From Bacteroidales bacterium (lineage in GTDB: Bacteria > Bacteroidota > Bacteroidia > Bacteroidales > F082), in NCBI GenBank assembly GCA_017538795.1, contig JAFYIE010000010.1, positions 1 through 59,100 on the forward strand: a stretch of 59,100 nt of DNA. The letters run 5' to 3'. Position numbers and translations under genes: made by a program. How positions within the stretch are numbered: position 1 is the stretch's first letter; each line of letters begins with the position of its first letter. This document shows positions 1-59,100 of this stretch, in pieces. Under the pieces are notes generated by a model. The model was given only the letters and a program-made list of their open reading frames with translations, was not told where the DNA came from and made no database searches.

Positions 1-156
1 AACTGCCCAATGGGTGTCATCAGTCTGGCAAAAGAAGTTAATGGAAAAGGTTACAACTACGCTTACATGGCGGAACCTGACAAGTGCATTGGCTGCGCAA
101 GCTGCGGCATCGTATGTCCTGATGGAGTTATCTCCGTTTACAAAGCAAAACTGTAA
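1..156 (+). CDS. Ferredoxin-like (4Fe-4S) subunit of 2-oxoacid:ferredoxin oxidoreductase, 3' part
   Basis: The window opens inside this gene; 51 residues remain before TAA. They contain the 4Fe-4S motif CIGCASCGIVCP, whose four cysteines bind one cluster, and the segment starts with another NCP that could be the end of a first cluster motif. A small dicluster ferredoxin encoded just before the alpha subunit is the usual delta subunit of VOR/KOR-type complexes, passing electrons from the TPP site to free ferredoxin in the cytoplasm. The start and any N-terminal cluster lie outside the window. The alpha subunit gene follows after 35 nt, consistent with one operon. Confidence 0.85.
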   Translation, partial: NCPMGVISLAKEVNGKGYNYAYMAEPDKCIGCASCGIVCPDGVISVYKAKL

Positions 157-191
157 TCAAATCATTGTCAAACATTTAAAAATTTATCATA

Positions 192-1277
192 ATGGGAGAA
201 TTAAAACTGATGAAGGGTAACGAGGCATTGGCAGAAGCCGCCATCCGCTACGGCGCTGATGCTTATTTCGGATATCCTATCACCCCTCAGTCAGAGGTGA
301 TCGAGTATCTGTCGGAACAGAACCCTTATGAACGTACCGGTATGGTCGTTCTTCAAGCTGAAAGTGAATTGGCAGCCATCAACATGGTTTACGGAGCTGG
401 CGCATCAGGCAAGCGCGTCATGACCTCATCATCAAGCCCTGGAGTGTGCTTGAAACAGGAAGGTCTGGCATACATCGCAGGCGCTGAGATTCCTTGCGTC
501 TTCGCTGACGTCGTCCGCGGCGGCCCGGGTCTTGGTACAATCCAGCCATCACAGGCCGACTATTTCCAGAACACCAAAGGCGGTGGCAACGGTGACTACC
601 GTAACCTCGTACTCGCTCCGGCATCAGTGCAGGAGATGTGCGACTTCGTGGCACTCGGCTTCGACTTGGCATTCAAATATCGTATGGCAGCATGTATCCT
701 CTCTGACGGTGCTATCGGCCAGATGATGGAGAAGGTCGTCCTTCCGGAACAGAAGCCACGTATGACCGACGAGGAAATCAAGGCTAAATATCCTTGGGCT
801 ATCAACGGCCGCAAGAACGGCACACAACACCGCATCATCACCTCTTTGGACCTCGATTCAGCAAAGATGGAAGAGCACAACATCCATCTCCAGAAGAAAT
901 ACAAAGAGATCGAAGAGAAAGAAGTCCGTTACGAAATGATTAACTGCGACGATGCAGAATACGTATTCGTAGCTTACGGCTCAAGCGCACGTATCGCTCA
1001 GAAGTCAGTGCAGCTCGGCCGCGAGGCAGGATTGAAAGTCGGTTTGCTCCGTCCTATCACCCTCTGGCCTTACCCAACAAAGGCTATCGACGCTCTCATC
1101 AAGAAAGGCGTCAAGGGATTCTTATCAGTAGAGTTAAGCTGCGGTCAGATGATCGAAGACGTTCGTTTGGCTTGCAACGGTCGTGTCAAGGCTGAGCACT
1201 TCGGCCGCGTCGGTGGTATCATCCACACACCAGAGGAAGTTCTCGAAGCTATGAAGAAACAAATTATAGGAGAATAA
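192..1277 (+). CDS. vorB: 2-oxoacid:ferredoxin oxidoreductase, alpha subunit (VorB-like)
   Basis: 361 residues. It carries the pyrimidine-binding half of the thiamine-diphosphate site, with GYPITPQSEV near residues 27-36 and the N-terminal LMKGNEA signature of VorB-type alpha subunits (2-oxoisovalerate or 2-oxoglutarate:ferredoxin oxidoreductase). Known family chemistry is oxidative decarboxylation of a 2-oxoacid to an acyl-CoA with reduction of ferredoxin, as in anaerobic amino acid fermentation. The chain ends in a C-terminal core domain resembling the transketolase C-terminal region. The beta subunit starts 4 nt after the stop, so translation is probably coupled. Substrate (branched-chain 2-oxoacid versus 2-oxoglutarate) cannot be fixed from sequence alone. 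Confidence 0.92.
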   Translation: MGELKLMKGNEALAEAAIRYGADAYFGYPITPQSEVIEYLSEQNPYERTGMVVLQAESELAAINMVYGAGASGKRVMTSSSSPGVCLKQEGLAYIAGAEIPCVFADVVRGGPGLGTIQPSQADYFQNTKGGGNGDYRNLVLAPASVQEMCDFVALGFDLAFKYRMAACILSDGAIGQMMEKVVLPEQKPRMTDEEIKAKYPWAINGRKNGTQHRIITSLDLDSAKMEEHNIHLQKKYKEIEEKEVRYEMINCDDAEYVFVAYGSSARIAQKSVQLGREAGLKVGLLRPITLWPYPTKAIDALIKKGVKGFLSVELSCGQMIEDVRLACNGRVKAEHFGRVGGIIHTPEEVLEAMKKQIIGE

Positions 1278-1281
1278 GAAA

Positions 1282-2097
1282 ATGACAGTACAAGATATTA
1301 TCAAACCTGAAAACTTAGTATATCAGAAATCTAAGTTATTGACCAACAAGCCTTTCCACTATTGCCCAGGCTGCGGTCACGGCACTGTCCACCGTATCAT
1401 CGCTGAGGTTCTTGAAGAACTTGGCGTTGGCGACAAAACCATCGGCGTTTCTCCAGTAGGTTGCGCCGTTATGGCATACGACTACTTCGACGTTGACTTC
1501 GCCGAGGCAGCACACGGCCGCGCACCGGCGGTCGCGACAGGTATCAAACGTGTATGGCCTGACAAAGTCGTGTTCTCCTATCAGGGCGACGGTGACTTGG
1601 CGGCTATCGGTACTTGCGAGACAATCCACACATGCAACCGTGGCGAGAACATCACCATGATTTTCGTGAACAACGGTATCTATGGTATGACAGGTGGCCA
1701 GATGGCTCCTACCACACTCGAAGGCATGAAGACTGCAACAACACCTTACGGTCGTAAGGCTACATTACCTGCAGGCGCTGGCTTCGACGGTATCCCAAAC
1801 AACGGTTATCCACTCCACATCACCGAATTGATTGCACGTCTTCCTGGCACAAAATACGTGACACGTCAGGCTGTTTATGATCCTGCACACGTACGCAACG
1901 CCAAGAAAGCTATCAAGAAGGCTTTTGAAAATCAGATTAACGGAAAGAGCGGCGTCAACTTCGTCGAAATCGTATCGAACTGCAACTCCAACTGGAAGAT
2001 GGAACCTGTCGCAGCTAACAAATGGTTGGTTGAGAACATGCTTCCTGAATATCCGCTTGGCGATATCAAAGTCGATGGAAAGCTCGTTGAAAAATAA
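1282..2097 (+). CDS. 2-oxoacid:ferredoxin oxidoreductase, beta subunit (TPP-binding)
   Basis: 271 residues. It holds the pyrophosphate-binding half of the thiamine-diphosphate site: CPGCGHGT near residues 28-35, the GDGDLA motif near residue 99 and NNGIYGMTGG near residue 131, which together bind Mg-TPP. It pairs with the alpha subunit encoded immediately upstream to form the catalytic core. Conserved cysteines in CPGCG and further on (CNRG, VSNCNSN) are in the positions expected for the beta-subunit 4Fe-4S cluster of KOR-type enzymes. Length is normal for the short beta subunits of four-subunit complexes. Confidence 0.92.
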   Translation: MTVQDIIKPENLVYQKSKLLTNKPFHYCPGCGHGTVHRIIAEVLEELGVGDKTIGVSPVGCAVMAYDYFDVDFAEAAHGRAPAVATGIKRVWPDKVVFSYQGDGDLAAIGTCETIHTCNRGENITMIFVNNGIYGMTGGQMAPTTLEGMKTATTPYGRKATLPAGAGFDGIPNNGYPLHITELIARLPGTKYVTRQAVYDPAHVRNAKKAIKKAFENQINGKSGVNFVEIVSNCNSNWKMEPVAANKWLVENMLPEYPLGDIKVDGKLVEK

Positions 2098-2114
2098 TTT
2101 AAAAAATTAAAGCA

Positions 2115-2657
2115 ATGACAGAAGAAATTATTATTGCCGGATTCGGCGGACAGGGTGTCTTATCAATGGGTAAGATCCTTGCATATAGCGGCATCATGGA
2201 AGGCAAAGAAGTGAGCTGGATGCCATCATACGGTCCTGAGATGCGTGGTGGTACCGCCAACGTGACTGTCATCGTCAGCGATGAACGCGTGTGCTCTCCT
2301 ATCATCAACGCATTCGACACAGCAGTGATTTTGAACCAGCAGTCACTCGACAAGTTCGAATCGAAAGTAAAACCTGGCGGATACCTTCTCTATGATCCGA
2401 ACGGCATCACAAAGAAGCCTACCCGTAAGGACATCAACATCTACACCATCGAAGGTGCACAGTTGGCATCAGACATGGGTAACAGCAAAGTGTTCAACAT
2501 GATTATCCTCGGCGCATTCTTGAAGCTTCGTCCAATCATCGACGACAAGAACGTTGAAGAGGGTCTTCGCCACAGCTTGCCAGAGCGTGCTCACAAGCTC
2601 ATTCCATTGAACATGGAAGCAGTTAAGGTTGGTAAGGATAATGTGAAAAAGGCGTAA
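2115..2657 (+). CDS. 2-oxoacid:ferredoxin oxidoreductase, gamma subunit
   Basis: 180 residues of the pyruvate/ketoisovalerate oxidoreductase gamma domain. It begins with the glycine-rich GFGGQGVLSMG (residues 9-19) and has the family PSYGPEMRGG segment. In this enzyme class the gamma subunit contributes to CoA binding and subunit contacts. It is the last gene of the ferredoxin-alpha-beta-gamma operon, 17 nt behind the beta subunit, and a strong terminator lies about 45 nt after its stop. Confidence 0.92.
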   Translation: MTEEIIIAGFGGQGVLSMGKILAYSGIMEGKEVSWMPSYGPEMRGGTANVTVIVSDERVCSPIINAFDTAVILNQQSLDKFESKVKPGGYLLYDPNGITKKPTRKDINIYTIEGAQLASDMGNSKVFNMIILGAFLKLRPIIDDKNVEEGLRHSLPERAHKLIPLNMEAVKVGKDNVKKA

Positions 2658-2660
2658 TGA

Positions 2661-2699
2661 GCCATTAAGCCATTAGGTTAATAGCCATTAGCCATTAAA
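2661..2699. repeat. Short degenerate tandem repeat of GCCATTA units
   Basis: Four GCCATTA(A) heptamers, partly spaced by GGTTAATA, fill the gap between the gamma-subunit stop and its terminator. No coding or promoter signal is seen in it. Similar but different short-period arrays occupy other intergenic gaps of this window. Confidence 0.6.
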
Positions 2700-2701
2700 A
2701 T

Positions 2702-2737
2702 GTAGAGCCGTCACAGTGTGGCGGCTCTACGTGTTTT
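2702..2737 (+). terminator. Rho-independent terminator of the oxidoreductase operon
   Basis: GTAGAGCCG (2702-2710) pairs perfectly with CGGCTCTAC (2722-2730). The inner CAC/GTG can extend the stem. GTGTTTTTGT follows. It lies between the operon and the convergent membrane-protein gene and has no T-run on the minus strand, so it mainly serves the plus strand. Confidence 0.85.
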
Positions 2738-2751
2738 TGTCATCATAATTG

Positions 2752-3045
2752 TTATCCCCAATATTCCACAGTGCCAAAGATGGCCAGGGCAAGGAAAAAG
2801 AATTGGATGGCATAACCAATGGCAGTCATAAAACGGCTACCTGCCAGATTCATGCTGCTCTTGATCCAAAACCAACGTGGAGGCACCGTGTCGCCCCAAC
2901 CTACAATGCCGACCACTAGACCGAGAACTGCACTCAATGCACCCACAACAAGTGATGCGGGAGATGGGTCTTCAAGTAGGTATAGTCCACCGAGTATTAT
3001 TGCTATTGGACTAATGAATTGGAATATCCAAAGAAATATTGCCAT
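2752..3045 (-). CDS. Small membrane protein, possible partner or immunity protein of the radical SAM cassette
   Basis: 97 residues, not recognised. It is highly hydrophobic with about three to four predicted membrane segments (roughly residues 3-24, 30-50, 72-92) and polar connecting stretches around EDPSP and GWGDTVPPRW. It starts 30 nt past the terminator that follows the 36-residue peptide gene on the same strand, so read-through could place it in the same transcript. Small multi-span proteins next to ribosomal peptide cassettes are sometimes immunity or export factors; that role is inference from position only. It may equally be an unrelated membrane protein. Confidence 0.65.
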   Translation of the reverse strand: MAIFLWIFQFISPIAIILGGLYLLEDPSPASLVVGALSAVLGLVVGIVGWGDTVPPRWFWIKSSMNLAGSRFMTAIGYAIQFFFLALAIFGTVEYWG

Positions 3046-3074
3046 ATTGTTTCAATTTCATTTCATTATCACTT

Positions 3075-3103
3075 AAAAAGGTGCTGTTTGTTGCAACAGC
3101 ACC
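3075..3103 (-). terminator. Rho-independent terminator after the 36-residue peptide gene
   Basis: On the minus strand GGTGCTGTT and AACAGCACC form a perfect 9-bp stem with a 6-nt loop, followed directly by TTTTT. It sits about 20 nt after the stop of the mini-peptide gene. This supports the peptide gene as a real transcribed end of the radical SAM operon. Confidence 0.85.
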
Positions 3104-3122
3104 ATTACCAAATTTTTGAGGT

Positions 3123-3233
3123 TCAACCTTTTGCCGGACCACCAGCGCATGGTAAACGTCCAGGAGCCTTCTTGCACTTCACGCCTTGTTTTGAGCAACT
3201 TCTCTTGCTCGGTTTTAATTCAACGTCTTTCAT
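3123..3233 (-). CDS. 36-residue Cys/Lys-rich peptide, candidate RiPP precursor
   Basis: A short reading frame, 36 codons from ATG at 3233 to TGA at 3123. It begins MKDVELKPSKR and ends LPCAGGPAKG, with three cysteines (residues 13, 20, 29), about ten Lys/Arg and only two acidic residues. The in-frame upstream stop TAA leaves this ATG as the only start. It lies 48 nt after the radical SAM/SPASM gene on the same strand and is followed at once by a strong terminator, which is what a real last gene of the operon would show. A charged leader and a Cys/Gly/Pro-rich tail fit a precursor modified by the neighbouring enzyme. I do not recognise a named precursor family. Function is inference. Confidence 0.7.
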   Translation of the reverse strand: MKDVELKPSKRSCSKQGVKCKKAPGRLPCAGGPAKG

Positions 3234-3281
3234 TGTGAAACATTTTTTTAATTATTGGAGATTACAGGGTCTCCGTTTGCC

Positions 3282-4817
3282 CTATTGTAAATATTCATGT
3301 TGTATAATATCATCTTTAATCTCAAGAGTATTAATGTAATTCTCAATTGACATACCTTGCAAAATATCCTCGCTATTACGCAATCGCATTACCGTATTGT
3401 ATCGTATTTTTGCCAAATAACAATTATTTTCTCCACCATTTAGATGCTCTCCAGTATCATTGTAATTATTACCTGGGCAGAAATAACAATAATAACAGTA
3501 TTCGTGAGAATAACACTCATTAAAATCTTTTTCCGTGGTGTGCTTCCATTTCCACAAGAAATCATTTTTCTCAATAATTTGTCTGATATTATTCTGCTTG
3601 ACATTTCCCAATATTTTGTGGAAAGAGCAGCAAGGAGTGATGTCGCCATTGGGATTGATGCAGAATGAACTGCTTGCAGCTCCACAAGGAGGAGCATTGA
3701 GAAATTTCCTATCGACAGGACTATCGTCATTCACTTTGTCAATGTTAATGTGCTGTATCACATCTTCGTCAAGCAACACAACAGATAATTGTTCTGGAGT
3801 AAGTCGCAGGTGTTTTGACACACATTTATCACCATCAATGGAATCTGTTAACATTACATCAAATGCAAGTGACGAACCATATTTCCGCACATAGGGTTTC
3901 ACTTCAAAATATGTTTTAAGATTGGTTTGCATTAGAGGACATGCGACATCAATGGGAACCCCCAATTCATGCAGTCTGTCCATAACACTAACAGTGCGTT
4001 GCCAAGAGCCTTTTGTGCGCGTGATCTTGTCATGCACTTCCGGACTGCCACTATAAAGAGAACATTGAACTTTATACGGATAATAAGAAGCAAGGCATTC
4101 TTCTTTTCCGATTAACCCAAGCCCATTGGTATAAACACTAACAGCAACATCTTTTTTATACAGGTAATCGATAATTTGCCATGTATAAGGGTGCATGAAT
4201 GGGTCGCCACCTGTAATAGTGGCTGATGCGAGACCATTGTCACAAAGGTCGTCTATAATACGGTAATAGTCATTAAGTGAAAGTTCCTCAATATCAGAAC
4301 GTCCATTACGTTCACCATCATTTCGCGTAGCCCCTGGATTATAACAATGGATACATTGAGCCTGACAGCGATAGGTAAGTTCAAACATTACATCGACCAA
4401 TGAGACGCAGTCCCTTATGGAATCAGCATAGGCCTGATATGCAGATTGCACTCCATCATTGGATAGCTCTTCAGAATGTGCTCCGATGGTTTGTGGCGAA
4501 TTCATGCCTTTACAATCGTTGCGATAGTTGGCAATCACCTCTTCTGTGATTTCCGTTTCCGAGAGAATTCCCATCGTGCATAACTCATCAAAGAATTTTA
4601 TTATTGACTTAGGTACAATATTACATTTTTTAGACACCTCATCGACTACCACTTTCCCATTATGCCCTGCTGCCAGCACACAACCTATCACTTCTGCACT
4701 CTCTTCTTCATAAAAAAAGTTCTCCCGAGAAAGCAGATTAAACATAATAGCCACACGCTTGTCCGCATTGTATTTGCCACAAGTCCAAGGTGGACGGAAA
4801 TAAATTTCACTACTCAT
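3282..4817 (-). CDS. Radical SAM/SPASM peptide-modifying enzyme candidate
   Basis: 511 residues. Residues about 22-90 resemble the small winged-helix PqqD-like peptide-recognition domain that many RiPP maturases carry at the N terminus. The radical SAM core has CxxxCxxC at C151, C155 and C158 and a GGDP motif at 203-206. The C-terminal SPASM region has clustered cysteines (C378, C386, C396/C397, C435, C441, C444, C447, C466) suited to two auxiliary 4Fe-4S clusters. Known SPASM proteins install crosslinks or epimerise residues in ribosomal peptides. The ATG overlaps the stop of the upstream gene by 4 nt and the candidate substrate follows 48 nt downstream. The gene is more AT-rich than the oxidoreductase operon beside it, consistent with acquisition. 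Confidence 0.88.
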   Translation of the reverse strand: MSSEIYFRPPWTCGKYNADKRVAIMFNLLSRENFFYEEESAEVIGCVLAAGHNGKVVVDEVSKKCNIVPKSIIKFFDELCTMGILSETEITEEVIANYRNDCKGMNSPQTIGAHSEELSNDGVQSAYQAYADSIRDCVSLVDVMFELTYRCQAQCIHCYNPGATRNDGERNGRSDIEELSLNDYYRIIDDLCDNGLASATITGGDPFMHPYTWQIIDYLYKKDVAVSVYTNGLGLIGKEECLASYYPYKVQCSLYSGSPEVHDKITRTKGSWQRTVSVMDRLHELGVPIDVACPLMQTNLKTYFEVKPYVRKYGSSLAFDVMLTDSIDGDKCVSKHLRLTPEQLSVVLLDEDVIQHINIDKVNDDSPVDRKFLNAPPCGAASSSFCINPNGDITPCCSFHKILGNVKQNNIRQIIEKNDFLWKWKHTTEKDFNECYSHEYCYYCYFCPGNNYNDTGEHLNGGENNCYLAKIRYNTVMRLRNSEDILQGMSIENYINTLEIKDDIIQHEYLQ

Positions 4818-5398
4818 AAACTGATATAAACTATGTAAATGTGGTCGGTATCAATATTCTTATCAACAAGTTCTACGCAATCATTGCCGTAGAGTTCTTT
4901 CATTGCAATACGAGCTTTGGAAACATCTTGTATTACCATGAATTTGTAATAATTATCTACATTATCTATGTCGCCTTTGGTCTTTCCATTGCGAAGCCCT
5001 TGCAAATCTTTTTTCAACGCAATCTTTTGAGCAGCCCCGAAACTCTTTTCTCCAACAGGAATATTACACTTTATTTCTGCAATAATTCTACATTCCTTGT
5101 CTTGGACATCAAAGCCGTTAGTATTTGGATGTTGTTCATCGACCTCTTTCCTCATTCTTTCCGCCTGCTCATTATTGACAATGCCCAATCGGCATATTTC
5201 ATCAATAAAACCTAACGTAACCCTTAATGTTATCAAGTTGTTGATGTTGCTGATGGCTTTTTTCATCTCGACAAGGTCGTTGGTTGTAAGACGTTTCAAA
5301 TAGTCTTCACCATTTGTCTTTAATGCCTTATTCCAATAACTATTAAACTTCTCTTCTAGGTCAAGTTGTCGGGAATATCCCAAGTTATTATCTTTCAT
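4814..5398 (-). CDS. PD-(D/E)XK nuclease-like protein linked to the radical SAM enzyme
   Basis: 194 residues, not a named family I recognise. The first 90 residues are helical and charged. A PD-(D/E)XK-like pattern follows: D97 in NGFDVQD, then E108-I-K110 in IIAEIKC, then a helix starting with GAAQKIALKKD, matching the usual D...ExK...Q/K core order. It overlaps the radical SAM start by 4 nt (ATGA), so the two are co-translated. In this cassette it might process nucleic acid, act in regulation, or use the fold for a non-nuclease role. The start is the second of two near-identical start contexts (see 5405-5425). Confidence 0.75.
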   Translation of the reverse strand: MKDNNLGYSRQLDLEEKFNSYWNKALKTNGEDYLKRLTTNDLVEMKKAISNINNLITLRVTLGFIDEICRLGIVNNEQAERMRKEVDEQHPNTNGFDVQDKECRIIAEIKCNIPVGEKSFGAAQKIALKKDLQGLRNGKTKGDIDNVDNYYKFMVIQDVSKARIAMKELYGNDCVELVDKNIDTDHIYIVYISL

Positions 5399-5442
5399 AT
5401 CTTTTTACAATTTATTATCTTTCATTTCTTTTTACAAATTAA
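5388..5442. repeat. Imperfect tandem duplication over the translation start of the 194-residue protein
   Basis: On the minus strand the unit ATGAAAGATAATAA..TTGTAAAAAGA occurs twice in direct succession. The downstream copy contains the real start (MKDNN), and the upstream copy (5405-5425) encodes a six-codon frame MKDNKL ending TAA. The second A-rich ribosome-binding region is therefore part of the repeat. Confidence 0.6.
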
Positions 5443-5505
5443 CACCTTTTTTCCTATTCCTTCGAAGTCCTTGTTGGTCCTTTTAAGTCCGATTTGTCGG
5501 AACAT

Positions 5506-5680
5506 AAAAAAAGCGTGATACTTTTGCATCCGCTTATCGAGGTGTTTGGCATACCTATAGAGACGAGTGTTAAAAGCTCACGCTAACGTGCAACTTCTAG
5601 CATTATCCAATCTCTATACCTGAAAATCGCCAAACTTCCGATAAGATGAATACTGCTAAATGTCTATTTTATGTTTTATC
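5506..5680 (-). ncRNA. Rod-shaped structured RNA (leader or small RNA), element copy 1
   Basis: This fills most of the 330-nt gap at 5399-5731. A 113-nt rod at 5533-5645 folds on the minus strand: CTTATCG/CGATAAG closes the base, GTTTGGC/GCCAAAC and TATAGAGA/TCTCTATA form inner stems, and CACG/CGTG makes an apical hairpin. It lies between a good -33/-7 promoter (5685-5716) and a bulged GC stem followed by seven T (5506-5512). The layout of promoter, long interrupted hairpin and terminator recalls 6S-type and Bacteroidales-1-type RNAs, but I cannot assign a family. It could act as a separate small RNA or as the leader of the radical SAM operon. A homologous rod is at 53645-53757. Confidence 0.6.
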
Positions 5681-5684
5681 GGCG

Positions 5685-5716
5685 CAAAGATAATTAATAT
5701 TTTTGTAATTAACAAA
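5685..5716 (-). promoter_or_regulatory. Bacteroidota-type promoter for the structured RNA and radical SAM cassette
   Basis: On the minus strand TTTG (5713-5716) and TATCTTTG (5685-5692) are separated by 20 nt, matching the TTTG-N19-21-TAnnTTTG consensus of Bacteroidota housekeeping sigma. The expected start site is near 5678. That gives a leader of about 280 nt before the 194-residue protein. Confidence 0.75.
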
Positions 5717-5731
5717 TTTTCTTAAAATTTT

Positions 5732-6835
5732 TCAGTTTTCCTTGTTTATCGCATCATATAAACGAGAATAGATTTCGTTGTATTTGTCATTGTGAATTTT
5801 CTCCCAAGCACTGCGAAATTCACCCCTAGTCGTTGTATCATCGAGCAATGGAGAATCAATTTCCTTTAGCAATGAACGACATATTTTCGACCGTTCAGCA
5901 ACATCGATGTAAAGCTCAGATGGATTTCTACCATTCTCAACATCAACAATCACAGGGTTATACATGCTGTCGATGATATGCTCAGCACGTTCCAAAAGCT
6001 GGTTAAACTCTTTCGAATGGCCATTGGTTTGAGGTTTTAAAAACATCCAAGGCATTAAAGCTATTGCTAAAACAACTGCAATAATAGATATATTAGAGAT
6101 TCGAGATTTACGAGAAAAGGTTTTCTTTATCGCATCAATGCTGGTGAAACGCTTATCTCTGTCTTCTTGAGAACATTTCTTTGCAATATGAAAGTAACGA
6201 TGCGGGAAAATCTCTCTCAAAATCAAGCCGAAAGCATAAATATCCGCTCTGCCGTCGAGTTTAATGCCTCGCTGGAGCTGTTCTGGAGCGGCGTATTTCA
6301 TGGTGCCGGCAGGCTGTTTCAGTATTGCATAATCGTCGGCATCGGAGAGCCCGAAGTCGATAATTTTCACGTTGTTGCCGTTTCGGGTTATCAAGATATT
6401 ACTCGGTTTTAAGTCGCGGTGGATGATTTGCTTGCTGTGGATATATTCAAGCGCATCAACAAGCTGCTCGACGACCTTTTTTCTTGTGGCAACGGAAGGC
6501 TTAGAGGCAAGAAACGCATCCAAAGTAACTCCATCGATGTACTCCATCACGATGCATGGACCAAGTTCGGGGTTCATCTCCTTCGCAAATGACTTCGCTA
6601 TGTTCGGATGGTCGAGCTGAACCATCAGCTCATACTCCTTTTTCAGAAGTTCGAGGTAAACAGCCTGGTTCTGGTATTCGACAGCCAATCCTTTGAGCAT
6701 AAACCATCTGCCTTGGCGTTTTACCTTCATCAACTGGTTAAAACCACGGCTTGAAACGTCTTCATAAACAGATTTTGTATCGTCTTCCGACAAAAACTGT
6801 CCGTTGATAATGCCCGATGTACTGTCGTCGTTCAT
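5732..6835 (-). CDS. Membrane-anchored Ser/Thr protein kinase
   Basis: 367 residues from the ATG at 6835 (MNDDST). A frame extension to 6925 is rejected because its 30 residues are not kinase-like and overlap the divergent promoter region. The kinase domain has the ATP-binding Lys (K48), helix-C Glu (about 67), HRDLKPSN (139-146), DFG (160-162) and APE (183-185); the glycine-rich loop is degenerate. A single membrane segment lies near 249-267, followed by a helical C-terminal domain of about 100 residues, predicted extracytoplasmic. This Hanks-type layout suggests a signal-sensing kinase. It is divergent from the regulator-like protein at 6949-7515, a possible substrate or partner. Confidence 0.9.
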   Translation of the reverse strand: MNDDSTSGIINGQFLSEDDTKSVYEDVSSRGFNQLMKVKRQGRWFMLKGLAVEYQNQAVYLELLKKEYELMVQLDHPNIAKSFAKEMNPELGPCIVMEYIDGVTLDAFLASKPSVATRKKVVEQLVDALEYIHSKQIIHRDLKPSNILITRNGNNVKIIDFGLSDADDYAILKQPAGTMKYAAPEQLQRGIKLDGRADIYAFGLILREIFPHRYFHIAKKCSQEDRDKRFTSIDAIKKTFSRKSRISNISIIAVVLAIALMPWMFLKPQTNGHSKEFNQLLERAEHIIDSMYNPVIVDVENGRNPSELYIDVAERSKICRSLLKEIDSPLLDDTTTRGEFRSAWEKIHNDKYNEIYSRLYDAINKEN

Positions 6836-6948
6836 GATGTTTGTTTTTGCAAAATTATGGATTTTTATTACAAAAAGTGAAAAAAGGATTAAAAAGGACT
6901 GTTTTTTATTTGAAATTTTTCGCATTTTTGCAGTTCAAAACGAGAGTC

Positions 6949-7515
6949 ATGCAAAAAACAAGCCCTGAAATTCTTGAACTGAGAAAGCGCATTGAAGATG
7001 ATGTAAAGCGCAAGATGAAAACTCCAGCTGATTTCATTTTCCTAAGTGGTGCTATTTGGGAGCGGACGCATGAGACCATGAGCCCGACCACGCTGAAACG
7101 CCTTTGGGGCTACATCGATGGTGCTGATACAACACGCAACTGCACGCTAAACATTCTTTCAAAGTTCCTCGGCTTCAATGATTGGGACGATTTTCTTAAA
7201 AACATAGGCCAAGACAACGGTTCTGACTTTGTGAAATCACAACATCTTAAAGTAGAGGATTTATCTATTGGCGATCGTGTTTCTGTGTCGTGGAAACCCA
7301 ATCGTCGCTGCACTTTCCGTTATCTTGGCGATTACAGATTCATCGTTGAAAAAGCAGAAAATTCGAAGCTTAAAGTCGGTAACACTTTCAGCTGCAGCTT
7401 GTTCATCCTCGGAGAACCATTATATCTAAACGATTTGGTACAAGACGACAATCCGCCAGTGGCGTTCGTTGTGGGTAATAAAGATGGTCTAGTAGAACTA
7501 ACGCCTAAGGTCTAA
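6949..7515 (+). CDS. Bacteroidota helical regulator-like protein of unknown function
   Basis: 188 residues from the ATG at 6949 (MQKTSPE). The frame opens earlier, but that part lies over the promoter-like sequence CATTTTTG and is unlikely to be translated. The N-terminal half is helical, with a pattern (FLSGAIWERTHETMSPTTLKRLWGY is the region at about residues 30-54) typical of a Bacteroidota family that behaves like an HTH-type domain. The C-terminal half (from about residue 100) looks like a small beta-barrel with an IGDRVSVSW turn. Function is not known to me. It is divergent from the Ser/Thr kinase, so the pair may be one signalling unit. Confidence 0.75.
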   Translation: MQKTSPEILELRKRIEDDVKRKMKTPADFIFLSGAIWERTHETMSPTTLKRLWGYIDGADTTRNCTLNILSKFLGFNDWDDFLKNIGQDNGSDFVKSQHLKVEDLSIGDRVSVSWKPNRRCTFRYLGDYRFIVEKAENSKLKVGNTFSCSLFILGEPLYLNDLVQDDNPPVAFVVGNKDGLVELTPKV

Positions 7516-7525
7516 AAACTAAGGT

Positions 7526-7936
7526 CTATTCATCCTCAAAATCCTCTGGCATCGGCTCCGCCCAGTCTTCATCGTAGAACTCCTCGCCTACCAGTTCGCG
7601 GTCGGTTTTGTCCTGACCGCCAAGCAGCTGGCGCATGATTTTTGAAGGGATTGGGAGGATTTTACCTTCATCGCCTGTGGAGACTGCTATTCCTATGTCG
7701 TCGCCGTCAAGTTCGCGAGTCCAGGTGATGAACTCGGCAATGTCCATGGTTGTGACTTTGTATGATTCCCAGTCGTCGCCGATGTTGGCTTTGGCTTCGT
7801 CTTCGCTTGCCCACACTGGAATGTAGGAATTTCCGCCACCGTCTTCAAGCATGGCGAAAAGACCAGGTTTAGCCTCAAGAAGCCATAAGATTCCGTTAGT
7901 GTTTACAGTTTGTAAAAATTTTTGAAGTTCTTCCAT
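7526..7936 (-). CDS. DUF2750-family protein
   Basis: 136 residues, soluble and acidic with no signal peptide. The pattern of an N-terminal helix, then WLLEAKPGLFAMLEDG, PVWASEDEAKA, an FITWTREL segment and the closing DIGIAV strand matches DUF2750 proteins, whose role is unknown. It has an acidic tail (EDWAEPMPEDFEDE). It stands between the regulator-like gene and the broken phosphatase gene, 6 nt from the latter's end, and could be co-transcribed with it. Confidence 0.75.
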   Translation of the reverse strand: MEELQKFLQTVNTNGILWLLEAKPGLFAMLEDGGGNSYIPVWASEDEAKANIGDDWESYKVTTMDIAEFITWTRELDGDDIGIAVSTGDEGKILPIPSKIMRQLLGGQDKTDRELVGEEFYDEDWAEPMPEDFEDE

Positions 7937-7942
7937 AATGAG

Positions 7943-8677
7943 TTATTTTTTCATTTTTTTAAACTCTTTTTGAGCGGCTTTCATATCGTCGAGGAAAGCT
8001 TTGCAGGTGTGCAGGCGGGAGTAACATGCTGCAGCCAGCAAACGCGAGGCATCGACATCGCTCTGCCAATGGAAACCGGCGATGACACGGCTCTGCCCCC
8101 ACTCATATCCGAGCTTGTAGAGCGCATCCTGAGCATCAGGGTTGATCTCACAAAGCACCAACGCCATGCCCCATGCCTTTATAGTATGCCCTGATGGATA
8201 TGAGCCATTGGTACGCAACTCCTCCTCGTCTTGTGGCACCAACGTCGGCTCGTTGAAATAAACATAAGGGCGAGTACGCATATACGTAGCCTTGGGCTCT
8301 GTAGCGCTCAGCCTTATCGTCTCCACACCGCGATATACGACTTTATAAATAGCCGGTGTTTTCTCCTCGGATATCTCAAAACCGAATGCTTCACTGAACA
8401 ACGGCACCATGTCGGCAATCTCGTATGCCGCCTCACGGATGGCTTTTTGAGCACGCTAAGTATCCTGACGTTGCTCTTTTCCCCAGTAATACTGCGAGAT
8501 ATCGTACATAAATTGCGACGAACCCGGCGCCGGAGGCGCCGGCAGCCAATAAACGGCATTCGGGACTTCCTTGGCATTAAGATACAAATCGTCGGCATTC
8601 TGTGCCTTTACAATAATTCCAGTCAGCAACAAAGTTGCCAACAACAACACGCTTAAAAATTTGCTTTTTGTTTTCAT
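7943..8677 (-). pseudogene. Class A (PhoN-like, PAP2 superfamily) acid phosphatase with an in-frame amber stop
   Basis: The reading frame runs 245 codons from ATG 8677 to the stop at 7943. A single TAG at 8456-8458 (codon 74) splits it into a 73-residue secreted N-terminus (clear signal peptide, AQNADD mature start) and a 155-codon remainder. The remainder carries the catalytic motifs, PSGHT and SRVIAGFHWQSDVD, of periplasmic class A acid phosphatases. Both parts are in the same frame with no indel, so one base change (for example CAG to TAG) would restore it. TAG is used as a normal stop at 27477-27479, so read-through is less likely than inactivation or a sequencing error. Internal restart at ATG 8410 would lack a signal peptide. 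Confidence 0.85.
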
Positions 8678-8710
8678 ATTTTTTCTTTTTTTGTCGCCTT
8701 CGGCGAGAAA

Positions 8711-10567
8711 TTAAATTTCATCAAGTTCCAGCCAGCGCATTTCTTTCTCATCTAATAAATCATTGATTTCAGTTAATCTTTTTCCAATGCGGTCAATCTC
8801 TTGATAATCAGTCTGATTTTCGAGCTGAGATGTCAGTTCTTTTTTCTCTTTTTCGAGGTTTTCGATGTCGATGGCGAGCTGTTCGTATTCTTTTTGCTCT
8901 TTGAACGAGCGTTTTTTGCTGCGTTCAGATGCTTTCGGACGGTTTTCTCGTGTGTCAACACGCTCCGCCACCTGCGCTTTATGAATCTCCTTGTTTTTCT
9001 CGTCAAGCCAGTCATGATATTGGGAGTAATTGCCCATAAAGCCTTTCACTGCGCCGTCGCCTTCAAAAACGAAGAGCTGGTCAACAGTCTGATCGAGGAA
9101 ATATCGGTCGTGCGAGACGACTATCAGGCAGCCTTTGTAGCCTTGTAGAAAGTCCTCGAGTTTCTGTAACGTCAAGATATCCAAGTCGTTAGTGGGCTCG
9201 TCGAGAATCAGGAAGTTAGGGTTTTTGATTAGAATCGTGAGCAGATAAAGCCTGCGTTTCTCGCCGCCGCTCAGCAAAGCCACAGGCTGGCGGTGCATCG
9301 AATACGGGAACATGAAGTGCGCCAGCAGCTTGTCGGCGGTGTAGACCATGTCCTTGCCGTAATAAACCACCTCGGCGATATCGCGAATGGTATCGATAAC
9401 TGTCTTATTCTCATCAAACTTGATGCCGCCTTGGGTGTAATAGCCATAAACGACGGTCTCGCCAGTGACAATAGTTCCTGAATCAGGCGCCTCGTGACCT
9501 GTTATCATATTTAAAAAGGTGGATTTTCCGATGCCGTTCTTACCGATGATGCCAATTCTCTCCCCTTTTTTGAATATATAATCGAAATCTTTGAGTAAAA
9601 CTTGGTTATCCCATTTCTTGGTAACGCCTTTCATCTCAAGAATCTTGCCACCGAGACGTTGCATGTCGAGTCCGAACTGAATTTCAGTGTTGTCGCGAAT
9701 CATTTTCGCTTTCTCTTTCAGGTCGTAAAAAGCGTCGATTCTCGCTTTTGCCTTGCCTGTACGAGCCTGCGGAGTGCTGCGAATCCATTCGAGCTCATGC
9801 TTCAGCATCTGTCCGGCCTTCTCCGCTGCAATACGCTTATTTTCCTCACGTTCGCGGCTCTTCCGCACATAATAGTCGAAGTTGCCATTGTGAGTATAAA
9901 TCGTGCCGTGATACATCTCGAGAATCTTGTTGCACACGCGGTCGAGGAAATAACGGTCGTGAGTCACCATAAACAGCGTCACGTTCGACTGCGTGAGGTA
10001 GTTTTCAAGCCACTCCACCATCTGCATGTCGAGGTGGTTGGTCGGCTCATCGAGAAATAACATATCAGGGTCGTCAAGAAGCACCAAAGCAAGTGCCAAA
10101 CGCTTCACCTGTCCACCTGACAAAGTACCGATTTTCTGTGTCAAGTCGTTGATTTCAAAAGTCGAAAGCAGCTGTTTCAGTCGCAAGTCATACGACCATG
10201 CCTGCATCGCGTCCATAGCCGCCGTCGCCTTGTCCAAATCCACTTGATTGACAAGGGCTTCCTCGTAACGTTTAATGACGCGCATCACGTCGGTGTGACC
10301 GGTCGCTATCACGTCTTCGATGGTGAGATTCGGGTCAAACTTCGGCAGCTGCTCAAGGTAACCGACACGCACATTCTCGTTGAACGTCACTTTTCCGCCG
10401 TCGGCCTCCTCTTTACCGACAAGAATTCGCATCATGGTGCTTTTGCCGGTGCCATTGGCGGCAATCAAGGCGGTCTTCTCCCCTTTTTCGATGCCGAAAG
10501 AGATGTTCTCGAACAGCAACTTGTCGCTGAACGCCTTTGAAATGTTATCGACTGAAAGATAATTCAT
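8711..10567 (-). CDS. uup: ABC-F family ATPase (Uup-like)
   Basis: 618 residues with two ATP-binding cassettes in tandem and no membrane segments. Walker A motifs are GANGTGKST (near 38) and GKNGIGKST (near 343); ABC signatures are LSGGQ and LSGGE, and Walker B segments are LFLDEPTNHLD and LILDEPTNDLD. The C-terminal 80 residues form a charged coiled coil like the DNA/ribosome-contacting tail of Uup. ABC-F proteins act on the ribosome as translation factors. The gene is divergent from the chromate-type transporter, and a TATTTTTG -7 box (10572-10579, minus strand) lies just before its start. Confidence 0.9.
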   Translation of the reverse strand: MNYLSVDNISKAFSDKLLFENISFGIEKGEKTALIAANGTGKSTMMRILVGKEEADGGKVTFNENVRVGYLEQLPKFDPNLTIEDVIATGHTDVMRVIKRYEEALVNQVDLDKATAAMDAMQAWSYDLRLKQLLSTFEINDLTQKIGTLSGGQVKRLALALVLLDDPDMLFLDEPTNHLDMQMVEWLENYLTQSNVTLFMVTHDRYFLDRVCNKILEMYHGTIYTHNGNFDYYVRKSREREENKRIAAEKAGQMLKHELEWIRSTPQARTGKAKARIDAFYDLKEKAKMIRDNTEIQFGLDMQRLGGKILEMKGVTKKWDNQVLLKDFDYIFKKGERIGIIGKNGIGKSTFLNMITGHEAPDSGTIVTGETVVYGYYTQGGIKFDENKTVIDTIRDIAEVVYYGKDMVYTADKLLAHFMFPYSMHRQPVALLSGGEKRRLYLLTILIKNPNFLILDEPTNDLDILTLQKLEDFLQGYKGCLIVVSHDRYFLDQTVDQLFVFEGDGAVKGFMGNYSQYHDWLDEKNKEIHKAQVAERVDTRENRPKASERSKKRSFKEQKEYEQLAIDIENLEKEKKELTSQLENQTDYQEIDRIGKRLTEINDLLDEKEMRWLELDEI

Positions 10568-10582
10568 GATGCAAAAATAGCA

Positions 10583-10620
10583 AAAAGACTTTAGACTTTA
10601 GACCTTAGACTTTAGTTTTT
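10583..10620. repeat. ACTTTAG-unit short repeat in the uup/chromate transporter gap
   Basis: Repeats of the form GACTTTAGACTTTAGACCTTAGACTTTAG occupy most of the divergent gap. The same CTAAAGTCTAAGGTCT vocabulary occurs at 7503-7530 and 13616-13700. It overlaps the promoter regions of both genes. Confidence 0.55.
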
Positions 10621-10662
10621 TTGTAATTTGAAAAATTTCTTATTTTTGCAAAAATTTTAGCA

Positions 10663-11220
10663 ATGCGCACTGTCTGGCAGCTTTTTCTCACGTTTTTCAA
10701 CATCGGGGCGTTCACACTCGGTGGCGGCTATGCCATGCTCGAGATGATTGAGCGTGCCGTCGTCGAAAAGCGCAAGTGGATTGAGAAAGACGAGTTCTGG
10801 GACATGATAACCATCGTGCAGATGCTTCCTGGCGTGTTTGCCGTAAACACCGCGCTCTACACCGGCTACAAAATCAAAGGAATCCGTGGTGCGATAGCAG
10901 CCTGCCTTGGAGCCATCATCCCGTCGATAGTGATAATACTGCTCATCGCCGTGTTTTTCCTCGATTACAAAGACAATCCTGTTATCGAGCGCATCTTCCG
11001 TGGCATCCGTCCGTGCGTGGTGGCGCTCATCCTCTCGCCTTCTGTCAAGATGTTTCTGAACGCAAAGGTGAACTGGAAAACCGCCATCTTCCCCATCGCC
11101 ACCGTCGTTTTGATATATTTCTTCAAGGTGTCGCCGGTTTACATCATCATCGCCACGATAATCGGCAGCGTCAGCTTCGCTTTTTATTCACAAAACCGCT
11201 TAAATAAGTCTAAATCATGA
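10663..11220 (+). CDS. Chromate transporter family protein, first half-size subunit
   Basis: 185 residues, one ChrA-type domain with about five membrane segments. The start has the family pattern FFNIGAFTLGGGYAM followed by a short loop. The fused ChrA carries two such domains in one chain; here two half-size genes overlap by 4 nt (ATGA at 11217-11220), as in short-chain CHR pairs. The transported substrate is not proven to be chromate; in short-chain members it is often unknown. TATTTTTG at 10641-10648 is the likely -7 box. Confidence 0.9.
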   Translation: MRTVWQLFLTFFNIGAFTLGGGYAMLEMIERAVVEKRKWIEKDEFWDMITIVQMLPGVFAVNTALYTGYKIKGIRGAIAACLGAIIPSIVIILLIAVFFLDYKDNPVIERIFRGIRPCVVALILSPSVKMFLNAKVNWKTAIFPIATVVLIYFFKVSPVYIIIATIIGSVSFAFYSQNRLNKSKS

Positions 11221-11756
11221 TATACTTTCAACTGTTTTGGGCTTATTTGAAGATTGGAATCTTCGGTTTCGGCGGCGGCTATGCCATGCTCTCGATGATT
11301 CAGTTTGAAGTCGTGGATCACTACGGCTGGATGACCGTCGAGGAGTTTGCCGACATGGTTGCGCTTTCGCAGATGACGCCCGGACCGGTCTCCATCAACA
11401 TCGCCACTTACATCGGCTATACCGTGGGCGGGATTCTCGGCTCGCTCGTCGCGACAGCAGCAATCGTTTTGCCTTCTCTCCTGATGCTTTATCTCGTTTT
11501 GAAATTCTTGTTCAAACATAAAGACAACTACATCGTAAAAACCACTCTGGCGTCAATGAAACCTGTCATCGCAGGCCTTATCTTCGTGGCCGCTCTCATG
11601 ATGATGAACCCTGTCAGCTTCGCCGACGCGGGACTTCACGGCAGCAACGTCAGCGTGATAATCTGCGCCGTCACCTTCTCCTGCGTGTTTTGGACAAAAA
11701 TAAACCCGATACTATTGATTTTAGCATCGGGTCTTGTAGGATATTTAATCTATTGA
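11217..11756 (+). CDS. Chromate transporter family protein, second half-size subunit
   Basis: 179 residues of the same CHR domain, with FGFGGGYAMLS near residue 18 and SQMTPGPVSINIATYIGY near 57, both family signatures. About five membrane segments, so the two subunits should assemble as an antiparallel pair. Translation is coupled to the first subunit by the ATGA overlap. It ends 1 nt before the convergent acyl-CoA ligase gene, with no intergenic terminator. Confidence 0.9.
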   Translation: MIYFQLFWAYLKIGIFGFGGGYAMLSMIQFEVVDHYGWMTVEEFADMVALSQMTPGPVSINIATYIGYTVGGILGSLVATAAIVLPSLLMLYLVLKFLFKHKDNYIVKTTLASMKPVIAGLIFVAALMMMNPVSFADAGLHGSNVSVIICAVTFSCVFWTKINPILLILASGLVGYLIY

Positions 11757-13529
11757 TTAGGCGAACATGCTGTCAATCAAGCTACTGTAGCGTTTCATCA
11801 CCACATTTCTCTTTATCTTTAAAGTTGGGGTGACTATGCCTGTAGCCACCGACCATTCGTCGGCGACGAGTTCGTATTTCTTGATTTTCTCTACCTCGCC
11901 TAGGTCAGCGTTCAGTTTCTTGACTTCCTTGCCATAACGTTTGAACACCTCCGGATTGTGAATCATCTCCTCGTTGGTGGTGTAAGGAATCTCGTGGCGT
12001 TTGCACCATTCCTTCAGGAAAGTGAAGTCAGGACGGATGAGAGCCGCCGCGTATTTCTGGTTCTCGCCGAGCACCACAATCTGCTCGATGAAGCCCGACA
12101 AAACGAACTTACCCTCGATGAAGTCAGGGTTGATATATTTTCCAAACGATGTCTTGAAGATATTCTTGATTCGGCCGGTTATCATGAGAAGTCCGTGCTC
12201 GTTGAACTTTCCGAGGTCGCCGGTATGGAACCAGCCGTCTTTGTCGATGACTTCGGCTGTAAGCTCAGGGTGTTTATAGTAGCCCATCATGACGTTATGA
12301 CCACGGCAGATGATCTCGCCGTCATCGGTAATCTTCACCTCCACGCCAGGAAGAGGCTCGCCGACGTAACCGACTTCGCGGCCGAACTTGTTTCTTGTTG
12401 ACACTGCCACGACAGGAGATGTCTCCGTCAAGCCGTAGCCCTCGAAAATAGTGACGCCGATAGCGTTGAAGAAACGGCACACTTTCTTAGGGATGGCGGC
12501 TGCTCCCGACACTATCACGTCGATATTGTCGACGCCGACTTTCTTGCGAATCTTCTTGTAAACCAGCTTATCGGCGACTTTCAGTCTAAGTTTGTAGAAC
12601 CAGCTGTTGCCATTCACTTTATAATGCTCTGTCAGGCGAATTGCCCAATAGAATATCATTCTTGAGATGCCTTTGAGGTTTCTTCCCGAATCAAAGATCT
12701 TGTCGTAGACCTTTTCCAAGACACGAGGTACCGAGCACATCATCGTAGGATGCAGTTCCTGAAGGTTTTCGCCTATGGTAGCGATGCTTTCAGCGTAGTA
12801 AATCGACATTCCTTTATACTGATAAGTATAAATAAGCGCGCGCTCGTATGCATGGCATACCGGCAAGAAACTGAATGCCTTGTTTGACCATGGAGCCAGC
12901 AAATGCTGCACGCCTTTCCACTGTCCCATCAAGTTACGATGCGAGAGCATGACGCCTTTCGGGATGCCTGTCGTACCTGAGGTGTAAATGATTGTGGCGC
13001 AGTCCATCTCGTCGACTTCAGCCTTACGTTTTTCTATTTCTTCGGTATGCGGATGTTCTCTTCCAAGTTGAATGAGAGTATCGAAATAGCCGTATTTACC
13101 TCTATCTATGAATGTGTATATCTCTTTCAGTGTCGGGGTCTCAGGCCATATAGCCTCGATTTTATTCATCACCGCTATGCCTTCGAGAACACATATCTTA
13201 GCTTCGCAGTTGTTAAGGATTATCTTGTAGTCAGCCTCACTGATGGTCGGATAGATAGGCACCATCACCGCGCCGACCTGTGTGATAGCCATGTCGAGGA
13301 TGTTCCATTCAGGACGGTTGTTGCTGATGACTGCAATTTTATCTTGTTTCTGGATACCGAGTTCGATTAGCGCGCCACTCATTAAATTGGTAAGTTCGAT
13401 ATACTCATCGATGCTGTACTCACGCCATTTTCCGTTGACTTTACTGGCTAAAGCCACTTTCTGGTCGGGAAAATTTTCCTTATAATGCGGCAAGAGGTCA
13501 AAAACTCTTTTGATATTCTCCATTTTCAA
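11757..13529 (-). CDS. Long-chain fatty acid--CoA ligase (AMP-binding)
   Basis: 590 residues of the adenylate-forming family. The P-loop IYTSGTTGIPKGV lies near 171-183 and the EGYGLTETSP motif near 361; GWFHTGDLG and the catalytic-lysine region (TLKIKRN) are in the C-terminal domain. It activates fatty acids to acyl-AMP and then acyl-CoA, probably membrane associated like other FadD/FACL enzymes. It is single in its transcription unit, about 175 nt from the pyrophosphatase gene upstream, with the repeat-rich gap between. The chain-length specificity cannot be read from sequence. Confidence 0.92.
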   Translation of the reverse strand: MKMENIKRVFDLLPHYKENFPDQKVALASKVNGKWREYSIDEYIELTNLMSGALIELGIQKQDKIAVISNNRPEWNILDMAITQVGAVMVPIYPTISEADYKIILNNCEAKICVLEGIAVMNKIEAIWPETPTLKEIYTFIDRGKYGYFDTLIQLGREHPHTEEIEKRKAEVDEMDCATIIYTSGTTGIPKGVMLSHRNLMGQWKGVQHLLAPWSNKAFSFLPVCHAYERALIYTYQYKGMSIYYAESIATIGENLQELHPTMMCSVPRVLEKVYDKIFDSGRNLKGISRMIFYWAIRLTEHYKVNGNSWFYKLRLKVADKLVYKKIRKKVGVDNIDVIVSGAAAIPKKVCRFFNAIGVTIFEGYGLTETSPVVAVSTRNKFGREVGYVGEPLPGVEVKITDDGEIICRGHNVMMGYYKHPELTAEVIDKDGWFHTGDLGKFNEHGLLMITGRIKNIFKTSFGKYINPDFIEGKFVLSGFIEQIVVLGENQKYAAALIRPDFTFLKEWCKRHEIPYTTNEEMIHNPEVFKRYGKEVKKLNADLGEVEKIKKYELVADEWSVATGIVTPTLKIKRNVVMKRYSSLIDSMFA

Positions 13530-13615
13530 TACTTTTCAATAAAAAAATCCATTCGTTTTCAAACTTGCAAATATACGGAGATTTTTTTAATATGCAACAA
13601 AAAAAATTAGTCTTT

Positions 13616-13700
13616 AATCGTTAGTCTTTAGTTATTAGCAAAACACCAACAACTAAAGACTAAAAACTAAAGACTAATGTCTAAGGTCTAAAGACTAAGG
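13616..13700. repeat. CTAAAGACT/CTAAGGTCT short repeats with a 13-bp inverted repeat
   Basis: TTAGTCTTTAGTT (13621-13633) is the exact reverse complement of AACTAAAGACTAA (13651-13663), and more CTAAAGACTAA/CTAAGGTCT units follow to about 13700. On the minus strand the hairpin is followed by a run of eight T (near 13609-13616), so it may end the pyrophosphatase transcript. The 13530-13705 gap holds no gene. Confidence 0.6.
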
Positions 13701-13705
13701 TCTTC

Positions 13706-15928
13706 TTACAGCAAGTGGCAAGTCACTGTCAAGCCAGCCATCACGATTGACACCATCGACATCAACTTGATGAGGATGTTCAATGATGGGCCTGATGTGT
13801 CTTTGAACGGGTCACCGACGGTGTCGCCGACCACTGTAGCCTTATGGTTTTCTGAGCCTTTACCTCCGAAGTTGCCTTCTTCGACGTATTTCTTAGCGTT
13901 ATCCCAAGCACCGCCTGAGTTAGCCATGAACACAGCCAACACGAAGCCTGTGGCAAGACCGCCGATCAACAGACCGAGGACGCCAGGGACACCAAGGAAC
14001 AAGCCTGTCAAAATAGGAACTACGATAGCGAGGATTGAAGGAACGAGCATCTCGTGCTGTGCACCCTTTGTCGAGATACCGACGCAGCGCTCGTAGTCAG
14101 GTTCTGCCTTGCCTTCGAGGATACCGGCGATAGTGCTGAACTGACGGCGAACCTCTTCGACCATCTTCTGTGCAGCGCGGCCCACAGCGTTCATTGTCAT
14201 GCCGCAGAACACGAATGCCATCATGGCGCCGATGAACACACCGACCAAAACGAGCGGGTTCATAAGGTTGACGTTGTAAACATTCATGAAGTCGACCAAC
14301 GATGCGTTGTTGATTTTATCGACAGTCCATTCGATACCGTCGCCTAATCTTGCGATACCGTCTGATTCAGCGATACGGTGCAAAGCTATCTTGATTTCTT
14401 CGACATATGACGCGAGAAGTGCAAGAGCTGTCAAAGCTGCTGAACCGATAGCGAAGCCCTTACCTGTTGCTGCTGTGGTGTTTCCGAGAGCGTCGAGAGC
14501 GTCGGTACGTTTACGAACTTCTGGCTCGAGGCCGCTCATCTCGGCGTTACCACCGGCGTTGTCGGCGATAGGACCGTAAGCGTCGGTTGCGAGTGTGATG
14601 CCTAATGTCGAGAGCATACCGACAGCGGCGATACCGATACCGTAGAGACCCATTGAAAGGTTTTGAGCATTGAATGCGATATTGAATCCGTTAGCGCAGA
14701 GGTAAGCCAAAACGATGGCCACACCCACTGTCACAACCGGGATAGCTGTTGAGAGCATACCGAGGCCAAGACCAGAGATAATAACTGTTGCAGGACCTGT
14801 CTTTGAGCTCTCAGCGACTTTCTGTGTCGGTTTGTAGCTCTGTGAAGTATAGTATTCTGTTGATTTTCCGATGATGACACCTGCGAAGAGTCCGACGACC
14901 ACTGACAATGAGATATGCCACCACTGACTTGTCTCTGTGCCGAACAACCAGGCGAAGATGGCGAATGTAGCCACTGCGATGAGGCATGCAGCTGTGTTGG
15001 TACCACGGCTCAATGCGCCGAGAAGTTCTTTCATTCCTGCACCTTCTTTTGTGCGGACCATGAAGATACCGATCAAAGAGAGAAGCACGCCTGCTGCAGC
15101 GATAAGCATAGGAGCAAACACCGCCTTGAGCTGCATCTCATAGCAACCTGCGCCGAATGCTGCTGCACCGAGAGCCGCTGTCGCCAGGATTGAACCGGCG
15201 TATGACTCATAAAGGTCAGCACCCATACCAGCCACATCACCGACGTTGTCACCAACGTTATCGGCGATAGTTGCAGGGTTACGCGGGTCGTCTTCAGGGA
15301 TGTTGTATTCTGTCTTACCGACGAGGTCTGCGCCGACGTCAGCGGCTTTGGTGTAGATACCGCCACCGACACGGGCGAACAGAGCCTGTGTTGAAGCACC
15401 CATACCGAATGTCAGCATCGTTGTGGTGATGATGACAAGGTGGTTAGCCTCAGGAATAAAATAATCAAGGACGATGAACCACAGTGAGACGTCGAGCAAT
15501 GCCAAGCCGACAACGACGAGACCCATGACAGCACCTGAACGGAATGCCACCTGCAAACCGCTGTTCAACGACTTACGTGCCGCATTGGCTGTACGTGCCG
15601 AAGCATAAGTAGCGGTCTTCATTCCAAAGAAACCGGCGAGGCCTGAGAAGAAACCACCGGTGAGGAACGCGAACCACACCCACTCGTTCTGAAGTCCGAA
15701 AATAGACATCACACCGAAAACCGCCGCCAAGACGACGAAAACGATGATAACGACTTTGTACTGCTGTTTGAGATAAGCCATAGCACCTCTTCTGACGTGC
15801 GAGGCAATCTTCTTCATCAAATCTGTTCCCTCGTCTTCCTTCATCATGCTTTTATAGAAATAAAAAGCGAATGACAAAGCCAGTACTGACGCGACAAGAA
15901 CCAAATAAATAATCCAATTCATACGCAA
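13706..15928 (-). CDS. hppA: Membrane-bound ion-pumping pyrophosphatase, K+-dependent type
   Basis: 740 residues with about 15-16 membrane segments. It couples PPi hydrolysis to Na+ and/or H+ export across the cytoplasmic membrane. The substrate site motifs are present, including DNVGDNVGD, GADLYESYAGS and the late VVGDTVGDPFKDTSG. The sequence GNTTAATGKG has Ala where K+-independent enzymes carry Lys, so this is predicted to be the K+-dependent type; those are often Na+ or Na+/H+ pumps in Bacteroidota. Ion choice is inference. It is monocistronic, with a hairpin/T-tract repeat after it. Confidence 0.95.
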   Translation of the reverse strand: MRMNWIIYLVLVASVLALSFAFYFYKSMMKEDEGTDLMKKIASHVRRGAMAYLKQQYKVVIIVFVVLAAVFGVMSIFGLQNEWVWFAFLTGGFFSGLAGFFGMKTATYASARTANAARKSLNSGLQVAFRSGAVMGLVVVGLALLDVSLWFIVLDYFIPEANHLVIITTTMLTFGMGASTQALFARVGGGIYTKAADVGADLVGKTEYNIPEDDPRNPATIADNVGDNVGDVAGMGADLYESYAGSILATAALGAAAFGAGCYEMQLKAVFAPMLIAAAGVLLSLIGIFMVRTKEGAGMKELLGALSRGTNTAACLIAVATFAIFAWLFGTETSQWWHISLSVVVGLFAGVIIGKSTEYYTSQSYKPTQKVAESSKTGPATVIISGLGLGMLSTAIPVVTVGVAIVLAYLCANGFNIAFNAQNLSMGLYGIGIAAVGMLSTLGITLATDAYGPIADNAGGNAEMSGLEPEVRKRTDALDALGNTTAATGKGFAIGSAALTALALLASYVEEIKIALHRIAESDGIARLGDGIEWTVDKINNASLVDFMNVYNVNLMNPLVLVGVFIGAMMAFVFCGMTMNAVGRAAQKMVEEVRRQFSTIAGILEGKAEPDYERCVGISTKGAQHEMLVPSILAIVVPILTGLFLGVPGVLGLLIGGLATGFVLAVFMANSGGAWDNAKKYVEEGNFGGKGSENHKATVVGDTVGDPFKDTSGPSLNILIKLMSMVSIVMAGLTVTCHLL

Positions 15929-16084
15929 AATTTTTAATTATTATTAATTTTAACTTTAAATTTATTTCAACATTTGAATTTGCAAATTTCCGAATAAAAT
16001 TCTTTTTATCAAAGAAAAAAATTTAATTTTATTAAAATTTATTTTTGAGCGTGTCTGTCAAATAATTTTTCGTATTTTTGTAGA

Positions 16085-16663
16085 ATGAATAAGATTGTGC
16101 TTGAAGTTATCGGATTGACGTGTTCGCAGCCGCAAAACGGCGCATACGCTCTTCTCTTGGGCGAGAGAGGCTCCAAGATAAAACTCCCTATCATCATAGG
16201 AAGCGCCGAGGCACAGTCTATCGCACTTGCTGTCGACACTGTCAGGAAACACAGGCCCCTAACCCACGACCTTTTCAAAAACTTCGCCGACACATACCTT
16301 ATTAATATAAAAGAGGTTGTCATCGACCGTTTCAAGGACGGCGTTTTTTACGCTCAGCTGATTTGCGAGAAAGACGGTGAGACTACCGTCATTGACGCGC
16401 GGGCATCGGATGCGGTGGCTTTGGCACTGCGTTTCAAGTGCCCGATTTACACCAATCCTCTTGTGATGACCGAAGCCGGCATCTTCATCGACGACTCTGA
16501 CATCAGGGAAGCCGACGAGAAAAACGACAAAGAAAACGACAAAGGCGAGATAACGCTCGAACAGCTTCAGGAGCAACTCGACGAGGCGGTGGAAAACGAA
16601 GATTTCGAGCGAGCCGCGATTTTAAGGGATTCAATCAATGCTTTCCCGTCTAATAAATTTTGA
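16085..16663 (+). CDS. Bifunctional nuclease family (DUF151) protein with C-terminal UVR motif
   Basis: 192 residues. Residues 1-140 match the DUF151/BFN domain, including LTCSQPQNGAYALLLGE, IIIGSAEAQSIAL and the DAVALALRFKCPIY block. The C-terminal 40 residues are an acidic linker plus a UvrB/UvrC-like UVR helix pair (QLQEQLDEAVENEDFERAA is within it). BFN homologues have reported DNase/RNase activity; the role here is unknown. A TATTTTTG -7 box at 16073-16080 ends only 4 nt before the ATG, so the mRNA may be nearly leaderless. A 25-nt gap separates it from the permease gene. Confidence 0.88.
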   Translation: MNKIVLEVIGLTCSQPQNGAYALLLGERGSKIKLPIIIGSAEAQSIALAVDTVRKHRPLTHDLFKNFADTYLINIKEVVIDRFKDGVFYAQLICEKDGETTVIDARASDAVALALRFKCPIYTNPLVMTEAGIFIDDSDIREADEKNDKENDKGEITLEQLQEQLDEAVENEDFERAAILRDSINAFPSNKF

Positions 16664-16688
16664 ATCATTAAATCTTAAATAAAAAAAT

Positions 16689-17966
16689 ATGAAAGGTATC
16701 AAGTTTCGTTTAATCGTGATGAACTTCCTGCAGTTTGCGGTATGGGGAGCTTATCTAACATGTATGGGAACCTATCTTCACAGCCACGGACTGGCTTCCC
16801 ATATCGGTATTTTCTATTCGATTCAGGGCATCGTATCCATTTTCATGCCAGCGTTGATGGGTATCATCGCCGACAGATGGATTCCGGCACAGAAAACTTT
16901 AGGCCTCTGCCATCTCATCTCTGGCGCCGCCATGATTGCTGCAGCCTATTATGGATTAGCGACCGGTGATAGCGTAAAATTCGGGCCATTGTTTACGTTT
17001 TATTCTATAGGTGTTGCGTTCTACATGCCGACGTTGGCAATCTCCAACTCAGTAGCTTACAATGCTTTGGATAAGGCGGGACTTGACACTGTGAAAGCCT
17101 TCCCTCCTATCCGTGTATTCGGCACCGTCGGTTTCATCTGCACCATGTGGATTGTCGACTTGCTCGGATTCCAGCGTTCAGCCGAACAGTTCGCGGTAAG
17201 CGGTGGCATCGGCATTCTACTTGGTCTGTATGCCTTCACTTTGCCGGCATGTCCGCTCAACAAAGCCGACAACACCTCGTTTGTCGAGAAACTTGGTCTT
17301 CGCGCATTTGCACTGTTCAAAGAGAAAAGGATGGCGTTCTTCTTCATCTTCTCCATGCTTTTAGGCGTATCGCTTCAGATTACAAATAGTTTCGCCAACC
17401 CTTACATCACACACTTCGAGAATATAGAGATTTATAAAAATACATTCGGCGTGCAACACGCAAACATATTGATATCATTATCACAGGTTTCCGAGACACT
17501 TTGTATTTTGTTGATTCCATTCTTCTTACGCCGTTACGGCATCAAGAAAGTGATGCTCATCGCAATGTTCGCATGGGTTTTGCGTTTCGCGTTCTTCGGC
17601 ATGGGCAACCCTGGCAACGGAGTATGGCTCTTTGTGCTGTCATGCATCGTCTATGGCGTAGCATTCGACTTCTTCAACATCAGTGGCTCGCTCTTCGTCG
17701 ACAAGGAGACTGACCAAGGCATCCGTTCCTCGGCACAAGGATTGTTCTTCCTGATGACTAACGGTATTGGTGCGACAGTAGGAACTTTAAGCGCGCAAGC
17801 TATTGTGAATCACTTCGTTAACGCGCCACATGCAGCAGGAGCCACACATGAGATGGTAGCCACAGGCTGGCAGACGGCATGGTATGTGTTCGCAGCTTAC
17901 GCTCTCGTGGTGGCAGTGGTGTTTGCAATAGTGTTCAAATATAAACACGACCCATCAAAGATGTAA
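16689..17966 (+). CDS. Nucleoside permease (NupG/XapB-type MFS)
   Basis: 425 residues with 12 predicted membrane segments. It starts with [18 protein letters not shown], a signature of the nucleoside:H+ symporter family, and has GIIADRW in the first cytoplasmic loop. It imports nucleosides across the inner membrane. thyA begins 2 nt after its stop and folA overlaps thyA, so nucleoside uptake, dTMP synthesis and folate reduction form one operon. Confidence 0.9.
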
Positions 17967-17968
17967 AA

Positions 17969-18796
17969 ATGAGACAATATCTTGATTTACTTCAGCGGAT
18001 TCTCGACGAAGGCGTCCAGAAAGGCGACCGCACCGGTACCGGCACCATCAGTATTTTCGGACATCAGATGCGATTCAACCTCGCTGACGGATTTCCACTT
18101 GTGACCACAAAAAAGGTCCATCTGAAGTCGATAATATATGAGCTTCTGTGGCTCATCAGCGGCGACACCAACATCAAGTATCTGCACGACCACAAGGTCA
18201 CTATCTGGGATGAGTGGGCCAACGCCGACGGCGACCTCGGTCCTGTTTACGGCGCACAGTGGCGCAACTGGAACAACGAAGGCATCGACCAGATTCAGCA
18301 AGTCATCGACAGCATAAAAAGCAACCCGAACAGCCGCCGTCACATTGTGACAGCGTGGAATCCAAGCGTTTTGCCCGACGAACATGAGAAAGACTTTGCA
18401 AAGAATGTAGCTGCGGGCAAGGCGGCCTTGCCGCCTTGCCACGCATTCTTCCAGTTTTACGTGGCAAACAACAAGCTCTCGTGCCAGCTATATCAGCGTT
18501 CAGCCGACGTGTTCCTCGGAGTGCCGTTCAACATCGCGTCGTATTCGTTGCTCACCATGATGATGGCGCAGGTGTGCGGCCTCGAGCCAGGCGATTTCGT
18601 CCACACCTTCGGCGACGTGCATATCTACAACAACCACATCGAGCAGGTGAAGCTGCAGCTCTCACGTGAGCCACGTCCACTCCCGACGATGAAGCTGAAC
18701 CCCGAAATCAAGAGTTTGTTCGATTTCAAATACGAAGATTTCTCATTGGAAAACTACAATCCATACGACGCAATAAAAGCGGAAGTGTCGATATGA
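17969..18796 (+). CDS. thyA: Thymidylate synthase, with a palindrome-encoded insert at the active site
   Basis: 275 residues; E. coli ThyA has 264. It methylates dUMP to dTMP using methylene-tetrahydrofolate. [15 protein letters not shown] at the N-terminus, the [10 protein letters not shown] phosphate-binding region, catalytic Cys in [10 protein letters not shown] and [17 protein letters not shown] are all present. The extra length lies just before the active-site loop ([13 protein letters not shown]), partly encoded by an 11-bp-arm DNA palindrome (18416-18440). The catalytic motif itself is intact. It overlaps folA by 4 nt. Confidence 0.97.
18416..18440. repeat. GC-rich perfect inverted repeat inside thyA
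   Basis: GGCAAGGCGGC (18416-18426) and GCCGCCTTGCC (18430-18440) are exact reverse complements around a CTT loop. It encodes the residues immediately before the catalytic LPPC. It would form a stable hairpin in mRNA within the coding sequence. Confidence 0.8.
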
Positions 18797-19293
18797 AGAC
18801 AAAAATCTCGATAATAGTAGCGTTAGCAAAAAATCGCGCCATCGGCAAAGGCGGTGACTTGATTTGGCATCTCTCAAATGACTTAAAGCATTTCAAAGAG
18901 GTGACGTCAGGCCATACAGTGATAATGGGTTACAACACCTACGCATCGCTACCTGGCAAGAAAGCGTTGCCGAAACGTCGCAACATAATCATCTCCAGCC
19001 GCTTGACCGAGGCTCCTGAAGGCTTCGAATTAGCAAACTCTGTCCTGGATGCCATGAAGATGGTTTACAACGAAGAAGAGGTCTTCATCATCGGCGGCGG
19101 CATGATTTATGAGCAGTTTCTGCCAATGGCCGACAAGCTTTATCTTACAGTGATAAACAAGGATTTTGAAGCCGACACCTTCTTCCCTATCATCAACTTC
19201 AACAATTGGGAACTCAGCGAAATCCAAATCATCGACGACGACCCGCAGATCGACTGCAGCTACCGATTTGAACTCTGGGAGAGGAAAAGATAA
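18793..19293 (+). CDS. folA: Dihydrofolate reductase
   Basis: 166 residues. It reduces dihydrofolate to tetrahydrofolate with NADPH, restoring the cofactor oxidised by ThyA encoded directly upstream. Family motifs are [31 protein letters not shown] in the N-terminal region (cited by position, about 9-39), [12 protein letters not shown], a GGG nucleotide-binding motif in [11 protein letters not shown] and YLTVI. Its start codon overlaps the thyA stop (ATGA). The stop codon lies inside a 30-bp perfect palindrome that acts as a shared terminator with the convergent peptidase gene. Confidence 0.96.
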
Positions 19294-19315
19294 GAGAGGA
19301 TCCTCTCTTATCTTT
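19286..19315. terminator. Perfect 30-bp palindrome, bidirectional terminator folA/C10 peptidase
   Basis: 15 bases (19286-19300) are followed directly by their exact reverse complement (19301-19315). The palindrome covers the folA stop codon and ends just before the peptidase stop at 19314-19316. AT-rich ends with T-rich flanks fit termination on both strands. Confidence 0.8.
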
Positions 19316-21848
19316 ATTTAATAACCGAAATTTTTCGGGTCACTTCATTGCCATTCACGGCAATCTTAACCAAATAAATTCCAGAATCGAAATCTGAGGT
19401 GTTTATCACAATCTCATCAGCGTCGAGCGATTTTTCAAACACTTTCTGACCTATTGAATTGTAAACCGACACCTGATTGATGTTTCCCGCCTTGATTGTC
19501 AACAAATCTTTAGCTGGATTAGGATAAATCGAGACAATATTTTCAGGATTTTCGTCAACGTTTTCCGGAGAATAATACATCTTCACATAATATTCGTTGC
19601 CATATCTCGATTTGGCAGGAATAGAATAACACTCGATGTCTTGGTAATAAGCAAGTACCTTATAATAGTACCAGTTGCCATATTCCATCACCTTGTTTTC
19701 CTTGTACTCGTACTTGTTTGGCGCCACAATCTTAACCCGTTCATATTCGCCGTCTTCATTGACTTTTCTAAAAACAAAATATCCGCTGAGACCTTCTTTG
19801 TTTTCAGGAGCGTCCCAAGTGATGATAGGTTTACCATTGCCCTGCAGCTCATACCAAATGTTTCTTGCAGGATTGCATGCATTGCCGACGCTCACGCACA
19901 TCATATTTGACAATGGTGACTCACCGTTCTGACATAAAACGCTAACATTGTAGCAATGGCCGAGCCCATCTGTATCGTCATCAATATATGGTTCTGAATT
20001 TTCCGTAACCATTTGATAGATAACATCATCACGATAAACACAGAATGCATAGGCATCAGTCAGGGAGCCATTCCACTCAAGAACTATATCATTATCAGCG
20101 GTGTATCCGTCGAGAATGGTTGGAGCTTCGCACGTTCCGGAGTTTCCGCAGCCGTTGTTGGCTCTGAAAAATACGCCTTCAGCCAAGTCGGCCGATGAGC
20201 CAGAAAACGAGAAGACTCTAACATTTTGTGAATTATAGATATTGAACGAAAGGTTATCTATGGTATCTTTTGACGCCACCCAAGCGAATGCAAGGCGTCC
20301 GACCGGGAGGTCGACATGAGCGGCCTGCGACGCCGACGATGTCATAGTAAGATTTGCGACTTCTGTATTTGCCATGTTGTAAACCGAGATATGGTTACCC
20401 TTCCAACCGTTGTAATCAGTCGTCGTCATCACGATTTTCCAGTCGCAGGCAGGACCGAAAGTCACGTTTTTAAGCATCACCTGCTTGCCGTTGCGTCCAC
20501 CGCTTACAGCATAAACTTTATATTCATAATTATCGTAATAAGGCACGTGATCGGTAAACGACATCGTCTCACCCACCGAGATGCCTGATGTTATCTCATG
20601 ACAAATCTTGTTGTTACGCATAATCACCACTTTCTCAATATCAGTAATGGCGCTGCCGTCGAGAAGTGTAGTAGGGTTGGTCCATGTAACCGTCGCGTCG
20701 AAAGAGACGTCAGAGAGCGGCGTCACAGAGAGGTTGGTCGGCGCACTCGGAGTAGCGTCGTAAACAACCTGTGGAACGAAGTTGAACATAGCGTCGGCAG
20801 GGTTGGTGTACGGCGCATCGTCGATGAGATACCATCCGTCGGAGCTACCACCCCAACCGAGGTTGAAATGGAACATGTCGTAGTCGTCGTAGCCGTCGCA
20901 GATGAAAGCATGACAGCCGTCATCGCAGCCGCCATAATACATCGGCCATCCCATGTCGAACTGCTCACGTACCATGTCTTTCCAAGTCTCGGTCTCAAAG
21001 TCATCGCGCCTGAGCTGAATACAGGCATCGCTATAGCCGAAATAATTATGTATTGCACCAGGGATTGGTCCTGAAGCGCCGCCGCTTCCATCGGGACCGT
21101 AACCCATGTCGATGGTGACACCGCAGTGGAAGCTGATAGTCGCCACAGCCTCAATCTCCTCAATAGGCGACGAACTGCTCAGTTTGTTAGCCATGTGATC
21201 CCAGTCGTAATATGTGTTTTCAAAGTCCGCGCAAATCTGGCCGTAGTCTTCGTGATAGTAGCAATGGCTGCCGTTGCCGTGAACAGGATATTTCCAGAAC
21301 GTAACGAGCTGCGCCATCGAGGTGGCGAGACATCCCACGTAGGTGTGACCGCCCGAGCCGTCAGGATCTTCCGGACAGAAATAATTGTACGGATAGCTCT
21401 GGTCCCATGTCGTCTGCACGAGATAGTCGACGCCTCTGCCACCGTGCCGGGAGACGAGACGACCGGTTTTCTCAAGCATGTTCCAGTCCGCGGCGACGTC
21501 AGGAGCCGCGGCGCTCGTTACCTTATTAATACTACGCGCACTCACAATGCCGTCGAGATAATCCCTCAACGCCGGAGGTATGTTGTTGATATCGAAATTA
21601 CCGTTTTCGGAATAACCGATAATAGGACGGTAGAAATCATCGGCCGAGACGATGACAAAGCCTTCTTTTCCGACGTTGAAAACATAGAAACAGTTCTCGC
21701 CTCTGTAAGTAGACGCCGTATATGCCAACGACACATCAGCACCGACGAACTTGCTTCCAAGTTCTTTCGCGAAAACGACATCAACAGGATTAGCTTTCAA
21801 CGAGACGAAACCCAATGCTGCCACCGCCAACAGTAAAAACTTCTTCAT
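19314..21848 (-). CDS. C10 family (streptopain-like) secreted cysteine peptidase with T9SS sorting tail, paralogue 1
   Basis: 844 residues from ATG 21848 (MKKFLLL); the frame reaches 21869 but the MKK start gives a clean signal peptide (ends near LKA/NPVD). A prodomain follows, then the C10 catalytic domain with the active Cys in GCLATSMAQ, His in GCHAFICDGYD and a WGGSSDGWY segment. The C-terminal half has two or three Ig/fibronectin-like modules, then a T9SS type A sorting domain (SIYPNPAKDLLTI ... GIYLVKIAVNG). It should be exported by Sec and then across the outer membrane by T9SS. It is the most downstream of three tandem paralogues on the minus strand. Confidence 0.9.
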   Translation of the reverse strand: MKKFLLLAVAALGFVSLKANPVDVVFAKELGSKFVGADVSLAYTASTYRGENCFYVFNVGKEGFVIVSADDFYRPIIGYSENGNFDINNIPPALRDYLDGIVSARSINKVTSAAAPDVAADWNMLEKTGRLVSRHGGRGVDYLVQTTWDQSYPYNYFCPEDPDGSGGHTYVGCLATSMAQLVTFWKYPVHGNGSHCYYHEDYGQICADFENTYYDWDHMANKLSSSSPIEEIEAVATISFHCGVTIDMGYGPDGSGGASGPIPGAIHNYFGYSDACIQLRRDDFETETWKDMVREQFDMGWPMYYGGCDDGCHAFICDGYDDYDMFHFNLGWGGSSDGWYLIDDAPYTNPADAMFNFVPQVVYDATPSAPTNLSVTPLSDVSFDATVTWTNPTTLLDGSAITDIEKVVIMRNNKICHEITSGISVGETMSFTDHVPYYDNYEYKVYAVSGGRNGKQVMLKNVTFGPACDWKIVMTTTDYNGWKGNHISVYNMANTEVANLTMTSSASQAAHVDLPVGRLAFAWVASKDTIDNLSFNIYNSQNVRVFSFSGSSADLAEGVFFRANNGCGNSGTCEAPTILDGYTADNDIVLEWNGSLTDAYAFCVYRDDVIYQMVTENSEPYIDDDTDGLGHCYNVSVLCQNGESPLSNMMCVSVGNACNPARNIWYELQGNGKPIITWDAPENKEGLSGYFVFRKVNEDGEYERVKIVAPNKYEYKENKVMEYGNWYYYKVLAYYQDIECYSIPAKSRYGNEYYVKMYYSPENVDENPENIVSIYPNPAKDLLTIKAGNINQVSVYNSIGQKVFEKSLDADEIVINTSDFDSGIYLVKIAVNGNEVTRKISVIK

Positions 21849-21867
21849 ATCTATTTTATTTAAAATC

Positions 21868-21911
21868 AAAAGAGCGCAGAGCTTTAATTTTTTCTCGCCC
21901 CGCGCTCTTTT
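21868..21911 (-). terminator. Terminator between C10 peptidase paralogues 2 and 1
   Basis: AGAGCGC at 21871-21877 pairs with GCGCTCT at 21902-21908 as the base of a hairpin, with further GAGC/GCTC-type pairing inside. On the minus strand the hairpin is followed by TTTTGATTT. It sits after the stop of paralogue 2, so paralogue 1 probably has its own or partial transcription. Confidence 0.65.
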
Positions 21912-21930
21912 ATCTGTTATTTTTTATTTA

Positions 21931-24477
21931 TTATTTAACAACAGAAATCTTTGTCGTGATCTCGCTGCCGTTAGCGACAATGCGCATCATATATATTCCT
22001 GTCTCAAAGTCGCTTGTGTTAATTGTTGTCTCATCAGCATCAAGCTTCTGTTCAAACACCTTCTGACCGATTGTGTTGTAGATTATAACGCTGCTGAGGT
22101 TTTCAGCTTTCACTGTAACAACATCTTTTGCAGGATTTGGATAAACAGCTACTGTCTGAGCTTCGTCCTCGCCAACGCCTGCAGGTGAGAAATATATCTT
22201 CACGAAATATTCATTACCATACATAGCTTTAATTGGTGCTGAATGGCATTCGATACCCTGATAGTATGCGTCAACTCTGTAATAATACCAATTGCCGTTA
22301 TCGAGAGTCTTGTTCTCTTTGTACTCAGTCTTGTTAGGAGCAACGATCTTAACACGTGTGTATTCGCCGTCTTCATTGACTTTTCTGTAGACGAAGTATC
22401 CACTGAGACCTTCTGTGTTATCTGGGTGCTCCCATGTGATGATTGGTTTGCCGTTTGATTGGAGATCGAACCACAGGTTCTTACCAGCGTCGCAGCCTTC
22501 ACCAGCGGTAGCACAGCCTTCATTCGACCATTCTGACTCGCCGCCGTTACCGAGGACGCAGACATGATAGCAGTGGCCTCCGACTACAGGAGCCTCGTCG
22601 ATGAACTGGTTGTCGTGCACGAGAGCGCAGAGCAAGCTGTCGCGGTATACGTTGAAACCGTAATCTGTCTTTGCCGAGCCACTCCATGTAAGGATGATGT
22701 TGTCACCCTCTCTTGAAGCGAAAATCTCACCTGTTGTCAATGCAGGAGCAGCATTGCCACATCCGTTGTTGGCCTCATACAAAACTCCTCCTGGGATATT
22801 GTTTGAAGCACCGCTGTACTCATAAACAACTGTTCCTGTTGAATCTTTAATCTTGAATGTAAGGTCAACGTTGTCTGAACCTTGTTTCCAAGCAAATGAA
22901 ACCTTGCCGAGAGTGATGTTCAAGGTGAATGTTGTAGGTGTGCTGTTTGTCATAGTGACAGCGTCGATTTCACGACCTGCTCCGTCGTATGCCACGAGGT
23001 AACCGCTCTTCCAACCTGTCATGTTTGTTGTTGTAGCAATAACTTTCCATTCGCATGTTGGGCCGAATGATTCTGATGCTGCACCAGCCGCGCCGTTAAC
23101 ACCGTTTTTCACAGCATAAACTTTGTATTCAAATGTGCTGTAGCAAGGAACATTTTCGTCGACGAAGCTCATGCTTGCGCCTGGAGTCGGGTTGTCGACA
23201 GTGTAGATGACCTTGCCTTCTCTTGTCACAACCATCTGGTCAATTGAAGAAACAGTCTGGTTATTCATTGTCTTGGTTGGGTTTGTCCAAGTGATTGTAG
23301 CCGACTGGGCCATCTCACCAGCCTTTGTAGCTGTTACGTTTGTAGGAGCCTGAACAGTGTTGTTATAAACAGCTGTTGGGACATAATTGAAGATAGCTGC
23401 AGCATTTGAAGCATAGTCAATAGCGTCGACAGCATACCAGTTGTCGTCTGAACCGCTCCATCCGAAGTTGAAGCTGATGAAGTCGTCTTCGTTATAACCG
23501 TCAGCGACGAAAGCGTGACCGCCTTCCGAGCTCTGTCCTGAATAGTAAACCGGACGGCCGAGGTCGAATTCAGCTTTCAGCATGTTGACCCAGTTAACGA
23601 GGCTGTAAGAAGCTCTGCTCTTTTTCTGGCAATAGTCATAGTCGAAATATGCAGCCATCGCTGGAGGAACAAGGTCTGAATAAGAACCGCTACCGTCTGG
23701 AGCGAAGCTCATATCGACAGCGACACCGCAGTGATACATCAATGTTGCAACAGCTTCAATCTGTTCCTGTGATGCACCGCTCAATGTTCTTGGCATGAGT
23801 TCCCAATGATATGTTGTAGCGCCGAAGTTAGCCGACTGCTGTCCATAACCTGGGCAATAGTATGAATGACTGCCTTCACCTTGTGCAGGATGATTCCAAT
23901 ATTTCATCACCTGGCTCATAGCTGTTGCGACGCAACCTGCATAGCAACGTCCACCAGGACCGCCTGTAGCTGCCGGAGCATAGAGGTTGTAAGGACTGTT
24001 CTGATTCCACTTTGTCTGTACAAGCGGACCGACCTTGTTGCCTCTCTTGTTGCTCAACTTACCGCAGTTACGGAGTGATGTCCACTGACCTGCGATCTCA
24101 GGAGTGGCTTTGATGTTCTTCTCGATAGCATAGCTGATACTGTTTTTGTAAGTCTCAAGCATATACATAGCACCGTTGTGTGGGTTGCTTGCATCGAATG
24201 GGCCGTTCTCCGAATAAGCAAGAACAGGACGCACATTGTCAGATGCGGCTACCATAACAAAACCTTCGTTTCCAATGTTGAAAACATAAACACATGGCTC
24301 ACCATTATCTGATGTCACCGTGTAGTACAATTCGAGATCGGCTCTTGTTGCCTTCTCAAAATTAGCCTGGACAAACATCTGTCCTAAAGACTTAGCTGTA
24401 TTAACATCGACAGGATTAGCGTACATTGCGCTGATGCCGAGGATTACAGCCACCATTAACGTTAATAATTTTTTCAT
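21931..24477 (-). CDS. C10 family secreted cysteine peptidase with T9SS sorting tail, paralogue 2
   Basis: 848 residues. Signal peptide (about 1-20), prodomain, then catalytic domain with Cys182 in CYAGCVATAM and the His in GGHAFVADGYN, and GWSGSDDNWY. Ig-like modules follow, and a T9SS type A sorting domain (VYPNPAKDVVTV ... GIYMMRIVANG). Its sequence around residues 710-760 is nearly the same as in paralogue 1, down to a shared DNA stretch, suggesting recent duplication or gene conversion. Secreted proteases of this family degrade host or dietary protein; target unknown. Confidence 0.92.
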   Translation of the reverse strand: MKKLLTLMVAVILGISAMYANPVDVNTAKSLGQMFVQANFEKATRADLELYYTVTSDNGEPCVYVFNIGNEGFVMVAASDNVRPVLAYSENGPFDASNPHNGAMYMLETYKNSISYAIEKNIKATPEIAGQWTSLRNCGKLSNKRGNKVGPLVQTKWNQNSPYNLYAPAATGGPGGRCYAGCVATAMSQVMKYWNHPAQGEGSHSYYCPGYGQQSANFGATTYHWELMPRTLSGASQEQIEAVATLMYHCGVAVDMSFAPDGSGSYSDLVPPAMAAYFDYDYCQKKSRASYSLVNWVNMLKAEFDLGRPVYYSGQSSEGGHAFVADGYNEDDFISFNFGWSGSDDNWYAVDAIDYASNAAAIFNYVPTAVYNNTVQAPTNVTATKAGEMAQSATITWTNPTKTMNNQTVSSIDQMVVTREGKVIYTVDNPTPGASMSFVDENVPCYSTFEYKVYAVKNGVNGAAGAASESFGPTCEWKVIATTTNMTGWKSGYLVAYDGAGREIDAVTMTNSTPTTFTLNITLGKVSFAWKQGSDNVDLTFKIKDSTGTVVYEYSGASNNIPGGVLYEANNGCGNAAPALTTGEIFASREGDNIILTWSGSAKTDYGFNVYRDSLLCALVHDNQFIDEAPVVGGHCYHVCVLGNGGESEWSNEGCATAGEGCDAGKNLWFDLQSNGKPIITWEHPDNTEGLSGYFVYRKVNEDGEYTRVKIVAPNKTEYKENKTLDNGNWYYYRVDAYYQGIECHSAPIKAMYGNEYFVKIYFSPAGVGEDEAQTVAVYPNPAKDVVTVKAENLSSVIIYNTIGQKVFEQKLDADETTINTSDFETGIYMMRIVANGSEITTKISVVK

Positions 24478-24521
24478 TTTGATTAAAATTAGTTAATAAT
24501 TAATTTGTTTACTTTATTTCC

Positions 24522-26801
24522 TTATTCAATTACTGACACTTTTTGTGTTGTCGAGCCGTTTGCGGCATTGATTCTCACCATATAGATACCGTTTCCGAAC
24601 TCTCTCATATTGATAACGCACTCGCCACCATTGACATTTTCCTCATAAACTTTCTGACCGACGAGGTTAAACACCGCCACTGTATTCAAATCCTGAGCTT
24701 CAATTCTCAAGTTTCCTGTTGTCGGGTTAGGATAAAGCTTAGCATTGACTGAATTTTCAGCCACTGAATATGGCACTGTCACAACCACATAGTCTTCATT
24801 ATCATTTGTTAAAGCAGGATCCGACTCGCAAGCTGAGCTGTATGCCGTCACCTTATAATAGTAGGTACCACCCTCCACTACATCGATATATTCGTTCAAA
24901 CCGCCATCAATGCTTGCTATCTCAGAATACTCATCTCCGTCATCGCTTCTGTAAACTTTGAATTTTGATGGAGTGTAATCACAATTCCATGTCAGAGTCA
25001 CAGCACCATTGTTGTATTCACCAACAAAATTCGTCGGTGCGGTGCAGCTCGGACATTCGTTTTTGCCTGAATAAATCGTTCCGTTCAACTGTGTCGACGA
25101 GCCTGTGAATGTGTAAGCTGTTTGATTAGCGGAGTTCTTCAAAGTGATTGTTAACGATGAGATTTCCGTTGAAGGAGCATACCACTGCAATGAGAAGTCG
25201 CCTTCCGGGAAACGGACCTTTTCTGACAAAGGAGTTGAATTTGCCATCTGGATCTCTGTTAAAACTGTTCCGTTTTCACTTACAGCTACAAGCTTGCCGT
25301 CGCCCCAACCCTGAAAGTTGGTAGTCTGGCAGATGAATTTCCAAGTGCAGCTTGGTCCAAAAATCACGACATCTGAAGAAACCTCACCTTCCAAATCATT
25401 ATTGATACCAACGAGGCTGTATTCGTATGCGCCATATTCCGCCACTTCGTCTACAAAGTTCAGTATCTCGCCCGGTTGTGGGTTGTTGTAAGTCTGAATT
25501 GTCTCGCCGTTACGTTTCAACACGATCTGCTGGATAGCTGTCAACGGTTCACCTGACACTGATGTATTAGGCACCATCCAGCTGATTTGAGCTGTCTTTG
25601 TAATAGCATTCTCCACGTCAACCTCCATCTCAATCTCAGGAACCATGGCGTTATAAATATAATCAGGTACAATCTCAAAAACTGCTCTCTGATAGCTGTT
25701 GAAGTGACCGTTACCGGTATTCAAAGCGTCGATTGCATAGTAAGTGCTGTTGTATGAACCGCTCCATCCCCAGTTGAAATGGAATTTACGCTGGTCGTTG
25801 TAGCCGTCGCAGTTGAAAGCGTGACCGCCGTCGGTGTCAGATCCCGCATAAACGAAAGGAATGCCACGGTCTAGCTGCGCGATAAGCATGTCTTCCCAAG
25901 CTGTCTTTGTATAGTTGTCACGGCTATCCAAATGAGCGCAGGCGCCATATCTGAAATAATTGATAAGTGCCGGGCCGACATCCTCTGTATGAGCGCCACT
26001 GCCGTCTGGAGCATAGTCCATGTCAACAGCGATACCGCAGTGATACATCAAAAGAGCCACTGCCAAACCGCCGGCATTTGTAGATGAGACCGTGTTAGGC
26101 ATAATAGACCAGTTGTAAGTGGTCTCGCCGAAGTTTGCCGACAAAGTGGCACCACTACCTGGATAAGAACTTGTGTTGTATGAATGCTCACCGACACCAG
26201 TCTCAGGCCAGTTCCAGAACTTCATCACCTGACTCATAGCTGTAGCCACACAACCTGCATAGCAGTGGTTGTTTGTCCAATAGCTGCTGCAAGCCGGAGC
26301 ATAATAATTGTAAGGCCAACCCTGATCCCATACTGTTGCCAAAAGCGGACTGACAGCCTTTTCCATTCTTGTTTTCGTTGTGACGCCTTCTTTGCGGAGA
26401 AGTTCCCATTGCTCAGTAACATCAGCTTCAGCAACCAATTCATTGTCAATTGCATACTGGATCTGACGTCCATAGTGACCAAGGAAATAACGCATGCCTT
26501 CCGGGATATTGTTGATATCGAAAGCACCGTCTTCGCCATAACCCAAAACAGGATATGCACGGTCGTCAGCGGCCATCACAACAAAACCGTTATCATAGTT
26601 AAAGACATAAAGATAAGCCACACCTTCTTCATTGCTCAAGGTGTAAACATGTTCAACGTCGGTTATACCTTTAGCAGATACGACGTTGTTTTTCAAATAC
26701 TTAGCTCCAAGATTTTTTGCTGTGTTGACATCGACCGGAGCCGCAAACATCTGTCCCGCGAAAACCACAAGGGCAGCAACGATTACTAATAATTTCTTCA
26801 T
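24522..26801 (-). CDS. C10 family secreted cysteine peptidase with T9SS sorting tail, paralogue 3
   Basis: 759 residues, first gene of the tandem trio in transcription order. Signal peptide (about 1-20), prodomain, catalytic Cys in CYAGCVATAM, His in GGHAFNCDGYN, and WGWSGSYNSTYY. It is shorter than its paralogues: the region before the sorting domain is one fibronectin-like module (TAPTNFVGEYNNGAVTLTW region) in place of the block shared by 1 and 2. It ends with a T9SS type A domain (LYPNPTTGNLRIEA ... GIYMVRINAANG). Stop-start gap to paralogue 2 is 44 nt. Confidence 0.92.
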   Translation of the reverse strand: MKKLLVIVAALVVFAGQMFAAPVDVNTAKNLGAKYLKNNVVSAKGITDVEHVYTLSNEEGVAYLYVFNYDNGFVVMAADDRAYPVLGYGEDGAFDINNIPEGMRYFLGHYGRQIQYAIDNELVAEADVTEQWELLRKEGVTTKTRMEKAVSPLLATVWDQGWPYNYYAPACSSYWTNNHCYAGCVATAMSQVMKFWNWPETGVGEHSYNTSSYPGSGATLSANFGETTYNWSIMPNTVSSTNAGGLAVALLMYHCGIAVDMDYAPDGSGAHTEDVGPALINYFRYGACAHLDSRDNYTKTAWEDMLIAQLDRGIPFVYAGSDTDGGHAFNCDGYNDQRKFHFNWGWSGSYNSTYYAIDALNTGNGHFNSYQRAVFEIVPDYIYNAMVPEIEMEVDVENAITKTAQISWMVPNTSVSGEPLTAIQQIVLKRNGETIQTYNNPQPGEILNFVDEVAEYGAYEYSLVGINNDLEGEVSSDVVIFGPSCTWKFICQTTNFQGWGDGKLVAVSENGTVLTEIQMANSTPLSEKVRFPEGDFSLQWYAPSTEISSLTITLKNSANQTAYTFTGSSTQLNGTIYSGKNECPSCTAPTNFVGEYNNGAVTLTWNCDYTPSKFKVYRSDDGDEYSEIASIDGGLNEYIDVVEGGTYYYKVTAYSSACESDPALTNDNEDYVVVTVPYSVAENSVNAKLYPNPTTGNLRIEAQDLNTVAVFNLVGQKVYEENVNGGECVINMREFGNGIYMVRINAANGSTTQKVSVIE

Positions 26802-26974
26802 TTTTCAGTATTTTTTATTTTCCTTTTTCTCTTACTTTTTTTCTTTTAAAATATAACTATCTGTAAATAAACAAGTTAAAATGGTTAAAAACATTTTTTC
26901 ACTTTTATTCAACTTAATTAATTTTAAGCTTGTAAAAATAGTAAAAAAAATAATACGACGCTCAATTTTTTTCG

Positions 26975-26982
26975 TATTTTTG
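26975..26982 (+). promoter_or_regulatory. -7 box before the 156-residue orphan gene
   Basis: TATTTTTG matches the Bacteroidota -7 consensus, 27 nt upstream of the ATG. No convincing -33 box is seen. The surrounding gap (26802-27008) is divergent, AT-rich and otherwise empty. Confidence 0.5.
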
Positions 26983-27008
26983 CATTTCAAAAATGAATTT
27001 TCCCAGAT

Positions 27009-27479
27009 ATGGAACATAAATACTACGATTTTTACATGCGTTTTCCGAGCGAAGACGACGCATTGAAGGCGAAAGATTTTTATTACAAAAAACATCGTCC
27101 GCGCATCGGCGGCGAGTTCAAAATCAACGACAACGGCGTGTGTTCCCTGTCTCTGCAGGACGAATGCGAACTCATCACCGACCTGTATCCTTTCGGACTG
27201 AAACGCTATATCGTGGCCGACAATTTCCATGGCGTACGACGCGAACACGGCAAGGACATCTTCGACTTCTTCACCGACAGCGACAAGTATTTCTGCTGGG
27301 ATTTGAACGATCAGGTCTTTGAAAAACTCAACAATTTCCTAAAAAACGAGATTCAACAGGACGGCTACACCCCTGAGGAAGGCAAACATGCTCCGTTCGT
27401 CCAACGCACCCTCGACAGCATGGGCATCGACGATCTTTTCAACATGCTCAACGTCGAAGCTCCAGGACTTGATATTTAG
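27009..27479 (+). CDS. Hypothetical cytoplasmic protein
   Basis: 156 residues, not recognised. It is soluble with no signal peptide and rich in aromatic and acidic residues (YYDFYMRFPSEDDALKAKDFYYKK at the start, spanning about residues 5-28). The opening segment resembles a small alpha/beta sandwich. It stops with TAG, showing that TAG is a normal stop in this genome. Preceded by a good -7 box, followed by the S24 repressor gene 125 nt later with its own promoter. Confidence 0.7.
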   Translation: MEHKYYDFYMRFPSEDDALKAKDFYYKKHRPRIGGEFKINDNGVCSLSLQDECELITDLYPFGLKRYIVADNFHGVRREHGKDIFDFFTDSDKYFCWDLNDQVFEKLNNFLKNEIQQDGYTPEEGKHAPFVQRTLDSMGIDDLFNMLNVEAPGLDI

Positions 27480-27521
27480 TTTGGAGTTTGAAGTTATTTT
27501 TTTCAAAAATTAGTTTTTTTA

Positions 27522-27551
27522 TTGTCATTTCAAAAATTTTTTGTAATTTTG
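27522..27551 (+). promoter_or_regulatory. Promoter of the S24-type repressor gene
   Basis: TTG (27522-27524) and TAATTTTG (27544-27551) are 19 nt apart, matching the Bacteroidota consensus. The start site should be near 27558, giving a leader of about 45 nt. Confidence 0.65.
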
Positions 27552-27603
27552 ACGTGTTTTTAATCATTGTATTTGATGAAAAATTAGTCAAATTATCATT
27601 GCT

Positions 27604-28407
27604 ATGTTCTTCAGTACCAACATAAGATTCTTGCGCAAACGCCGTTCCAAGACACAGGACGACGTCGCGGCGGCAGTCAACATGAAACGCTCAACGCTCA
27701 GCGGATACGAAAACGAGGTGTCGGAGCCGAGCATCGAGGCGCTCATCGTTCTGTCGAAATATTTCAACGTCGCCATCGACACCTTGATAAAGGTCGACTT
27801 GACAAAAATCGGCGAGTTTCAGCTAAGCCAGCTTGAACGCGGCTACGACGTGCACCTCAAAGGCAGCAACATCAGGGTTCTCGCCACCACCGTCAACAAC
27901 GACAACGTGGAGAACATCGAACTAGTTTCCGAAAAGGCAAAAGCAGGATACACAACAGGTTACGCCGACCCGGAATACATCAAAATCCTCCCGACATTCA
28001 GCCTGCCGTTCCTGTCGAAAGAAAGAAAATACCGCACCTTCCAAATCAGCGGCGACTCCATGCTACCGATTCCAAACAAATCGTACGTGACCGGCGAATA
28101 CGTCCTCGACTGGCACGACATCCACGACAAGCAGGCATATATCATCCTCACCATCGACGACGGAATCGTGTTCAAAATAGTTGAAAATCATATCGCCGAC
28201 GGCTATCTGAGACTTCACTCGCTGAACCCAGTCTATGAGCCGTTCGAGATTCCAGTTACCGAGATAAAAGAGGTATGGAAATTTGTGCATTACATCAGCT
28301 CCGAGATGCCTGAAAATCAAAACACACCGAGAGAGCAGGAGCTTATCGACACCATAAACGACCTCAAAAAACAGGTTCAGGCGATACAACTGAAGTTGAA
28401 CATTTAA
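27604..28407 (+). CDS. XRE-type HTH repressor with S24 (LexA/CI-like) peptidase domain
   Basis: 267 residues. Residues 1-60 form a lambda-repressor-like HTH (TQDDVAAAV, SGYEN). The C-terminal S24 domain has the self-cleavage-type Ala-Gly in KAKAGY, the Ser nucleophile in SGDSMLPI and the general-base Lys in VFKIVEN. The tail is a short coiled coil. LexA/CI-like proteins of this build regulate stress or mobile-element genes and are released by self-cleavage. There is no prophage around it, so it is probably a chromosomal regulator. The next gene starts 13 nt later. Confidence 0.9.
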   Translation: MFFSTNIRFLRKRRSKTQDDVAAAVNMKRSTLSGYENEVSEPSIEALIVLSKYFNVAIDTLIKVDLTKIGEFQLSQLERGYDVHLKGSNIRVLATTVNNDNVENIELVSEKAKAGYTTGYADPEYIKILPTFSLPFLSKERKYRTFQISGDSMLPIPNKSYVTGEYVLDWHDIHDKQAYIILTIDDGIVFKIVENHIADGYLRLHSLNPVYEPFEIPVTEIKEVWKFVHYISSEMPENQNTPREQELIDTINDLKKQVQAIQLKLNI

Positions 28408-28420
28408 ACTTTATCTCTAA

Positions 28421-28915
28421 ATGAAAAAAATCTTTCTGATATTAGCGTTTTTAGCGTGCTCCACGACGGCTTTTTCACAGGAAACGGGGTCTGACTTTTA
28501 CATAAATTTCATCGACTGGAACATACAAAGATTCGTCGTCGACCACAACGAAAACTGGAAAGGTTATTACAAAAGCGACGCCGTCATCGAATACAATTTC
28601 GACGAGGTAAAGGCCATTAACTCCATAAGAATCAGATTCTTAGCAAATCCGTCAGTCGGGATTTCACTGCCTGCCACGGCAAAGGTCTACGCCTTCCCTA
28701 TCGACGCTCCCGACTTGCCCGACACTTTCGTGAAAACATTAAAAATCGATGAAAAAGTAAACAATTCCGGCAATCAGTTTTTTACCGAAGAAATAAAGTT
28801 AAATGGCCTGAAAACCAAATACTTACGAATAGTTGTAGAAAACACTGGTTCGCTGATGTACATCAGCGAACCAGTTATAGAAACTACTTACTCCAATAAC
28901 TACTTGCCCCAATAA
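28421..28915 (+). CDS. Small exported protein of unknown function
   Basis: 164 residues with a clear signal peptide (MKKIFLILAFLACSTTAFSQ) and a mature part rich in beta-strand pattern, like a discoidin/galactose-binding-type module (YNFDEVKAINSIRIRFLANP, then LKTKYLRIVVEN). This resemblance is weak. The last codons overlap the convergent tricorn-like gene by 16 nt, and a 32-bp perfect palindrome (28843-28874) lies in its coding sequence. Confidence 0.7.
   Translation: MKKIFLILAFLACSTTAFSQETGSDFYINFIDWNIQRFVVDHNENWKGYYKSDAVIEYNFDEVKAINSIRIRFLANPSVGISLPATAKVYAFPIDAPDLPDTFVKTLKIDEKVNNSGNQFFTEEIKLNGLKTKYLRIVVENTGSLMYISEPVIETTYSNNYLPQ
28843..28874. repeat. Perfect 32-bp palindrome inside a coding region at a convergent gene end
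   Basis: The 16 bases at 28843-28858 are followed without a loop by their exact reverse complement at 28859-28874. It encodes the TGSLMYISEPV part of the small exported protein, 26 nt from the end of the convergent tricorn-like gene. There is no T-run after it on either strand, so a simple intrinsic terminator is not assured. Confidence 0.85.
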
Positions 28916-31900
28916 TTGAACGACTCCAACTCTTTCAAAAGCTCTTTGACTGCGGCTTCGAGTTGCTCATCTACGCCTTGCGCAAGTTTTTCAGGGGTGT
29001 TTTTAACTTTGATGTCAGGTTCCAACTGGCTGTTTTCCAGGTAGTTGCCTTCTTCGGTACGATAACCCACAACCGGAAGTCCGAAGTACAAAGTGTTATC
29101 CTGCAAAGTCTCCCAAGTGACACTGCTCATAGTGCCCGGAACAGGCATTCCAACGAGTTTACCGATATTTTTATGTTTGTAAACCCACGGCGTTCCATGC
29201 GCGTTGCTGTAGTTAGCCTCGCCAATAACCATAATCGAAGGTTTCACGTAACGTCGCGACGGCATGATGCACGACACGCTGTCGCGGACAACCTGCTCGA
29301 GATATTTCTCGCCTGAGAACAGAATCTCGATATCCTCATGCAGACGGCCGCCGCCGTTGAAACGAGTGTCGATGACGATGCCCTCACGGAGGTTGTATTT
29401 TCCTAAAATGTCGGCATAAACATCACGATAACTCGCATCGCCCATGCTCTTGATGTGGACGTAGCCGAGGCGTCCGTTCGACAGACTGTCGACAATGTGG
29501 GCGTTGCGTTTTATCCAGCGTTTGTAAAGCAAATCGTTCTGCGCGCTCTTCGAGATCGGCTTCACCACCTCTTCCCAATGTTTTTTGGTCTTCGGACTGT
29601 AAATCGAGACAAGCACTTTCTTCCCCGATTTCTTGTTCAGAAGCGGGAAATAGTCCATATCCTTCGTGATCTCGACGCCGTCAATCTTTTCGATGATGTC
29701 GCCTGCCTTCACTTTCGAAGATTTCTTGTCGAAAGGACCATATTCGAGCACCTCTTCGATGAGAAGACCGTCTTTGTCGTAACTCCAGTCGTAGAGAAGT
29801 CCAAGCTGAGCCGTAGCGTCGCCGTTTGAGCCACCGCCACGATAGCCGGAGCCCGAATGCGAAACGTTAAGCTCGCCAAGAACCTCGCTCAGCAATTCCG
29901 CAAAATCGTAATTGTTGTTGATATGCGCCAGGAACGGATAAAAATCTTTCTTAATCTGTTCAAAATCAGCGCCATTATGGTCGCGACGGAACAAGCGTTT
30001 GTTTTCCTGCAGGAAGACGTGATTGTACATATACTCACGTTCCGCGGCACGGTCGAGTATCATTGTCGCATCATATTTAATAGGTGTCGACTTGCCGCCT
30101 TTGGTCTCAATCTTCTGAAGATTTCCGCCCGAAAGCACGTAGATGTTATCACCTTTTTTATTTAATACGAGTTGTGCGCCGCCGGCATCGAGTTTCTTCA
30201 AAATCTTCGTCGATTTCTCACGGACATCGAGTTCCCAAAGGTCATAACCCTTCTCGAAAGAGCTCAAGAAATACAGCTTGTCGCCATCTTTCGACAACAC
30301 AGCGCCCGACAGCTTCGACGACATCGGAGTCAAACGCACCACACGTTCATCGAGTCTATCCAACTCAACATCAACAGCTTTCACCTCCTCTTTCTTATCC
30401 TTCTTCTCTTTACTATCCTTCTTATCCTTACTATTCGCTTCATTCTCTTTCTTCAAAACTTCGTATTCTTCCTTCGAAAGCATGAATTTATCATACGCAT
30501 CCTGATTCATGAAGCAGATGAAAGCGTCGTTCTGGCTGCCCCACGAGGCGTGCGAGCGCATGCCGTAACGGTTTGAGCCGAAAATGACAGCATTGCCGTC
30601 CAAAGCCCATCTCGGACTGCCGGCGATATAGCCGTCGTTGGTGATATTGTGAATCTTCATGTCGCCGTCAGCCGAAACAATGCCAATATCCGAATAAGGT
30701 GAACGCATATTTGTGATAAGCGTCAAGACGAACCATTTTCCATCTGGAGACCATTGATAATCAAACGGATAGGCGTCGCTATCATAATGTTGGGTACCGT
30801 CAGTGATCTGACGCACTTTTTTGTTTTCTAAGTTAATGACTTTCAAGAATTTACGGTTTTCTATATAAGCTATTTCTTTACCATCAGGAGAAAACTGAGG
30901 CGAGGTACGCTCTATGCCGTCATCACCAAACAGCGACTCCTCTTCAATCAAGGTGGCGTAGGCGAAATTGAGGTCTTCCTTGCGCGACATCTTGGCGAGG
31001 TATAAATTATAGTAACCGTCACGCTCCGAGGTGTAAACCAGCATCTTACCGTCAGGCGAGAACGACGGATCAGCCTCTGCCTCAGGCGTATGCGTGATTT
31101 GTTTCGTTGTCTGATACTCGTCGGAAGTAACAAACACCTCACCACGGACCACGAAAGCGATGAGATTGCCTTCAGGTGTCAGCGTCAGGTCGGAAGCGTT
31201 GCCGAACTTACCACGTTCAGGCATGTTTTCCTGGTCGTTAACAATCTGAATATCAACTTTTTTTGGCTCCTGCCCTATCTTCTGAGTGTAAATCTCACCT
31301 TGATAGCCGTAGCACAACGTACCATCGTTGGCGACACTCAAAAAACGCACCGGATAAGTCTCGAAATTGCTGATTTTCTGCGGCTCGGACATGTTAGGCC
31401 ACCGCATCATGTACACATTCTGGCTGTTGCGTCCTGCCGGTTCGCTGAGGTAGACAAACGACTTATGGTCAGGCATAAACGCAGGATCACGGTCTTCGCC
31501 AATGTTGGTAGTCAGGATCTTATGCGTTTTCTCTTTTGCGTTGTAATAGACCACATCACGTGCCACCGACGACACCTGATGTTTGCGCCAGATGTTCTCG
31601 CTACCTTTGCGGTCGTAGTAAAGAAACGACTCGCCATCGCTGTCGAACGACACCGAGCACACCGTAGCAGCGGTCACTTGCTGCGGACGACCGCCATCCA
31701 CCGACACCTTATATAATTCAGTCAGCCAACCTGAGGCGAACTGAGCGTCTTTGGCGTCTTTCTGAATCATCGCGCTGTAATAAATCTCCTTATCGTCGGG
31801 CGAAAACGAGAGCGGCGTCTCGTTGGCGGAGTTCGTCGTAACACGTTTTGCCACGCCGCCGTCGACAGGCACGACATAAATATCGAAATTACCGTTGCGG

Positions 31901-32145
31901 TCGGTTGCAAAAGCTATATTTTCACCGTCATGCGACCAAATCGGATAATAATCGTATGAAGCTGAAGTGGTAATCTGACGAGCCATACCACCCTGAGTAT
32001 CAACGACATAAATATCACCTTTATAAGTAAAAGCTATTTTGTCACCTTTCGGCGAGATGGTGTTGTAACGCATCCAAAGAGGCTGTTGAGCGAACGTCGA
32101 AACGACCAAAAACGATGCAAACAAAGTGAAGAATAATTTTTTCAT
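28900..32145 (-). CDS. Tricorn-like S41 family peptidase, exported
   Basis: 1081 residues from ATG 32145 (MKKLFF), which gives a proper signal peptide ending at TFAQ; an in-frame earlier ATG at 32178 adds 11 unlikely residues. The N-terminal 600 residues are beta-propeller repeats of the WD40/TolB type (many SPDGK motifs). A Lys/Glu-rich linker is followed by a PDZ-like region and the S41 core with DTRFNGGG and the Ser of GEANYSNAHG. Tricorn relatives degrade oligopeptides; Bacteroidota homologues are usually periplasmic or surface. The C-terminus overlaps the convergent gene by 16 nt. Confidence 0.9.
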   Translation of the reverse strand: MKKLFFTLFASFLVVSTFAQQPLWMRYNTISPKGDKIAFTYKGDIYVVDTQGGMARQITTSASYDYYPIWSHDGENIAFATDRNGNFDIYVVPVDGGVAKRVTTNSANETPLSFSPDDKEIYYSAMIQKDAKDAQFASGWLTELYKVSVDGGRPQQVTAATVCSVSFDSDGESFLYYDRKGSENIWRKHQVSSVARDVVYYNAKEKTHKILTTNIGEDRDPAFMPDHKSFVYLSEPAGRNSQNVYMMRWPNMSEPQKISNFETYPVRFLSVANDGTLCYGYQGEIYTQKIGQEPKKVDIQIVNDQENMPERGKFGNASDLTLTPEGNLIAFVVRGEVFVTSDEYQTTKQITHTPEAEADPSFSPDGKMLVYTSERDGYYNLYLAKMSRKEDLNFAYATLIEEESLFGDDGIERTSPQFSPDGKEIAYIENRKFLKVINLENKKVRQITDGTQHYDSDAYPFDYQWSPDGKWFVLTLITNMRSPYSDIGIVSADGDMKIHNITNDGYIAGSPRWALDGNAVIFGSNRYGMRSHASWGSQNDAFICFMNQDAYDKFMLSKEEYEVLKKENEANSKDKKDSKEKKDKKEEVKAVDVELDRLDERVVRLTPMSSKLSGAVLSKDGDKLYFLSSFEKGYDLWELDVREKSTKILKKLDAGGAQLVLNKKGDNIYVLSGGNLQKIETKGGKSTPIKYDATMILDRAAEREYMYNHVFLQENKRLFRRDHNGADFEQIKKDFYPFLAHINNNYDFAELLSEVLGELNVSHSGSGYRGGGSNGDATAQLGLLYDWSYDKDGLLIEEVLEYGPFDKKSSKVKAGDIIEKIDGVEITKDMDYFPLLNKKSGKKVLVSIYSPKTKKHWEEVVKPISKSAQNDLLYKRWIKRNAHIVDSLSNGRLGYVHIKSMGDASYRDVYADILGKYNLREGIVIDTRFNGGGRLHEDIEILFSGEKYLEQVVRDSVSCIMPSRRYVKPSIMVIGEANYSNAHGTPWVYKHKNIGKLVGMPVPGTMSSVTWETLQDNTLYFGLPVVGYRTEEGNYLENSQLEPDIKVKNTPEKLAQGVDEQLEAAVKELLKELESFNYWGK

Positions 32146-32219
32146 AGAAATTAAATTTTTACGATGCAAAATTAGCAAAAAAAATTGTAATTTTACACTT
32201 TCAAAATTTTATAAAAAAA

Positions 32220-33032
32220 ATGAAACTTAATTTGAAACGTCCGATAGCGTTTTTCGACTTGGAAACGACAGGATTAAATATAACTCACGACCGTATTGTT
32301 GAAGTTAGTGTGCTGAGAATCAATGTGAACGGCGACGAAGAGCAGAAGACTTGGCGCATCAACCCGGGCATCCCTATCCCGCCTGAGACGACAGCCATCC
32401 ACGGCATAAGCGACGCCGATGTGGCGCACGAAAAGACGTTTAAACAGGCAGCGCCGGAGATCTCGCGTTTCTTTGGCAACTGCGATCTCGCGGGTTACAA
32501 TATTTTGAAGTTCGACCTCCCGATGCTCGTCGAGGAATTCATCCGTGCAGGCGTCAACTTCGACCTCAAAGACCGTCAGCTCATCGATGTGATGAATATT
32601 TTCATGAAAATGGAGCCGCGAACACTGAAAGGCGCCTACCGCTTCTTCATGAACAAGGAGCTCGACAACGCCCACTCCGCCAACGCCGATACCTTCGCCA
32701 CCTACGAGGTGCTGATGGCGATGCTCGACCGTTACAAAGACACAGAATACACTGACTTTAAAGGAGTTACGTCGAAACCTGTCGTCAACGACATGAGCGA
32801 GCTGGCACATTTCTCGTCGCATCATCAAAACGCCGATTTGATGGGACAAATCGTTTACGACGAGCAAGGCAAGGCCGTTTTCAAGTTCGGGAAACACAAG
32901 GACGAACGCGTGGAAGACGTCTTCAAGAAAGAGCCGCAATATTACGACTGGATCATGAAAAGCGACTTCCCTGAATACACAAAGCGAGTGGTAACAAAAT
33001 TAAGATATCCAGATAAAAACATTAATTTTTAA
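32220..33032 (+). CDS. DnaQ-type 3'-5' exonuclease with C-terminal DUF3820-like tail
   Basis: 270 residues. The DEDDh exonuclease core is complete: Asp-Glu in FFDLETTGL, Asp in NILKFDLPML, and His/Asp in NAHSANADTFAT, with HGISDADV between. These act on DNA or RNA 3' ends with two metal ions. The last about 50 residues (FGKHKDERVEDVF ... YYDWIMKSDF) match the DUF3820-like putative nucleic-acid-contacting module often fused to such exonucleases. It is not an epsilon subunit by context. Preceded by an AT-rich 74-nt gap after the tricorn-like gene. Confidence 0.88.
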   Translation: MKLNLKRPIAFFDLETTGLNITHDRIVEVSVLRINVNGDEEQKTWRINPGIPIPPETTAIHGISDADVAHEKTFKQAAPEISRFFGNCDLAGYNILKFDLPMLVEEFIRAGVNFDLKDRQLIDVMNIFMKMEPRTLKGAYRFFMNKELDNAHSANADTFATYEVLMAMLDRYKDTEYTDFKGVTSKPVVNDMSELAHFSSHHQNADLMGQIVYDEQGKAVFKFGKHKDERVEDVFKKEPQYYDWIMKSDFPEYTKRVVTKLRYPDKNINF

Positions 33033-33056
33033 CACAACTTTTTTCAAAAAAAATAA

Positions 33057-33085
33057 TTGTCACAATAAAAAAACAATTATCTTTG
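33057..33085 (+). promoter_or_regulatory. Promoter of the DUF3276 gene
   Basis: TTG (33057-33059) and TATCTTTG (33078-33085) with 18-nt spacing fit the Bacteroidota promoter. Start site near 33092, a leader of about 28 nt. Confidence 0.65.
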
Positions 33086-33119
33086 CATCGAATATCTTTA
33101 ACATCAAAATAGGAATAGT

Positions 33120-33485
33120 ATGGAAGAAAATGAAAAGATGAACAATCGTGAGGAATTGTTTTCGAGACCGGTACGTGCAGGAAAACGCACCTACTTTTTC
33201 GATGTGAAAGCAACAAGAGGTGATGAGAAATACATCACCATCACCGAGAGCAAGCGCCGCTTCAGCAATGAGCAAAACCGCTTCTTCTATGAGAAACACA
33301 AGATTTTCCTTTACAAGGAAGACTTTGAGAAATTCGCCAACGCGTTGAAGGAAACCCTTAATTTCATTGAGACTGGCGAATATCCTGAAGGTTACTTCGA
33401 TGAGCCTAAAGTATATGAAGGTCACGACGACGGCGAGATGAAAGACGATGTCGAGGACTGGTTCAACGACATGGAGAAGAAATAA
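33120..33485 (+). CDS. DUF3276 PUR-alpha-like nucleic-acid-binding protein
   Basis: 121 residues. The VRAGKRTYFFDVKATR and YITITESKRRF pattern is the PUR repeat of DUF3276, a small dimeric PUR-alpha-type protein known from Bacteroidota and Borrelia that binds single-stranded DNA/RNA. The tail is acidic. It is monocistronic with its own promoter and a 14-bp-stem terminator after the stop. Confidence 0.9.
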   Translation: MEENEKMNNREELFSRPVRAGKRTYFFDVKATRGDEKYITITESKRRFSNEQNRFFYEKHKIFLYKEDFEKFANALKETLNFIETGEYPEGYFDEPKVYEGHDDGEMKDDVEDWFNDMEKK

Positions 33486-33509
33486 ACAGGATAATTAAGG
33501 ATAAATGAG

Positions 33510-33559
33510 GATAAGAAGGATAAGGGGGAAGAAATTCCTTTTATCCTTCTTATCTTTCT
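33510..33559 (+). terminator. Terminator after the DUF3276 gene within an AGGATAA repeat array
   Basis: GATAAGAAGGATAA (33510-33523) pairs perfectly with TTATCCTTCTTATC (33541-33554); TTTCTT follows. The array of AGGATAA-type units at 33488-33590 contributes both arms, so the hairpin is built from the repeat. Confidence 0.7.
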
Positions 33560-33633
33560 TATCCATCTTATCATGCCGAAGACATCTTATCCTTAAAAAA
33601 TTATTTTTTACATAGGTAATTCAAAATTTTCCG

Positions 33634-33641
33634 TATCTTTG
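33634..33641 (+). promoter_or_regulatory. -7 box of the parA-led gene run
   Basis: TATCTTTG lies 31 nt before parA. A -33 box is weak. Confidence 0.55.
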
Positions 33642-33672
33642 TACGTTTTTACATACACATATTTTTTAACAC

Positions 33673-34458
33673 ATGGGAAAGATTATCGCGATAGCAAATC
33701 AGAAGGGCGGTGTAGGCAAAACGACCACCGCGATAAACCTGGCAGCAAGCCTTTCGGTGTTGGAACACAAGACGTTACTCATCGACGCTGACCCACAAGC
33801 CAACTCTACATCAGGCGTGGGCTTCGACCCAAAAGAAATTGACGCAAGCATCTATGAGTGCATCATCAACAACATCGATCCACGCACAATCATCAAGGAG
33901 ACAGAGACGCCGAACATGTATCTTTTGCCGGCACACATCGACCTCGTGGGCGCTGAGATTGAGATTATCAACATACCGCAACGCGAACAGATGATGGCGA
34001 AATGCCTCGCTCCTATCAAAGACGAGTACGACTTCATCATTATCGACTGCTCGCCGTCGTTGGGACTCATCACCGTGAACTCGCTCACCGCCGCCGACTC
34101 AGTGATAATACCGGTGCAATGTCAGTACTTCGCCCTCGAAGGCTTAGGCAAGCTGCTCAACACCATCAAGATTGTGCAGTCGCGATTCAACCCTAACCTC
34201 GATATCGAAGGAATACTCCTCACCATGTTCGATAGCCGCACTCGTATCTCCAAACAGGTCGTCGACGAGGTGAAGACGCATTTCCAGTCGATGGTTTTCG
34301 ACACGATAATCAACACAAACACACGTCTCAGCGAGGCGCCGAGCTACGGTCACACAATCATCATGCACGACGCGGCAAGCACCGGTGCGATCAACTATCT
34401 CAACCTCGCGAGAGAGCTTTTACAACGTAACAACATTGAAAATGACAGTACAAAATAA
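33673..34458 (+). CDS. parA: Chromosome partitioning ATPase ParA
   Basis: 261 residues. The deviant Walker A GGVGKTTT, the IDADPQANST region and the Walker B-like FIIIDCSPSLG mark a ParA/Soj ATPase. It binds the nucleoid and moves ParB-bound origin regions. parB begins inside its end (17-nt overlap), the standard soj-spo0J arrangement near the replication origin. Confidence 0.96.
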   Translation: MGKIIAIANQKGGVGKTTTAINLAASLSVLEHKTLLIDADPQANSTSGVGFDPKEIDASIYECIINNIDPRTIIKETETPNMYLLPAHIDLVGAEIEIINIPQREQMMAKCLAPIKDEYDFIIIDCSPSLGLITVNSLTAADSVIIPVQCQYFALEGLGKLLNTIKIVQSRFNPNLDIEGILLTMFDSRTRISKQVVDEVKTHFQSMVFDTIINTNTRLSEAPSYGHTIIMHDAASTGAINYLNLARELLQRNNIENDSTK

Positions 34459-35344
34459 AAACAGAGGACTCGGTCGCGGACTCGACGCCATACTGCAAAG
34501 CCCGGAAACCGACATCACTTCCGTCGACATCTCCGGCAACTATGTGGCAGGCGCCATTGCGCAGATAGAAATAGATAAGATTGAGACAAACCCGTTCCAA
34601 CCGAGAACTGACTTCGACGGAAACGCACTCAACGAGTTGGCTGAATCGATTAAGAATCAGGGGGTTATCCAGCCCGTCACTGTTCGTAAGATGGGTTACG
34701 ACAAATACCAGCTCATCTCCGGCGAGCGCCGTCTACGCGCATCGAAGATGGCAGGATTGAAGACGATTCCTGTGTTTATCCGCGTGGCAAACGACGAGCA
34801 GATGCTTGAAATGGCGCTCATCGAGAACATCCATCGCGAGAACCTCAATGCCATAGAAGTCGCCATATCATACCAGCGTCTTCTCGAAGAATGCAAACTC
34901 ACTCAAGACCAGCTCAGCGAGAAAGTGGGCAAAGACCGCTCAACGGTAGCTAACTTCTTGAGACTTTTGAAGTTGCCGGCCGAGATACAAATCGCAATCC
35001 GCGATGGTTATATCACCATGGGACACGCCAGAGCCCTCGTCAACATCAGCGATAAGGCAAAACAACTCATCATCCTGAAACGCATCATCGACGAAGACCT
35101 CAGCGTCAGACAAGTCGAGATTTTGGCAAGAGACACCAACAAAGACAGTTCAAAAAAGCCTGCCGCAAAACAGAGAAACGTTCTCCCGGAAAGCTTTAAG
35201 GTTCATGCGGAAGCTCTTTCCAAAGCCTTGAAAATGGGCGTGAAGGTGAACCGCAACAACAAAGGTAAAGGCTCACTGACAATCAACTTCAAGAACGATC
35301 AGGAGTTTGAACGCCTGCTCGACTTCATCAACAAAGGCAACTAA
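34442..35344 (+). CDS. parB: Chromosome partitioning protein ParB
   Basis: 300 residues from the ATG at 34442 (MTVQNKNRGLGRGLDAIL), a typical ParB start; an earlier in-frame start at 34385 would lie wholly in parA. The CTP-binding ParB/Srx region holds QPRTDF, GERRLRA and ALIENIHRENLN, followed by the HTH (QDQLSEKVGKDRSTVANFLR region) and a C-terminal dimerisation domain. It binds parS sites and is moved by ParA. Confidence 0.95.
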   Translation: MTVQNKNRGLGRGLDAILQSPETDITSVDISGNYVAGAIAQIEIDKIETNPFQPRTDFDGNALNELAESIKNQGVIQPVTVRKMGYDKYQLISGERRLRASKMAGLKTIPVFIRVANDEQMLEMALIENIHRENLNAIEVAISYQRLLEECKLTQDQLSEKVGKDRSTVANFLRLLKLPAEIQIAIRDGYITMGHARALVNISDKAKQLIILKRIIDEDLSVRQVEILARDTNKDSSKKPAAKQRNVLPESFKVHAEALSKALKMGVKVNRNNKGKGSLTINFKNDQEFERLLDFINKGN

Positions 35345-35345
35345 A

Positions 35346-35993
35346 ATGAAGAGATTCTGGCTGCTGATAATATTATCCATTTGCACTTTGCAATGTCTGA
35401 AAGCGCAAGACACGCTACAGATGTCGCCAAGGGAAGATACGCTCATCTTGAAGCAGGATTTGCCAGAGCCCGCCTTGATTCAGACAGAAAACAATGCCTC
35501 TTCAGTAGTTGTGAAAAAGCCACATAGCCCTAAAAAAGCCACACTTTGGGCTCTCATCCCCGGAATGGGACAGGTTTACAATAAAAAATATTGGAAACTG
35601 CCGATAGTTTACGCAGGATTCGGCATCACGACATACTACGCGGTGGTAAACGGCGACGACTACAAACTTTATAAACAGGCGTACGACTATAAGATGGGCT
35701 TCATCACCGACGTGAGCGACAAGGTAAAAAGAGAAGCGGAGAAATACACCGCCGACAACCTCCTCACCTTGCGCGACTACTATCGCAGCAACATGGAATT
35801 GTGCTGGATTCTAGCAGCGGCATGGTATGTGTTACAGATAATCGACGCGAACGTTGACGCCCATTTCTTCTATTATGACATCTCCGACGAGCTGACATTA
35901 CAAGTTGAGCCTCAATGGAATCCGTCATTCAACGATTATGCTCAAGGAACAAGTTTAGGAAACGTGGGAATATCAGTGAAATTCAGTTTTTAA
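35346..35993 (+). CDS. DUF5683 family membrane protein
   Basis: 215 residues from ATG 35346 (MKRFWLL), right after the parB stop; the frame extends upstream into parB but a signal peptide starts here. The C-terminal half carries the DUF5683 pattern (ALIPGMGQVYNKKYWKLPIVYAGFGI near residues 66-91) with two membrane-like helices. Function unknown, restricted to Bacteroidota. Position in a parB-dapB-lepB run is typical. dapB starts 2 nt after its stop. Confidence 0.88.
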   Translation: MKRFWLLIILSICTLQCLKAQDTLQMSPREDTLILKQDLPEPALIQTENNASSVVVKKPHSPKKATLWALIPGMGQVYNKKYWKLPIVYAGFGITTYYAVVNGDDYKLYKQAYDYKMGFITDVSDKVKREAEKYTADNLLTLRDYYRSNMELCWILAAAWYVLQIIDANVDAHFFYYDISDELTLQVEPQWNPSFNDYAQGTSLGNVGISVKFSF

Positions 35994-35994
35994 G

Positions 35995-36720
35995 ATGAAA
36001 ATAGTTATTTTAGGATATGGCAAGATGGGACACGAGGTGGAGCAGATAGCTCTGCAACGCGGTCACGAAGTGGCGTATCGCATTGACACTGAAGAGGATT
36101 GGAACAAAAATAAAGCCGAAATATCGAAATGCGACGTCGTGATAGAATTCAGCACCCCCGCCACGGCGATATCCAATATCGGAAAATGTTTTGACATAAA
36201 CATCCCGATAGTTGTAGGCACAACAGGCTGGTATTTGCATCTTGACGAAATAAGGAAACGCTGTGAACACGAGAATCAGACCTTATTCTACGCCCCGAAC
36301 TTCAGCATTGGCATGAATTTTGTCTTCAAACTCAACAAAGAGATGGCAAAATTCGCGCAGAAATATGATTATCAGCTGGGTATAACTGAGACGCATCACA
36401 TCCACAAACTCGACAAGCCAAGCGGGACAGCCGTAAAACTCGCCGAAGACATCATAAAAAACAACGGAAATTATGACAAATGGATGTTGAAAGAGAACAT
36501 CGACTGCCCAAGCTGTAGCGACAATATGCTGAAAGTCAGCGCAATAAGAGAAGGCGAGATTTTCGGTATCCATGAGATAACAGCTCTGTCGGAATGCGAT
36601 GAGATAACCTTGAAACACGAAGCCTTCAGTCGCAAAGGATTTGCCACAGGTGCCGTCATCGCCGCAGAGTTTATACAAAACAAAAAAGGAATTTTCACAA
36701 TGGAGGATTTACTAAGATGA
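35995..36720 (+). CDS. dapB: 4-hydroxy-tetrahydrodipicolinate reductase
   Basis: 241 residues. It has the N-terminal Rossmann start VILGYGKMGHEV and the catalytic ETHHIHKLDKPSGTA segment with His and Lys. It reduces the DapA product in lysine and diaminopimelate synthesis, using NAD(P)H, and so feeds cell-wall synthesis. It overlaps lepB by 4 nt (ATGA). Confidence 0.96.
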   Translation: MKIVILGYGKMGHEVEQIALQRGHEVAYRIDTEEDWNKNKAEISKCDVVIEFSTPATAISNIGKCFDINIPIVVGTTGWYLHLDEIRKRCEHENQTLFYAPNFSIGMNFVFKLNKEMAKFAQKYDYQLGITETHHIHKLDKPSGTAVKLAEDIIKNNGNYDKWMLKENIDCPSCSDNMLKVSAIREGEIFGIHEITALSECDEITLKHEAFSRKGFATGAVIAAEFIQNKKGIFTMEDLLR

Positions 36721-38255
36721 ACATGCTTATAACAATATTTCTTTTGCCGCTGACTTTCTCAATCTGCGCGGCATTTTGCTACAAATTCTACGAGGGCGCT
36801 GGCTATAAAAAATCCGACGCTTTCATCCCATATTACAACCTCTTCGTCTTGTCGAAAATAATCGGTTGGAACAAATGGTGGTGCTATCTTCTGCTCATCT
36901 TCCCTTACATCAACACGTTCACCGCGTTTCTGATGTTCATCGAGCTGGCGAAATGCTACAACCGTTTCAGCTTCGGCGAGATAGTGGCGGCAGGATTTTT
37001 CCCGTATGTTTACTTCCCGGTCATGAGCAGCAAAAATCTTGAATATCATGACCCGAGGACTACCGTCCGCCCTCCCAAAGGCTGGGTGCGCGACTGGTTT
37101 GACGCCATCTTATGGGCTGTGTTCGCTGCCTTGATAATCAGGACGTTCCTATTCGAGATGTACACTATCCCGTCGTCAAGTATGGAGGGAACCCTCATGA
37201 CCGGCGACTACCTCCTTGTGAGCAAAGTAGGTTACGGGCCGCGTTTCCCGAACACTCCCCTCACCTTCCCGTTCGTTCATCACACACTGCCGTGGACAAA
37301 ATACACAAAGTCGTACATCGAATGGCCTCAGGTGGGATACTGGCGATTGCCTGGCTTCAGCAGCATCAAACGTAACGACCCTATCGTGTTCAATTTCCCT
37401 GCAGGCGATACTCTTTGCGAAAATGCCCAGAGCAATTATACTTATTATCAACTTGTCAGACGATACGGCCGGGACGCGGTCCAAAACAACAAAGCCATAA
37501 TACAGCTGAACGGCCAAATGGTGCCTTGTGGCAGAATCATCACACGCCCGGTCGACAAACGAGAAAACTACGTAAAGCGCCTCATAGCAATGCCTGGCGA
37601 CACTTTACATATAATCAACGGGATTGTCTACATCAACGGCGAGATGGGTTACCAACCGCCTCACATGCAGCATGCTTATTATGTCAAAATAAATGGCAAC
37701 AACATAAGTCCGAAGGTTTTCGAGAAATTCAACATCTATGACGGCAGCAGACTCAGCGCCAGCGAATATTATCTTCACATGAGCGACGCCATAGCTGAAG
37801 ATTTCGGCAAGATGCCGTTTGTGGTTGAAATAAGCAGACTGATAATTCCAGCGGGAGCCGATGAGAGCAACGACATCTTCCCTAACGATACCGTGCACTT
37901 CAAATGGAGCTGCGACAACTTCGGGCCTATCGTCATCCCAAAGGAAGGCGTGACAGTGAAAATCAATCCGGAAAACATTGCCCTATACAACAGATGCATC
38001 ACCGCATACGAACATAACGATTTGAAAATCAAAGATAACAAGATTTTTATAAATGGAAAAGAAACCGATGAATATACTTTCGGAATGGATTACTATTGGA
38101 TGATGGGCGACAACCGTCACAACTCACAAGACTCTCGTTATTGGGGCTATGTACCAGTCGACCACATCGTCGGAAAACCATTATTTATATGGCTTTCAAA
38201 GGATAACACATACGGCGGAATTCGTTGGAACAGAATCATGAAATTTCCTAAATAA
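36717..38255 (+). CDS. lepB: Signal peptidase I, long Bacteroidota form
   Basis: 512 residues; E. coli LepB has 324. The N-terminal 100 residues hold three membrane segments of a DUF5684-like region, then another segment near 128-145. The catalytic Ser155 lies in PSSSMEGTL and the catalytic Lys near 290 in KRLIAMPGDTLHI; GDNRHNSQDSRYWG is the conserved box E. The long insertion domain between them is usual in Bacteroidota. It removes Sec signal peptides at the outer face of the inner membrane, including those of the T9SS peptidases here. Confidence 0.95.
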   Translation: MNMLITIFLLPLTFSICAAFCYKFYEGAGYKKSDAFIPYYNLFVLSKIIGWNKWWCYLLLIFPYINTFTAFLMFIELAKCYNRFSFGEIVAAGFFPYVYFPVMSSKNLEYHDPRTTVRPPKGWVRDWFDAILWAVFAALIIRTFLFEMYTIPSSSMEGTLMTGDYLLVSKVGYGPRFPNTPLTFPFVHHTLPWTKYTKSYIEWPQVGYWRLPGFSSIKRNDPIVFNFPAGDTLCENAQSNYTYYQLVRRYGRDAVQNNKAIIQLNGQMVPCGRIITRPVDKRENYVKRLIAMPGDTLHIINGIVYINGEMGYQPPHMQHAYYVKINGNNISPKVFEKFNIYDGSRLSASEYYLHMSDAIAEDFGKMPFVVEISRLIIPAGADESNDIFPNDTVHFKWSCDNFGPIVIPKEGVTVKINPENIALYNRCITAYEHNDLKIKDNKIFINGKETDEYTFGMDYYWMMGDNRHNSQDSRYWGYVPVDHIVGKPLFIWLSKDNTYGGIRWNRIMKFPK

Positions 38256-38261
38256 TGAAAT

Positions 38262-40697
38262 ATGGCAGTAAATAAGAACAGACTAAGGGTGGCTCCTGTT
38301 GAAGCCGAAAACAAAGTCAGCAACGAGCCCAAAGGAAAAGTCGCGAAATCAACAAAACCGAAAGCTTCGAAAACAACGAGCAAGGTGGCCAAACGACGCA
38401 AAGAATCCGACGGAAGAGTCAGGATATGTTTTGGCATTTTCTTCTTCCTTGTAAGTATTTTAATGCTAACAGCTTTCGCAAGGCCATATTTTGGATACAA
38501 CACAGCCGGCAAATGGCTCAATAGCATCAGCGATTTTATGACCCAGGAGATGTTCGGCATAGGAACAGCCTATTTCATCTTCCTTATTGGACTTCTTGGC
38601 ATCAGCATGATATGGAAAAAATCGTTCATCAAAGGCTGGACGCTGTGGAAATACGGCCTGATCTTCATCCTTTGGCTGCCTATTCTTCTCGCTGTTATAA
38701 AAGTCCCTGAAATATATTACGGCCGCGTCGGCTACAGATGCTTCGCGTTCATCCATCATTATATAGGCTTACTCGGTGTCATCTTATTACTGATTTTCAC
38801 CGCTTTTATTTATGTCATCTTCTCATTCAACATCAGATTTGACTTTTTGAAAAAGAAAGACGACGACAATGATGATGACGAAGAAGAGGAAGAGGAAACG
38901 CATGTTCCAGCTCCGGCTCCTGCTCCTGTCCACAAAACCATATATGAGGAGGATGTAATCAACGAAAACGAGGAAATAACTGCCATAGAGCCGAAACAAG
39001 AAGAGCCGAAAGCTCCGATCGCTCCAGTAACGACCAAGCCTGAAGACGAAGCTGCTTCTGAAGAAGATGGTGAAGATGAAGATGAAGGCGGAGACGATAT
39101 CGAGATGGAAATCACAGGTCAGCAAAAAGAGAAAAGAGTCAACAAAAACGGCGAGCATTTCGGCCTCGACACATTATTCGACCCGAAATTAGAGCTGTCT
39201 TCGTACAAACTGCCGCCTCTTGATCTGCTTAAGGAATACGGCGACGACTCATCGACTGTCGACAAAGACGAGCTGGAGGCCAACAAGAAACGTATCGTCG
39301 AGACACTTTCCAACTACTCTATCGAGATCGACAAAATCAAGGCGACCATCGGCCCTACCGTCACGTTGTACGAGATAGTCCCTGCCGCCGGCGTCCGTAT
39401 CTCAAAGATCAAAGGTCTGCAAGACGATATCGCGCTCAGCTTGGCAGCCTTGGGAATCCGAATCATCGCCCCTATCCCTGGCAAAGGCACCGTCGGTATC
39501 GAAGTGCCTAACAAGAAACCTCAGACCGTCTCGATGCGTTCGATCATAGGGTCTGAGAAGTTCCAGAAATGCGGCTACGCCTTGCCTTTCGGCATCGGAA
39601 AGACCATCTCCAACGAGAGCTACGTCGCTGACCTCGCCAAGATGCCTCACATCCTGATGGCTGGTGCCACCGGACAAGGTAAGTCAGTGGGTCTCAACGC
39701 CATCATCGCTTCATTGCTCTACAGCAAACATCCTGCCGAGCTGAAGTTCATCCTCGTTGACCCTAAAAAAGTCGAGCTGAGTCTTTACAGAAAGATCGAG
39801 AACCACTATCTCGCCAAGCTCCCTGACTCAGAAGACGCCATCATCACTGACGTCCGCAAGGTGGTGCGCACACTCAACTCTCTCTGCATCGAGATGGACA
39901 ACCGTTACGAGCTCCTGAAAGACGCCGGAGTGCGTAACATCAAGGAATATAACGAGAAATTCACAAGTCGCAAGCTCAACCCTTACGACGGACACCGTTT
40001 CCTGCCATATATAGTGCTCGTCGTCGATGAGTTCGCCGACCTTATCATGACTGCAGGTAGAGAGATTGAAGGTCCTATCGCGCGTCTGGCACAGCTCGCC
40101 CGTGCTATCGGTATCCACCTCATCATCGCTACACAACGTCCTTCAGTGAAAGTCATCACCGGTACCATCAAGGCCAACTTCCCTGGACGTATCGCCTTCC
40201 GCGTAATCTCACGTGTCGACTCCGCCACCATCCTCGACAACAACGGCGCCGAACAGCTCATCGGTCGCGGCGACTTGCTCATGTCGACAGGACAAGACCT
40301 CGTGCGTCTGCAATGTCCGTTTATCGACACCCCTGAAGTTGAGGCGATCTGCGATTACATCGGCGAACAGAAAGGCTACGCCGAGCCATATCTTCTCCCC
40401 GACTGCCCGGACGAGCAGGAAGAAGGAGGCTCGAAAGATGCTATGGATCCAAACGAACGCGACCCGTTGTTTATCGAAGCCGCCCATATTGTGGTGCAGA
40501 CACAACAAGGCTCAACATCAATGCTGCAACGCAAACTGAAACTCGGCTACAACCGCGCCGGACGTATAATCGACCAACTCGAGAAAGCTGGTATCGTCGG
40601 TCCTTTCGCAGGCAGCAAACAACGCGAAGTGAAAGTCGCGACAGAATTCGCATTAGAACAATTCCTTAAAGATCTTGATTTAGGTGACAGTATTTAA
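38262..40697 (+). CDS. ftsK: DNA translocase FtsK/SpoIIIE
   Basis: 811 residues. Four membrane segments lie in the first 190 residues, followed by an acidic low-complexity linker (DDDNDDDEEEEEET, then PAPAPAP) and the motor domain with Walker A GATGQGKS (about 468) and Walker B LVVDEFADL. The C-terminal winged helix that reads KOPS-like sequences (MLQRKLKLGYNRAGRI) is present. It clears chromosome dimers at the septum. It is 6 nt behind lepB. Confidence 0.96.
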   Translation: MAVNKNRLRVAPVEAENKVSNEPKGKVAKSTKPKASKTTSKVAKRRKESDGRVRICFGIFFFLVSILMLTAFARPYFGYNTAGKWLNSISDFMTQEMFGIGTAYFIFLIGLLGISMIWKKSFIKGWTLWKYGLIFILWLPILLAVIKVPEIYYGRVGYRCFAFIHHYIGLLGVILLLIFTAFIYVIFSFNIRFDFLKKKDDDNDDDEEEEEETHVPAPAPAPVHKTIYEEDVINENEEITAIEPKQEEPKAPIAPVTTKPEDEAASEEDGEDEDEGGDDIEMEITGQQKEKRVNKNGEHFGLDTLFDPKLELSSYKLPPLDLLKEYGDDSSTVDKDELEANKKRIVETLSNYSIEIDKIKATIGPTVTLYEIVPAAGVRISKIKGLQDDIALSLAALGIRIIAPIPGKGTVGIEVPNKKPQTVSMRSIIGSEKFQKCGYALPFGIGKTISNESYVADLAKMPHILMAGATGQGKSVGLNAIIASLLYSKHPAELKFILVDPKKVELSLYRKIENHYLAKLPDSEDAIITDVRKVVRTLNSLCIEMDNRYELLKDAGVRNIKEYNEKFTSRKLNPYDGHRFLPYIVLVVDEFADLIMTAGREIEGPIARLAQLARAIGIHLIIATQRPSVKVITGTIKANFPGRIAFRVISRVDSATILDNNGAEQLIGRGDLLMSTGQDLVRLQCPFIDTPEVEAICDYIGEQKGYAEPYLLPDCPDEQEEGGSKDAMDPNERDPLFIEAAHIVVQTQQGSTSMLQRKLKLGYNRAGRIIDQLEKAGIVGPFAGSKQREVKVATEFALEQFLKDLDLGDSI

Positions 40698-40707
40698 ATT
40701 TTTTGAT

Positions 40708-41331
40708 ATGAAAAAGAACATCTTTTTGACAATCAGCTTATTATTACTCACGGTCGGCCTCATGGCTCAATCCGCTGAAAATGTTATAAAATCGGCTGTT
40801 GAAAAACTCAAATCATACGACAATATCGAAATCGCTTTTGAATATAACATGATCCATACCGAAGCCGGTATCTACGAGACCATGGAAGGAAGCGGTTTCC
40901 TTCAAGGCGACGCCTATAAACTCAAAATCATGGGCCAGGATATCGTTTGCGACGGCACGACAAGATGGATTTATAACGCTGACGCCGAAGAAGTTATAAT
41001 CAGCAGCGTCGACAAAAACGACGACAGCAGCTCTCCATTCCAAATCATCAATAATTACAACGAAAACATCTCGGCAAAGTTCGTCGAAGAGTCGGGCAAC
41101 ATCAGAAAGATTGAAGTCAAGACACTTTTCGGCAACGACGACAATGAAAAAGTCATCATAACTTTAGACATCAAGTCATTAGAAATCAAAGATTTGCATG
41201 TCTTAGACAAAGACAAAACCGAGTTTGTTTACGAGATTAAGAAATTTGTAACAAACCAGATTTTGCCTGTCGATTTCTTCACTTTCAAAGCCTCAGACTA
41301 TCCTGACGCCGAGATTATCGACATGAGATAA
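40708..41331 (+). CDS. lolA: LolA-like outer-membrane lipoprotein carrier
   Basis: 207 residues from ATG 40708, where a signal peptide starts (MKKNIFLTISLLLLTVGLMA); the frame extends 8 codons upstream into ftsK. Mature protein is the LolA-type half-barrel: SFYEGxxx-like strand pattern, DGTTRWIYNADAEEVII and the closing FTFKASDYPDAEIIDMR. It chaperones lipoproteins across the periplasm. Confidence 0.85.
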   Translation: MKKNIFLTISLLLLTVGLMAQSAENVIKSAVEKLKSYDNIEIAFEYNMIHTEAGIYETMEGSGFLQGDAYKLKIMGQDIVCDGTTRWIYNADAEEVIISSVDKNDDSSSPFQIINNYNENISAKFVEESGNIRKIEVKTLFGNDDNEKVIITLDIKSLEIKDLHVLDKDKTEFVYEIKKFVTNQILPVDFFTFKASDYPDAEIIDMR

Positions 41332-41333
41332 CA

Positions 41334-42461
41334 GTGAGCGACAAGAGGAAACATATCATCTTTTTGGCGAGGTGGTATCCCCACCGCTATGACCCTATGC
41401 TAGGGCTTTTCGTGCAACGTCACGCTGAAGCCGCCGCCCTGTGCAACGACATCAGCGTTGTTTACGTGCATCCTGATGATAAAATTTCTCAAAAATTTGA
41501 AGTTGTCAAAACCATTGACAACAACGTCAGCACCATTCGCGTCTATTACAAAAAGCCAAAGTCAAAAATCCTATCGATTTTAAGATTTTTCCGCGCAAAC
41601 CGTCTTGCTATCAAACAATTGCCTAAACCGGACATCATCCACGTCCACATTCTGACACGTCTCGGCCTGATAGCCTGGTTGCAAAAAATCGTTCACGGCA
41701 CACCTTATATAATAACGGAGCATTGGTCGCGCTATCTCCCTGGCAATGATTTCGGCGGTTTTTTAAGAAAGAAACTGACTAAACTCGTTGTGAGACACGC
41801 CTCCGCCGTCACCACCGTGACCGACATCCTCGCCAAAGCAATGCAGGCACACGGACTTCATAACGACAACTATATCGTCGTGCCCAACGTGGTCGACTTC
41901 AACAAGTTCAAGCCTATTCCGCACCACAACGATATTCCCAAAATCATCCATGTAAGCTGTTTTGAGAACAAATCGAAGAACATCACCGGTTTGGTCGACG
42001 CCTTAAAAATTTTAGAAGACAAAAATATTGACTTTCAATGCATTTTCATTGGCGACGGCATCGATTTCGAATTGATAAAAGACTATGTCAAGAAGTTGAA
42101 ACATCAGGAATGGCTGCGTTTCACAGGCATTTTGGAAGGACAGGAATATATCGACGAGCTCTCTTCCGGCGATTTCCTCGTCTTGTCGAGCAACTACGAG
42201 ACTCAAGGCGTGGTGCTTCTCGAAGCTTTCGCCTGCGGAATGCCTGTCGTGAGCACCAACGTCGGCGGAATACCTGAGGTTGTCAACGAAAGCAACGGCA
42301 TACTCGTCCCGCCTCAAGACGCTGAAGCTCTTGCCGAAGCAATGCAAGAGATGATTCTGAAACACCAAAATTACAACGCCGAGGCCTTGAGAGACGGCAT
42401 AATAAAAAAGTTTTCCAACGAATCTGTCGGAAAACTTTTAAACGATATTTATAAAATCTAA
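41334..42461 (+). CDS. Glycosyltransferase family 4 (GT-B)
   Basis: 375 residues, GTG start 2 nt after lolA. GT-B fold with an EX7E-type region (FACGMPVVSTNVGGIPEVV, residues near 300-318) in the C-terminal nucleotide-sugar domain and a membrane-associated N-terminal domain. It probably adds a sugar to a lipid-linked or surface glycan; donor and acceptor cannot be read. It ends at 42461, 1 nt from the lpxC stop on the other strand. Confidence 0.9.
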   Translation: MSDKRKHIIFLARWYPHRYDPMLGLFVQRHAEAAALCNDISVVYVHPDDKISQKFEVVKTIDNNVSTIRVYYKKPKSKILSILRFFRANRLAIKQLPKPDIIHVHILTRLGLIAWLQKIVHGTPYIITEHWSRYLPGNDFGGFLRKKLTKLVVRHASAVTTVTDILAKAMQAHGLHNDNYIVVPNVVDFNKFKPIPHHNDIPKIIHVSCFENKSKNITGLVDALKILEDKNIDFQCIFIGDGIDFELIKDYVKKLKHQEWLRFTGILEGQEYIDELSSGDFLVLSSNYETQGVVLLEAFACGMPVVSTNVGGIPEVVNESNGILVPPQDAEALAEAMQEMILKHQNYNAEALRDGIIKKFSNESVGKLLNDIYKI

Positions 42462-43376
42462 TTAAAGTCCCATTTTCTTCTCGATCAGCTTCACAAACTC
42501 GGTATTTGAGAAGTGACCTGGCTTGTAAGCCGTAACCTTGCCGATAATTGGCATGCCGATAAGTGTGAGGTCACCGACGAGGTCGAGAAGTTTGTGGCGT
42601 GCCGGCTCGTTCTCGAAATACAAAGTCACGTTATTAAGGATTCCACCTTCGTGAACCGCAATTGACTCTTTATGGAACAACTTGGCTACACGTTTTAAAT
42701 CCTCTTCCGAAACCTGTTTTTCAATAAAGACAATGGCATTCGACAAGTCGCCGCCTTTGATGAGGTTGTGAGCGAGAAGCATCTCAAGCTCCTGGAAGAA
42801 CACAAATGTCCTGCACATCGCAAACTCTGTCTCAAACTCGCTTATGTCATGAAGATGAGCCTCCTGAACGTTAAGAACGCCTGATTTATAGTCGACCTTA
42901 ACATCAATACTGAATTTATCAGCTGGCTCAACCACCAATTCGCAACCTACTTTTGGATGTGTATAAGTTATCTTTTTCGTGATTTTCAAGACTTTACGCT
43001 CAGCGTCCTGCTCCTCCACTCCTGCCTCCTTCAAGGCATCCATCACTATTCTCGAGCTTCCGTCAAGGATTGGTGGCTCCTCGCAGTTCAAATCGACAAG
43101 CACATTGTCGATATTCGAAGCCCTCAATGCAGCCATGATATGCTCCACTGTATAAACTTTCACACCATTTTGCGCAATAGTAGTACCACGCGAAGTATCA
43201 ACCACATTTGCCACGAGCGCCTCAACTATAGGCTGCCCCTCAACGTCAACTCTTCTGAATTTGATACCGTGATTAATCTCCGCAGGATGAAATGTAAGCG
43301 TTCCGTGCTGACCGGTATGAAGACCAGTACCACTAATACTTACACTCTTTTTAATAGTATGCTGTCTTTCCGCCAT
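42462..43376 (-). CDS. lpxC: UDP-3-O-acyl-N-acetylglucosamine deacetylase (not fused to FabZ)
   Basis: 304 residues. Committed step of lipid A synthesis, a Zn hydrolase. Zn ligands are His79 (TVEHIMAAL), His261 and Asp265 (HKLLDLVGDL), with HAEEPPILDG-like CEEPPILDGSS between. Many Bacteroidota carry LpxC fused to the FabZ dehydratase (about 460 residues); here the frame stops after the deacetylase (VKLIEKKMGL) and no FabZ coding follows, because the convergent glycosyltransferase ends right there. lpxD lies 10 nt upstream in the same operon. Confidence 0.95.
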   Translation of the reverse strand: MAERQHTIKKSVSISGTGLHTGQHGTLTFHPAEINHGIKFRRVDVEGQPIVEALVANVVDTSRGTTIAQNGVKVYTVEHIMAALRASNIDNVLVDLNCEEPPILDGSSRIVMDALKEAGVEEQDAERKVLKITKKITYTHPKVGCELVVEPADKFSIDVKVDYKSGVLNVQEAHLHDISEFETEFAMCRTFVFFQELEMLLAHNLIKGGDLSNAIVFIEKQVSEEDLKRVAKLFHKESIAVHEGGILNNVTLYFENEPARHKLLDLVGDLTLIGMPIIGKVTAYKPGHFSNTEFVKLIEKKMGL

Positions 43377-43386
43377 AAATTATATA

Positions 43387-44430
43387 TTACTTTGACAATA
43401 ATTCTTCAAGTTTTTTCTCCAACTCGGCGACTTTTTCTTCCAATTTATCTATATTGCGTTGTCTTACAACGTCTTTCATAAATTTGACGTAATCATAAGC
43501 CGGAGAGCCGATAATCGATTTACCCGGTTCACGCACACCTTTTGTCAAACCCGCCTGTGGTCCTATCGTGGTGCGGTCAGCGATTGAAAGGTGTCCCGAG
43601 ATTCCAACCTGACCCGCGATGATGCAGTTCTTTCCGACATGTGTCGAACCTGAGATACCGACCTGCGCCGCCATAGCGGTATTTTCACCAACTTCCACAT
43701 TATGTGCGATTTGGATAAGATTGTCGAGTTTCACGCCATCATGAATCTTCGTCGACTCCATCGTTGAGCGGTCGATGGTGGTGTTAGCGCCGATTTCAAC
43801 ATTGTCGCCGACCAAGACATTACCGATTTGTGGGATTTTCTTGTATGTTCCGTCAGGCTGAGGCACAAAGCCGAATCCATCTGCTCCAAGAACAGCACCC
43901 GCATGGATGATACAATTCTTTCCGATATGCGTCATCGCATAAAGCTTGACACCGGCATAAATCACAGTATTGTCATCAATAACCACATCGTCACCGATAT
44001 AGCACTGTGGATAAATCTTCACATTTTTACCTATTCTCACTCTCTCACCGACAAAAGCAAAATCGCCGATGTAACAGTTGTCACCATATTCGGCGTCAGG
44101 AGAGATATAAGCGTTTTCAGAAATGCCGACCTTGTTACTGGTATATTCCTGATACGTGGCAAGAAGCTGAGCAAAAGCCTCATAAGCGTTTTTCACCCTA
44201 ATCATTGTCGTTTTAACCGGTTCTGACGGCTCAAAATCATCATTCACCAACACCACCGACGACAAGGTGTTATAAATATAAGGAATATATTTCGGATTAG
44301 CTAAAAAGCTCAACATCCCGGAAGCGCCATCTTCTATACGCGCCACACCCCAAACTTTTGCTTCAGGATCGCCTTCAACTTTTCCACCTAATAATGCCGC
44401 AATCTGAGCAGCTGTAAACTCAACTTTCAT
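43387..44430 (-). CDS. lpxD: UDP-3-O-(3-hydroxyacyl)glucosamine N-acyltransferase
   Basis: 347 residues. The N-terminal uridine-binding domain is followed by left-handed beta-helix hexapeptide repeats (many [LIV]GxxxxI units from residue 100 to 300) and a C-terminal helix. The active His is in [13 protein letters not shown]. It adds the second hydroxy-acyl chain in lipid A synthesis, right after LpxC. Operon order is the 158-residue protein, lpxD, then lpxC. Confidence 0.95.
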
Positions 44431-44433
44431 ATA

Positions 44434-44910
44434 TCAAAAATTATTAAATTCTTTTTTAATCACAATGATAGCCATATCTATCAACGAATTAGGTATCAAG
44501 GCTATTGTCTGAGCCATCGTCGCGGCATCAGCGTCCGGATTGGCGGCAAAAGCCTCGTTAATGCTTTTCAACACATTGTCTTTTGTTAAAACTATCATCA
44601 TCCACACCTCTTCACTAACGTAAAGACGCTGCGCAAGGTTGTGTTCAAACTCATCCTGAACATTCTGAATCAGCGCAAACTGCAAGTCGCTGCGCGACAT
44701 CCCGGGCATAAAAACCCTTTTTACAAGAACCGAGCACCTAATCCTCTCAAGGTAAAGCACCAGCCGCTCAAATGCCTGAACCATAAGCGGAACGACCACC
44801 GACTGACTACCTTTCTTGCCGACTTTCTTACTCCCCGTGAACAAGAAAAAGAATCCGACAATCGTCATCAGCGAAATCAAACCTATTAATACCCAAGTCG
44901 ACGGCGTCAT
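44434..44910 (-). CDS. DUF7935-like membrane-anchored protein
   Basis: 158 residues from ATG 44910; an upstream extension to 45126 is rejected because it crosses a -7 box (44930-44937) and the coding start of the divergent aminotransferase. One N-terminal membrane segment (WVLIGLISLMTIVGFFFLF) precedes a helical cytosolic part with the pattern QAFERLVLYLERI and NVQDEFEHNLAQRLYVSEEVW, typical of DUF7935-like proteins of Bacteroidota. Function unknown; 3 nt upstream of lpxD. Confidence 0.75.
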   Translation of the reverse strand: MTPSTWVLIGLISLMTIVGFFFLFTGSKKVGKKGSQSVVVPLMVQAFERLVLYLERIRCSVLVKRVFMPGMSRSDLQFALIQNVQDEFEHNLAQRLYVSEEVWMMIVLTKDNVLKSINEAFAANPDADAATMAQTIALIPNSLIDMAIIVIKKEFNNF

Positions 44911-44929
44911 TATTCTACATTTTAGACTG

Positions 44930-44937
44930 CAAATATA
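44930..44937 (-). promoter_or_regulatory. -7 box of the DUF7935/lpxD/lpxC operon
   Basis: On the minus strand TATATTTG lies 20 nt before the ATG at 44910. The -33 box is weak (TTTAG). Confidence 0.55.
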
Positions 44938-45046
44938 ATTATTTTTTAATTTCGAACTAAATTTTTTAAACAAAAGTTTTCCTATCATAAAAATTCTTAA
45001 TTTTGCAATCTCAAACAAGTCATTAATAATTTTAAAATATAAAAAA

Positions 45047-46249
45047 ATGGGTACATTATCACAAAGAGTCATCAACATGGCGGAATCAGCCACATTGAAA
45101 ATGACGCAGAAGAGCCGCGAACTCAAGGCTCAGGGCATTGACATCATTTCGTTGAGCATTGGCGAACCTGACTTCAACACACCTATGAGTGCGAAACAAG
45201 CCGGTATCGACGCCATCAACAACAACGACACGCATTATCCTCCAGTTCCGGGAACACCTGCGTTGCGCAAAGCCATTGCTGAGAAACTCCGTCGTGACAA
45301 CGGTCTCGATTACAAAGACACCGACATCATCGTGTCGAACGGCGCAAAACAAGCCATCACCACAACATTCTTCGCCATCCTCGACAAAGGCGACGAAGTC
45401 ATCATTCCCGCCCCATTCTGGGTGTCATACCCTGAAATGGTGAAGCTCGCCGACGGCACTCCTGTTTTCATCTACACAACACCTGAGCAGCACTTCAAAA
45501 TCACTGCAAAACAGCTTGAAGACGCCATCACTCCTAAGACCAAGGCTTTCATCTTCAGCACACCTTGCAACCCAAGCGGTTCGGTCTACACAAAAGAAGA
45601 GCTCGCCTCGTTAGTTGAAGTTTTCAAGAAACATCCTGAGATTATCATCATTTCCGATGAGATTTACGAATTCATCCAATACGAGCACAAGCACGAGTCG
45701 ATGGGACAGTTCACCGAGTTGAAAGACCGTCTCGTCATCGTCAACGGCGTCGCTAAAGGTTACGCCATGACAGGTTGGAGAATCGGCTACATCGCAGCTC
45801 CTACCGCCATCGTCAACGCCTGCAACAAGATCCAGGGACAGTACACATCAGGTATCTGCACCATCTCACAGGCAGCGTCAGTGGCGGCAATGCAGCTCTC
45901 ACCTGAGAATTCAGAGGAAGTCCAGAATATGTGCAAGGCCTTCAGAGCACGCCGCGACATGTTCTACAAGCTCCTCATGGAAATCCCAGGCATCAAGTTA
46001 AGCTTGCCGGCAGGCGCTTTCTATATGTTCCCTGACGTCAGCGCTTACTATGGCAAAAGCGACGGTGCCACAGTGATGAAAAACAGCGACGACTTGTGCA
46101 TGTACTTGCTTTACAACGCTCACGTGGCTTGCGTGGCTGGCGGCGCATTCGGCAACGACAACTGCATCCGTCTGTCATACGCTACATCCGACGACAAACT
46201 TCGTGAAGCAGCCAGACGTCTTAAAGAAGCTTTTGCAAAACTTAAATAA
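45047..46249 (+). CDS. PLP-dependent aminotransferase, aspartate aminotransferase type
   Basis: 400 residues, fold-type I. The PLP-binding Lys lies in VNGVAKGYAMTGWRIGY (Lys about 237), with NPSGSVYTKEEL and the ISDEIYEFI Asp. It transfers amino groups between aspartate (or an aromatic amino acid) and 2-oxoglutarate. It is divergent from the lipid A operon and starts with a TAATTTTG -7 box (44998-45005). The heptose kinase gene follows 8 nt later. Confidence 0.92.
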   Translation: MGTLSQRVINMAESATLKMTQKSRELKAQGIDIISLSIGEPDFNTPMSAKQAGIDAINNNDTHYPPVPGTPALRKAIAEKLRRDNGLDYKDTDIIVSNGAKQAITTTFFAILDKGDEVIIPAPFWVSYPEMVKLADGTPVFIYTTPEQHFKITAKQLEDAITPKTKAFIFSTPCNPSGSVYTKEELASLVEVFKKHPEIIIISDEIYEFIQYEHKHESMGQFTELKDRLVIVNGVAKGYAMTGWRIGYIAAPTAIVNACNKIQGQYTSGICTISQAASVAAMQLSPENSEEVQNMCKAFRARRDMFYKLLMEIPGIKLSLPAGAFYMFPDVSAYYGKSDGATVMKNSDDLCMYLLYNAHVACVAGGAFGNDNCIRLSYATSDDKLREAARRLKEAFAKLK

Positions 46250-46257
46250 TAAAAACA

Positions 46258-47262
46258 ATGTTAAAAGAAGACATCAAAACACTTTTTGATTCTTTCAACA
46301 GCAAGAGAATACTTATAATAGGTGATGTTATGCTCGACCTTTACCTCAACGGCAAGGTCGAGCGCATCTCGCCTGAAGCTCCTGTGCCGATAGTGGCAGT
46401 GGGCAACAGATTCGCCCGTCTCGGAGGAGCCGCCAACGTAGCTCAAAACATCAAGGCTCTTGGTGCGGAACCGGTTCTGTGCTCAATCATCGGCGACGAC
46501 TCAAAGTCTCACGATTTCTTTAATCTGCTGAAGGAGCACGGCATGCCAGGAAACGGCATCGTCAAAAGCAAGGAGCGCCGCACTACGACGAAATACCGCA
46601 TCATCGGCAACAACGCGCAGATGCTCCGCGTCGACGACGAGGACACTTTCAACCTCACCGACAACGAATATCAGGCTTTGTGCGAAAAAATCGACACCAT
46701 CCTTTACAGAGAACGCATCGACGGTATCATTCTTCAAGATTATAATAAAGGCGTCTTGACAGAGAAACTCATCCGCCGCACCATTGCAGTCGCTAACGAG
46801 AAAAACATCCCTGTAGGCGTCGATCCGAAAAAGAACAATTTCCTCGCTTACGAAAATTGCACCCTCTTCAAACCAAATCTTAAAGAATTGAAGGAAGGTA
46901 TCAATTTCGACTTCCCGACAGATACAATTGACGGTATTTTATTAGGAGTCAACGAATTACAAGACAGACTGAACTGCCGTTTTGTAATGAACACCCTGTC
47001 TGAACGCGGAGTTCTCATCCAGGAAATGGTCAACGGAAAGAAAAACCATTATCATATTCCGGCACATCTTCGCAAAATCGCCGACGTCTCCGGCGCGGGA
47101 GACACCGTTTTAGGCGTCGCGATGCTTTGTTTGGTAAACAACCTCGACCCATACCACATCGCTGCAATATCAAATCTGGCCGGCGGCCTGGTATGCGAAG
47201 AAATCGGAGCGGTGCCTATCAACAAGGAAAGACTATTAAAAGAAACAGAAAAGATACAATAA
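46258..47262 (+). CDS. D-glycero-beta-D-manno-heptose-7-phosphate kinase
   Basis: 334 residues of the PfkB/ribokinase family; it is the kinase half of HldE/RfaE, without the nucleotidyltransferase domain. Motifs are RLGGAANVAQNIKALG near 58 and DVSGAGDTVLGV near 283, with the catalytic Asp in GAGD. It makes heptose-1,7-bisphosphate for LPS core heptose. The partner adenylyltransferase is not in the window. Confidence 0.92.
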   Translation: MLKEDIKTLFDSFNSKRILIIGDVMLDLYLNGKVERISPEAPVPIVAVGNRFARLGGAANVAQNIKALGAEPVLCSIIGDDSKSHDFFNLLKEHGMPGNGIVKSKERRTTTKYRIIGNNAQMLRVDDEDTFNLTDNEYQALCEKIDTILYRERIDGIILQDYNKGVLTEKLIRRTIAVANEKNIPVGVDPKKNNFLAYENCTLFKPNLKELKEGINFDFPTDTIDGILLGVNELQDRLNCRFVMNTLSERGVLIQEMVNGKKNHYHIPAHLRKIADVSGAGDTVLGVAMLCLVNNLDPYHIAAISNLAGGLVCEEIGAVPINKERLLKETEKIQ

Positions 47263-47289
47263 GAAAGTCTTTTTTGCGTTATTAAGTCT

Positions 47290-48129
47290 ATGAAATTTAA
47301 TTTGTTATCAATAAAAAGAGCTCTGCTCTTAATCGGTTTTGTGCTTTGCATGATTCCACAAACGCTCGTCGCTCAAAGCGAAAAGCCTAAGAATCTGCTA
47401 TTGTACGACAATCAACCTTATCATTTTGGATTCATCATTGGATTCAACCAGATGTCATACGCCATAAAATGTAACGAAGGCTATCAACTCGCTGCACACG
47501 ACGCGTCAGAGTACCCCGCCACCAACGAATCTTACTACAACGCCAATTCCACATATTATGTGCGTAGCATAACACCAATGCCCGAAAACGGATTCACCGT
47601 CGGCGTCGTCGGCAACCTTCGTCTTGGAAAATATTTCGACCTACGACTCATACCTTCCTTGAGTTTCGGAACAAGAACGATTGTCTATCAAATCTACCGC
47701 GACTCATCAGGAGTGCCTGACTTTGATAACATCTATTTCGACAAAAAAAGATCCATTTTCTCAACATTCATCGAGTTCCCTTTACAGGTGAAATTCAGGT
47801 CAAAACGACTTAACAACGTCGCCGCTTACATCATCGCGGGCGGGAATTTCAAGTTAGACCTTGCCTCACAGAAAAAGTCACAAATCGACATGATTAACGC
47901 CCAAGGCGAAGAAGTGACCGTAACCGACAATATCAGAGTTAAAAAAACCGACCTTGCCGCCGAGATAGGTGCAGGCTTCGATTTTTATACCGGATATTTC
48001 AAAATGGGCATCGAAGCAAAGATGAGTTTCGGACTGTTCAACATCTTAGATTCGCAAAATTTAATCTACGATTCGAGTATAAAAAGCATCCAAAACAGGA
48101 CTTTCCAAATCTCATTTACGTTTGAATAA
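47290..48129 (+). CDS. porT: PorT-like type IX secretion protein
   Basis: 279 residues. Signal peptide about 1-30, then an eight-stranded barrel pattern with YHFGFIIGFNQMSY and FDLRLIPSLSFGTRTIVYQ, which resembles PorT, an outer-membrane protein needed for T9SS. Its 3' gene neighbours are the tRNA-Glu pair. In this window the T9SS clients are the three C10 peptidases. Confidence 0.8.
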   Translation: MKFNLLSIKRALLLIGFVLCMIPQTLVAQSEKPKNLLLYDNQPYHFGFIIGFNQMSYAIKCNEGYQLAAHDASEYPATNESYYNANSTYYVRSITPMPENGFTVGVVGNLRLGKYFDLRLIPSLSFGTRTIVYQIYRDSSGVPDFDNIYFDKKRSIFSTFIEFPLQVKFRSKRLNNVAAYIIAGGNFKLDLASQKKSQIDMINAQGEEVTVTDNIRVKKTDLAAEIGAGFDFYTGYFKMGIEAKMSFGLFNILDSQNLIYDSSIKSIQNRTFQISFTFE

Positions 48130-48223
48130 TGCTACAACTTTGGCATTATACTATTGATTATCAATATTTTAGCTAGGTTTTCAAAAAAATATATTTTTTT
48201 CGTGTTTGTAAGCGAAAAAGTTG

Positions 48224-48231
48224 TATCTTTG
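48224..48231 (+). promoter_or_regulatory. -7 box of the tRNA-Glu pair
   Basis: TATCTTTG lies 32 nt before the first tRNA. The -33 box is weak. Confidence 0.55.
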
Positions 48232-48263
48232 CAGCACTTTTAAGACATCAGTCTGAAGAAAGT

Positions 48264-48337
48264 GGTCTCTTCGTCTAGTCTGGTTAGGACGTCAGGTTTT
48301 CATCCTGGTAACTCGGGTTCAAATCCCGGAGAGACTA
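48264..48337 (+). tRNA. tRNA-Glu (anticodon TTC), copy 1
   Basis: 74 nt. Acceptor GGTCTCT/AGAGACT with discriminator A, anticodon loop TTTTCAT with TTC, and T-arm GGTTCAAATCC all fold correctly. CCA is not encoded. It is followed 11 nt later by an identical copy. Confidence 0.97.
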
Positions 48338-48348
48338 CAAAAAGAAGG

Positions 48349-48422
48349 GGTCTCTTCGTCTAGTCTGGTTAGGACGTCAGGTTTTCATCCTGGTAACTCG
48401 GGTTCAAATCCCGGAGAGACTA
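48349..48422 (+). tRNA. tRNA-Glu (anticodon TTC), copy 2
   Basis: Identical 74-nt sequence to copy 1, offset by 85 nt, so a recent tandem duplication. Only one promoter-like box precedes the pair, so they are probably processed from one transcript. Confidence 0.97.
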
Positions 48423-48504
48423 CAAATTGAAAACGAAGTCAGAAAAACAGGAAATGAGACATCAACCTGTATTCTGGCTTTTTGAGTTTTTAAGGATAAT
48501 TAAC

Positions 48505-49134
48505 ATGAGGATAAAACTACCTTTGATCGTAACACTGTTTCTCCTGGTGACAAGTGTGAAAAATGTTCACGCTCAGGACGACAAATATCATCTTGGATTC
48601 AGAGGCGGCGTCGGAATGACCACAATCAGTGGCGTTGAGAACAACGGTCTGAAACTCGGACTCACTGGCGGTGTATGCGGGAAATACACATTATCCGAAA
48701 AAACCGATATCGTGGCCGAGCTGAACTACACCATGGGCGGACTGCAGTCGACAAAATGGATAACCTCAGGCGAAAACGAGGTGAAGGAATACCGCAAATA
48801 CACCTTGCATTACATCAGCATACCCGTTTTATATCAATATTATTTCACCGATATCCTTGGATTAGAAGCTGGTGCGAACTTCAGCTATTGCTTCAGCGGC
48901 AGCTTGAAGAAAAAATACGGCAACGAGCAGTGGCATTCGGAAAGTTTTTCAACTAAAAACTACAACACCTTCGATTTCGGTTTTATTTTAGGTGTCTACA
49001 CCGACAACCTTATCCCCCACGACAATATGTTTGTCAGCTTGAGAGCTTGTTTCGGCATGCTTGATGTCCTAAAAGATAACGGCTCAAACAAAAATATCAA
49101 CATCCTGATAAGTGTCGGATATATGCTCTTCTAA
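48505..49134 (+). CDS. Outer-membrane beta-barrel protein (PorT family-like)
   Basis: 209 residues from ATG 48505 (MRIKLPLIV), where a signal peptide begins (ends near VHAQ); the frame opens earlier but runs into the tRNA. The mature part has the outer-membrane barrel pattern GFRGGVGMTTISG then repeated alternating-hydrophobic strands and a closing ISVGYMLF. It is a small barrel of the OMP_b-brl_2 type, function unknown. Confidence 0.8.
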   Translation: MRIKLPLIVTLFLLVTSVKNVHAQDDKYHLGFRGGVGMTTISGVENNGLKLGLTGGVCGKYTLSEKTDIVAELNYTMGGLQSTKWITSGENEVKEYRKYTLHYISIPVLYQYYFTDILGLEAGANFSYCFSGSLKKKYGNEQWHSESFSTKNYNTFDFGFILGVYTDNLIPHDNMFVSLRACFGMLDVLKDNGSNKNINILISVGYMLF

Positions 49135-49135
49135 C

Positions 49136-50092
49136 ATGAAACCTAAAATTCAGATAATTATTGGTAATCAATACAATCCGTATCTTAATCTTGCGGTTGA
49201 AAGTTCGTTATTAGACGAAGGCGACCCTGAAGTAGTGACAATGTTTTTGTGGAAAAACCAGCAGACGGTGGTCTACGGTTACAACCAAAATCCGTTCACA
49301 GAATGCGATGTGGATCTGCTGCTTTCTGAAGGCGGTTACGCCGCCCGCCGCCGTACCGGCGGCGGCGCAGTCTACCACGACCTTGGTAATCTAAACTTTT
49401 CATTCGTGGCTCACAAAAAGCACTACGCCGTTCAAAAACAGCTAAAAGTTATCCAAAAAGCTCTGCGATATTTTGGTTTGGAAACAGAAGTCTCTGGCCG
49501 CAACGACATACTTTTCGAGGGACGTAAATTCTCAGGAAACGCCTTTGGAATCTATAAAGAACGCAGGCTGCACCATGGCACGATTCTGATAAAAACCGAT
49601 GGCGAGAAGTTGGCAAAATATCTTAAGGTGAATCCTGCCAAACTGCAGAAACACGGAGTGAAATCAGTGGCAAGCCGCATCATCAACCTCTCGGAAGTGG
49701 CCGACATCACCTCCGACAGCATCATACCTTATTTAACAAAAGCTTTCGAAGAAGTTTACGAAGCAAAAGGCGAAACCGTCAATTTCAACGATTTACTCAC
49801 AGATAAAGTATTGAAAACTAGAGACTTATTCGCTTCCAACGAATATCTTTTCGGCAAGTGGCGCAACTTCAAAACCAAGAAAAGCGCACAGTTTCCTTGG
49901 GGTCTTGTTGAGATTGATTTGCAGATAAATGAGGAAAAAGGCGTCATCGAGAGCATTTCCATCGCCTCCGACGGCCTTGAGCCAGAGCTTATCGAGGAAA
50001 CAGAGCGTATTTTAACCGGCGCTAGCATCAAAAAAGCCCCTGATTGCGGCACAAACGAAGTCGCAAAAGATATTCTTACCCTCATTTATTGA
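49136..50092 (+). CDS. lplA: Lipoate--protein ligase A
   Basis: 318 residues from ATG 49136; 8 more codons upstream would overlap the preceding gene. Lipoyl-adenylate site: RRRTGGGAVYHDLGNLN and SGRNDILFEGRKFSGNAF, with the second domain at the C-terminus. It attaches lipoate to the E2 and H-protein domains. Confidence 0.95.
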   Translation: MKPKIQIIIGNQYNPYLNLAVESSLLDEGDPEVVTMFLWKNQQTVVYGYNQNPFTECDVDLLLSEGGYAARRRTGGGAVYHDLGNLNFSFVAHKKHYAVQKQLKVIQKALRYFGLETEVSGRNDILFEGRKFSGNAFGIYKERRLHHGTILIKTDGEKLAKYLKVNPAKLQKHGVKSVASRIINLSEVADITSDSIIPYLTKAFEEVYEAKGETVNFNDLLTDKVLKTRDLFASNEYLFGKWRNFKTKKSAQFPWGLVEIDLQINEEKGVIESISIASDGLEPELIEETERILTGASIKKAPDCGTNEVAKDILTLIY

Positions 50093-50120
50093 TTTCCAAA
50101 GCGAAAATTTCGTAATTTTG
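50089..50120 (+). promoter_or_regulatory. Promoter of the methylthiotransferase gene
   Basis: TTG (50089-50091) and TAATTTTG (50113-50120) are 21 nt apart and end 17 nt before the ATG. The -33 box overlaps the lplA stop. Confidence 0.55.
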
Positions 50121-50137
50121 CAGCCAAATTTTAAAAG

Positions 50138-51457
50138 ATGAAGTATTTTTTACTGCCATTGGGCTGTCAGATGAACCGCAGCGACACGGAGCGAGTGCGT
50201 ACCGTGCTGCACGGCATGGGATTTACCGAGACTGACAAGGAAGAGGAAGCCAATATTCTGGGCGTGATAGCATGTTCGGTGCGCCAAAAAGGCATCGATA
50301 AGGTGTATTCGCGCATCCTGAAATGGAACGAGATGAAGCAGAACCACAACTGCATCACCTTCGTGTCGGGCTGCATCCTCCCTGCCGACCGCGAACGTTT
50401 CGTCAAGCTGTTCGACCTCGTCTTCACCATGAACGAGTTGCCGGATTTGCCAGACATGATTCAACAATACGGCGCATTCCACACACCTATTAATAGAAAC
50501 GTCAATCCATCAGCCAACATGGACCGTTTCTGGGTCATCGACCCCGATCATCTCTCTGATTTTGAGGCGTTTATCCCGATTCAGAACGGCTGCAATAAAT
50601 TCTGTACATACTGCGCAGTGCCTTACACCAGAGGCCGTGAGGTTTCAAGAAAATCTGAGGATATCATCAACGAGTTGAAAGAATTAGTTGACAAAGGATA
50701 TAAGTCGATAACTTTGCTCGGACAGAATGTCAATTCATACGGATTGGACAAAAAAGGCGAAGAAATAAACTTCGCGGAACTGCTAAGAAGGATCGGTACT
50801 TACGGCGACGCCAGCGGCAAAGAGTTCTGGGTTTATTTCACCTCGCCGCATCCACGCGACATGAGCGACGAAGTGATTGAAGTCATCTCGCAATACAAAT
50901 GCCTCGGCAAACAGATTCATCTCCCGATACAGTCGGGCGACGACAACATGCTGCAGCGCATGAACCGCAAGCACACGCTGGAGGATTACCGTCATATCAT
51001 CCACACTATCAGACGCTTGCTTCCCGAAGCGACAATTTTTACGGATATCATCGTGGGCTTTACCGGCGAGACAGAAGAAGAGTTCGAGAATTCGCGCAAA
51101 GCGATGGAGGAATTCAAATACAACATGGCTTACATCGCACAGTACAGCGTGCGACCGGGCGCAGTAGCCTCAGCATGGGCCGACGACGTGCCGAAAGCCA
51201 AGAAACGTGAGCGTTATCACATCCTCACCGACGAGTTGATGAAACACTCACTCGTTTATAATCAAGGGCTTATCGGCAAGACACAGAAGGTTTTGGTGAC
51301 AGGCTACGACCGCAAAAACGGATATCTGACAGGCCACACCGAAGGTAAAATCGTGATAAGATTCCAGTCGCGCGACAAGAGCCTGATCGGGCAAATCGTA
51401 ACAGTGAAAGTAACAAGTGCCACAGCACTTTCGATTGAAGGGACACTGATTAACTGA
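50138..51457 (+). CDS. miaB: MiaB-family tRNA methylthiotransferase, divergent N-terminus
   Basis: 439 residues. UPF0004 domain with cysteines in LGCQMNRSD, ACSVRQKG and VSGCILP (the auxiliary cluster), radical SAM CxxxCxxC in CNKFCTYC and a C-terminal TRAM domain. It adds methylthio to i6A37 in tRNAs if it is MiaB proper. Compared with the common NTCSVREKA form, the N-terminal motif reads IACSVRQKG and the usual GCxAQ is GCILP, so it may be a divergent MiaB or another tRNA/ribosomal methylthiotransferase. Start 45 nt after lplA. Confidence 0.8.
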   Translation: MKYFLLPLGCQMNRSDTERVRTVLHGMGFTETDKEEEANILGVIACSVRQKGIDKVYSRILKWNEMKQNHNCITFVSGCILPADRERFVKLFDLVFTMNELPDLPDMIQQYGAFHTPINRNVNPSANMDRFWVIDPDHLSDFEAFIPIQNGCNKFCTYCAVPYTRGREVSRKSEDIINELKELVDKGYKSITLLGQNVNSYGLDKKGEEINFAELLRRIGTYGDASGKEFWVYFTSPHPRDMSDEVIEVISQYKCLGKQIHLPIQSGDDNMLQRMNRKHTLEDYRHIIHTIRRLLPEATIFTDIIVGFTGETEEEFENSRKAMEEFKYNMAYIAQYSVRPGAVASAWADDVPKAKKRERYHILTDELMKHSLVYNQGLIGKTQKVLVTGYDRKNGYLTGHTEGKIVIRFQSRDKSLIGQIVTVKVTSATALSIEGTLIN

Positions 51458-51467
51458 CTAACTAAAT

Positions 51468-52754
51468 ATGAGGATTGCATTTAAAACATTGGGTTGCCGC
51501 TTAAACCTCTACGAAACAGACGCCCTCGCGTCGCAGTTCAAAGAGGCAGGTTACGACGTGGTGGAAAACGACGCTGATGCTGACATTTACGTCGTCAACA
51601 CCTGCACCGTCACCAACCAAAGCGACCAGAAATGTCGTCAGGCAATCAACCAAATCAGACGCTTCCACCCTACAGCCATCATCGCCGCGATGGGATGCAT
51701 GGTTAACCACCGCAAGCAAGAGATGCTCGACAGCGGCATCATCGACTACGCCATCGATAATGAGAGAAAATACGCGCTTTTCAGCATCATCGACAGCCGC
51801 ATGAAAGGCGAAAACGTCGACCCTGAAGGCTTCGACAAAGATTTGTTCAGCTATCGTCCGGCTTACAGCACCTTCCACACCCGCAGTTTGATAAAAATTC
51901 ACGACGGATGCAACAATTTCTGCTCATATTGCATCATCCCAAACGTGCGAGGCAGAGCCACCAGCCGTCCCGCCGACGAGATTTACGAAAACATCCGCAA
52001 CATAGTGGCACATGGCTTCAAAGAAGTCGTCCTGACAGGTGTGAACATGGGGCGTTATCATTATCAAAACATTGATTTTGAGCACCTTATCGAAAATATT
52101 TTAAAAATAGAAGGCGATTACAGAGTTCGCATTTCATCTATTGAGCCTGACAATTTCAGCGACCGTTTTTTAAGTCTGTTCGACAACCCGAAACTCGCTC
52201 CGCACATGCACATTTGCCTTCAAAGCGGTGCTGAAAATACTTTGAAAGAAATGCACCGGCATTACACAGCGGCGCAGTTCAAAGAGATGTGCGACCGCAT
52301 CAAATCAACGATTCCTGATTTTAATATCACCACTGATGTCATCGTTGGCTTCCCTGGCGAAACCGAAGCTGATTTCTCAGAAAGCGCAGAAATGTGCAAA
52401 ACTATCGGCTTCAGTCACATTCACACTTTCAAATACTCAATCCGCACTGGCACAAAAGCTGCCACGATGCCTAACCAAATCCCTGAATCGGTGAAAACCG
52501 AGCGCAGCGCCATCATCCGACAGATTTCGGCAGAAAACAAGCTGAAATATTTCAATCAGATGCTCGGCAAACCTCAGAAAATGCTCATCGAACGCGTGAT
52601 GGCCGACGGAACAGCCCGTGGTTACGGCGAAAACTACATTCCGCTCCGCCTGAAAGCCAAGGATTTGGAAAAGAACACGTTCGTCGATGTCGTTTTGGAG
52701 AGTATAATTAATAAAGGAGATAATTCGGAAGTCTTGGCTATTCTTCCTCAATAA
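51468..52754 (+). CDS. mtaB: tRNA t6A37 methylthiotransferase MtaB
   Basis: 428 residues. UPF0004 motif KTLGCRLNLYETDAL and VVNTCTVTNQSDQK with three cluster cysteines (C10, C46 and GC at about 80), radical SAM cysteines CNNFCSYC and a C-terminal TRAM-like tail. MtaB converts t6A37 to ms2t6A37. It is in tandem with the MiaB-family gene, 10 nt behind it, so two paralogous modification enzymes form one operon. Confidence 0.9.
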   Translation: MRIAFKTLGCRLNLYETDALASQFKEAGYDVVENDADADIYVVNTCTVTNQSDQKCRQAINQIRRFHPTAIIAAMGCMVNHRKQEMLDSGIIDYAIDNERKYALFSIIDSRMKGENVDPEGFDKDLFSYRPAYSTFHTRSLIKIHDGCNNFCSYCIIPNVRGRATSRPADEIYENIRNIVAHGFKEVVLTGVNMGRYHYQNIDFEHLIENILKIEGDYRVRISSIEPDNFSDRFLSLFDNPKLAPHMHICLQSGAENTLKEMHRHYTAAQFKEMCDRIKSTIPDFNITTDVIVGFPGETEADFSESAEMCKTIGFSHIHTFKYSIRTGTKAATMPNQIPESVKTERSAIIRQISAENKLKYFNQMLGKPQKMLIERVMADGTARGYGENYIPLRLKAKDLEKNTFVDVVLESIINKGDNSEVLAILPQ

Positions 52755-52790
52755 TTTCACGCAGAAATAGCAGAAACAGGCTCCCCTGCC

Positions 52791-52828
52791 GTCATTTCGA
52801 CCGCAGCGAAGCGGAGTGGAGAAATCTT
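52791..52828. repeat. REP-like dispersed repeat (GTCATTTCGACCG...GAGAAATCT type)
   Basis: The 38-nt sequence from GTCATTTCGACC to GGAGAAATCTT matches a short sequence known to be scattered through many bacterial genomes, notably Bacteroidota assemblies. The core CCGCAGCGAAGCGG forms a short palindrome. It marks the left edge of the AT-rich island. Confidence 0.6.
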
Positions 52829-52842
52829 AATTTTAAAATTTC

Positions 52843-52875
52843 ATTTGACTTTTTAAAAAAAAGTTGTATATTTGC
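52843..52875 (+). promoter_or_regulatory. Promoter of the mntA/hepT operon
   Basis: TTTG (near 52844) and TATATTTG (near 52868) are about 20 nt apart, a good consensus match. The start site should be near 52882, 15-20 nt before the ATG at 52899. Confidence 0.7.
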
Positions 52876-52898
52876 GCTGTATTAAAACAAAACTTGTC

Positions 52899-53201
52899 AT
52901 GAGTACTCAAAACATGATAGACATGATAGCCGATTATTTCAAAACACAACCTGTTTTGAAGGCATGGTTATTTGGCTCATATGCTCGTGGTGAAGAAACA
53001 TCCGGCAGCGATATTGATGTACTTTTTGTGCCCGATCGTTCCGGCAAGCCGTTCACGTTGTTTACGATGGCGAAGATGTATCAGGATTTGAAGAAAATGC
53101 TTGACAAGGAAGTTGATTTGGTGGAGGAAGGCTCGTTGCGTCCATACGCCAGTGCAAGTGCAGAACAGGATAAAAAACTGATTTATGAGAGAGCGAATTA
53201 G
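52899..53201 (+). CDS. mntA: MntA-type minimal nucleotidyltransferase antitoxin
   Basis: 100 residues from ATG 52899. The nucleotidyltransferase signature GSYARGEETSGSDID has GS (26-27) and DxD (38-40) at the exact spacing of MNT proteins. In characterised MntA/HepT pairs it AMPylates the toxin's Tyr next to its HEPN motif and so blocks it. hepT starts inside its end (17-nt overlap). Confidence 0.93.
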   Translation: MSTQNMIDMIADYFKTQPVLKAWLFGSYARGEETSGSDIDVLFVPDRSGKPFTLFTMAKMYQDLKKMLDKEVDLVEEGSLRPYASASAEQDKKLIYERAN

Positions 53202-53553
53202 AGACAAAGGAAGGCTTGAGGATATAAGGCATTATTCCGAAATAGCGGAAAGCATCGTAAAAGGGATGTCATACGATGACTTCGTAAAAGATGTCAAATC
53301 ATATTATGCCGTAATGAAAACAGTTGAAATTGTTGGCGAAGCGGCATATATGCTTACAAAAGAATTTAAAGAAACCCATTCAGAAACACCATGGGATATA
53401 ATTCAAGGCATGAGACATATACTCGTTCATGGATATGCAAGTGTAAATGCTTCAACCTTGTATGAAACAACGGTAAACAATATCCCGGAGTTGAGAAAAC
53501 AAGTTGAAAAGTATTTGGAAGAGACAGATTGGGACAATTGGGCTAAAGAATAA
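53185..53553 (+). CDS. hepT: HepT-type HEPN ribonuclease toxin
   Basis: 122 residues of the DUF86/HEPN type. The active motif RX4HXY is complete: R77, H82, Y84 (RHILVHGY). In known systems the HEPN RNase cleaves tRNA or mRNA and the Tyr is the AMPylation site for MntA. This completes a MNT-HEPN toxin-antitoxin pair, found in AT-rich accessory DNA. It is followed by a hairpin at about 53625-53645. Confidence 0.93.
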   Translation: MRERIRDKGRLEDIRHYSEIAESIVKGMSYDDFVKDVKSYYAVMKTVEIVGEAAYMLTKEFKETHSETPWDIIQGMRHILVHGYASVNASTLYETTVNNIPELRKQVEKYLEETDWDNWAKE

Positions 53554-53624
53554 TATTTTAGTATAATATTTAAACAAAACGTTCAAGAAACAGACAGTTA
53601 AATAAAGTATAAAGACATATAAAA

Positions 53625-53645
53625 AGGCGTTTTCGCTTTTCTAAC
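53625..53645 (+). terminator. Terminator of the mntA/hepT operon
   Basis: AAAAAGGCG TTTT CGCTTTT forms a short hairpin flanked by A- and T-rich arms and ends in TTTT, so it can work on both strands. It lies 70 nt after the hepT stop and ends exactly where the structured element starts. Confidence 0.6.
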
Positions 53646-53779
53646 TACTCCGAAATGTGGAAGTTTCAATATGTAGTACCATTAAAAGCTGAAATGCCTG
53701 CGGTTTAACCGTGGGCTTTTTGTTGGTACTATAGGTAATTCCACAACCTCGGAGTAGAACAAAGGTTCGCGGTTTTTTA
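53645..53779 (+). ncRNA. Rod-shaped structured element, copy 2
   Basis: A 113-nt element (53645-53757). CTACTCCGA/TCGGAGTAG form the base, GTGGAA/TTCCAC and AGTACCA/TGGTACT form inner stems, and GCC.GCGGTT/AACCG.GGGC forms the apical hairpin. It aligns end-to-end with copy 1 (5533-5645 minus): same length, shared CTATAGGTA and ACCTCG, and stems that differ by compensatory changes. After both copies comes CAAA[A/G]GT.TC.CG followed by a T-tract. There is no good promoter on either side here, so it may be a remnant, a transposable REP-like element or an RNA made by read-through from hepT. The rest of 53554-53813 holds nothing else recognisable. Confidence 0.6.
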
Positions 53780-53813
53780 TTGTCACGTTTGAACATTATC
53801 AAAATATATAAAA

Positions 53814-55139
53814 ATGAAAAAATTATTTACACTAATTATGGGATTAATGCTGTCATGTACTGCATTAGCTCAAAAGACAGTTGCGGTCTATGTAACAGCA
53901 AGTGAAGGAGTCCCACAAGAGACAAAAAGAATTTTAGGAAGTGAACTTGTTGCTGCTATTACAAGAAATCCAGATTATGTGGCGATTGAAAGAACTAATG
54001 AATTTCTATCACAAGTATCACAAGAACAAGGTAGATATAATAATATTGATGACAAGAAATTGTTTGAACTCGGTCAAAAATATGGTGCAAGCAATGTTTG
54101 TGTAGCAGAAATCACCAAATTCGGTGATGAATATTATATCGTTTCTCGTCTTTTGGATATAAAAACCCAAAGAGTTTGGAAAACAGCAAGAAAATCATCC
54201 GAATTAAAGACATTAGGAGAGTTGATGTCTGTCTCTGAAGCGGTGGCAGATGAATTGGTTGGAAATACGAAAGAATTTTCCACGTACGCATATGGCGATA
54301 ATAGCAGCAATCAAAGTTTTATCACAAAGATTGAAAATCGAGATAACTACACCAAAGTTACATTTAAATTTATATCTACTTCACCCACACAATCCATTGG
54401 AATTTATAAGGATACATATATAGAAGATCTAGTGACACATAATAAATATGTATTAAAAGATGTTTCCAACATTAATATTATTGATACAAATAATAAAAAC
54501 TTTAAAATCATAGGCAAAGGAATATGGGAATATTCTCTGTTTTTTGATAGAATTTCAGAAGAAACGAAAAACATAAAGATTATCGAGCCAATCCAGGATG
54601 GTCGGGCGTATATGGATATTGTTCTAAAACCGTATGGGAATGATAATACATTTGTGTTTGAAGATAATACCCAAAAACTTTATGATGAATTAACAAAACA
54701 ATATAGCGGAGAACTTCAACTTGAAGAAGGCAAATATATTGGTGACATAGTAGATGGAAAGCCTAATGGACAAGGTATTATGTATTACAAAGATGATTCT
54801 TACGGTCGAATTAAATATGAGGGAGAGTGGAAAAATGGTGTTATTATTGGTTATGGCGTTATGACATATATAGAAGGCCGATATGAAGGTACTTTAACAA
54901 ATGGGGAACCAAATGGTCAAGGTATATTTTGGTACAATAATGGTGATAAAATGGAAGGTTCATTCATCATGAAAAACAACGTATTAAATGGAAATTGTGT
55001 TTATACCACAAATGACGGTATTGCGATATACAATATAGTTGATGGTAAACCTGATGGAGAAGTCATCTTTAAAACGGCAGATGGGAATGTGCTAAAGGCA
55101 CAGTTTTCTAAAGGAAAGCAAAAAACTGATTGGCGATAA
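53814..55139 (+). CDS. Exported protein with CsgG/TolB-like N-terminal domain and MORN repeats
   Basis: 441 residues. Signal peptide about 1-19 (ends LA/QKTV). Residues 20-150 resemble the CsgG/TolB-like fold of LpoB-type proteins (VAVYVTASEGVPQETKRILG, then YGASNVCVAEITKFGDEYYIVSRLLD). A middle region of about 140 residues has no clear match. The C-terminal 110 residues contain four MORN repeats (YSGELQLEEGKYIGD, YEGEWKNG, YEGTLTNGEPNGQG, MEGSFIM). It is AT-rich and sits between the structured element and the DUF2971 gene. Role unknown; perhaps a periplasmic regulator or scaffold. Confidence 0.75.
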   Translation: MKKLFTLIMGLMLSCTALAQKTVAVYVTASEGVPQETKRILGSELVAAITRNPDYVAIERTNEFLSQVSQEQGRYNNIDDKKLFELGQKYGASNVCVAEITKFGDEYYIVSRLLDIKTQRVWKTARKSSELKTLGELMSVSEAVADELVGNTKEFSTYAYGDNSSNQSFITKIENRDNYTKVTFKFISTSPTQSIGIYKDTYIEDLVTHNKYVLKDVSNINIIDTNNKNFKIIGKGIWEYSLFFDRISEETKNIKIIEPIQDGRAYMDIVLKPYGNDNTFVFEDNTQKLYDELTKQYSGELQLEEGKYIGDIVDGKPNGQGIMYYKDDSYGRIKYEGEWKNGVIIGYGVMTYIEGRYEGTLTNGEPNGQGIFWYNNGDKMEGSFIMKNNVLNGNCVYTTNDGIAIYNIVDGKPDGEVIFKTADGNVLKAQFSKGKQKTDWR

Positions 55140-55176
55140 GTGATGATTGTATCAAAGGAGATTAATTAAGACACAG

Positions 55177-55204
55177 AACGAGTCGGAAATCCGACTCGTT
55201 CTTA
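55177..55204 (+). terminator. Terminator of the MORN protein gene
   Basis: AGAACGAGTCGGA and TCCGACTCGTTCT form an exact stem of 12-13 bp with a 2-3 nt loop, followed by TATTTC. It is 38 nt after the stop. The remaining gap to 55328 is AT-rich and shows no other feature. Confidence 0.85.
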
Positions 55205-55328
55205 TTTCAAAGTATTGTGTTATGTTTTGATTTTTGTTTTGTTCTAAACCATTAGCATATTCAAATATTTACTACTTTTGTATTTGTTTATATAGATTAA
55301 GTACAATTTATAAAATACGATGTAATTA

Positions 55329-56555
55329 ATGAATGATTTTGTATTACAAAGACAAGAAACAATAAATAGGTTTTTAGATTCATGTTTAGGCAAAAATCCT
55401 TTTTCCGTTTCACCAAATGTGAGATGGCATGCAGAATCCATATCAGAGTTTGATTTATTAATCAGTTACAAAACCATTATATTGGCAGTTGTTGAAATAA
55501 CGCAATCACTACATGACACCAATACATTAGAAAAAGCCAAGCAACAAATCACACATGCATTTCACATTCTCAACTGTCATTTTGGTATTATTTCAGATAA
55601 TTCAGATTATTATATATGTGAGACAAATAACAATGAGTATCACAAATATGGCTTTGATAATGTTGTTCACTATATAATCAATCATCAATTTGTACATGAT
55701 TTAATATATAAGCAAAACTTTACTAATATAAGCAATGTGTTAAATGGCAACAAATTAGATAGCTTTGTTGAACGACTTCAGAAAATTGACGGCCGGTTTT
55801 CTTTTTCTGAAAATGATGAAACAAATTTTTGGCAAAAGTTGCTTAAGCAAGAAGGTAAAGGTATTACCACAATATACAGATATACATCATTAGATACTGT
55901 CTTATCAATTCTAAGTACTAATAAATATAGAATGTATGGAATTGTAGGCATGAACGACAAATCTGAAATTGATTATTTTGACGATTATTGTAATTCCACT
56001 AAAAACACTTTATTGTATCCTATTCTTAATAATCTTTTTTTATCATCATGTAGTTTGTTAAAAGACGATTTAACCATGTGGCGATTATATGGAGATAATG
56101 CTAAAGGCGTTTGTCTATCCTTTGATATCAAACCTCATTTTTCAAACAATTTTATACTACAAGCTATCAGTTATGCAGATGATAATGGACAAGATGATAA
56201 ACTAGATATAATCAAAGATTTATTAAAAACCAATGTAGTCTTTTCTGACATTGATAAATGGAAACATTTTTTTAAAGCGAAAGACTATTCCATAGAAAAA
56301 GAAGTTCGTCTGCTTTTTCAAGACAAAGATTCTGTCAAAAAAAGAGATTGGATAAAATCAAATGATAATTCTATAATTAATCCTTTTGTAGAGTTTGATC
56401 TACTTGGTACAGAATTTCCATTAGAACTAAAAGAAATTATATTAGGTCCCAAATGTCCGGAAAAAGAGACAAACAGATATCAATTAATAGAATTGATTCA
56501 TCAAAACAACCTTCAAATTAATGTCGAAGTTTCAACGATTAAGAACTATCGTTAA
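55329..56555 (+). CDS. DUF2971 protein with degenerate PD-(D/E)XK-like N-terminal region
   Basis: 408 residues. The C-terminal part from about 180 matches DUF2971 (IYRYTSLDTVLSILSTNKYRMYG, then NDKSEIDYF and MWRLYGDNAKGVCLSFD), a family often found in defence islands but of unknown function. The N-terminal 120 residues have restriction-enzyme-like strands: EFDLLISYKTIILAVVEIT with Asp and Glu at the normal spacing, but the Lys of ExK is replaced by Thr, followed by an AKQQITHAFHI helix. The domain may be inactive or use another residue. The gene is strikingly AT-rich, in a horizontally acquired context. Confidence 0.7.
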   Translation: MNDFVLQRQETINRFLDSCLGKNPFSVSPNVRWHAESISEFDLLISYKTIILAVVEITQSLHDTNTLEKAKQQITHAFHILNCHFGIISDNSDYYICETNNNEYHKYGFDNVVHYIINHQFVHDLIYKQNFTNISNVLNGNKLDSFVERLQKIDGRFSFSENDETNFWQKLLKQEGKGITTIYRYTSLDTVLSILSTNKYRMYGIVGMNDKSEIDYFDDYCNSTKNTLLYPILNNLFLSSCSLLKDDLTMWRLYGDNAKGVCLSFDIKPHFSNNFILQAISYADDNGQDDKLDIIKDLLKTNVVFSDIDKWKHFFKAKDYSIEKEVRLLFQDKDSVKKRDWIKSNDNSIINPFVEFDLLGTEFPLELKEIILGPKCPEKETNRYQLIELIHQNNLQINVEVSTIKNYR

Positions 56556-56632
56556 TTGTTTGGATTAGATCTATGCCTATATTTTAATAAACTTGTGGTT
56601 TAAAAAACACTCTCTAAAAATTTTTTAAAAAT

Positions 56633-56666
56633 TTTGTTTTACGTATTCAAAAATGTTGTATTTTTG
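56633..56666 (+). promoter_or_regulatory. Promoter of rpsT
   Basis: TTTG (56633-56636) and TATTTTTG (56659-56666) are 22 nt apart, close to the consensus. The start site near 56673 gives a leader of about 40 nt. Confidence 0.6.
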
Positions 56667-56713
56667 CAGTCCGAAAATTAAAGAAGTAAAAAAGAATAAA
56701 ATATTAATAAAAA

Positions 56714-56968
56714 ATGGCAAATCACAAATCTTCACTGAAGAGAATCCGTCAAACAGAAAACAGACGTTTACACAACCGCTTCTATGCTAGAGCAATGCGT
56801 TCAGCAGTCAGAAGCTTCAGAGCTTTAACAAGCAAGAGCGAAGCTGAATCAAAGCTTTCAGAAATGTACAAAACTATTGACCGTGTGGCAAAACGTGGTA
56901 TCATCCACCGCAACAAAGCCGCTAACTTGAAGTCAAAGCTTGCACACTTCACAGCAAAATTAGCATAA
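56714..56968 (+). CDS. rpsT: Small ribosomal subunit protein bS20
   Basis: 84 residues, basic, helical: MANHKSSLKRIRQTE at the start and KRGIIHRNKAANLKSKL near the end are S20 signatures. It binds 16S rRNA early in 30S assembly. Single gene, followed by a hairpin at 56989-57019. Confidence 0.97.
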   Translation: MANHKSSLKRIRQTENRRLHNRFYARAMRSAVRSFRALTSKSEAESKLSEMYKTIDRVAKRGIIHRNKAANLKSKLAHFTAKLA

Positions 56969-56988
56969 TTTTATTTAAAGATATCGTC

Positions 56989-57019
56989 AAAGTTCTTCCT
57001 GTCCGCAGGGAGAACTTTT
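56989..57019 (+). terminator. Terminator after rpsT
   Basis: AAAGTTCT CCTG pairs with CAGG AGAACTTTT across a short loop (with one T-G mismatch). The 3' arm itself gives the T-run. It ends about 20 nt before the radC start. Confidence 0.75.
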
Positions 57020-57038
57020 GTCGTATAAAGCCAAAATC

Positions 57039-57734
57039 ATGAAGCCAAATAATATCCAGTCGATAAAAAACTGGGCGACAGAAGACCGCCCACGCGAGAA
57101 GATGCTCGAGAAAGGCCGCGAAGCCCTCTCCGACGCAGAACTTATAGCCATACTGATAGGCTCAGGTAACAACAACGAGACTGCCGTCGATTTGTCGAGA
57201 CGCATTTTGAAAGACGCCGACGACAACCTCATCAATCTTTCGCAAATGAGTATCAACGAGTTAACATCATACAACGGCATTGGCATCGCTAAAGCCGTAA
57301 GCGTGGTGGCGGCACTCGAGCTCGGACGAAGACGACGTTTCGCGGAAGCGGCACAACAACCCAAAATAAGCAACAGCAAAGATGCTTTCGAACATTTCTA
57401 CATGCATATGTCTGACCTGGAACATGAACAGTTTTGGATAATGCTTCTCAACCCAGCCAACAAAGTGATAAAAGTGACGAGGATAAGCGTCGGCGGAGTA
57501 AACGGAACCACAGCTGACCCCAAGCGGATATTTAAAATAGCCATTGATAATCAAGCGACTGCGATAATGCTTTGTCATAATCACCCTTCCGGAAAAGTAG
57601 AGCCAAGCAACGCCGACAAAGCCCTCACACGCAACATCGTGAACGGCGGAAAACTGCTAGAAATAAAAATTTTGGATCATATTATCGTTGGTATCAATAA
57701 TTATTTTAGTTTTGCAGATTCAGGAATTATATGA
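57039..57734 (+). CDS. radC: RadC family protein (JAMM-type)
   Basis: 231 residues from ATG 57039 (MKPNN); a TTG-like start 7 codons earlier lies in the terminator. N-terminal HhH region (NGIGIAKAVSVVAALELGRR) and the JAMM metal motif HNHPSGKVEPSNAD near the C-terminus. RadC proteins are commonly said to act in recombination/repair, though no DNA repair role is firmly shown. wecB overlaps by 4 nt (ATGA at 57731). Confidence 0.92.
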   Translation: MKPNNIQSIKNWATEDRPREKMLEKGREALSDAELIAILIGSGNNNETAVDLSRRILKDADDNLINLSQMSINELTSYNGIGIAKAVSVVAALELGRRRRFAEAAQQPKISNSKDAFEHFYMHMSDLEHEQFWIMLLNPANKVIKVTRISVGGVNGTTADPKRIFKIAIDNQATAIMLCHNHPSGKVEPSNADKALTRNIVNGGKLLEIKILDHIIVGINNYFSFADSGII

Positions 57735-58891
57735 AAATAGTAACGGTAATAGGGGCAAGACCCCAGATAATTAAGGCGGCGGCGTTGAGTCGAGCCATCA
57801 AAGAACACTTCAGTAACGAGGTGCAGGAAGTGATTGTGCACACCGGCCAGCACTACGACAACAACATGTCGCAGGTGTTTTTCGACGAATTGGGAATACC
57901 TCAACCTAATTATAATTTAGGTGTAGGCTCAGCAACACATGGAGCGCAGACAGCCAGGATGATTGAAGGCATAGAAGAGACACTTTTGAAGGAAAAACCC
58001 GATTATCTTGTGCTTTACGGCGACACAAACTCCACTTTGGCAGGCGCAATAGCGGCCTCGAAGATTCATGTCCCGATAGTGCACATCGAGGCAGGACTTC
58101 GCTCGTTCAACAAGTCGATGCCGGAAGAAATCAACCGAATCTGCTGCGACCACTGCTCAACTCTGCTCTTCTCCCCTACCGCCACCGGATTCAAAAACCT
58201 AATAAACGAAGGTTTTAACCCCGACAATCAGAAGAAATACACAATAGACAATCCTGGAATATATCATTGCGGCGACGTGATGTATGACAACAGCAGGCAT
58301 TTTGCCAACATTGCCGACAAAAAATCGCAAATACTTGATAAAGAAGAACTTCGAGGCACAGATTATGTGCTTTGCACCATTCATCGCGACAACAACACTG
58401 ACCAGCCCGAAAGATTGAACGCCATCTTCAAAGCATTGCTTAAGATTTCTGAAGAAAAAACAATAGTTCTGCCGCTACATCCAAGAACATCTAAGTTATT
58501 GAATACCAGCCTGAAAGATGATTTGTTCGATAAAATTTCCAACAACAAAAACATCAAGATTATACCACCGGTATCATTTTTTGATATGATAGTTTTGGAG
58601 CGTCATGCTCAGATGGTTGTAACCGACTCGGGCGGCGTTCAGAAAGAGGCGTTTTTCTTCCAAAAGCCATGCCTGATATTAAGAAGCGAGACCGAATGGA
58701 AAGAGATTGTAGAATGCGGAGCTGCTATAATTACTGATGCTGACGAAGAAAAAATCATAGAATCGTACAATCGTTTCGTGGATAATCCGCCTCACAATTA
58801 TCCGAATATTTTCGGTGACGGCAATGCCGCGACGTTCATCTGCAAAGAAATGTTGGAAAATTTTCAAATTAATGTCGGGCGTATCAAATAA
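57731..58891 (+). CDS. wecB: UDP-N-acetylglucosamine 2-epimerase (non-hydrolysing)
   Basis: 386 residues. Motifs GARPQIIKAA, HTGQHYDNNMS, HIEAGLRSFNKSMPEEINR and VTDSGGVQKEAFFF are typical of the non-hydrolysing epimerase. It makes UDP-ManNAc for surface polysaccharide. It is co-translated with radC. A TATCTTTG -7 box at 58897-58904 follows the stop and starts the rpsF unit. Confidence 0.95.
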   Translation: MKIVTVIGARPQIIKAAALSRAIKEHFSNEVQEVIVHTGQHYDNNMSQVFFDELGIPQPNYNLGVGSATHGAQTARMIEGIEETLLKEKPDYLVLYGDTNSTLAGAIAASKIHVPIVHIEAGLRSFNKSMPEEINRICCDHCSTLLFSPTATGFKNLINEGFNPDNQKKYTIDNPGIYHCGDVMYDNSRHFANIADKKSQILDKEELRGTDYVLCTIHRDNNTDQPERLNAIFKALLKISEEKTIVLPLHPRTSKLLNTSLKDDLFDKISNNKNIKIIPPVSFFDMIVLERHAQMVVTDSGGVQKEAFFFQKPCLILRSETEWKEIVECGAAIITDADEEKIIESYNRFVDNPPHNYPNIFGDGNAATFICKEMLENFQINVGRIK

Positions 58892-58896
58892 TTTTA

Positions 58897-58904
58897 TATC
58901 TTTG
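58897..58904 (+). promoter_or_regulatory. -7 box of the rpsF operon
   Basis: TATCTTTG, 63 nt before the rpsF start. The -33 box is weak. Confidence 0.55.
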
Positions 58905-58966
58905 CACTCTAAAAAATAAACAAACTATTAATTAATATAATTGTTTAATAATCAACAAGTTAAATT

Positions 58967-59100
58967 ATGAATCAGTACGAAACCGTTTTCATTTTAACTC
59001 CCGTTTTATCTGAAGAACAGATGAAGGAAGCGGTAGCAAAATTCGAGAACCTGCTCACAAAGAACGGAGCAGAGATCGTTTTCAAGGATTTCTGGGGCAT
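58967..59100 (+). CDS. rpsF: Small ribosomal subunit protein bS6, 5' part
   Basis: The first 44 codons run off the end of the window. [21 protein letters not shown] is the S6 N-terminus (first 20-odd residues), so this is the start of the rpsF-rpsR-rplI type operon. Confidence 0.95.

Follow-up and report, generated by a model that had tools for sequence, protein, structure and literature searches.

A rod RNA, the genes of a PD-(D/E)XK-like protein and of a radical SAM/SPASM enzyme, and the ORF of a 36-residue peptide lie in a row on one strand: do they form a single cassette, and is the peptide a product of the enzyme? The locus belongs to a window of 59,100 nucleotides, which is the whole stretch analysed, from a gut-type member of the Bacteroidales. 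The order proposed in an earlier sequence-only reading, running from promoter through rod, PD-(D/E)XK-like protein, SPASM enzyme, peptide and terminator to a 97-aa protein, was borne out, with every element found on the minus strand where it had been placed. The best overall explanation, which we hold with moderate confidence, would be a cargo operon of a kinase/regulator island that combines an attenuator leader with a RiPP enzyme-peptide pair.

A radical SAM/SPASM enzyme and its adjacent peptide

The 511-aa ORF (4817..3282, minus strand), a predicted radical SAM/SPASM peptide maturase, matches the radical SAM (PF04055, E 1.2e-16) and SPASM (PF13186, E 1.7e-6) families of Pfam, both above cut-off. 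Across 13 homologues (alignment A3), C151, C155 and C158 of the CxxxCxxC radical SAM motif and the C-terminal SPASM cysteines C378, C396, C435, C441, C444, C447 and C466 are invariant, which together with the Pfam matches confirms the enzyme class first assigned. Its relatives of solved structure, by sequence, include SkfB, PqqE and the SPASM protein 5wgg, which we take to be CteB. The PqqD-like N-terminal part also proposed for the enzyme found no such confirmation, as this part has no PqqD-like match in Pfam at E<=1 and each of the six matches between the enzyme profile and solved structures has its best-aligned stretch from profile position 144 or beyond.

Like the thioether-forming SPASM enzymes SkfB (6efn), AlbA and 5wgg of sactipeptide and ranthipeptide biosynthesis, the enzyme combines radical SAM and SPASM domains with an adjoining Cys-containing peptide, but no ABC exporter was seen here, the number of cysteines varies, and the scores of the enzyme with the NCBIfam equivalogs listed are far short of their curated cut-offs. 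None of the best 25 NCBIfam families listed was matched above its curated cut-off, the AlbA equivalog giving 104.5 bits against a cut-off of 850 bits. In a search for defence genes (PADLOC), the enzyme matched viperin models only (47.2 bits, E 4.8e-13) and the 194-aa PD-(D/E)XK-like protein had no match, and neither was assigned to a known anti-phage system. The viperin match is similar in size to the matches of the enzyme with many other radical SAM models.

The predicted precursor peptide (36 aa, ORF 3233..3123, minus strand) starts 48 nt past the enzyme stop and consists of the leader MKDVELKPS and a core with Cys13, Cys20 and Cys29. An ORF of 34-37 residues lies directly 3' of the enzyme in all 17 homologous loci (near, intermediate and other-family), which span at least five Bacteroidales families. 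Most of these peptides have a common MK..EL..S leader, followed by a variable Cys core (alignment A4). A short precursor gene adjoining the enzyme, a conserved leader and a variable core make up the arrangement expected of a RiPP. The peptide gene is duplicated in L025, and pN was lower than pS in all seven pairs compared. The enzyme-peptide pairing is supported by comparative genomics and recurs at each of the enzyme loci compared. Because of this recurrence, the common leader and the purifying selection, the peptide is likely to be the substrate of the enzyme, in agreement with the modified peptide first proposed. A single chemistry for all peptides is uncertain, since they contain between 1 and 4 cysteines each.

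The 13 aligned peptides, all from near or intermediate loci, gave only chance-level matches to NCBIfam precursor models (E 0.03 or worse); the Pfam peptide scan covered the window peptide, and a search with this peptide against phages gave no result. As the tested peptides have no NCBIfam model and no ABC exporter was seen nearby, the pair looks like an undescribed RiPP family, which is in line with the new class suggested by the sequence-only reading.

Comparison with relatives also revealed a small conserved hairpin between enzyme and peptide (GGAGACCCTGTAATCTCC, 3257..3274, minus strand), which is retained in G026 and G122 and has a slightly altered copy 5' of both L025 peptides. The peptide is followed by an intrinsic terminator (3103..3075, minus strand), recognised by sequence and fold. 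Hairpin-forming sequence can be read by eye 3' of the peptide in several relatives too.

Export and leader cleavage

The neighbourhood of the 17 enzyme genes was surveyed through 132 ORFs of at least 80 aa within 4.5 kb, with families taken as the best 25 of 101 in Pfam and the best 25 of 376 in NCBIfam. The sole full ABC ATPases found by motif among these ORFs are two copies of an ABC-F protein, so that the reported lack of a transporter beside the enzyme holds, by motif, for ABC-type proteins. The reported lack of a leader peptidase holds only in part: in seven of the intermediate loci, HExxH-bearing ORFs are found no more than 4.5 kb from the enzyme, and a leader peptidase may therefore be encoded there, but cluster c4, weighed as a candidate, keeps HExxH in five of its eight members and has lost it in three. 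In L028 and L029, the HExxH-bearing ORFs are both members of their cluster.

These observations bear on an alternative in which the peptide leaves the cell as a bacteriocin or signal, like other Bacteroidales RiPPs, with export and cutting proteins encoded elsewhere or present as unrecognised neighbours. A variable Cys core after a conserved leader and the duplication in L025 would both fit an antagonistic or signal peptide, the HExxH ORFs of L028, L029 and the five cluster c4 members could be peptidases, and a membrane protein with seven segments is encoded on the opposite strand in L055. Against this stand the ABC-F proteins as the only full ABC ATPases, the three cluster c4 members that lack HExxH, and the failure of the 13 aligned peptides to match any NCBIfam leader model, in contrast to the GG-motif leaders with which PCAT exporters are paired (PMC10352776). 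An exported peptide is considered rather unlikely.

A leader RNA family ahead of accessory genes

The putative promoter of the operon, TTTG-20 nt-TATCTTTG (5716..5685, minus strand), was read from the sequence and assigned by the Bacteroidetes promoter consensus. It precedes a leader RNA (5506..5645, minus strand) made up of a 113-nt rod (5645-5533) and an intrinsic terminator hairpin with a U7 run (5532-5506), as indicated by fold, covariance model and covariation. The rod scores 147.1 bits with covariance model R1, which was built from 11 copies including that of the window. A scan of Rfam 15 with the window copy, a second copy and four relatives gave no match at E<=1 for the region around the window rod and sub-threshold matches only for the others.

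The rod family is multicopy and occurs in 65 of 99 genomes of the genus and 48 of 393 Bacteroidales genomes. All 91 family members picked with the structure model fold better than their shuffles (z < -3, median z -6.1), and the rod is closed in the minimum-energy fold of each. In alignments that were fitted to the rod model (A7 and A9), 91.1% of the cells of the rod helix are paired, against 37-43% when the strands are slid, and 45 of 46 pairs have changes on both sides. For 82 of 90 rods, a TAnnTTTG motif is found at a distance of 47-134 nt upstream; shuffles have it in 10.7%, and the other strand in 20 of 90 cases. The next ORF is co-oriented after 86 of the 91 rods (median distance 63.5 nt) and on the opposite strand after five; six rods are overlapped by an ORF of at least 60 aa. 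Many of the rod-led genes are lipoprotein or envelope-type genes.

Promoter, structured leader, terminator and then a same-strand gene make up the layout of an attenuator leader, and the rod is likely to be a transcription attenuator, acting as an on/off switch ahead of accessory genes. A second, covarying helix can form between the apical strand of the rod and the 3' arm of the terminator. This second helix has 93.7% of its cells paired against 30-64% when slid. Three of its pairs show changes on both sides, where shuffles give 1.1, but shuffles already pair 89.1% of its cells; the apical strand's own partner beats swapped partners in 89.1% of 3080 comparisons. When forced, this helix lies a median of 16.9 kcal/mol above the best fold (76 copies, 6.6-32.1), and it would therefore need a factor or co-transcriptional kinetics.

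Two other tests of this pairing were non-discriminating. With G-U pairs allowed, contiguous pairing of at least 6 was found with the strand's own arm in 78 of 90 copies but with swapped arms in 73% too, and in a Watson-Crick test of 28 non-canonical copies the own arm reached at least 5 in 15 and the canonical arm in 12, with only the CACGGT class separating. An upstream helix competing with the rod was weak (own mean 8.3 against 7.2 in shuffles). The apical TAGCGTG resembles the ops element of RfaH, but this reading was dropped, as the strand becomes ACCGTG along with its pairing partner.

Alternatively, the rods could act in trans as independent small RNAs that form a paralogous family of the FopS type. 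Each copy would then have a promoter and terminator of its own, and the gene that follows would be a mere neighbour. Promoter, rod and terminator do form a complete small RNA unit, several copies are present per genome, and FopS is a described multicopy family of this kind in Bacteroides, the rod and FopS being alike as multicopy Bacteroidales RNAs with promoter and intrinsic terminator (PMC11697453). In the same account, however, FopS has a 5' seed that is single-stranded, with one terminator hairpin, whereas the rod is a long covarying helix ahead of ORFs and is closed in every minimum-energy fold; nor would an independent small RNA gene need a co-oriented ORF so regularly behind it. We give this alternative a minor share of the probability. 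Much less probable is a rod that is chiefly a DNA element, such as a recombination or insertion site for cargo swapping, with its RNA fold secondary: rods flank exchanged cargo and several copies lie near contig ends, but they have an upstream promoter motif, a downstream U-run and a fixed orientation to the next ORF, and their closing helix varies freely by compensation while its sequence is not conserved.

For the attenuator leader favoured here, a blastn search of phages and plasmids with one rod gave no result, and of two exact-pattern scans of viral contigs one gave a single match, inside an ORF, and the other none.

Parts that are not fixed to the enzyme

The rod was rejected as a fixed part of the enzyme cassette, as it recurs in other contexts. 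Among the enzyme operons, those of the window, G026 and G122 alone begin with a rod; in L025 and the nine intermediate loci, none was found at E<=1 5' of the enzyme. The membrane-type protein of 97 aa at the distal end of the cargo slot (3045..2752, minus strand; hydrophobic stretches read by eye) is likewise not confined to the enzyme loci, as its homologues in G122 (97%) and L025 (70%) are joined by others in two enzyme-less loci (48% and 38%). Neither element can thus be kept as a local part, as both had first been described.

The 194-aa ORF (5398..4814, minus strand), which the enzyme ORF overlaps by 4 nt, is PD-(D/E)XK-like by motif only. The D...ExK motif behind this reading stands, with G95, D97, E108, K110 and Q124 invariant in seven aligned family members, but the protein has no significant match in Pfam or among PDB sequences and its AlphaFold model (mean pLDDT 43.5) is too poor for use. 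A homologue is present in three of the 17 enzyme loci, all of one closely related group, and six other genomes of the genus have homologues without an enzyme match at E<=1e-30; in two of these six, the homologue adjoins the same kinase/regulator module. The enzyme is thus found repeatedly without this gene, an outcome that the sequence-only reading had named as refuting and that does not apply to the peptide, and the proposed part of the protein as a fixed partner in the place of a transporter was rejected. That the two proteins form one system, the novelty argument of the sequence-only reading, is hardly tenable and appears largely refuted by co-occurrence: the 4-nt overlap is kept in G026 and G122, but the gene is missing from 14 of 17 enzyme loci and occurs in the six genomes without the enzyme.

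A kinase-linked cargo slot

What the enzyme loci share besides the peptide is mostly a Ser/Thr kinase (5732..6925, minus strand; PF00069, E 2.8e-35; one hydrophobic segment by eye), divergent from which lies a 188-aa regulator-like protein (6949..7515, plus strand). In 13 of 17 loci, a kinase of the same cluster is found no more than 5 kb from the enzyme, the exceptions being L029, L055, L056 and L057, the last of which ends at a contig edge. It is near the enzyme in 11 of the 12 genomes of the genus with a near or intermediate enzyme, although the 99 genomes have only 95 such kinase matches. Homologues of the regulator-like protein, which has no Pfam match and would by inference bind DNA, occur in 66 of the 99 (E<=1e-8). 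Each of the 21 rods found in the genus with a score above 110 bits has such a kinase 90-9252 nt upstream on its own strand.

In G120, where the slot runs from the kor gene to the kinase, the same rod leads a cargo that includes a KAP NTPase and an OmpA-like protein. Rod-led cargo in relatives matched, in PADLOC, UzuA (E 3.5e-63), a PifA-like KAP protein (1.6e-31) and the nuclease PDC-S26 (6.1e-31). The operon of the window is one of the contents that this kinase-linked slot can take, the slots of relatives holding Uzume-, PifA- and nuclease-like genes. A defence role of the cargo is suggested through guilt by association.

Proposed mechanism

As cargo of the kinase/regulator island, the operon would be transcribed from the promoter just behind the kinase gene, and the leader RNA, with its covarying rod and intrinsic terminator, would be made first. 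Since the apical strand of the rod may pair instead with the 3' arm of the terminator, two exclusive folds probably choose between a stop of the polymerase at the U-run and read-through into the cargo, here the PD-(D/E)XK-like protein, the enzyme and the peptide. By analogy with SPASM maturases, the enzyme would recognise the MK..EL..S leader and cross-link the Cys-containing core. Either inside the cell or after leaving it by a general export pathway, the product probably serves as a conflict effector, a suggestion based on the finding that no ABC exporter was seen beside the enzyme and on the anti-phage-type genes in the slots of relatives.

A broader reading, which we put forward tentatively and with somewhat less than even confidence, is that the rod represents a new class of attenuator leader across Bacteroidales, through which one common cue would switch on many unrelated accessory operons together. 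These would range from restriction-modification and nuclease genes through defence cargo linked to the kinase to envelope lipoproteins and, in this window, a new family of radical SAM RiPPs whose peptide takes part in conflicts inside the cell. If true, one RNA switch would join many accessory and conflict genes of a dominant gut bacterial order, and the ligand or protein partner of the rod would reveal the cue that arms them. The enzyme-peptide pair would add a RiPP family with no ABC exporter seen beside it, and a testable case of an intracellular radical SAM peptide.

Comparison with described conflict modules and RNAs

Ternary conflict systems include FxSxx/SPASM and FtsH-type peptide-processing modules, and their description has a radical SAM/SPASM enzyme adjoining a short peptide that is predicted to be a modified effector of a biological conflict system (Kaur et al. 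2020, PMC7159879). The window resembles these modules in its enzyme beside a short peptide, but has another peptide motif, no MoxR-vWA core among the best 25 of 101 neighbour families, a metallopeptidase-like motif that is only sporadic across the loci, and a linkage to a Ser/Thr kinase and regulator instead. Compared by description only, the rod is similar in size, Bacteroidetes host and radical SAM vicinity to HMP2_1881, a candidate structured RNA of 108 bp that occurs mostly in Bacteroidetes, near radical SAM domains, and is expressed in faecal samples (PMC8040213).

An enzyme-peptide pair in the cassette

The cassette was found where the sequence-only reading had placed it, on the minus strand, beginning with a promoter-like TTTG-20-TATCTTTG (5716-5685, minus), followed by the 113-nt rod RNA (5645-5533, minus) and a terminator hairpin with U7 that ends at 5506 (minus). 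Past this terminator come, in transcription order, a 194-aa ORF, a 511-aa ORF overlapping it by 4 nt, a small conserved hairpin and a 36-aa ORF, and 3' of the latter a terminator and a 97-aa membrane-type ORF. The source genome comprises 2.48 Mb in 122 contigs, the window being one of these; relatives of the locus among named records were three, all labelled uncultured Bacteroidales.

Pfam identified the 511-aa protein as a radical SAM and SPASM enzyme, which falls far under the cut-offs of all 25 NCBIfam models listed (best AlbA, 104.5 versus 850 bits). Sequence-related solved structures were SkfB, PqqE, radical SAM protein 5wgg and a decarboxylase, to which a profile search of solved structures added one more weak relative. 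Homologues (E≤1e-30) occurred in 17 of 99 genus genomes, own genome counted: a near group (92-96% identity, two genomes), an intermediate group (42-44%, nine genomes) and a far group (27-29%, six matches), with an additional near homologue in RUG153 (locus L025, 76%). A 13-row enzyme alignment used as query (E≤1e-60) matched seven of 393 Bacteroidales genomes, four of them from other families, and in a class-wide sample of 345 genomes the window's own genome was the sole enzyme match.

Enzyme genes of the near, intermediate and other-family kinds were followed on their 3' side at 17 loci (window, L025-L036 and L054-L057), and an ORF of 34-37 residues was present in every case, starting 11-60 nt past the enzyme. 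The adjacent peptide pointed out earlier thus recurs in 17/17 homologous loci, which are not 17 independent events since the window and genomes G026 and G122 are very close relatives. In an alignment of 13 peptides from the near and intermediate groups, including both L025 peptides and omitting that of G026, which is the same as the window's, M1, K2, E5, L6, S9, S12 and C29 (window numbering) were invariant. Three other-family peptides (L054-L056) retained MK..L and two Cys, the fourth (L057) being the most divergent. Five close peptide-gene pairs gave pS of 0.043-0.496 and pN of 0-0.126, and two wider pairs gave pS/pN of 0.435/0.160 and 0.707/0.337. None of the six far homologues had a peptide of that leader at that position; L019 carried an unrelated ORF of 35 aa at 13 nt downstream, in L011 a Cys peptide of 41 aa lay 395 nt off, and in L021 one of 47 aa was on the upstream side. 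At L035 and L036, fewer Cys in the SPASM region accompany a peptide with a single Cys, which suggests that enzyme and putative substrate were altered in concert. The enzyme-peptide pair is very likely a new RiPP family, and no prior description of the peptide family appeared in the literature searched (mostly outside subscription papers).

At L025 (9584-10030), what is left of a second enzyme gene, pieces of its start and its end, lies between two peptide copies, so that the locus is a duplicated enzyme-peptide unit minus its second enzyme.

A conflict or defence function of the peptide is possible, if tentative. The nearest published idea is that of Kaur et al. (PMC7159879), in which a conflict-system peptide goes together with a radical SAM/SPASM enzyme.

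Genes accompanying the pair

The PD-(D/E)XK-like protein had been proposed as a partner of the enzyme in place of a transporter, a role that did not hold: it was present in just three of the 17 enzyme loci, and these three belong to the closest group. Homologues of this 194-aa protein occurred in nine genus genomes, the three enzyme-locus genomes among them, so six carry one without any enzyme match. In G084 and G089 some 1.8 kb separate the homologue from the regulator of the kinase/regulator module described below, and a relative of the OmpA-like cargo protein comes after it. D97, E108, K110 and Q124, invariant in seven aligned family members, fit a PD-(D/E)XK nuclease; family libraries, PDB sequences and a fold model gave this identity no support.

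The neighbour set comprised 132 ORFs of at least 80 aa lying no more than 4.5 kb from one of the 17 enzyme genes, with kinases and regulators excluded; the family scans listed the 25 most frequent of 101 Pfam and of 376 NCBIfam families. The only full ABC ATPases by motif were two copies of one ABC-F protein, an assignment also backed by Pfam/NCBIfam, and hence no ABC exporter was recognised in this set. PCAT exporters accompany GG-motif leaders in a Bacteroidales RiPP mining study (PMC10352776), whereas that combination was not seen at the enzyme loci here. Four or more hydrophobic segments were present in three neighbour ORFs, one each in L029, L055 and L056. HExxH occurred in L028 and L029 (a single cluster) and in L030-L034 (cluster c4), making a peptidase possible, by motif, in seven intermediate loci. 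In the near loci none of these motifs adjoins the enzyme, a distant ABC-F gene being the exception.

The L028 and L029 ORFs (262-265 aa; 961-1749, minus, and 10641-11438, plus) carry the metallopeptidase-like motif YHECFHY 3-4 kb downstream of the enzyme. Cluster c4 is a 278-288-aa protein after the peptide in eight enzyme loci (L030-L034, L054-L056), with HExxH kept in five of eight members and absent in three; the L032 copy had no Pfam match. The c4 protein may be a partner or immunity protein. Between peptide and c4, L032-L034 carry a 46-61-aa Pro/Lys-rich ORF (..TPNKPxIPEPKKxPLPExPQ..), and L028, L032, L034-L036, L054 and L057 share, close to the enzyme, a 59-61-aa Cys-rich, zinc-ribbon-like protein (cluster c6; the L032 type has MxYIPCQCCGKEFP...).

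An exchangeable slot beside a kinase and regulator

Behind the operon come a Ser/Thr kinase and, divergent from it, a regulator of 188 aa. The blastp cluster to which this kinase belongs had a member no more than 5 kb from the enzyme in 13 of the 17 loci, the exceptions being L029, L055, L056 and L057. At E≤1e-35 the kinase was near the enzyme in 11 of 12 near and intermediate genus genomes, against a genus-wide background of 95 matches in 62 of 99 genomes; regulator homologues occurred in 66 of 99 (E≤1e-8). In genus genome G120 a kor gene and the same kinase enclose the slot, which there contains, behind the same rod and ahead of a 97-aa-type protein with 38% identity to the window's, a KAP NTPase, the OmpA-like protein and a set of small paralogues. 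A PADLOC scan of ten proteins matched rod-led cargo to UzuA (3.5e-63), a PifA-like KAP protein (1.6e-31) and PDC-S26 (6.1e-31), the kinase to many kinase models and the enzyme to viperin models, and left five proteins without any match. This slot content and these matches indicate that the window's operon is one among several exchangeable fillings.

Kinases of intermediate loci, such as that of L032 (1640-3280, plus), have a long C-terminal part that resembles the Fibrobacter major paralogous (FISUMP) domain, although a Pfam scan did not list this domain.

The rod RNA family

By blastn of the window and 33 loci, the rod was found in 12 places including the window, 11 of which were used to build a covariance model. 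This matched 65 of 99 genus genomes (E≤0.01), at least 48 of 393 Bacteroidales genomes (E≤1e-4, eight candidates scored per genome) and seven of 295 genomes sampled across the class, of which four lie outside the order. The own genome had seven matches at E≤1, six of them at E≤0.0012 and two inside the window, the second copy (53646-53778, plus, 46.4 bits) lying about 36 nt ahead of a 441-aa MORN-repeat ORF (53814-55139). Each of the 21 strongest genus rods has a kinase upstream on its own strand, 90-9252 nt away. Several copies among the Bacteroidales-wide matches are about 500 nt or less from a contig start or end, as expected of repeated sequence.

Examination of 80 further places, mostly best-scoring, added 79 distinct copies; together with the window's second copy and 11 already known from the window and the earlier loci, these gave 91 rods; the incomplete copy L064 was left out. 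The next ORF (at least 60 aa) was co-oriented in 86, at a median of 63.5 nt, and opposite in five, and six rods were overlapped by an ORF of at least 60 aa. TAnnTTTG occurred within 200 nt upstream in 82 of 90 rods (one had too little upstream sequence); its rate in shuffles was 10.7%, and the opposite strand had it in 20 of 90. All 91, a set chosen by structure, had a fold z below -3 and a closed rod. In 85 model-fitted copies, 91.1% of cells were paired versus 37-43% with slid partners, and 45 of 46 pairs had changed on both sides. The rod is probably a cis-acting leader.

Neither the literature searched (mostly outside subscription papers) nor Rfam 15 scans yielded a prior description of the rod. 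It differs from FopS as far as the available part of PMC11697453 describes it, and a rod-like RNA is absent from the portion of PMC7366714 available on riboswitches and leader peptides of B. thetaiotaomicron. A related RNA may already have been sighted as HMP2_1881 (PMC8040213).

In an unfitted alignment of 25 copies, RNAalifold paired the apical strand RGCGTGA with the terminator 3' arm TCACGCY, with covariation, and reported five other pairs and not the rod. This helix had 93.7% of cells paired versus 30-64% when slid and 89.1% when shuffled, and three pairs changed on both sides versus 1.1 in shuffles (7 of 500 reach three). The arm CACGGT (eight copies) had a perfect six-base Watson-Crick partner in seven and the partner for CACGCT in none; CACGCT (62 copies) had its partner in 27 and that for CACGGT in none. 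Across 56 distinct terminator regions, the own duplex was the better one in 89.1% of 3080 comparisons with swapped duplexes. Seven distinct CACGGT members combine a weak local hairpin (-0.4 to -7.5 kcal/mol) with a strong long-range duplex (-14.0 to -18.5 kcal/mol). From these pairings the rod leader is taken as adopting two mutually exclusive folds; the median energy penalty of imposing the second helix, 16.9 kcal/mol over 76 copies, counts against a simple switch.

Twenty loci with moderate rod matches were read. Pfam was run on 20 proteins, drawn from 15 of these loci and from the window, and gave no match for seven. The matches were DNA methylases, a YhcG nuclease, RmuC, FHA and FtsK proteins, and double-GTPase, VWA, tubulin-like, CsgG, PEGA and MORN proteins. 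By eye, three rods of the own genome stand ahead of mutually related genes, all of the 441-aa type that bears MORN repeats, one before a lipoprotein-like ORF and one before a P-loop-like ORF.
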